NCBI GenBank assembly: GCA_026388345.1
Contig: JAPLJY010000324.1
Span: 1-27,769 of the forward strand
Direction of reading: 5' to 3'
Source of the DNA: Deltaproteobacteria bacterium
Lineage (GTDB): Bacteria > Desulfobacterota > Syntrophia > Syntrophales > UBA5619
DNA length: 27,769 nucleotides
Within the stretch, counting starts at the first letter, position 1. Each line of letters begins with the position of its first letter. This document shows positions 1-27,769 of the stretch, piece by piece. The position numbers were made by a program, and so were the translations under genes. Under the pieces are notes generated by a model that was not told the origin of the DNA, ran no database searches, and saw nothing but the letters and a program-made list of their open reading frames with translations.

Positions 1-2
1 TT

Positions 3-29
3 TTGAAACAATTCAAGGGTCAACCTTAA
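3..29 (+). CDS. Probable 3' end of yceD (DUF177 family), partial
   Basis: The first bases read in frame as LKQFKGQP followed by TAA at 27-29, and the rpmF ribosome binding site comes directly after. In most Proteobacteria the gene before rpmF is yceD (DUF177), whose product usually ends in a short basic tail after a DPR motif. This tail would fit, but only eight residues are visible. The call rests on conserved gene order rather than on recognisable sequence. Confidence 0.35.
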   Translation: MKQFKGQP

Positions 30-49
30 GGAGAGAGGGGTTACACATT

Positions 50-235
50 ATGGCAAATCCAATCAAGAGACATTCCAAATCCAGAAAAAACACGAGAAGG
101 GCGCACGATTTTCTGACACCGGTCACGTCATCCGCATGTCCGCAATGCCACGCGCCCAAGCTTCCCCACCATGTCTGCCCGAATTGCGGCACATATAAGG
201 GCAGGGAAATCGTCCCGATTGAAAAAGCCTCCTGA
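50..235 (+). CDS. rpmF: 50S ribosomal protein L32
   Basis: This is a 61-residue protein of the large ribosomal subunit. The N-terminus has the L32 signature (SKSRKNTRRAHDF, about residues 9-21). Two zinc-ribbon pairs follow, CPQC and CPNC, so this is the zinc-binding (four-Cys) form of L32. The start follows a strong purine-rich site (AAGGAGAGAGG) at the usual distance. It opens the fatty-acid cluster, and fabD begins only 23 bases after its stop. In many relatives plsX and fabH lie between rpmF and fabD; here they do not. The length is normal for the family. Confidence 0.96.
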   Translation: MANPIKRHSKSRKNTRRAHDFLTPVTSSACPQCHAPKLPHHVCPNCGTYKGREIVPIEKAS

Positions 236-258
236 ATCGTCGGACGGGGGAAACACCC

Positions 259-1212
259 ATGGGTAGATTCGGTCTTGTCTTTCCGGGACAGGGCACGCAA
301 CACCCCGGTATGGGGCAGGACCTTTACCGGGGCCATCAAAGCGTGAGGGAGTTGTTCGCCGAAGCCGGGGACGTCCTCGGCAGGGACATGGTTTCACTTT
401 GTTTCACGGGACCTCAGGAACTCCTCGATCTCACGGTGAACACGCAGATCGCGGTCCTCACGGCGGAGCTGGCGGCTTGGCGGGCCTTTTCCGGACGGGT
501 AGAGGCGAAACCCGTCGTCATGGCGGGGCACAGCCTCGGGGAGTACGCGGCCCTGCATGCAGCCGGCGCCGTCAACCTGTGCGATGTTCTCTCCCTCGTC
601 CATCGGAGGGCGCAATTCCATCAGGAGGCCATTCCCCTGGGCGAAGGCGCCATGGCGGCCATCCTCGGCCTCCCACGGGAGGAGGTGGAGGCGTTATGCC
701 GTTTCAGCGACCGTGAAGGTCATGCCGTGACCGTTTCCATCGAAAACGCCCCGGGCCAGATTGTCATTTCCGGGCACACGGCGGCCGTCTCGGAGGTGAT
801 CGCGGCGGCGGGAAACAGAGAGGGCATCCGGGTGGTCCTTCTTCCGATCAGCGTCCCCTGTCACTGCCGCCTCCTCCAGGGTGCGGCCGGGCGATTCGCG
901 GACGCGCTCAGGAATGTCGAATTTCGGGATTGTGACGTCCCCGTGGTTCCCAATTGCGACCCTTCCCTCCTCCACTCAGGGGAACGAACGAAGGATCTGC
1001 TCGTCCGGCAGATCATCTCCCCCGTCCGTTGGCGGGAGACGATCGAAAGGATGGCGGAGATGGGCGTCGATACCATCGTGGAGATCGGCCCCAAAAGGAT
1101 CCTTTCCGGACTGATCCGCCGGATCGACCGGCGGCTTCGTCTTCTCAACGTCGAAGACGAGGCGTCACTGGAAAAGACCGCGGCGGCATTGAGCGGCGGA
1201 ATGGGAGAATAA
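259..1212 (+). CDS. fabD: Malonyl-CoA:ACP transacylase FabD
   Basis: FabD transfers the malonyl group from CoA to acyl carrier protein, giving the extender unit for fatty acid synthesis in the cytoplasm. The 317-residue length is typical. The N-terminus has the FPGQGTQ motif (about residues 8-14). The nucleophile elbow GHSLGE places the catalytic Ser at residue 92. The SVPCHC segment near residue 198 carries the expected His. It lies between rpmF and acpP on the same strand, so it is probably co-transcribed with both. Some relatives have fabG just after fabD; here the next gene is acpP. Confidence 0.96.
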   Translation: MGRFGLVFPGQGTQHPGMGQDLYRGHQSVRELFAEAGDVLGRDMVSLCFTGPQELLDLTVNTQIAVLTAELAAWRAFSGRVEAKPVVMAGHSLGEYAALHAAGAVNLCDVLSLVHRRAQFHQEAIPLGEGAMAAILGLPREEVEALCRFSDREGHAVTVSIENAPGQIVISGHTAAVSEVIAAAGNREGIRVVLLPISVPCHCRLLQGAAGRFADALRNVEFRDCDVPVVPNCDPSLLHSGERTKDLLVRQIISPVRWRETIERMAEMGVDTIVEIGPKRILSGLIRRIDRRLRLLNVEDEASLEKTAAALSGGMGE

Positions 1213-1240
1213 AGCCATGCCTTTAATAATGTTATCATAT

Positions 1241-1256
1241 CCCTGCCGGAGCAGGG
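1241..1256 (+). other. Small hairpin between fabD and acpP
   Basis: A perfect 6-bp stem (CCCTGC / GCAGGG) with a CGGA tetraloop lies in the 69-base gap before acpP, just after an AT-rich stretch. No T-run follows, so it is not a classical terminator. It may trim or stabilise the acpP message, which usually has to be abundant. The function is inferred only. Confidence 0.35.
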
Positions 1257-1281
1257 CTCAATCTGACAGGAGGAAATTTAC

Positions 1282-1527
1282 ATGACACTGGAAGAAAAGG
1301 TCATCGGCATTATCATGGAGCAATTGGATGTCACACGGGAGGAGTGCGTTCCCGAGGCGTCGTTCATCGACGATCTGGGGGCCGATTCCCTCGACCTCGT
1401 CGAACTGATCATGGAGATGGAAGAGACCTTCTCCATCCAGATCGCCGATAACGAACTTCAACAGATCCGTTCGATCAAGGACGTTCTGGATTACCTCCGG
1501 AACAAGGGCGTCACATGGCATGAATAA
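1282..1527 (+). CDS. acpP: Acyl carrier protein
   Basis: This 81-residue acidic protein carries growing acyl chains on a phosphopantetheine arm. The attachment motif GADSLDLVELIMEME places the modified Ser at residue 36. The DLGADSLD core and acidic helix 2 are typical of the primary fatty-acid ACP. A strong site (AGGAGG) lies 8 bases before ATG. It is flanked by fabD and fabF, which supply and elongate its cargo. The 69-base upstream gap with an AT-rich patch leaves room for an internal promoter, but no clear one can be assigned. Confidence 0.97.
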   Translation: MTLEEKVIGIIMEQLDVTREECVPEASFIDDLGADSLDLVELIMEMEETFSIQIADNELQQIRSIKDVLDYLRNKGVTWHE

Positions 1528-1603
1528 CGGCCGAAGGCCTGTGCCGTCTTCCGGCAAAGGCTTCGTCACCGGCCGATAATCCGCGGCACAATAGGGGGAA
1601 TGG

Positions 1604-2845
1604 TTGAAAAGAAGGGTGGTTATCACAGGCATGGGCGCCGTAACGCCGCTTGGCAACAGCGTCGCGGAAACCTGGGAAGGGATCTGCCGCGGGAAATCAG
1701 GCATCGCTCCCATCACCCGCTTCGACTGCACGGCCTTCGAGACGAAGATTGCCGGTGAAGTCAAGGGATTCGACCCGCTCCGGTACGTGAACAAGAAAGA
1801 GCTGCGCCGTCTCGATGATTTCATCATCTACGCCCTGGCCGCCGCCGAAATGGCCATGGCCGATGCGGGCTTGGTCATCGGAGCGGAAAGAGCGGAGCGG
1901 ACCGGCGTGATCATCGGCTCCGCGATCGGCGGACTGGCCACCATCGAAAAGGAAAAAGAGGCGATCCTCCAGGGGGGCCCCCGGAAGATGTCCCCGTTCA
2001 CTATTCCGGCCATCCTGGCGAACCTCGCCGCCGGCCATGTCTCGATCCGTTTCGGGGCAAAGGGCCCGATCAACTGCACCGTCACCGCCTGCGCCGCGGG
2101 TACCTGCGCGATCGGGGACGCTGCCCGGATCATCGCCGACGGCTATGCCGAGGTCATGATCGCCGGGGGAACGGAGGCGGCGGTCACCCCGATGAGCGTG
2201 GCAGGATTCAACGCGATGCGTGCGCTCTCCCGGCGCAACGACGAACCCGAAAAGGCGAGCCGCCCCTTCGACCGCGACCGCGACGGCTTTGTGATGGGCG
2301 AGGGTTCCGGAATCGTCATCCTCGAGGCCCTGCCGCATGCGCTGGCAAGAGGCGCCCGGATTCAGGGCGAACTCGCCGGCTATGGCCTCACAAGCGATGC
2401 CTTTCACATGGCCGCCCCGCCGCCGGGGCATGAAGGCGCAGCCCGCGCCATGAAGGCCTCCCTGCAGGATGCGGGGATGGACGCCTTGGAAATCGACTAC
2501 ATCAACGCCCACGGGACCTCTACCCCCCTGAACGACGTCTGCGAAACGGAGGCCGTCAAGACGGTCTTTAAGGAACATGCGCGACGGCTCGCCGTCAGTT
2601 CGACCAAATCGATGACTGGCCACCTCTTCGGGGCGGCCGGCGGTCTGGAGGCGATCCTCTGCCTGAAGGCGATCGGCGAGGGGGTGCTCCCCCCGACGAT
2701 CAACCTGGATCACCCGGATCCCGCGTGCGATCTGGACTACGTGCCCCACCAGGCGAGAAAGAAGGAGATCCGGACCGCCATGTCCAACACCTTCGGATTC
2801 GGCGGGGTGAACGCCGTCCTGATCTTCCGGAAATGGGAGGAATAG
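1604..2845 (+). CDS. fabF: 3-oxoacyl-ACP synthase II FabF
   Basis: FabF is the elongating condensing enzyme. It joins malonyl-ACP to an acyl chain and releases CO2. It has 413 residues, normal for the family. The active-site Cys is residue 163 in TACAAGT. The two catalytic His residues lie in HGTSTPLND and in MTGHLFGAAG. The conserved C-terminal NTFGFGGVNA motif is present. The start is TTG, set by the purine-rich site AGGGGGAA just upstream; the nearby ATG at 1600 is out of frame. The product is a KASII rather than a FabH type because it has the Cys-His-His triad. Confidence 0.96.
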   Translation: MKRRVVITGMGAVTPLGNSVAETWEGICRGKSGIAPITRFDCTAFETKIAGEVKGFDPLRYVNKKELRRLDDFIIYALAAAEMAMADAGLVIGAERAERTGVIIGSAIGGLATIEKEKEAILQGGPRKMSPFTIPAILANLAAGHVSIRFGAKGPINCTVTACAAGTCAIGDAARIIADGYAEVMIAGGTEAAVTPMSVAGFNAMRALSRRNDEPEKASRPFDRDRDGFVMGEGSGIVILEALPHALARGARIQGELAGYGLTSDAFHMAAPPPGHEGAARAMKASLQDAGMDALEIDYINAHGTSTPLNDVCETEAVKTVFKEHARRLAVSSTKSMTGHLFGAAGGLEAILCLKAIGEGVLPPTINLDHPDPACDLDYVPHQARKKEIRTAMSNTFGFGGVNAVLIFRKWEE

Positions 2846-2847
2846 GA

Positions 2848-3303
2848 ATGTCGGAAAAGATCATCATCGCTGCGGACCACGGGGGTTATTCCCTGAAGGA
2901 GGCGCTCAAGCCGCACCTGACGGAGATGGGCCTCGTCGTTACGGACGCGGGAACGGACGGCGATCAGGCGGTCGATTACCCCGATTTCGGCGGAAAAGCA
3001 GCCGGCGCGGTTTCCGCCGGCCTTTTCCCGCGGGGGATCCTGATCTGCGGTTCCGGCGTGGGGATGTCCATCGTCGCCAACCGCTTCCCCGGCGTCCGGG
3101 CCGCCCTCTGCGTCGACGAGGAGACGGCGCGCCTGAGCCGGATGCACAACGATGCCAATATCCTGGTCCTCGCGGGAAGGAAAACGGATCCGGAAACGGC
3201 CTTGCGGATCGTCCGGACGTGGCTCACAACCCCCTTCGAAGGAGGGCGCCATCAGAGGCGTCTCGACAAGATCCGCAAGATCGATTTGAATGAGAGCAAT
3301 TGA
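2848..3303 (+). CDS. rpiB: Ribose 5-phosphate isomerase B
   Basis: This 151-residue protein interconverts ribose 5-phosphate and ribulose 5-phosphate. It has the N-terminal AADHGG motif (about residues 8-13), the anion-binding and catalytic segment ICGSGVGMSIVANR with Cys67, and the HNDAN motif further on. ATG is two bases after the fabF stop and follows GGGAGG inside the fabF end, which suggests translational coupling. The order fabF-rpiB-glyA is a known conserved arrangement in deltaproteobacteria. An allose-phosphate isomerase would be hard to tell apart by sequence, but the setting favours RpiB. Confidence 0.93.
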   Translation: MSEKIIIAADHGGYSLKEALKPHLTEMGLVVTDAGTDGDQAVDYPDFGGKAAGAVSAGLFPRGILICGSGVGMSIVANRFPGVRAALCVDEETARLSRMHNDANILVLAGRKTDPETALRIVRTWLTTPFEGGRHQRRLDKIRKIDLNESN

Positions 3304-3317
3304 AAATTTGGGCACAC

Positions 3318-3344
3318 GGGGACATGATGCCGCATCGTGTCCCC
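3318..3344. repeat. 27-bp palindromic repeat, copy 1
   Basis: Left arm GGGGACATGATG, loop CCG, right arm CATCGTGTCCCC. Eleven of twelve stem positions pair normally and one forms T/G, so a transcript could fold into a stable hairpin. It fills the rpiB-glyA gap. An identical 27-bp copy lies at 15029-15055 and a 22-base partial copy at 15058-15079. It behaves like a REP-type dispersed palindrome. Confidence 0.8.
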
Positions 3345-3378
3345 ATTATCGCCCTCGGTTGGTGAAAAGCGGGAGAAA

Positions 3379-4644
3379 ATGGAATTCATGTCGTATCTGA
3401 TGCAGGCCGACCCGGAGGTTGCGGAGGCGATCCGCCAGGAAACACGTCGGCAGTCGGGAAAATTAGAGATGATCGCCTCGGAGAATTTCGTCAGTGAGGC
3501 CGTCCTGGAGGCCCAGGGCAGCGTCATGACGAACAAGTACGCCGAGGGCTATCCGGGCCGGCGATACTACGGGGGATGCGAATTCGTCGACATCGTGGAG
3601 CGGCTGGCCATCGAGCGGAGTAAGCAGCTCTTCGGGGCGGAACACGCAAACGTCCAGCCCCATGCAGGCGTTCAGGCCAACATGGCCGTCTATTTCACCG
3701 TGCTTGAGCCGGGGGACACGATCCTCGGGATGAACCTATCCCACGGGGGTCATCTCTCCCACGGGAGCCCGGCCAGTTTTTCGGGAAAATTCTATCGCGG
3801 CGTTTTCTACGGAGTGGACCGGAAAACGGAAACCATCGATTTCAACGAGGTCGAAACCCTCGCAAAGCAGCACCGCCCGAAGATCATCGTCGTCGGCGCC
3901 AGCGCCTACCCCCGGACGATCGATTATGAGAAGTTCCGGGTCATCGCCGACGAGGTCGGGGCCCTCATCCTTGCCGACATCGCCCACATCGGCGGTCTCA
4001 TCGCCGCCGGTCTCCACCCGTCGCCGGTACCCTGCTGCGAGTTCGTCACGATGACCACCCACAAGACCCTCCGCGGCCCCCGCGGCGGACTCATCCTCTG
4101 CAAAAAAGAGTTCGCCCGGCCCCTGGACGCGAAGATCTTCCCGGGAATGCAGGGCGGCCCCCTCATGCACATCATCGCCGCCAAGGCGGTGGCGCTGAAG
4201 GAGGCCCTCACCGAAGACTTTAAACAGTATCAGCGCCAGATCCTGAAAAACGCGAAGACCCTCGCCGATGAGATCCTGAGGGACGGTTTCCGCCTCGTCT
4301 CCGGCGGCACCGACAACCACCTGATGCTCGTCGATCTGACCGACCTGGGCATCACGGGAAAAGAGGCTCAGGAGACGCTCGACCGGACGGGCATCACGAT
4401 CAACAAGAACCGGATCCCCTTCGACACGAAGGGGGCTCAGGTGACCAGCGGGATTCGCATCGGCACGCCTGCGCTGACCACGCGGGGAATGAAGGAGTCG
4501 GAAATGAAGCGGATCGCCGGTTTCATCTCCACCGTGCTCCGGAATATCAGCAACGAAGGGCGGCTGGCCGAGGTCCGGGAAGAGGTGCGCTCCCTCTGCG
4601 AGCAATTTCCCCTCTACCCGGAACGGATCAGGGAAAACCGGTAA
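3379..4644 (+). CDS. glyA: Serine hydroxymethyltransferase
   Basis: GlyA is a PLP enzyme that converts serine and tetrahydrofolate to glycine and methylene-tetrahydrofolate. The N-terminal segment with IASEN, the [11 protein letters not shown] motif and the HGGHLSHG segment are all present. The PLP-binding Lys is residue 229 in [13 protein letters not shown]. Length is 421 residues, as expected. The start is not certain. ATG at 3379 is very close to GGGAG, while ATG at 3388 has a longer spacer. A GTG at 3337 also opens the frame but lies inside the palindromic repeat and would add unrelated residues, so it was rejected. The dCMP deaminase gene follows after three bases. Confidence 0.95.
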
Positions 4645-4647
4645 ACG

Positions 4648-5157
4648 ATGGGCGAGTCAGAGGCTATTCCGACCATGGAAGGGAACAGACAGGAAGAGAA
4701 TCCCCGGGAAAGCGCGGACGGACGGCCCGCCTGGGATGATTATTTCCTGGACATCGTCGGTCTCGTGGCAAAGCGCGCCACCTGTCTGCGGCGACGGGTG
4801 GGCGCAGCCCTGGTCCGCGACCGGCGGATCCTCTCCACGGGGTATAACGGCGCCCCCACGGGACTGCGCCACTGTCTTTCGATCGGCTGCCTCCGGGAAC
4901 AGAACCACGTCCCCTCCGGCGAACGCCATGAACTCTGCCGGGGTCTCCACGCCGAACAGAATGCGATCATCCAGGCGGCGCTGCACGGGGTGAGCGTCAA
5001 GGGGGCAACCCTCTACTGCACGAACCACCCCTGCATCATCTGCGCGAAGATGATCATCAACGCCGGCATCGTCCGGATCGTGGTCGGGGACGATTACTGT
5101 GACAGCCTCGCGGAAGAGATGCTGGCGGAGGCAGGAATCGAGGTGATCCGGCGATGA
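4648..5157 (+). CDS. Deoxycytidylate (dCMP) deaminase, ComEB-like
   Basis: This zinc enzyme of the cytidine deaminase superfamily converts dCMP to dUMP, the precursor of dTMP. It has 169 residues. The zinc and proton-transfer motif HAE lies at residues 101-103 and the PCxxC motif supplies Cys129 and Cys132. The GYNGAP segment upstream is typical of dCMP deaminases. Its position next to nrdR also fits a deoxynucleotide role rather than riboflavin deamination (RibD). ATG at 4675 is an alternative start, since the first 25 or so residues are not conserved. The stop overlaps the nrdR start by four bases. Confidence 0.88.
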
Positions 5158-5639
5158 AATGCCCATTCTGCGCCCATGGCGAAAACAAGGTGATCGACTC
5201 CCGGATCAGCAAGGACGGCAATGCCATCCGGCGGCGGCGGGAGTGTCTCGGCTGCGGCAATCGTTTCACCACCTATGAGTTCGTCGAAGAGGTGCTGCCG
5301 ATGGTCGTCAAGAAGGACGGCCGCCGGGAACCCTTCGACCGGACGAAAATCCGCTCCGGGATCAAAAAGGCCTGCGAAAAGCGTCCCATCAGCACCGACG
5401 CCATCGAAACCTTGGTGGACAATGTCGAACGGGCCTGTCAGGAATTCCAGGGGAAGGAGATCCCCTCCACGGCCATCGGCGAAAAGGTCATGCGGGAGCT
5501 CCAGACCCTGGACGGCGTTGCCTATGTCCGCTTCGCATCGGTTTACCGTGAATTCCGGGATGTAAGCGACTTTATGGACGAATTGAAGGACCTCCTCCGC
5601 ACAAAGAAGGACGGGGAGGGGGAGAATCCGGAGGGATAG
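5154..5639 (+). CDS. nrdR: Transcriptional repressor NrdR
   Basis: NrdR binds NrdR boxes and represses ribonucleotide reductase genes according to nucleotide state. It has 161 residues. The N-terminal zinc ribbon uses Cys3, Cys6, Cys31 and Cys34, with the conserved [16 protein letters not shown] segment. An ATP-cone domain follows at about residues 49-139 ([15 protein letters not shown] at its start). Its ATG overlaps the preceding dCMP deaminase stop (ATGA), so the two are probably coupled. Both concern deoxynucleotide supply. No ribonucleotide reductase gene lies in the window. Confidence 0.95.
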
Positions 5640-5642
5640 AAG

Positions 5643-6320
5643 GTGTTCACGGGAATCACAGCCGCGCTCGGATCCGTCCGGCGTCTGATGCGCCGGGGAG
5701 AGGATGCCGTCCTGGAGATCGAGGCCCCCCTCGATCTGGACGACGTCCGGGTCGGCGACAGCATTGCCGTCAGCGGCGCATGCCTGACCGTAACCGCGAA
5801 GGCCGGCCGGGTCTTCAGCGCGGATGTTTCCGCGGAAACCCTTTCCCGAACGACGCTCCGGAACCTGACGGCGGGCGACCGGGTCAATCTGGAAAAGGCG
5901 CTGCGCGTCGGGGACCGCCTCGGGGGGCACATCGTCCTTGGCCACGTGGACGGCGTGGGCAGGATCGTGGAAAAGACCCCCCATTCGGGATCCCTCATCT
6001 TCGGCTTCGAAATCGATCCGGGAATGGGCCGGTACGTCGTCGCCAAGGGATCCATCACGGTAGACGGCATCAGCCTGACCGTCAACCGCTGTGAAAAGAA
6101 CCGGTTTTATGTTAATATCATTCCGCACACAACAGCCGCGACGACACTCGGGTTCAAAAAGGCGGCGGATGAGGTCAATATCGAAACGGATATCATCGCC
6201 AGATATCTGGAAAAACTGATTTCAACGGAGAAGGAAACCGGGGGCGCAACCGGACCGGCAGGTGGATCTGCCGGGGGAGTCGATCTGGAGATGCTTGCCC
6301 GATACGGATTCTTGAAATAG
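5643..6320 (+). CDS. ribE: Riboflavin synthase, alpha chain
   Basis: The enzyme converts two molecules of 6,7-dimethyl-8-ribityllumazine to riboflavin and a pyrimidinedione. It has 225 residues with two repeated lumazine-binding halves. MFTGI at the N-terminus, GACLTV in the first half and GISLTVN in the second are the family hallmarks. The start is GTG, fixed by the invariant MFTGI and by GGAGGG seven bases upstream. The C-terminal 25 or so residues (Gly-rich, then [13 protein letters not shown]) are a common extension. It lies three bases after nrdR. ribD often sits here in related genomes and is absent. Confidence 0.95.
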
Positions 6321-6334
6321 AAAGAGGAGATGAC

Positions 6335-7537
6335 ATGGGTGTCAGCACCATCAAGGAAGCCATTGTCGATATCAAAAGCGGTAAAATGATCATCCTCGTC
6401 GACGACGAGGATCGGGAAAACGAGGGAGACCTCTGCATGGCGGCCGAGTTCGTCACGCCGGAGGCGGTCAATTTCATGGCCCGATACGGACGGGGGCTGA
6501 TCTGCCTCACCCTGACCGAGGTAAACGCGGACAAACTCCGCCTGATACCGATGGTCCGAGACAACCGTTCCCGCTTCGGCACCGCCTTCACGGTCTCCAT
6601 CGAGGCCAAACAGGGGGTCACCACGGGAATCTCGGCGGCCGACCGGGCAACGACGATCCAGGCCGCCGTCGCCGGCGACGCAAAGCCGGAGGACCTGGTC
6701 AGCCCCGGCCACATTTTCCCCATCCGCGCCAAGCGCGGAGGGGTGCTCGTGCGGACCGGACAGACGGAAGGTTCCGTCGATCTCGCCCGTCTCTCCGGCC
6801 TGAACCCCGCCGGCGTCATCTGCGAGGTCATGAAGGACGACGGGACGATGGCCCGGATGCCCGATCTGGAGATCTTCGCGAAGGAACACAACCTCAAGAT
6901 CGTTACCATCAAGGATCTGATCGACTACCGGATGCAGCACGAATCCCTGATCCGGAGGGCGGCAACCGCCATGATCCCGACGCGGTACGGGGGAGAATTC
7001 AAGCTGATCGTCTATGAAAACGACGTGGACGACATGCAGCATGTGGCCCTCATCAAGGGGGACATTACGCCTGCGGACGAGGTCCTGGTCCGCGTCCATT
7101 CGGAATGTCTGACAGGCGACGTCTTCGGCTCCGAGCGATGCGACTGCGGCGACCAGCTCCACCGGGCGATGAAGATGGTGGCGGATGCCGGCAAGGGGGT
7201 GATCGTCTACATGCACCAGGAGGGTCGCGGGATCGGCCTCGTCAACAAGATCAAGGCCTACGAACTCCAGGAGCAAGGCCAGGACACCGTGGAGGCGAAC
7301 ATCGCGCTCGGCTTCAAGGAAGATCTCCGGGATTACGGCATCGGCGCCCAGATCCTCGCCGACATTGGGGTGCGGAAGATGCGGCTCCTCACGAACAACC
7401 CCAAGAAGATCGTCGGCCTCGAAGGGTATGGACTCACCATCACTGAGCGGGTCCCGATCGAGATCCGGCCAAACGAAAACAACCTCCAGTACCTCCAGAC
7501 GAAGAAACATAAGATGGGTCACATCCTGAAGGTATAG
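6335..7537 (+). CDS. ribBA: Bifunctional DHBP synthase / GTP cyclohydrolase II
   Basis: The N-terminal half (about residues 1-200) is 3,4-dihydroxy-2-butanone 4-phosphate synthase, shown by [11 protein letters not shown] and [14 protein letters not shown]. The C-terminal half is GTP cyclohydrolase II. Its zinc ligands are Cys258, Cys269 and Cys271 in [19 protein letters not shown], and HQEGRGIGL follows. Together the halves make both precursors for lumazine synthase. The 400-residue length is normal for the fused enzyme. AGAGGAGA precedes ATG. Both halves keep their visible key residues, so both activities are likely. Confidence 0.96.
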
Positions 7538-7572
7538 AGGGAACATAACCGATTTTCTTAGGAGAATGAACC

Positions 7573-8037
7573 ATGCCAGAAATCATCGAGGGGAAGATCG
7601 TCGCGAAGGGGATGCGGTTTGGCATTGTGGCCAGCCGCTTCAACGATTTCATCAGCGGCCGTCTGATCGAGGGGGCCGTCGACGCCCTGACACGGGCCGG
7701 GGGGGATGCGAAGGACATCCGGATCGTGCGGGTCCCCGGCGCCTTCGAGCTGCCGCTCACGGCCAAGAAGATGGCGAAGAGCGGTCGCTACGACGCCGTG
7801 ATCTGCCTGGGCGCTGTCATTCGCGGCGCCACGCCCCATTTCGAGTACATCAGCGCGGAGGTCTCCAAGGGGATCGCCATGGTGGGGCTGGAAACCGAAG
7901 TGCCGGTGGCGTTCGGCGTCCTGACGACGGATACCATCGAACAGGCCATCGAACGGGCCGGCGCCAAGGCGGGGAACAAGGGTTGGGACGCCGCCATGTC
8001 GGCCATCGAGATGGTTGATCTTTTCAAGAAACTGTAA
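7573..8037 (+). CDS. ribH: 6,7-dimethyl-8-ribityllumazine synthase
   Basis: RibH condenses the butanone phosphate made by RibBA with the aminopyrimidine to give lumazine, the substrate of RibE. It has 154 residues. SRFND near the N-terminus, [22 protein letters not shown] with the catalytic His, and FGVLTTDT are all present. AGGAG precedes ATG. With ribE and ribBA it completes the late riboflavin pathway. Only the deaminase/reductase step (RibD) is not encoded in the window. Confidence 0.96.
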
Positions 8038-8130
8038 TATAGACGCCCTCGCAGAACAGTCCGAAAACCGCGACTTGAAGATGGGCGTCATCGGATTACA
8101 CGGATCATTCGACCGACATCTGAGGGATGC

Positions 8131-8586
8131 ATGCACCAGAGGCGGAAGGCAAGGGAGGTTACCCTTCAGGTTCTTTATGAGCTCGACGTTCAGGAGATCG
8201 GCCTGCAGGAGGCCATCGATCTCTTTTGGGCCAATTTTGATGCACCGGAAGAAGCCAGAAAATTCTCATCTTTTCTGATTGAGGGGACCTGGAACCACCG
8301 AGAGCAGATCGACGGCCTGATCAGCGGAAGTTCCGAAAACTGGACCATCGCGAGGATGTCCCGCGTGGACAAGAGCATCCTGCGAATGGCCGTTTACGAG
8401 CTCCTGTTCTGCCAGGACATTCCCCCGAAGGTCACGCTGAATGAGGCCATCGATCTCGGAAAGGTGTACGGTTCCGAAAATTCAGGGGCGTTCATCAACG
8501 GTATTCTGGACGCCCTCTACGGAAAGCTGCGCAGGAAGGATGAAGATCAAGATATCAACAGCCTCGCCGGATTCCTTGAACCGTGA
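8131..8586 (+). CDS. nusB: Transcription antitermination factor NusB
   Basis: NusB binds boxA RNA with ribosomal protein S10 and prevents early termination in rRNA operons. It has 151 residues and is all-helical. The Arg-rich N-terminus (HQRRKAREVTLQVLYELD) and C-terminal segments (DKSILRMAVYELL and NEAIDLGKVYGSENSGAFINGILD) are typical. The ribH-nusB pair is conserved widely. A 93-base gap separates it from ribH, with GAGGG just before ATG. Its last 47 bases overlap the following gene. Confidence 0.95.
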   Translation: MHQRRKAREVTLQVLYELDVQEIGLQEAIDLFWANFDAPEEARKFSSFLIEGTWNHREQIDGLISGSSENWTIARMSRVDKSILRMAVYELLFCQDIPPKVTLNEAIDLGKVYGSENSGAFINGILDALYGKLRRKDEDQDINSLAGFLEP

Positions 8587-9130
8587 CACCCTGATCCTGG
8601 GTTTCTTTTCCGATGAAAGGCCGCCCAGGGGATACTGCGGTCTGGTGGACTGGCGTCTCAACGGGATGATCTCCACCGAAATCGCCCGGGGCAGGGTTTC
8701 CGGAGATTATCTGGAGAAGCTGCTCTATGCCTTCCCGAAACGCATTCGGATCTCCCGCCTCCTCCTCCTCGGTCTGGGGGCGATTTCCGAACTGACCTAC
8801 GACAGGCTCTACAACTCCGGTTATGAGATGGCGCGGACGGTAAGCGGAATCCAGGCGAATGACCTGGCCCTTCCCATACCGGCCGCCGGCCGGGGCCCCT
8901 TGAAACTCTCGGGGATGGCCGAAGCGCTGATCACGGGCCTTTTCGACGGTTTTTCATGCAAACCGGAGGAACTTCCCTCCCTCCGGCTGGAGATCCCGGC
9001 GAAGGCGGATCACGCAGATGAGATCCGCGCAGGGCTGGATCTTTTCCGGCAGCACGTCGGGGCGGCGGGGTGCGAGATTCTACCTTTGGAAGACAAAGAC
9101 GACGGCCAAAACACCGTGCGGACGGGATGA
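8540..9130 (+). CDS. Stand-alone peptidase M17 N-terminal-like domain protein
   Basis: The 196-residue product resembles the N-terminal domain of leucyl aminopeptidases (M17_N). An early strand is followed by an RGYCGLVDWRLNGMIS segment, then RISRLLLLGLG, matching the family's VLLVGLG strand, and a helix with ITGLFDGF. The C-terminal metallopeptidase domain with its metal ligands and NTDAEGR motif is absent. The protein cannot be a peptidase by itself. The ATG at 8540 follows AGGAAGG directly and gives MKIKIS, a fitting start for the domain; it overlaps nusB by 47 bases. The frame also runs open farther upstream inside nusB without support. The role is unknown. Confidence 0.7.
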   Translation: MKIKISTASPDSLNRDTLILGFFSDERPPRGYCGLVDWRLNGMISTEIARGRVSGDYLEKLLYAFPKRIRISRLLLLGLGAISELTYDRLYNSGYEMARTVSGIQANDLALPIPAAGRGPLKLSGMAEALITGLFDGFSCKPEELPSLRLEIPAKADHADEIRAGLDLFRQHVGAAGCEILPLEDKDDGQNTVRTG

Positions 9131-9133
9131 TTT

Positions 9134-9227
9134 GAAGCTCTCCGCAGCAAGCTGCGGAGAATCTTCGATCCTTAAGAGGAACAAACCATATCGTTTCTGC
9201 TCGCTTACCCCGCGGCAAGCCGCGGGG
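9134..9227. repeat. Pair of related stem-loops (REP-like)
   Basis: Two 20-nt hairpins lie 48 bases apart, at 9140-9159 (arms CTCCGCAGC / GCTGCGGAG) and 9208-9227 (arms CCCCGCGGC / GCCGCGGGG), each with loop AA. They differ at two base pairs, and both arms change together (T:A to C:G, A:T to G:C). The first has an outer extension GAAG...CTTC. They sit in the gap between two converging genes and may also end transcription, although no long T-run follows. Confidence 0.7.
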
Positions 9228-9323
9228 AATGCGCTCGCGGGCGGATTCAAAACGTATTGAAACCCGGCCCCGATACACCGATGCCTTCACCCTTTACCGG
9301 TTGAACCGGGAAAGGGGCTGGTT

Positions 9324-10268
9324 TTAGGTCTGCGTCATCCGGCGTTTGGCCTGCTCCAACTCGGCTTGCAGGATCTCGATCAGGTTGGTTTGGTCATCGA
9401 TTATCCGTTTGATGTCCAAATTCCTGATTTGCTCGTGGCTGATGCGCAGCCTCTCCAGGGTTTGCTCGATGGTTCCGGCGATATCCCCCCGCGCCCGGAC
9501 GGCTGCCTCCATCTGGCTGCCCTCCGACCGCCTGAGCCGGTCCGCAATCGTCCTCACGGCATTCTCCATCTCCCTGAACTCGCTGTTGGCTTGGAAATCC
9601 ATGTGGATGTCGCAGTTGCCTTCCGCGACTCCTTTCAAAACCTCCGACAACTCCCTGATCGGGTCGCTGATCATGCCCGGGAAATTGAAGATGAAGACAA
9701 TCGATAACAGGAAACAGATCGAGGCGATGATGGTCAGGATGATATAGGAGCGCCGCTCATACCGGTTGACGCTCTCATTTTTTTTCAGGATCGCCTGCAT
9801 GTTGAGGTCGGAAATATGGTAGATGTTCGCTTTGATGGAGTGATGCTTCGATAACAGGCTCTGGAAATAAAAAACGGATTTGTCTTTGACCGCACCGATC
9901 TCCGCAACCGATATCTTGTAGCTTCTGTATTCATCGGACAGTGCCTGAAGCAATTCCCTTTCACCCGGTTCCGTAACGTTGTCTGCTTCTTTTCTCAAGT
10001 TTTCTTCAAACTTGCCATATAAGCCGGCCAATTCGTTTCCGCGGTTCCTTTGGGAAGGGTTAAACAGGATGGCGAGGTGCAATGCGTTGATCTGGTCGGT
10101 TGTCTGCAGCATGTTTTCGGCGTACTGGATCGAAAGGTTGTTGTCCTTCATGATCTTTTCCGATTGCTGCGAGATGCTGAAGATGCTGTAGGCGCCAAAC
10201 AGGGCGATAATGAGAAATTCGATGAACAGAAAAACGATGCCAAACGTCAGTTTCCTTTTTATTTTCAT
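9324..10268 (-). CDS. Membrane sensor-like protein with four-helix bundle and HAMP domain, no output domain
   Basis: The 314-residue product has a first membrane helix at about residues 10-31, a periplasmic helical region at about 32-172 that resembles the four-helix-bundle sensor of chemoreceptors, a second helix at 174-196, a HAMP domain at about 197-250 (PIRELSEVLKGVAEGNCDIHMDF) and a C-terminal coiled coil ending in a basic tail. No kinase, methyl-accepting, GGDEF or cyclase domain follows. AAAGGAGC precedes ATG. The gene starts 24 bases after kup on the same strand and is probably co-transcribed with it. It may sense a signal for Kup or act on a partner elsewhere; that is inference. Confidence 0.75.
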   Translation of the reverse strand: MKIKRKLTFGIVFLFIEFLIIALFGAYSIFSISQQSEKIMKDNNLSIQYAENMLQTTDQINALHLAILFNPSQRNRGNELAGLYGKFEENLRKEADNVTEPGERELLQALSDEYRSYKISVAEIGAVKDKSVFYFQSLLSKHHSIKANIYHISDLNMQAILKKNESVNRYERRSYIILTIIASICFLLSIVFIFNFPGMISDPIRELSEVLKGVAEGNCDIHMDFQANSEFREMENAVRTIADRLRRSEGSQMEAAVRARGDIAGTIEQTLERLRISHEQIRNLDIKRIIDDQTNLIEILQAELEQAKRRMTQT

Positions 10269-10292
10269 GATGATGCTCCTTTCACGAATCGT

Positions 10293-12116
10293 CTACATCT
10301 CCACCCGGGTCACAATCCCCTGCAGGCGGCTGGGGGGTAGCTTGCTGAACTGCACGAAGTTGGGGGTGACCCGTTTGATCAGGCTGAACATCTGCCAGAC
10401 CGGATTGCGCGTGACGATATCTTCCACCCCATAGAAGATCACCTTCTCCTGAATGCCGTACTGCTTGAACAGACCTTCGATATCGAGGATTTCCCGGTAG
10501 CCGGCCCGAACCTCGAAGGCCTCCAAACCGGGCCCCAGATCCTGTTTCAGGCACGCCGTGACACCGAAGGGTTCCGCGGTCCGGCTGATGGAAATCAGGA
10601 TATTTCGTTCGTAGATGATGTTGCTGCGAAAGATGGTATGGACGATATAGGGTGAGATCATCCGGTAATCGCGGCAGAAGAGCAGGGCCGTACCGGCAAT
10701 GGTTCTCCCCTTCCGGTAGATCTGCTCATAACCGATAAGGAAGGTTTTCAGTTCCAGCGGACGCAGGGCGTCATACAGACGCTGCTGACCCTTCGTCCAG
10801 ATCAGGATCGCGGTGAAGGGGATGGCAGCCAGGATCAGCGACCAGTAGGCGCCGCTGGGGATCTTGCTCAAGGTGGCGATAAAATAGACGCCGGCAATGC
10901 AACTGACCACAACGGCGATCGGGAGCTTCCAGCGTACCTTCCGGATGTGGGAAAACACCAGGATCATCATCAGGCTCGTGATCGTCATCGAACCGGTGAC
11001 CGCCATACCGTAGGCCGCGGCGAGGTTTTCCGATTTTTTGAAGGTCAGCATCATGAAGATGACGGCGCACATCAGAGCCCAGCTGACGAAGGGGATGTAT
11101 ATCTGGGCCTTCATCTCGCTCGAGGTGTAGGCGACCTTCAGCAGGGGCATGATCCGGGTGGTAATCCCCTGGTAGACGACGGAGAAGGCTCCGCTGATGA
11201 TCGACTGTGAGGCGATGATCGTCGCCAGGACCGTGAGGACCAGGAAGGGGATGTAGAGATAGGGCGCCTGGTGCTGGACCATGCCGAATATGAGGTATTT
11301 CGCTTCCGGATGCTGAAGGGCAAAGATGCCCTGCCCCATGTAATTCAAAAGAACTGCGGCGAATACGAAGTACCAGGCATGGAGGATCGGCTTTTTGCCA
11401 AGGTGGCCCATGTCGGCGTACAGGGCCTCTCCTCCCGTGGCGCAGAGGATGACCTCGGACAGCACGAAGAATCCCGCTATCCCGTTTTCCGTCAGGAATT
11501 GGAAGGCGTACCATGGGCTTACGGACTTGAGGATGCCCGGCATGGTGGCGACGGACGCAAGCCCCGTGATCGCAAGCGCGAGGAACCAGACCAGCATGAC
11601 CGGACCGAAGGCCCCGGCGACCCGGTCCGTTCCCCGGGACTGGAAGGAAAAAAGCCCCACGGCAATCACGGCTGCGATCAGGATCAGGATCTCCAGCCGG
11701 AGATTTTCCAGCCCGGGAATGAGCAGCATCCCCTCGACGGCGGACAGGATGGTGATGGCGGGGGTGATAACGCCGTCGCCCAAAAGAAGGGAGACGCCGA
11801 CGAAGGTGAGAAAGCCGGCGAGGGCGAGCTGCCGGCCGGGCTTGACCGTCTTGCGGAGGATCTCCCGCAGCATGATCTCCCCCCCCTGCCCCTTGTAGGG
11901 AAGGCTCATGGCCAGCCAGGCATACTCCACGGTCACGAGGATCAGCAGCGTCCAGACCACAAGTGAAAGGATGCCCAGGACGCTGGCCTCCGTCCGCGGC
12001 GTCAGGGCGAACACGACCGTCAGGGTATAGATGGGGCTCGTCCCGATGTCTCCGAACACGATCCCCATCGAGCGGATGACGCCGACCCAGAAAGGTTCCT
12101 TCTTACGATGCTTCAA
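10293..12116 (-). CDS. kup: Kup-family low-affinity potassium transporter
   Basis: Kup takes up K+ with protons across the inner membrane. The 607-residue product has the N-terminal signature [15 protein letters not shown] (about residues 18-32), the [12 protein letters not shown] segment, about twelve hydrophobic helices up to residue 450, and the usual cytoplasmic C-terminal domain. The start is TTG, directly after an in-frame stop upstream; GTG or ATG codons a few residues in would remove part of the conserved N-terminus. The ribosome binding site is poor. A promoter-like pair lies at 12181-12209. The gene is divergent from leuS and followed by the HAMP protein. Confidence 0.94.
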
Positions 12117-12452
12117 TATTTACGGTCCTATACCGAGTCGCCAAATCGTCAAAACGTTACTTGCCGGCGAATGGAGCGATTCAATACTACCGAACAGTGC
12201 AGTTGTCAAGTCCCGCCTATGGGCCCGCCCCTCGGGAGGGCCGCTCAATCACTGTCGCTCATCAAGCATATGCTACCCCCCAAGCGAAAAATAGGATTGA
12301 AAGGGCAGGCTCGATGTGCTACGAAGGCCGCGGGGACCTTCGAAAAGCGAGACGCCGCGGAGTCCGATCCACCGGCGATGGCGATCGATCTCCCCATGCG
12401 CGGGATTTTATCCTGCACGGGTCTTTTTCACCTGACGACAATGGAGCGATGC
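12117..12452. other. Divergent kup-leuS intergenic region
   Basis: This 336-base gap separates two divergent genes. It holds a good promoter candidate for kup (12181-12209, minus strand). On the plus strand an open frame runs through it into leuS, but its residues do not resemble LeuRS. No tRNA, riboswitch or leucine-rich leader peptide could be recognised. A weak plus-strand promoter could be read near 12297-12325 (TTGAAA, 17 bases, TACGAA), but this is not convincing. Confidence 0.5.
12181..12209 (-). promoter_or_regulatory. Candidate sigma-70 promoter for kup
   Basis: On the minus strand a perfect -35 box TTGACA (12204-12209) is followed after exactly 17 bases by TATTGA (12181-12186). The -10 box is only a partial match. 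The kup start lies about 65 bases downstream. Confidence 0.45.
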
Positions 12453-15038
12453 ATGGACAGAAAATACAACCCCATGGAAATTGAGGAGAAGTGGCAGAAG
12501 CACTGGGAAGAGAAGAATGTCTTCAAGGTCACGGAAGACCCCCACAGAAAAAAATATTATCTCCTCGAGATGTTCCCCTACCCCTCCGGCCGGATCCACA
12601 TCGGCCATGTGCGGAACTACACAATCGGCGACGTTGTCGCCCGGTACAAGCGGATGAAGGGATTCAACGTCCTCCACCCGATGGGCTGGGACGCCTTCGG
12701 CATGCCGGCGGAAAACGCCGCCATCGAAAGGGGGATCCACCCCTCCGTCTGGACCCATGAAAACATCGACAACATGAGGCTGCAACTCAAGAGGATGGGC
12801 TTCAGCTATGACTGGGAGCGGGAGATCGCGACCTGCGACCCCGAGTACTACCGCTGGGAACAGCTTTTCTTTCTCCGGATGTACGAAAAGGGGCTTGCCT
12901 ACAAGAAAAGCTCCACGGTGAACTGGTGCCCCAGGTGCGAGACGGTCCTTGCCAACGAACAGGTGGAGGCCGGCCTCTGCTGGCGGTGCGGCTCGGAGGT
13001 GGGCGAGCAGTTCCTGAACCAGTGGTTCTTCCGGATCACCGCCTATGTCGAGGAACTGCTGGACTGCTGCGACCGGCTTCCCGGCTGGCCCGAACGGGTC
13101 CTCACGATGCAGAAGAACTGGATCGGCAAGAGCTACGGCTGCGAGGCCTCCTTCCCGATGGCCGACGGCAAGGGCGACATCAAGGTCTTCACGACCCGCC
13201 AGGATACGATCTTCGGCGCCACCTTCATGCTCGTCGCCGCGGAACACCCCCTCGTCATGGACCTCGCCCGGGGAAAGGCATGTGAAGGAACCGTCCGGGA
13301 GTTCGTGGAGAAGATCAAGAAACAGGACAAGAAGATGCGGACCTCCGAGTATTACGAGAAGGAGGGCGTCTTCCTCGACGCTTACTGCCTGAACCCCGTC
13401 ACGGGACGGAAGATGCCGGTCTACGCGGCGAACTTCGTGCTCGCGGACTACGGCACCGGTTGTGTGATGGCCGTCCCGACCCACGACCAGCGCGACTTTG
13501 AATTCGCCAAGAAATTCGACCTGCCGCTCATCGTGGTCATCCAGCCCCCCGACCGGGCGCTCAACATCAAGACGATGACGGAGGCCTACACGGAGGAGGG
13601 CATCCTCGTGAATTCCGGGCCTTTCGATGGCATGCAAAACATGAAGGCCCTCGATGCGATCGCCGACCATCTGGAGTCGCTCGGACGGGGCAAAAAGACC
13701 ATCCAGTACCGCCTGCGCGACTGGGGAATTTCCCGCCAGCGCTATTGGGGGGCGCCCATCCCGATGGTGATCTGCGAAGACTGCGGGACGATTCCGGTTC
13801 CCGAGAAGGACCTCCCCGTCATCCTTCCCGGCGATGTTGAACTCACCGGCGAGGGAGGCTCTCCGCTCGCCCGCCACAAGCCCTTTGTCGAAACGACCTG
13901 TCCCGGCTGCGGAAAACCGGCGCGGCGGGAGACCGACACCATGGACACCTTCGTCGAGTCCTCCTGGTACTTCGACCGCTTCTGCTCGGCGCATCACGAT
14001 GTCAAGCCGGGCCTGGATCGGGCGAAAACCGACTACTGGATGCCCGTGGATCAGTATATCGGCGGGATTGAACATGCAATCCTCCACCTCCTCTATGCCC
14101 GGTTCTACACCAAGATGCTCCGCGATTTCGGGGTCCTGGGCGTCGACGAACCTTTCACGAACCTACTCACACAGGGGATGGTCTGCAAGGAGACGATGCG
14201 CTGTCCCGAACACGGCTACCTCTTCCCCGAAGAGGTCCGGGAGGGAAAATGTACGCAATGCGGCCAGGAGGTCATGATCGGCAAAACCGAAAAGATGTCC
14301 AAGTCGCTCAAGAACGTGGTCGATCCCGATTACCTGATCAAGGCCTATGGGGCCGACACCGCCCGGATCTTCTGTCTTTTTGCCTCTCCGCCGGAGAAGG
14401 ACCTCGAATGGAGCGACCAGGGGGTCGACGGCTCCTTCCGTTTCCTCAACCGGACTTGGCGGATCATCGTGGATTACCTGGAGGAGATCCGGGGTTCCGC
14501 GCCCTTTGCGGGCGAAGAGCCGCTGGAGGGAGACCTGAAGGCACTGCGGCGGAAGACCCACCAGACGATCCGGAAGGTCACCTCCGACATCGAAGACCGT
14601 TTTCACTTCAATACGGCGATCAGCGCGGTCATGGAGCTGGTCAACGCCCTCTATCAATTCCCCCGTCCCGCGGCGGGCGACAGGCTGGCGCTTTCCGTCG
14701 TCCGGGAGACGGCGGAGGCCGTCATCCTGCTTTTGGCCCCCATTGTTCCTCATGTCACCGAAGAGCTCTGGGCGCTTCTGGGCCGGACAAAGAACCTGGC
14801 CGACGTCGCATGGCCCGCCTTCGACCCGGCGGTCGCTTCCGAGGAGGAGATCACCATCGTGATCCAGATCAACGGCAAGGTGCGGAGCCGGATCACCGTC
14901 CCCGCCGATGAAGAGGGAGAGCAGATCAAGGCCCTGGCGCTGGCCGATGAACGGATCGCCAACCTCACCGCCGGAAGGCAGGTCGTCAAGATGGTGTACG
15001 TGCCGAAGAAACTGGTGAACATCGTCGTGGGGACATGA
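12453..15038 (+). CDS. leuS: Leucyl-tRNA synthetase
   Basis: LeuRS charges tRNA-Leu in the cytoplasm. The product is 861 residues, class I. The HIGH motif ([12 protein letters not shown]) begins at residue 49 and the KMSKS motif at residue 614. The large editing domain between them contains the [11 protein letters not shown] segment, and a Cys-rich zinc-type insert (CPEHGYLF...CTQCGQEV) lies just before KMSKS. The start at 12453 has GGAG six bases upstream; ATG at 12441 is an in-frame alternative. The last codons and the TGA stop lie inside the 27-bp palindromic repeat (15029-15055), so the very C-terminus (VGT) was probably set by repeat insertion. Confidence 0.97.
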
Positions 15039-15079
15039 TGCCGCATCGTGTCCCCGCCATGATGCCGCATCGTGTCCCC
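15029..15079. repeat. 27-bp palindromic repeat, copy 2, plus a partial tandem copy
   Basis: Positions 15029-15055 are identical to the copy at 3318-3344. A second, shorter copy follows at 15058-15079 and lacks the first five bases; the period is 24 bases. The leuS stop codon TGA (15036-15038) is inside the first copy. The pair fills most of the leuS-lptE gap and could form hairpins in the shared transcript. Confidence 0.8.
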
Positions 15080-15118
15080 GCTGATGAGTGAGAAGAAAAG
15101 GTTTTGAAGAGGTGCGGT

Positions 15119-15664
15119 ATGAATGTCGTGAAGGGTAAAATTTCTCGGTGGAACATGAGAACGGGCGTTCTGATGGTTCTGACGGCGCTTCTGCTGAGCG
15201 GTTGCGGATACAGCTTTTCGGGAGCGCGAGGATCATTTGCCCCCGGAGTCCGAACGGTCTTTGTGGATGTCTTCACGAACAAAACGAGCGAGGCCAATGC
15301 CGACACCATCTTCCGCATCGCATTCAACAGCCTGCTTGTCCAGATGGGCGATTTCAAACTTGCTCAAAGCCCGGGGGAGGCGGACGCGATCTTGCGGGGG
15401 ACCATTCTCAGCCTGGAGTCATTGCCGCTTGCCTACCAGTCGAGCAACCTCTCGGCCCAGAACCGGATCACGGTCACGCTGCAGATTTCCTTTGAGGAGC
15501 AGGCAAGCGGCAAGGTGTTCTGGGCGAACGATGCTTATACGGGAACCGGGGATTACCCCGTGACGACGGTCGGCGCGACGGAGGCCAGCCGCAGAGATGC
15601 CCTCACCAAGCTGGCCAATGACACAGCCGAGAGGGCATATCGTTTGATGATGTCCGACTTCTGA
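15119..15664 (+). CDS. lptE: LPS-assembly lipoprotein LptE
   Basis: LptE is the outer-membrane lipoprotein that plugs the LptD barrel and helps insert lipopolysaccharide. The 181-residue product has a signal peptide with lipobox LLLSGC and lipid-bearing Cys29, followed by GYSFSG, a common LptE beginning. The VRTVFVDVFTNKTSEANAD segment and the ITVTLQISFEEQASGKVFW strand region match the LptE (RlpB/DUF4136-like) fold. AGAGGT precedes ATG at 15119; a TTG at 15104 is a poorer choice. The position after leuS matches the widespread leuS-lptE order. Its stop lies seven bases from the convergent rpsT. Confidence 0.88.
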   Translation: MNVVKGKISRWNMRTGVLMVLTALLLSGCGYSFSGARGSFAPGVRTVFVDVFTNKTSEANADTIFRIAFNSLLVQMGDFKLAQSPGEADAILRGTILSLESLPLAYQSSNLSAQNRITVTLQISFEEQASGKVFWANDAYTGTGDYPVTTVGATEASRRDALTKLANDTAERAYRLMMSDF

Positions 15665-15671
15665 GGGAAGG

Positions 15672-15938
15672 TTAAGCCTTCAGGGTGTTGACCCGTTTCG
15701 TCAGGCGGGAGATCTTGCGCGATGCGGTCTTCTTGTGAAAAGCCCCTTTCGCCGCCGCCTTGGCGATTGCGGGAACGGTCTTCGCGAGAGCAGCCTTCGC
15801 CGCCGCCGGATCCTTCGTCTCGACAGCCTCCAAAACGCCCTTCACTCCGGTCTTGATGCTCGATTTCACGGCGTTGTTACATTCGCGGTGTTTCACAGCC
15901 TGCCTGCTTCTCTTCTCTGCGGATTTGTGTGTAGCCAA
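15672..15938 (-). CDS. rpsT: 30S ribosomal protein S20
   Basis: S20 binds 16S rRNA early in small-subunit assembly. The 88-residue product is very rich in Lys and Ala. MATHKSAEKRSRQ at the start and SRKISRLTKRVN at the end are typical. The start codon is TTG, with AAGGAGG seven bases upstream; the nearer ATG in the spacer is out of frame. A UUG start is also used in E. coli rpsT, where it is linked to autoregulation. A promoter-like pair lies just upstream. The gene is convergent with lptE. Confidence 0.96.
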   Translation of the reverse strand: MATHKSAEKRSRQAVKHRECNNAVKSSIKTGVKGVLEAVETKDPAAAKAALAKTVPAIAKAAAKGAFHKKTASRKISRLTKRVNTLKA

Positions 15939-15978
15939 AAAACATCCTCCTTCCGATCTTTATGAACAGGGAGCTTCC

Positions 15979-16005
15979 ACTATACGAAATTCACAGCCCT
16001 GTCAA
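15979..16005 (-). promoter_or_regulatory. Candidate sigma-70 promoter for rpsT
   Basis: On the minus strand TTGACA (16000-16005) is followed after 15 bases by TATAGT (15979-15984). Both boxes are close to consensus, although the spacer is short. The -35 box overlaps the stop codon of the upstream cusA gene (16002-16004). rpsT begins about 40 bases downstream. Confidence 0.6.
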
Positions 16006-19000
16006 GCCGAAAGTGGTCCCTTCCCCGCCCCCCCTTCGCCGGCCGGCCGCCGGGGAAGCCCCCTCCCCCTCCAGATCCGGTAGATCGCCGGGTAGATGAC
16101 GAGTTCCAGGATCGTGGAGGTGATGACTCCCCCCACCATCGGCGCTGCGATCCGCTTCATCACATCGGCGCCGGCGCCATTGCTGAACATAATGGGGATG
16201 AGCCCCGCGAGAATCACGGAGACCGTCATGATTTTCGGCCGGATTCTTTTCACTGCGCCGTGCATGATGCTCTCCCGGAGGTCCGCCGTCGTCGTCATCC
16301 GCCCCTTTTTCACCCATTCGTCATAGGCCAGGTCGAGGTAGAGGAGCATGACGACGCCCGTCTCCGCGTCGAGACCGGCCAGCGCGATGATCCCCACCCA
16401 GACGGCGATGCTCAGGTTGTAGCCGAGCAGGTAGAGGAACCAGAAGGAGCCGACCAGCGAAAAGGGAACGGCCAAGAGCACGATCGCCGTTTTGGTCGCC
16501 GACTTCGTGTTGAAATAGATCAGGATAATGATGATCAGCAGGGTCAGCGGGATGACGAGCTTGAGTTTCTCGTGCGTCCGGACGAGGTTTTCGTACTCGC
16601 CGCTCCAGGTGAGCCGGTACCCCTCGGGGATCTTCAGGTCCGCCACCCGGGCCTTGGCCTCGTTGACATAGCCGCCGAAATCCCTCCCCGAGAAGTCCAC
16701 GTAGACATAGGCAGCGAGTTGCCCTTCCTCGCTCTTGATCGCCGTCGGCCCCTTGACGATCCGGACGTCAACCAGTTCCCCGAGTGGGACCTGAAGGATG
16801 TTCCGCGAAGTATTCATCCCCGCCGGCCCTGGAGCAATCACCGCCTGCGCCCCCGGCATCATGACCGGTACCAGGATCCGCCTGATCGATTCCGGGTCGT
16901 TCCGCAGCTCTCGCGGATAGCGGACATTGACCGGATAGCGTCCCCGCCCCTCCACGGTTGTCGTGACGTTCTCGCCGCCGATCGCCGAGGAGACCATCTC
17001 CTGGACATCGTCCACGGTAAGGCCGTACCGGGCGATCCGGTCCCGCCGAATGACAACGTCGAGGAAGTAGCCGGTCGTCACCCGCTCTGCATAGACGCTC
17101 CTCGTCCCCGGGACGGTCTTGAGCCGCTCCTCGAGCGCGAGGCCGATCTTTTCGATCTCGCCGATGTCCGGACCCATCACCTTGATCCCGACCGGCGTCC
17201 GGATCCCCGTCGAAAGCATATCGATCCGCGCCTTGATCGGCATCGTGAAGGAGTTCGACACCCCGGGGATGGAAAGGGCGTCGTTGAGCTCGTTCTTGAG
17301 CTTTTCCACGGTCATTCCCGGCCGCCATTGTTCCTCGGGCTTCAGGTTGATGACCGTCTCGAACATCTCCAAGGGCGCCGGATCGGTCGCTGTCTCGGCC
17401 CGTCCTGCCTTGCCGAAGACCTGGGCCACCTCGGGCACCTGCTTGATGATCTTGTCCTGGAGGGTGAGCAGCTTTCCGACCTCCGCGACGGAGGCCGCCG
17501 GGACCGTCACCGGCATATAGAAAAGGGTCCCCTCGTAAAGGGGGGGCATGAACTCCGTCCCCAGCTTCATGAACGGGTAGACCGTCGCCGCCAGGATGAT
17601 CAGCGCCAGGACGATCACGCTCTTCCTGAACCGCAGCGCAATCCGGGCCACGGGCTCGTAAAGACGGTGCAGGATCCAACTGACGGGATTCTTCTCCTCC
17701 GGACGGATCTTCCCCCGGATGAAGAGGGTCATCAAAACCGGCGTCAGCGTCACCGCCAGAAACGAGGAGAAGAGCATCGCAAAGGTCTTGGTATAGGCGA
17801 GCGGCTTGAAGAGCCGGCCCGCCTGGGCCTCAAGGGTGAAGACCGGCAGGAACCCGACGGTGATGACCAGCAGCGAGAAGAACAACGACGGGCCGACCTC
17901 CTTGGCCGCGTCGACGATCACATCCGCCCGGCTGCCGGGCCGGCCGGACGCCTCCCAGTCCTCGAGCTTTTTGTGGGCGTTTTCCACCATGATGATCGAG
18001 GCGTCGACCATCGCCCCGATCGCAATCGCGATCCCGCTTAAACTCATGATGTTCGAGGTCACCCCGAGGTAGAACATGCAGATAAACGAGATGAGAATCG
18101 CGATCGGGAGCGTCAGGATCACAACCAGCGCCGAGGGCAGATGGAACAGAAAGACGATGCAGACGACGCTCACAGCGATGGAGAGCTTGAGGATCTCCTC
18201 CTTGAGGGTGTCGATCGCCCGGCCGATCAGCTCGGAGCGGTCATAGGTGACGACCACCTTCACTCCTTTGGGGAGGCTCGGTTCGATGTCCCTTTTGAGG
18301 CGCTCCTTGACCCGCTCGATGACGGAAAGGACGTTCTCCCCGAAGCGGACGACGACGATCCCGGCCACCACCTCCCCCCGGCCGTCGAGGTCCGCGAGTC
18401 CCCGCCGGATCACGGGGCCCAACTGGATGCGGGCGACGTCCATCAGATAGACCGGCGTCCCATTCCCGCTCGCCCCCACGGCGATCTCCTCCAGGTCCCG
18501 GAGGCTCTTGATGTAGCCGCGGCCGCGGACCATGTATTCGACACCGGAGAGCTCGACCACCCTCCCCTCCACGTCGCGGTTGCTCTTGCGGACCGCCTCC
18601 ATGACCTTCGAAATCGGGATGTTGAGGGCGGAGAGCCGGACCGGGTCGACGGTGATCTGGTACTGCTTGACGAAACCCCCGAGGCTGGCGACCTGGGAGA
18701 CGCCGGGAACGCTCTCGATCGCGAGCTTGAGGTTGTAATCCTGGAGCGACCGGAGCTGGGCCAGGTCATACTTTCCCGTCTCATCGACGAGCGCGTAGGA
18801 GAATCCCCAGCCGAGGCTCGTGGCATCGGGCCCCAGCGTCGGGTTGACCTCGGCGGGGAGCTTGTTCCTCACCGCCTGGAGGTATTCGAGGATCCGGCTC
18901 CTGGCCCAGTAGATGTCCGTACCCTCGTCGAAGATCACATAGATGAACGAGCTTCCCAGGAACGAAAAACCGCGGACCGCCTGCACCTTCGGCGCCGCGA

Positions 19001-19220
19001 GCAGCGTCGAGGTGATCGGATAGGTCACCTGATCCTCGATGAGGTCGGGGCTTCGCCCCGGCCACTCCGTGTAGATGATCACCTGGGTGTCGCTCAAATC
19101 GGGCAGCGCGTCGAGGGGGGTGTGCTTCAGCGCCCAGATACCCCAGGCGAGCGACCCCAGGATGAGCAGAAAGATGAGGAAGCGGTTTTTGGCGCTGAAT
19201 TCGATTACTTTGGCGATCAT
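16002..19220 (-). CDS. cusA: Copper/silver efflux RND pump CusA
   Basis: CusA is the inner-membrane proton-driven pump of a tripartite Cu(I)/Ag(I) exporter. It has 1072 residues, full length for HME-RND proteins. The N-terminus PLDALPDLSDTQVIIYTEWPG and GKAGRAETATDPAPLEMFET are CusA signatures. The proton-relay residues appear in AMVDASIIMVENAH (Asp near residue 405), DAETGVVMLLYL and KRIRPKIMTV. Met residues in LFYMPVTVP and ARIDMLSTGI match two metal-path methionines of E. coli CusA. A third was not located. It is the last gene of the operon, separated from cusB by 176 bases of repeats. Confidence 0.93.
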   Translation of the reverse strand: MIAKVIEFSAKNRFLIFLLILGSLAWGIWALKHTPLDALPDLSDTQVIIYTEWPGRSPDLIEDQVTYPITSTLLAAPKVQAVRGFSFLGSSFIYVIFDEGTDIYWARSRILEYLQAVRNKLPAEVNPTLGPDATSLGWGFSYALVDETGKYDLAQLRSLQDYNLKLAIESVPGVSQVASLGGFVKQYQITVDPVRLSALNIPISKVMEAVRKSNRDVEGRVVELSGVEYMVRGRGYIKSLRDLEEIAVGASGNGTPVYLMDVARIQLGPVIRRGLADLDGRGEVVAGIVVVRFGENVLSVIERVKERLKRDIEPSLPKGVKVVVTYDRSELIGRAIDTLKEEILKLSIAVSVVCIVFLFHLPSALVVILTLPIAILISFICMFYLGVTSNIMSLSGIAIAIGAMVDASIIMVENAHKKLEDWEASGRPGSRADVIVDAAKEVGPSLFFSLLVITVGFLPVFTLEAQAGRLFKPLAYTKTFAMLFSSFLAVTLTPVLMTLFIRGKIRPEEKNPVSWILHRLYEPVARIALRFRKSVIVLALIILAATVYPFMKLGTEFMPPLYEGTLFYMPVTVPAASVAEVGKLLTLQDKIIKQVPEVAQVFGKAGRAETATDPAPLEMFETVINLKPEEQWRPGMTVEKLKNELNDALSIPGVSNSFTMPIKARIDMLSTGIRTPVGIKVMGPDIGEIEKIGLALEERLKTVPGTRSVYAERVTTGYFLDVVIRRDRIARYGLTVDDVQEMVSSAIGGENVTTTVEGRGRYPVNVRYPRELRNDPESIRRILVPVMMPGAQAVIAPGPAGMNTSRNILQVPLGELVDVRIVKGPTAIKSEEGQLAAYVYVDFSGRDFGGYVNEAKARVADLKIPEGYRLTWSGEYENLVRTHEKLKLVIPLTLLIIIILIYFNTKSATKTAIVLLAVPFSLVGSFWFLYLLGYNLSIAVWVGIIALAGLDAETGVVMLLYLDLAYDEWVKKGRMTTTADLRESIMHGAVKRIRPKIMTVSVILAGLIPIMFSNGAGADVMKRIAAPMVGGVITSTILELVIYPAIYRIWRGRGLPRRPAGEGGAGKGPLSA

Positions 19221-19235
19221 ATTCTAGAACCTCTG

Positions 19236-19262
19236 AAAAATAGGGACCCTGTCCCTATTTTT
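19236..19262. repeat. Inverted repeat in cusB-cusA gap, possible attenuator
   Basis: A perfect 12-bp stem has arms AAAAATAGGGAC and GTCCCTATTTTT around the loop CCT. On the minus strand the stem is followed by A/T-rich bases, so it could act as a terminator on either strand. It lies 15 bases before the cusA start, so it might reduce cusA expression or mark an RNA-processing site. A sister repeat lies at 19380-19402 and a half-size stem (GTCCCT / AGGGAC) at about 19268-19286. Confidence 0.7.
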
Positions 19263-19379
19263 ATCACTGTCCCTATCGACAAGGGACGATGGCCTTCGCG
19301 AGGGACGCATTGGAGATTTTTCGCTTCGAAAAATGTCCAGCGGCCCGGCGAAGCGCCTCGGCCCGCATGGAAAGCCCTG

Positions 19380-19402
19380 AAATAGGGACTCAATCCCTAT
19401 TT
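19380..19402. repeat. Inverted repeat overlapping the cusB stop codon
   Basis: Arms AAATAGGGA (19380-19388) and TCCCTATTT (19394-19402) form a perfect 9-bp stem with a 5-base loop. On the minus strand the cusB stop TAG (19399-19397) is part of the arm. It belongs to the same AAATAGGGA family as 19236-19262. Confidence 0.7.
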
Positions 19403-20680
19403 TAACGGCCTCACCCCCCGGAGCTGCGCCTCGGAATCGACGAGGAAGGCGGCGGATGCGGCAACCTTCTCCCCTGCCTTGAGCCCCCGGAGGACCTCCC
19501 GGAACCCTTCGGTCCGCGCCCCGAGCGCCACCTCCCGCGGCTCGAAGTTGCCGTCTTTCTTATCGACGTAGACGATCTGCCGGACGCCCGTGTCGATCAC
19601 GGCATCGTCGGGAACGGTCAATCTTCTCCCGAGATCGATTTTGATCTCCACCTCGGTGTACATCTGGGGTTTGATCTTCTCCCCGGGGTTGGGAATCGTG
19701 AATCGCGCCTTGGCCGTCCGCGTCTCCCCCGCCAGGGAGGGGTTGATGAAATCGATCCGGGCGCGGTATTCCTGGCCCGGCGAACCGGCCAGGGCAATAA
19801 TGGCCTCCTGGCCCGGACGGATCAGGGGCAGATCCGCCTCATAGATGTCGGCGACGACCCAGAGCGACTCGAGGTCGGCAACGTCGAAGAGCTTCTCCCC
19901 CGGCATCACCTTCATTCCCTGCACGGCCATCTTCTGGACGACATGGCCGTCGACGGGGCTGTAGAGCGTGAGCGTCCGGACGGGCTCGCCCGTCTCTCCG
20001 ATCTTCCGGATCTGCTCGTCCGAGATGTCCCAGAGTTTGAGCCTCTCTCGCGCGGCGGCGGCCAGCGCGGCCGCATCCCGGGCCACCATCTTGTCGGTGA
20101 CGCTTGCGGTGTCCGGTTTCGGCTCGCCGCTCCATTTGAGGAGCTGGAGGTATTCCCGCTGCGTCGCCAGCAGCTCCGGGCTGTAAAGATCGGCCAGCGG
20201 CTCCCCCTTCTTCACGGGGCGGCCGGTGTAATCCACATAGAGCCTCTCGATCCACCCCTCGAACTTGGCATTGATCGTCCGGAAACGGCGCTCGTCGTAC
20301 TCCACCCGCCCGACGGTCCGGATCGTCCGGCTCAGCGGACGGACGGCCACGGCAACGCTCTTCATCCCGATGAGCGGCTGCCGGTCGGCGGGAATCTCCA
20401 CGGTCGGGGCCTCCGGGGCCGGTGTTCCCGCGGCAGGCGTTCCGGAGGTCTGCGTTGCGCCTGGCTGAGGTTGTGCTGCCGCCGCCGGCGCCGCAACGGG
20501 CGGCCCCCCGCCATGTCCCTGGTGTCCGGTTTCGGGCTTGGCGCCGGTGGCCGTGAGCCCCTGAACCTGCCGGCGGATCTTGTCCGACACCCCCCGGGGG
20601 TTCAGGACAAACCCGATCAAGAGCAGGATCAAAATGCCGGCTGCAACCACAACGCCGATGATCATTCTTCGATTCTTCAT
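19397..20680 (-). CDS. cusB: Periplasmic adaptor CusB of Cu/Ag efflux system
   Basis: CusB is the membrane fusion protein that joins CusA to the outer-membrane channel. The 427-residue product has an N-terminal membrane anchor (about residues 7-26), then a Pro/Ala-rich linker with a GHQGHGG motif (His53, His56). Barrel-sandwich and helical-hairpin segments follow (TVGRVEYDERRFRTINAKFEGWIERLYV region, then VVQKMAVQGMKVMPGEKLFDVADL). The E. coli N-terminal Met cluster that takes Cu(I) from CusF is not visible; the His pair may stand in for it. GGGGAAAAG precedes ATG. The stop codon lies in an inverted repeat. cusC ends 13 bases upstream. Confidence 0.92.
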   Translation of the reverse strand: MKNRRMIIGVVVAAGILILLLIGFVLNPRGVSDKIRRQVQGLTATGAKPETGHQGHGGGPPVAAPAAAAQPQPGATQTSGTPAAGTPAPEAPTVEIPADRQPLIGMKSVAVAVRPLSRTIRTVGRVEYDERRFRTINAKFEGWIERLYVDYTGRPVKKGEPLADLYSPELLATQREYLQLLKWSGEPKPDTASVTDKMVARDAAALAAAARERLKLWDISDEQIRKIGETGEPVRTLTLYSPVDGHVVQKMAVQGMKVMPGEKLFDVADLESLWVVADIYEADLPLIRPGQEAIIALAGSPGQEYRARIDFINPSLAGETRTAKARFTIPNPGEKIKPQMYTEVEIKIDLGRRLTVPDDAVIDTGVRQIVYVDKKDGNFEPREVALGARTEGFREVLRGLKAGEKVAASAAFLVDSEAQLRGVRPLK

Positions 20681-20693
20681 GGTCTTTTCCCCG

Positions 20694-21974
20694 TCATTTC
20701 GCCGGCAGGGCCGGTTCGGTCAGCGCCTCGATCCTCGCCACGGCCTTCGCCCGTTCCGTGAGCTGTCCCTGGTAGAGAAGTTCGTAATCCAGGTAGGACT
20801 TCAGACGGGTGATGACCGTCAGGACGTCGCTTCTTCCCGTCCCGTAGCCCGTAAGGGCCAGGTCGAAATCCTGCGCCGCCTTGGGAATCAAGGCGTTGCG
20901 GTACAACTCCATCAGGTTTTCCGCCGCCCGGAACATCGCCAGGTTGTCCCGGATGCCCGATGCGGCCATGAGCCTGGCGGCCTCCAGTTCGTACTTCGCC
21001 CCTTCGAGTGCGGCCTGGGCCTCCCGGACGGCCGGCTCCTGCTTCGTCTTGTAGAAGATGGGGATGTTGACGGCGGTCGAAACCCCCCACATGTTTGTGT
21101 ATTCGCCGGGACGCTGCGCCAGGCTCCCCGATAAGGTGAAATCGGGATAGTATTCCCTCTTAAGCATGTTGACCCTCGCCTCGGCGGCGGCAATCATCCT
21201 TCCCCGGTTCTTGATCTCCGGCGACTGGGCATAGGCCTTCCGGATCAGTTCCGCCTCGTCCGGAACGTACAAATCCAGTGGAACCGGCTCCGGCCTGGCA
21301 AACGAAGCGGGCGTCTCACGACCGACGGTGAGGCTGAGCATCGCCTCCAGCGACTGGATCTTCTGCTTGAGCATCGCCTCCCGCTCCCGGAGCATGTATT
21401 TCTCCGTCTGCGCCATGACGGCGTCCGCCTGCGAGGCCGTCCCCGAGGCGTAGCGCGAGAGCGCCGCCTCCTCGATCCTCGCGAAGAGGGCGGTCCTCTC
21501 CGCGACAAGATCCAGGTTCCGATAGGTCAGCGCAAGATCGTAATAGAGCTCCTTGATCCGTGCGGCGACCCGCAACCGGAGGGCCTCGTAGGCCTCCCGG
21601 ACGCCCTCGGCGTCGGCTGCCGCCATCGCCTGCTTCAGGTCGCGTTTTCCGAAAAAGGGCAGGGTCTGCGAGACGGAGTACATCCACTGGGCATCCGGCG
21701 AATCGCCGTAGGTGTACCGGGTCAGCCCATCGTTCTGGTAACCGACGCTGACCATGGGATCGGGAAGCCCCCACGCCTGGGTGATCCGAAAATCCGCCGC
21801 CGCAATCCGGGATTCGGCGACCCGAAGCTCCCGGTTGTTCGCCAGCGCCTCCCGGATCAGAGGTTCAAGCGCCTGCGTCTCCGCCAGCGCTACCCCCGGG
21901 AAAAGCCACAGGAGAGTTGCCAGAAGGATCCCGGCGACCCATCCGCCGACCTGCAATCTTTTTGACGCCATCAT
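20694..21974 (-). CDS. cusC: TolC-family outer-membrane channel CusC
   Basis: The product is the outer-membrane exit duct of the efflux complex. It has 426 residues. A signal peptide ends near residue 31 (VALA-ETQ), with no lipobox Cys, so this CusC is not a lipoprotein of the E. coli type. The rest is long helices with the two-fold repeat of outer-membrane efflux proteins (OEP). The ATG at 21974 is chosen because the signal peptide begins there; the frame stays open for 122 codons upstream, but those residues are unrelated. It lies between the FixH-like gene and cusB. Confidence 0.9.
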   Translation of the reverse strand: MMASKRLQVGGWVAGILLATLLWLFPGVALAETQALEPLIREALANNRELRVAESRIAAADFRITQAWGLPDPMVSVGYQNDGLTRYTYGDSPDAQWMYSVSQTLPFFGKRDLKQAMAAADAEGVREAYEALRLRVAARIKELYYDLALTYRNLDLVAERTALFARIEEAALSRYASGTASQADAVMAQTEKYMLREREAMLKQKIQSLEAMLSLTVGRETPASFARPEPVPLDLYVPDEAELIRKAYAQSPEIKNRGRMIAAAEARVNMLKREYYPDFTLSGSLAQRPGEYTNMWGVSTAVNIPIFYKTKQEPAVREAQAALEGAKYELEAARLMAASGIRDNLAMFRAAENLMELYRNALIPKAAQDFDLALTGYGTGRSDVLTVITRLKSYLDYELLYQGQLTERAKAVARIEALTEPALPAK

Positions 21975-22140
21975 AAAACCAATCCCTCTTTTCTTGGGAT
22001 GGGCGCCCGCCCCAAGCCCTTGGGCCTGAAACGGGTATCCGAAACAACCCTGCGCGCTTTTAAAAAAGGTGTCCCTCTTCCAATCACGCTGCATGAAACC
22101 GATTTTCATCGATTTTCGATCACTCTGCCCGCTCTTTCGA

Positions 22141-22533
22141 CTATCTCGCATCCACGGTCCATTTGGCCGTGGCCGTCTTGCCGCCCTGGGTGATCCGGAC
22201 GGACATGTTCCAGGAACCGCCCATGGAAAGGTCGATCTTGGCCTTGTACTTGCCGCCGTCCAATTTGGCGTCGGCCTTGTTTTCCATCGCCGGCATCCCC
22301 GGCATTGCCGGCATCGACGCGGTGACGAGGACCTTAGCATCCGTCACGGCTTTGCCGGTCTTGTCTTTGATCACGATCTCCACATTGTTGGACCCGACCA
22401 CGGGGGTATCCTTGTCCATCTTGATTTCCACCGAATAATCCCCCGCCTTTTTCTGCACCGTGTTTTCCTTGGCCAACACCGTCCCGGCCACCAACACCAC
22501 AAGCAACACCACCAACCAAGACCATCTTTTCAT
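22141..22533 (-). CDS. FixH/YtkA-like periplasmic protein with Met motif
   Basis: The 130-residue product has a signal peptide ending near residue 21 (TVLA-KE) and an immunoglobulin-like YtkA/FixH domain. Mets at residues 74, 77, 80 and 83 form an MxxMxxMxxM pattern, like that of Cu(I)-binding periplasmic proteins. It is the first gene of the cus operon and probably handles copper in the periplasm before the pump; that is inferred. GGAGGAAA precedes ATG. A promoter candidate lies at 22588-22616. The usual small chaperone CusF was not found nearby, and this protein may take its place. Confidence 0.8.
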   Translation of the reverse strand: MKRWSWLVVLLVVLVAGTVLAKENTVQKKAGDYSVEIKMDKDTPVVGSNNVEIVIKDKTGKAVTDAKVLVTASMPAMPGMPAMENKADAKLDGGKYKAKIDLSMGGSWNMSVRITQGGKTATAKWTVDAR

Positions 22534-22587
22534 TTATATTTCCTCCAGTTATTTTTTGATCGCCTTTCAACTCATTAACTTTTATGT

Positions 22588-22616
22588 AAGCTAAGACGTA
22601 CACATGAGAATGTCAA
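22588..22616 (-). promoter_or_regulatory. Candidate promoter of the cus operon
   Basis: Minus-strand TTGACA (22611-22616) is followed after 17 bases by TAGCTT (22588-22593). The -35 is perfect and the -10 keeps the three most conserved positions. No CueR-type dyad or CusR box could be recognised near it. Confidence 0.45.
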
Positions 22617-22714
22617 CTCCAACAACCGTCCAGTCGCTCCGCCGGCTGATCTGCCAGGTCCCGGATGATATCAAGACGGTGAAGATCATCCGGATCGGGA
22701 CGCACCCTGAATAA
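22604..22714 (+). other. Small open frame, possible gene remnant, in the fixH-parB gap
   Basis: The 318-base gap between the divergent FixH-like gene and parB holds two promoter candidates and this 36-codon frame. Its end, VKIIRIGTHPE, loosely recalls the KIIRIGTR strand of lysine 2,3-aminomutase-like radical SAM proteins. It has no ribosome binding site and overlaps the cus promoter, so it is at best a remnant. Nothing else is visible in the gap. Confidence 0.15.
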
Positions 22715-22745
22715 CCGCCATGGAGACACGGCGCCTTTATTATTC

Positions 22746-22773
22746 TTGACTTCTGAAATTTTCCATGTATTTT
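22746..22773 (+). promoter_or_regulatory. Candidate promoter of the parB-like gene
   Basis: TTGACT (22746-22751) is followed after 16 bases by TATTTT (22768-22773). The gene starts about 80 bases downstream, leaving a 5' leader of about 70 bases. The boxes are close to sigma-70 consensus. Confidence 0.5.
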
Positions 22774-22851
22774 TCAGACCATAGCACAGTGTAGTTTACG
22801 GTTGGTTCCATCATGCGTTAACCTTTTCTCACCCCCGGAAAGGAGGACGTT

Positions 22852-23649
22852 ATGGCAACAACGCAAACTTTTGTGCCCAATCAACTCTATGACATGCCTC
22901 TGGCCGATCTCCAGCCGGATCCCAACCAGCCCCGGAAATACCTGGATCCCGTCGCCCTCGACGAACTCACCGCTTCCGTCAAGGAGCACAGCGTGATCGC
23001 ACCGATCACCTTTCGGGTCGAGAACGGCATCTGCTACATCGTCGCCGGCGAGCGGCGCTGCATCGCGGCCCGTAAGGCCGGCCTCGCCACGATCCCCGCC
23101 GTCTACACCGACAACCCGCGTTACGAGGAGATCTCCATCACCGAAAACACGATCCGCGCGGACCTCACCGCCGTCGAGGAAGCCGAGGCCCTCGACCGCC
23201 TCCAGAAGAGCAAATCCTACAAGCAGGAGGACCTGGCCCGGATCATGGGCAAATCGGTGACCACGATCTCCCAGACCCTCTCCCTCAACCGGCTCCCCCA
23301 GGCGATCCGGGACGAATGCCGCAAGGACCCCGTCGTTCCCAAGCGGGTCCTCATTGAGATCGCCGTGAAGAAGCAGGAACGGAGCATGCTCAAGGCCTAC
23401 GGGGCCTACAAGGCGAGCGTGAACCCCGGGAAGAAGGAGAAAACGGGCAGCGACGCGACGCTGGTCCAGGGCGCCCTGAAAGCGGTGCAAGCCGCGCAGA
23501 AGAAGATTGAAGCCCTGAACGCCGGGGATCTGAACCAGGAAGAGAAGGAGGCACTGACACCGGCCCTGAATGGCATCAAGGGGGCCGTCGAAACCCTGCT
23601 GGCGGCGTTTGAGGCACCGGCAACGAAGAAAAAGAAAACCCTGGCGTGA
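22852..23649 (+). CDS. Orphan ParB/Spo0J-family DNA-binding protein
   Basis: The 265-residue product has an N-terminal ParB/Srx domain with LQPDPNQPRK and GERRC (residues 66-70), the segment that binds CTP in this family, then ENTIRADLTAVEEAEAL and a helix-turn-helix at about residues 122-148 (QEDLARIMGKSVTTISQTLSLNRL). The C-terminal part is a Lys/Ala-rich helix with a basic end. No parA lies beside it, so it is not part of a visible partition operon. AAAGGAGG precedes ATG. It may be a regulator or a relic of a mobile element. An 18-bp palindrome lies about 170 bases downstream. Confidence 0.85.
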   Translation: MATTQTFVPNQLYDMPLADLQPDPNQPRKYLDPVALDELTASVKEHSVIAPITFRVENGICYIVAGERRCIAARKAGLATIPAVYTDNPRYEEISITENTIRADLTAVEEAEALDRLQKSKSYKQEDLARIMGKSVTTISQTLSLNRLPQAIRDECRKDPVVPKRVLIEIAVKKQERSMLKAYGAYKASVNPGKKEKTGSDATLVQGALKAVQAAQKKIEALNAGDLNQEEKEALTPALNGIKGAVETLLAAFEAPATKKKKTLA

Positions 23650-23679
23650 ATCGGGCCTAACTCCTTTCCCGTAAGGAAT

Positions 23680-23713
23680 GAAGATTCTCCGGGTCTTACT
23701 GTGGAGAATCTTC
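23680..23713 (+). terminator. Hairpin after parB-like gene, possible terminator
   Basis: A perfect 11-bp stem (GAAGATTCTCC / GGAGAATCTTC) with a 12-base loop lies 30 bases after the gene. The following bases are AT-rich (GATATTTCG) but there is no full T-run. The right arm also occurs in the REP-like pair near 9153-9166, so it may be a repeat as well as a terminator. Confidence 0.5.
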
Positions 23714-23815
23714 GATATTTCGTCAATAATATCGAGAAATGGTATTGAAAACACGATTTGGAAAAAAACCAAGCGGCGAGCAGAAGAAACATAAATTGTA
23801 TCAGATAGTTAATTG

Positions 23816-23833
23816 ACTTCCACGCGTGGAAGT
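23816..23833. promoter_or_regulatory. 18-bp perfect palindrome, candidate protein-binding site
   Basis: ACTTCCACGCGTGGAAGT is its own reverse complement. The central TTCCACG/CGTGGAA resembles the layout of parS sites (TGTTTCACGTGAAACA in B. subtilis) but with a wider centre. It lies about 170 bases after the orphan ParB-like gene. A role as that protein's site is inference. Confidence 0.4.
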
Positions 23834-24365
23834 TGTTTCATCATCTCTGTTGAAGTCCGGTGGTCCGGCCCTTATTCCAACGCAACCACCGGATCGAGAA
23901 ATGGGGCCGCGACATCAAGATGATCCTGGAGCGGGAATACTTTGCGCTGAAGTTTTTCCCGGAAGGCTGTTTTGGAAACCCGTAGCCTTGTAAAAAAGGG
24001 GACGGCGGCGGGGGTCGTCATCGGCTGCGGTGGGATGGTTTCATCAAAATGGGCTGTTGAAATTTCCGGAGTGGCATATTGAATACGGGCTGAAAGATGC
24101 ACAGCATGAACCGCATATTTTCGATTCATGCAGCTCACGCACAACTTCCTGTAACGTGCAATGTGGGATTTTTGCACAACATGCGTCCTTTCAAATGGTT
24201 ATCAATAAGATGCTTCCTTGACTTCTCAACTCATTAAGGCCACAATGAGACGCGTTTGATAAGGCATTGTCAATCGGTTAACAGCCAATTTGAACCCTCT
24301 TTAGAAGGGTGATGCCATGAAGAGATTATTGAAACCCTGCTTCTGAAAAGAGAGCGGAGGTTTTT

Positions 24366-24384
24366 ATTTTAGCAATACTAAAAT
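24366..24384. promoter_or_regulatory. Inverted repeat upstream of the caspase-like operon
   Basis: ATTTTAG and CTAAAAT flank CAATA, 54 bases before the first caspase-like gene. TAAAAT inside it could serve as a -10 box, so a repressor at this site would block transcription. No matching -35 is clear. Confidence 0.3.
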
Positions 24385-24438
24385 TCAATTTCAGCTTAAT
24401 GAATTATTTAAAGAGATTTGATTTAAGGAAAATAGATC

Positions 24439-25776
24439 ATGAAAAAATTATCTGAAGCCATTTGCATATTGCTTCTATTAGCCTTTCTGGCTGGCTGTGC
24501 AGGATCACTTCAGAACGCCGCATATGAGGGTGATCTTCAAACTATAACTAAACTGATTAACGATGGGGCCAATATCAACGAGAACAGTGCGGCTGGTCCC
24601 GCTCTTCATTATGCATGCTACACTTGCCAACTAGAGGCAGTAAAACTCCTTCTTGGAAGAGGTGCTAATGTAAATATTATCGGTTTTAATAATTGGACAG
24701 CTATGCACGCCGCAGCCTGGGGGGGCTGCAACGATGTGATAGGGCTTCTTATTGACAAGGGTGCTGGCATTGATCCCGTTGATGATCGAGGGTACTCACC
24801 TCTTGCATGGGCGGCCGATCGCGGCAATGCGTCCGTAAAATTTTTGATTGAAAAGGGCGCGGACCCGGATATTGCCATAAATGGCCTAATAAGACAAAAA
24901 AATAACGCTGCCGCTAGGATTGTCGAACAGGCGGCAATGGGTGTTCAAAAAGGAAAGACACAAATTGCAACAAATAAGGAGAGCCGTTCTCCGGCAGTCA
25001 AATCCGATGTTGATGACCTCCCTGCGATCAAAACAAAGCCAAATAAAAACTCCTATGCGATCGTCATCGGCATTGAACAATACCGTCAGAAATTGCCCAA
25101 GGCTGATTTTGCCGTAAGCGATGCAAAGCTTGTAAGCGAATACCTTTCCAGGGTAATGGGCTTTCCTGAAGAAAATATCGTCACTTTGACAAACGAGCAT
25201 GCAACAAAGAGCGACTTTGAAAAATACTTTGAAAAATGGCTTTCTAATAATGCAGAAAAGGACAGTACGGTCTTCATCTACTATTCCGGCCACGGCGCAC
25301 CGAATCCAAAGACAGGTGATGCCTATCTGGTCCCCTATGACGGTGATCCATCTTTTATTGATCAGACGGGATATTCACTGAAGAGGCTTTATGAATCTTT
25401 AAACAAACTTCAGACAAGAGAGATTATCGTTGTACTTGACTCTTGCTTCTCCGGTGCAGGGGGAAGAAGTGTTCTTGCGAAAGGTGCACGACCTCTTGTT
25501 ATGAATCTACAGAACAACATGGCTTTGTCAAAGAACATGACCGTCCTTTCCGCCTCATCGGGGGAGCAGATCAGCTCAACCTATGACGAAAAGGGCCACG
25601 GACTTTTTACCTATTTTATGCTCAAAGGGATCAAGAATGAAGATGTGGTTCAACCGGATGGTTCTATCGCAATCAGCGACCTATTCAACTACCTGAAACC
25701 TCAGGTGGAGCGCATTGCCCGGAAGCAATACAACAACGAACAGACGCCGCAGTTGATTGGGGCGAAAAAGAATTAA
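24439..25776 (+). CDS. Caspase-like (peptidase C14) lipoprotein with ankyrin repeats
   Basis: The 445-residue product starts with a lipoprotein signal (LLLLAFLAGC, Cys20). About four ankyrin repeats follow (residues 25-155, with ALHYACYTCQLEAVKLLLGRGANVN and AMHAAAWGG as clear examples). After a linker, the caspase domain begins near residue 205 (SYAIVIGIEQY). The catalytic dyad is visible: His285 in YYSGHGA and Cys336 in VVLDSCFSG. AAGGA precedes ATG. It should sit in the outer or inner membrane facing the periplasm. The caspase part closely matches that of the next gene. The target is unknown; it may bind a partner by its ankyrin repeats. Confidence 0.85.
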   Translation: MKKLSEAICILLLLAFLAGCAGSLQNAAYEGDLQTITKLINDGANINENSAAGPALHYACYTCQLEAVKLLLGRGANVNIIGFNNWTAMHAAAWGGCNDVIGLLIDKGAGIDPVDDRGYSPLAWAADRGNASVKFLIEKGADPDIAINGLIRQKNNAAARIVEQAAMGVQKGKTQIATNKESRSPAVKSDVDDLPAIKTKPNKNSYAIVIGIEQYRQKLPKADFAVSDAKLVSEYLSRVMGFPEENIVTLTNEHATKSDFEKYFEKWLSNNAEKDSTVFIYYSGHGAPNPKTGDAYLVPYDGDPSFIDQTGYSLKRLYESLNKLQTREIIVVLDSCFSGAGGRSVLAKGARPLVMNLQNNMALSKNMTVLSASSGEQISSTYDEKGHGLFTYFMLKGIKNEDVVQPDGSIAISDLFNYLKPQVERIARKQYNNEQTPQLIGAKKN

Positions 25777-25785
25777 GGACCGTTT

Positions 25786-25962
25786 ATAAAAAAAATATTT
25801 CCGGTCATTTATATTTTCATCTTTTTTTTCTTACTTACTAGTTGCAGCGGCACTTTATTATACACGCCAGACCAAAAAATTGTTGCAACAATGTCGTTAA
25901 ATGAAGCCATAAAGAAGGCAGAGACACTTTTTTGCACAAACAGTGCCACAGGGAAAGCTTAA
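25786..25962 (+). pseudogene. Detached lipoprotein signal and N-terminus of the second caspase-like gene
   Basis: Six bases after AAGGA (25775-25779) the frame reads ATA, then KKIFPVIYIFIFFFLLTSC, a clear lipoprotein signal with lipobox LTSC, and continues as SLNEAIKKAETLF. The codon at the start position is ATA, not ATG, GTG or TTG, and none of those lies between it and the preceding in-frame stop (25774-25776). At the T6 run (25928-25933) the frame ends in TAA at 25960-25962, while the next frame continues as AQTVPQGKLKVYADL. Removing one T would join them. This looks like two lesions in one N-terminus. Confidence 0.65.
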
Positions 25963-27490
25963 GGTGTATGCAGACCTCGTGGAAGTCTCCGGCCTTAGAC
26001 GAACCACGGGCAATTGTTATTTTGATGCTATGTCAATAAATGTCACAGATTATGGTTCACTCGCTGGGCAATATCGAATTGGCGATCGCTACAACGTTGA
26101 TATAGGATCAGAGAATACATGTAAATACATCTTGTTTAGTAGTTATGAGAATGCGATTGCATTTGCCAATGCCATATATTTGCTTAAAAACACACCCCTT
26201 CAGGTCAAAAAATCTTTTTTTCAAGCTCTTAAGCAAAGAGATAATATGATAACCATTGCCCAACCTGCAATAAAACCGGCAGTGCCGGTTAGCGTTCAAC
26301 CGACTCAAAAATCGGCGCCAAGGGCATGGCTCGGAGTTTCCATACAGGATCTGACGCCTGAAATTGCCCAAAATATGCCAAGTCTAGAGGGTTTGGGTAA
26401 AATTCAGGGAGTCCTGGTTGCGGATGTGGTAAAGGATGGTCCTGCCGGGCAGGCGGGTATTCTGCCGGGAGATATAATCATACAGTTCAACAGTACGTAC
26501 ATAAACAAGACAAGCGAACTAACAGCCCTGGTTTCAGCCGCCAAAGATGGTAAGGCCGTACTAATGGTTCTGCGGGATGGTAAAAGATTCTTTGTTGCCG
26601 CAAAACTCGCAATCATGCCGGTCGAGATTGCAAAAAAAATTGAAATTGAACAGGCAACACCGGCATCTCCCCATGAAATAGCTTCGCTACCATCCTTGGG
26701 ATCTTCTACTATCAAGTCCGACGTTGATGAACTACCTGCAATCAAGGTCAAACCAAACAAAAACGCCTATGCAATAGTAATTGGTATTGAAACCTATCGC
26801 CAGAAGCTTCCGAAGGCTGATTTTGCAACTGCTGATGCAAAGACAATGGCAGAATATCTCACAAAAGTCATGGGCTATCCTGAAGAGAATGTCGTCACAC
26901 TCGCGAATGATCGTGCTGCATTGGGAGACTTTGTAAAATATTTTGAGAAGTGGCTGCCGAACAATGTTGAAAAAGACAGTACCGTTTTCATCTACTATTC
27001 CGGTCATGGTGCACCAAATATAAAGAATGGCGACGCCTATCTGGTACCTTATGATGGTGATCCGACCTTTATTACCGAGACGGGATACCCAATAGCACGT
27101 CTTTACGAATCGCTGGGTAAGCTGAAGGCAAAAGAAATCACCGTCGTTCTTGATTCCTGTTTTTCCGGTGGGGGTAGCAGGTCGGTTCTTGCAAAGGGCG
27201 CCAGACCACTCGTCATGAATTTGCAGGATAACATGGTTCTCTCTAAGAATATGACTGTCCTTTCCGCCTCATCGGGTGACCAGATCAGTTCGACCTATGA
27301 CGAGAAGAGTCACGGGTTGTTCACCTACTTCCTGCTCAAAGGCATTAAAAACGAAGATGTTATAAAGCAGGATGGTTCCATCAAGATGGACGACCTGTTT
27401 GGCTACATCAAACCCCAGGTGGAGCACATTGCGCGGAAGCAATTCAACAACGAGCAGACGCCGCAATTGATTGGGGCGAAGAAGAATTAG
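25943..27490 (+). CDS. PDZ-caspase-like (peptidase C14) protein, N-terminus disrupted
   Basis: From the first usable GTG the frame codes for 515 residues. Residues 1-90 form an unassigned region. A PDZ domain follows at about 123-215 (RAWLGVSIQDLTPE, then AGQAGILPGDIIIQFN), as in HtrA-type proteins. The caspase domain begins near 275, with His355 in YYSGHGA and Cys406 in VVLDSCFSG. The His-Cys spacing of 51 equals that of the neighbour. The linker KSDVDELPAIK and the C-terminus NNEQTPQLIGAKKN are shared with it. GTG at 25943 has no convincing ribosome binding site; the native start was probably at 25786 in another frame. Without the signal the product would stay in the cytoplasm. Confidence 0.75.
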   Translation: MPQGKLKVYADLVEVSGLRRTTGNCYFDAMSINVTDYGSLAGQYRIGDRYNVDIGSENTCKYILFSSYENAIAFANAIYLLKNTPLQVKKSFFQALKQRDNMITIAQPAIKPAVPVSVQPTQKSAPRAWLGVSIQDLTPEIAQNMPSLEGLGKIQGVLVADVVKDGPAGQAGILPGDIIIQFNSTYINKTSELTALVSAAKDGKAVLMVLRDGKRFFVAAKLAIMPVEIAKKIEIEQATPASPHEIASLPSLGSSTIKSDVDELPAIKVKPNKNAYAIVIGIETYRQKLPKADFATADAKTMAEYLTKVMGYPEENVVTLANDRAALGDFVKYFEKWLPNNVEKDSTVFIYYSGHGAPNIKNGDAYLVPYDGDPTFITETGYPIARLYESLGKLKAKEITVVLDSCFSGGGSRSVLAKGARPLVMNLQDNMVLSKNMTVLSASSGDQISSTYDEKSHGLFTYFLLKGIKNEDVIKQDGSIKMDDLFGYIKPQVEHIARKQFNNEQTPQLIGAKKN

Positions 27491-27514
27491 GAATTGTTGA
27501 AAAGGAGATTGATC

Positions 27515-27769
27515 ATGAAAAAGAAAATAGCTTCCTTTTCCTTATTTATTTTACTAATAGCCTTAACTGGCTGTGCCTACCAAAGCGTGACATTCAAATC
27601 AATTCCAGAAAAGGCTGATATCCATATTGATGGCATACCCCAGGGAAAAGCGCCAGTCAAGGTTTCTTTATCGACGGATCGATTTGCCGGTTGTCCAGAT
27701 TGCAGACACACGATAACAGCAAAATTGGATGGATATCAGGATGAAGTGCTGGTCATGCAAAGTCCGAGC
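27515..27769 (+). CDS. PEGA-domain-like lipoprotein, 3' end outside window
   Basis: Eighty-five codons are visible. The signal ends in the lipobox ALTGC (Cys20). After it, IPEKADIHIDGIPQGKAPVKVSLSTDR and HTITAKLDGYQDE follow the PEGA pattern (a surface-layer-associated beta domain). AAAGGAG lies seven bases before ATG. It starts 24 bases after the second caspase-like gene and is probably in the same operon. Its Cys pair (CPDC, in the GCPDC segment) is unusual for the domain. The C-terminal part is cut by the window end, so further domains cannot be judged. Confidence 0.75.
   Translation, partial: MKKKIASFSLFILLIALTGCAYQSVTFKSIPEKADIHIDGIPQGKAPVKVSLSTDRFAGCPDCRHTITAKLDGYQDEVLVMQSPS

Follow-up and report, generated by a model that had tools for sequence, protein, structure and literature searches.

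A row of caspase-like genes with different front modules in a deltaproteobacterial contig, and the possible role of its relatives in the cell envelope

Genes of the row

The window, that is, the whole analysed stretch of 27,769 nucleotides (contig JAPLJY010000324.1), ends with two caspase genes and very probably a third in one row, all on the forward strand. Gene 1 (24439..25776) encodes a predicted lipoprotein of 445 aa (LAGC, Cys20), which was delineated from its ORF and Pfam matches and contains ankyrin repeats, a linker and a caspase core. The ankyrin-repeat module (24505..24873) covers approximately residues 23–145 (Pfam Ank_2, 3.1e-20; Ank, 8.2e-20), and the linker with the core (25000..25773) comprises 258 aa, with the His codon at 25291–25293 and the Cys codon at 25444–25446. 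The closest full-length relatives of this protein are 87–90% identical to it.

Gene 2 as readable (25943..27490; 515 aa by ORF and Pfam; 508 aa, P0001, by the gene caller) includes an N-terminal module, further referred to as the N-module (25943..26284) and homologous to proteins P0002–P0009, P0024 and P0069, a PDZ domain (26306..26608; Pfam PDZ_2, 1.3e-12), and the linker with the caspase core (26714..27487; 258 aa; His codon 27005–27007, Cys codon 27158–27160). The N-module had no match in Pfam, and identification via the fold was unsuccessful, the structure model having pLDDT 61. The best match of the PDZ domain among the N-terminal parts compared is the HtrA-PDZ-caspase P0011 (45.5%).

The preliminary description of this locus had reported two neighbouring genes with a common caspase core, its His and Cys being 51 residues apart, and this is confirmed: the C-terminal cores of genes 1 and 2 align over 258 residues with 80% amino acid and 74% nucleotide identity, and the spacing is 51 residues in both. 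The assignment of ankyrin repeats to one gene and of PDZ to the other was borne out by Pfam (Ank, PDZ_2). Recent duplication of the two genes was rejected, since synonymous sites are saturated.

Three-frame translation showed the remains of a lipoprotein signal (LTSC) and the start of the N-module at 25786..25962, in a frame other than that of the main ORF of gene 2; because of this frame break the start of the module is absent from the main ORF. No ATG, GTG or TTG precedes the lipobox remnant in the assembly. Among the N-module relatives of gene 2, signal and module share a single frame in seven of ten N-module rows. Present or former lipoprotein signals had been described for all three genes; they can be read from the sequence in genes 1 and 3, and the remnant in gene 2 as assembled is neither in frame nor preceded by a usual start codon.

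Gene 3 (27515..27769), cut by the window end, encodes a predicted lipoprotein (LTGC) with a PEGA module (20.9 bits). Over the 85 residues that can be seen, it shares 98.8% identity with P0117, a full PEGA-caspase whose source may be this assembly or one very close to it; identity to P0098 is 70.5% over 78 aa. Given the match to P0117, gene 3 very probably represents the first part of a PEGA-caspase truncated by the contig end and thus another member of the caspase set; the earlier view of a PEGA gene as a distinct kind of neighbour is not supported, and a separate PEGA lipoprotein is less likely. The search for short relatives, restricted to candidates whose length was 0.55–1.75 times that of the cut piece, returned, among three candidates, only the piece itself and a 67-residue protein. 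No tRNA or Rfam matches were found in the window.

Caspase core, export signals and front modules

The cores of genes 1 and 2 score 65.8 and 59.2 bits with the Pfam caspase profile (curated cut-off 21.4), and both contain the dyad motifs SGHG and DSCFSG. The core has the caspase fold: in a structure comparison the match covered residues 269–515 of gene 2, extending to the C-terminus. The His-Cys dyad is kept in all 126 complete cores (120 by pattern and six by eye). Core residues Asp41 and Asp147 do not vary among the 36 cores aligned; Asp41 aligns to the DA of metacaspase-1, Asp147 lies within the DSC motif, and by motif rather than by superposition they correspond to Asp95 and Asp211 of TbMC2, which the available text of PMC6426788 describes as pocket residues. 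The loop 407–421 directly after Cys406 is predicted to be flexible (pLDDT <50), and its Arg413, Lys418 and Arg421 are nearly invariant. Judged by the conserved acidic pocket residues, the core would probably be Arg/Lys-specific. Its relatives number thousands, and the 78 fetched loci come mainly from Deltaproteobacteria and Nitrospirae. The family is a little described group of bacterial caspase-like proteases, a strongly conserved protease tail standing behind many front domains.

The modules found before the core are ankyrin, PDZ, HtrA with PDZ, S41 with PDZ, DsbC-like (thioredoxin/DsbC-like), TPR, PEGA, DUF2846, LamG and CARDB, along with many unnamed ones; ankyrin accounts for 56 of the 119 labelled modules in the loci. 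This breadth of front modules, as well as the DUF4384 gene considered below, was absent from the preliminary description. The proposal made there, of paralogues that combine differing N-terminal modules with one and the same caspase core, is supported. Enzymes of the HtrA, S41 and DsbC-like types are relatives of periplasmic upkeep enzymes. In the module sequences the catalytic motifs are kept (S41, 4/4; CxxC, 2/2), as are the His, Asp and Ser positions in all four full-length HtrA modules, which leaves the idea of dead HtrA proteases unsupported. In P0018 and P0019 the neighbour of the catalytic Ser of the HtrA module is altered. At the 22 loci L086–L107 the S41, HtrA, N-module and PEGA profiles had no matches, hence these modules are not common there, and the assignment of long frames (~740–800 aa) as S41 fusions was dropped. 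Names such as BamE-, LptE- or YajG-like, considered for some modules, were also dropped, Pfam giving no match.

Modules change in front of the core. On a tree of 150 cores we counted at least 68 changes of module label, a number inflated by weak nodes and lower than in shuffles. The tree omitted most of the 153 ankyrin-labelled proteins (11 were named for keeping), P0001 and P0121 (window copies), cores of the weaker subfamilies and pieces shorter than 230 aa. Profile-search rows at model positions 1–149, which correspond to ankyrin alone, were not counted. P0002, a protein without PDZ, has an N-module 89% identical to the one in gene 2. Within the N-module group, module identity correlates with core identity (Spearman 0.62, 55 pairs).

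Of 122 ORFs whose N-terminus is long and whose 5' end is closed, 92 showed a lipobox-like signal by pattern match and 30 did not. A lipid anchor in the cell envelope is thereby predicted for most family members. According to the E. coli sorting rule, a lipoprotein without Asp at position +2 may be sorted to the outer membrane, and Asp was absent from this position in all 95 lipoboxes. The latter permits a reading in which the proteins are surface-displayed or released and act outside the cell in feeding or competition; clostripains and gingipains, proteases of the caspase clan, can indeed act on surface proteins or extracellularly, according to the available text of PMC3482391. The fusions to HtrA, S41 and DsbC-like enzymes argue against this reading, and we consider it very unlikely.

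Rows, the DUF4384 partner and the possible role of the set

The preliminary description had named as a check whether homologues occur together. They do: at least two core ORFs were found in 32 of the 79 sources with a core match, and 41 core pairs are adjacent on the same strand, so the case it had named as speaking against it, homologues never found together, does not hold. Rows consist of two to six genes. A gene for a secreted DUF4384 protein directly follows 29 of the 77 runs with enough downstream DNA, at the row end and on the strand of the row; it is absent directly downstream of the other 48, including all 16 such runs at L061–L078. For the row in the window this gene, if present, lies beyond the window end. 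The core is present in 22 of 23 genomes with the DUF4384 partner, and 16 of 28 partner places are directly downstream of a core, an adjacency count in which 23 of the 100 core places were picked by eye from contigs also holding the partner. The association of core and partner in the genome sample (Fisher's p = 8e-15) ignores kinship, and the sample is not independent, as it partly overlaps the contig set.

The rows could be left from plain expansion of paralogues, independent envelope processing proteases with no common task. Single genes make up 66 of the 95 runs (some at contig ends), a genome contains from one to seven copies without a fixed set, and module and core are partly inherited together, label changes being fewer than in shuffles. 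Nevertheless, neighbours usually differ in module (25 of 35 adjacent pairs with both members labelled), the core is conserved while modules change, and one partner gene recurs at row ends on the same strand, all of which makes plain expansion fairly unlikely.

Another reading is cell death or defence against phages or predators: the modules would sense an attack on the envelope and the caspase core would kill the cell, much like bacterial caspase effectors or the initiator caspases of animals. The DNA of the row is low in G+C and absent from the nearest genome, and defence genes often sit in such DNA. Part of the PADLOC caspase model (positions 2–179 of 453) is matched by the cores (E 1.2e-22 and 7.2e-21), and other PADLOC models by the ankyrin repeats of gene 1 and by the trypsin domain of P0011; among NCBIfam caspase models, the one for the EACC1-associated type, known from conflict systems, is the closest. 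However, the scores with this model (88 and 91 bits) are under its cut-off of 140, the DUF4384 partner has no PADLOC match, most members carry export signals, and some are fused to relatives of periplasmic upkeep enzymes. Moreover, no defence genes were noticed by eye in the 25 neighbour clusters that recur most often, and phage records yielded one weak match. We regard a death or defence role as unlikely. Carriage on mobile elements was considered as well and set aside: besides the one phage record, the matching plasmid records number 169, all below 60% identity.

We favour, with a probability of about 0.5, a set for envelope surveillance: front modules that can be exchanged would decide where or when the one caspase core acts. 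The modules, whether binding proteins, peptides or the envelope, or being, in some members, HtrA, S41 or DsbC-like enzymes themselves, would direct the core to different targets or states of damage in the envelope. The core would then cut after Arg or Lys, both within the flexible loop that follows its catalytic Cys and in partner proteins; the DUF4384 protein may be a shared partner serving as scaffold, regulator or substrate. New members would arise by exchange of modules in front of the linker, and the set would work by regulated proteolysis, its inputs being exchangeable and its output of a single kind. Several observations count against envelope surveillance: ankyrin repeats by themselves say little on an envelope target, a lipobox is missing from a quarter of the N-termini (30/122), single runs and runs without the partner are frequent (66/95 and 48/77), and modules and cores of the N-module group vary together.

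A wider version, which we put forward tentatively and consider doubtful, likens the family to initiator caspases, as their counterpart in the bacterial envelope. A single core, serving as a plug-in protease tail, would have been repeatedly joined to envelope sensors and to enzymes of quality control (HtrA, S41, DsbC-like, PEGA, ankyrin, PDZ), the members of a row would act together via the shared DUF4384 partner, and inputs would be gained by front-module exchange at the conserved linker. The role of bacterial caspase homologues is an old question, discussed mostly in terms of cell death. In a large family, an intact dyad, export signals in most members, one conserved core with many inputs, and fusions to enzymes akin to a disulfide isomerase and to the best-known proteases of the periplasm would suggest regulated proteolysis by caspases in the envelope, and a caspase row with its DUF4384 gene offers a concrete operon for testing the role of these homologues.

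Comparison with known systems

In the literature covered, with subscription journals mostly outside it, no title or abstract start describing this caspase set was found. By fold and dyad, both shared with metacaspases and orthocaspases (C14), the family belongs to a known kind, prokaryotic caspase homologues. The available text of a survey of these (PMC3501461) lists 112 domain architectures in 671 sequences and an N-terminal helix, maybe a signal peptide, in 46; its main text contains neither the word "ankyrin" nor "PDZ". Compared with the set described there, the family considered here has one strongly conserved core behind many modules in rows, mostly with a lipobox, and a separate recurrent DUF4384 gene.

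EACC1-associated caspases of NTP-dependent conflict systems (NF047832; PMC7159879, available part) provide the top NCBIfam caspase model for the cores, with 87.9 and 90.6 bits for genes 1 and 2 (85–91 bits over the cores); the members of the present family differ in being mostly exported. HtrA/DegP and S41 C-terminal processing proteases occur as N-terminal modules of some members with their catalytic motifs kept, the difference being the caspase core fused behind them. Alphaproteobacterial pseudo-orthocaspases, as described in the available text of PMC6426788, contain the same three parts, a trypsin-like domain, a caspase domain and DUF4384. In these proteins all three form one chain and the dyad is broken (QC), whereas the family studied here has an intact dyad and a separate downstream gene for DUF4384.

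The caspase row and its genomic setting

Three genes lie on the plus strand at the 3' end of the contig. Gene 1 (24439–25776) encodes a predicted lipoprotein in which ankyrin repeats precede a C-terminal caspase domain. In gene 2 (25943–27490) this caspase domain follows an N-terminal part without Pfam assignment (the N-module) and a PDZ domain (ORF calls and Pfam). In agreement with the preliminary description, the two share a linker and caspase core behind different N-termini: from the KSDVD[DE]LP motif to the C-terminus both have 258 residues, with 80% protein and 74% DNA identity, and the His-Cys spacing is 51 residues in both. Between the cores dN equals 0.14 and dS, 2.34. The similar C-termini do not indicate a recent copy, since this part is conserved in the whole family.

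Gene 3 contains a predicted lipoprotein signal together with a PEGA module that scores 20.9 bits against a cut-off of 20.8. Over its 85 visible residues it shares 98.8% identity with the start of P0117, and over 78 residues 70.5% with P0098; both are PEGA-caspases carrying the same core as genes 1 and 2. This likeness makes it very probable that the three genes of the row all encode caspases and that the last one is cut by the contig end, rather than being a separate PEGA lipoprotein as initially described. Lipoprotein signals, previously described as present now or in the past in all three genes, are predicted in genes 1 and 3; that of gene 2 is in a different frame from the main ORF, with no ATG, GTG or TTG ahead of the lipobox. 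Of 10 other N-module proteins, 7 begin with a signal-like stretch that shares the reading frame of the module. The frame break in gene 2 may reflect either decay or an assembly error.

The G+C content of the row genes is 0.455, 0.442 and 0.413, respectively, versus 0.605 in positions 1–23700. The nearest genome, G001, aligns at 93% over 21354–24150, with no further match in its next 1500 nt. It yielded PDZ matches only and no core match. The strong A-type (main) core was found in none of the 11 genomes of its genus, two of which have weaker core types, and is present in G019 from the same family. Given the loss of synteny after 24150 and the patchy cores among relatives, the row lies in DNA that varies between close relatives; its composition is consistent with later arrival. 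A stretch of about 74 bp at the end of synteny (24078–24151) has a second copy in C40 of G001 (84%) and is a dispersed repeat bordering the variable segment.

On the minus strand, Pfam identifies an RND-type heavy-metal or drug efflux pump gene set (16002–22530) with AcrB-like (16002–19220), HlyD/CusB-like (19397–20680) and outer-membrane efflux protein (20694–22340) genes, together with a YtkA/FixH-like protein gene (22141–22533). An 18-bp perfect palindrome, ACTTCCACGCGTGGAAGT (23816–23833), lies downstream of a ParB-like gene (22852–23649), at a distance of about 170 bp, and is found once in the window with 0.02 copies expected. Its inner 14 bases recur at the corresponding place in the nearest genome (L083), and it is perhaps a binding site of the neighboring ParB-like protein.

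Family, rows and the proposed DUF4384 partner

Protein searches with the two genes, each scoring about 8000 candidates sharing most words, found at least 2750 and at least 4066 relatives at E 1e-3, with 120 listed from each search. A scan of genome contigs found 526 stretches encoding a relative; the best 80 gave 78 loci, whose names place most of them in Deltaproteobacteria (including Syntrophaceae and Smithellaceae) and Nitrospirae/Nitrospirota. A few are from Nitrospinota, and Elusimicrobia, Nitrosomonadales and Geobacter contribute isolated cases. Across these loci and the window (79 sources) the core profile matched 136 ORFs, two or more in 32 sources, some ORFs being pieces. The His-Cys dyad is kept in all 126 complete cores (120 by pattern, six by eye). 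Among the ORFs that have a closed 5' end and a long N-terminus, 92 of 122 show a lipobox-like signal by pattern.

Same-strand caspase genes with gaps below 300 nt were considered a run. There were 66 single, 21 double and six triple runs, one of four and one of six. Both modules are labeled in 35 of the 41 adjacent pairs (those with too short an N-terminus being omitted) and differ in 25 of these 35; eight of the ten pairs with like modules are ankyrin-ankyrin. Plain paralogue expansion is an unlikely explanation of such rows. Two Nitrospirae contigs (L050, L063) have rows of five or six caspases mixing three core subfamilies that score near 470, 270 and 140; their modules differ and stand partly in the same order.

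The standout non-caspase neighbor encodes a secreted DUF4384 protein (E 1.3e-20) some 270 residues long, found by clustering at 33 loci, or 37 with weaker relatives counted; the next commonest cluster occurs at 11. All 44 such non-caspase DUF4384 ORFs share the strand with the nearest caspase. Where a run has an A-type core and 700 nt or more of sequence beyond it, the gene follows directly in 29 of 77 cases, and in none of the 16 qualifying runs at L061–L078, mostly Nitrospira-like. Among 20 sequences the protein is well conserved (59–79% to the first). In 155 genomes of the order, a sample partly overlapping the contigs behind the 78 loci, the core is present in 40 (28 of the 92 good ones), in up to seven places each, and the partner in 23 (E 1e-30), 22 of which also hold the core; 16 of 28 partner places follow a core by no more than 250 nt. 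In a phylum-level draw of 394 genomes (at least 90% complete), 18 contain the core at E 1e-60.

N-terminal modules and their exchange

Ahead of the core, Pfam identified S41 with PDZ (L005, L017, L035), Thioredoxin_2/DSBA (L020), DUF2846 (L012), Laminin_G_3 (L034), CARDB (L050), Trypsin_2 with PDZ (P0011) and PEGA (P0098); 21 of 30 scanned sequences had no Pfam match in the N-terminal part. By NCBIfam, the S41 module of L005 is a C-terminal processing peptidase (311.6 bits, cut-off 218.6), and that of L020 matches DsbC below the cut-off. The TPR with PDZ module comes from precomputed Pfam annotation and custom profiles. BLAST linkage of 321 N-terminal parts produced 27 clusters, the largest of which (259) merges ankyrin, PDZ, TPR and protease types. 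Ankyrin accounts for 56 of 119 labeled modules across the loci. In two Syntrophaceae assemblies (L020:9398–10774, L021:1560–2957) a DsbC-like thioredoxin domain with a CPYC motif is fused before the core, and a DUF4384 gene follows immediately. In the HtrA-PDZ-caspases P0018 and P0019, the residue pair ahead of the HtrA catalytic Ser is altered, and His, Asp and Ser are retained; the HtrA part is perhaps a weakened serine protease serving as a binding module.

On a quick maximum-likelihood tree built from 150 chosen cores, the 33 module labels change at least 68 times, a number inflated by weak nodes. The 20 labels with at least two members (137 rows) require 55, compared to a minimum of 19 if each label formed one clade and 72–79 in 100 shuffles of the same set, which points to module exchange that is frequent yet not free. 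There are 33 changes per 58 rows for ankyrin, 10 per 13 for M29 (a lipoprotein module without a Pfam name) and 8 per 10 for the N-module. Within the N-module group, module and core identities correlate (Spearman 0.62, 55 pairs), which counts against exchange. Gene 2 and P0002, to judge from their sequences, provide one plain case: their N-modules are 89% identical and P0002 has no PDZ.

Proposed mechanism and known caspases

The caspase fold is complete in the structure model of the core, and two invariant Asp residues match, by motif, the pocket residues Asp95 and Asp211 of TbMC2, with residue roles as given in PMC6426788. The loop behind the catalytic Cys has low model confidence and nearly invariant basic residues. 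Motifs are retained in the fused S41 (4/4) and thioredoxin (2/2) modules, as are His, Asp and Ser in HtrA modules (4/4). We assign a probability of about one half to the reading in which these are exported caspases whose modules would serve as inputs to the core; the latter would cut after Arg/Lys and cleave itself in the loop behind Cys, and the DUF4384 protein would be the partner common to row members. A role of these proteases in cell death or defence is doubtful, slightly more so than plain paralogue expansion, and outward-facing proteases seem very improbable.

By profile, dyad and modeled fold the core belongs to peptidase family C14, its proteolytic activity being a prediction. The present cores do not qualify as EACC1-type caspases by the NCBIfam model, and no paper in the literature searched appears to describe this set. 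PMC3501461 reports varied architectures of prokaryotic caspase homologues, with N-terminal helices that are possibly signal peptides, and PMC7475262 lists DUF4384 as one of the domains found in cyanobacterial orthocaspases. The closest published arrangement that we encountered, in PMC6426788, is an alphaproteobacterial protein combining trypsin-like, QC-caspase and DUF4384 parts; there the dyad is broken and the parts are joined in one chain.
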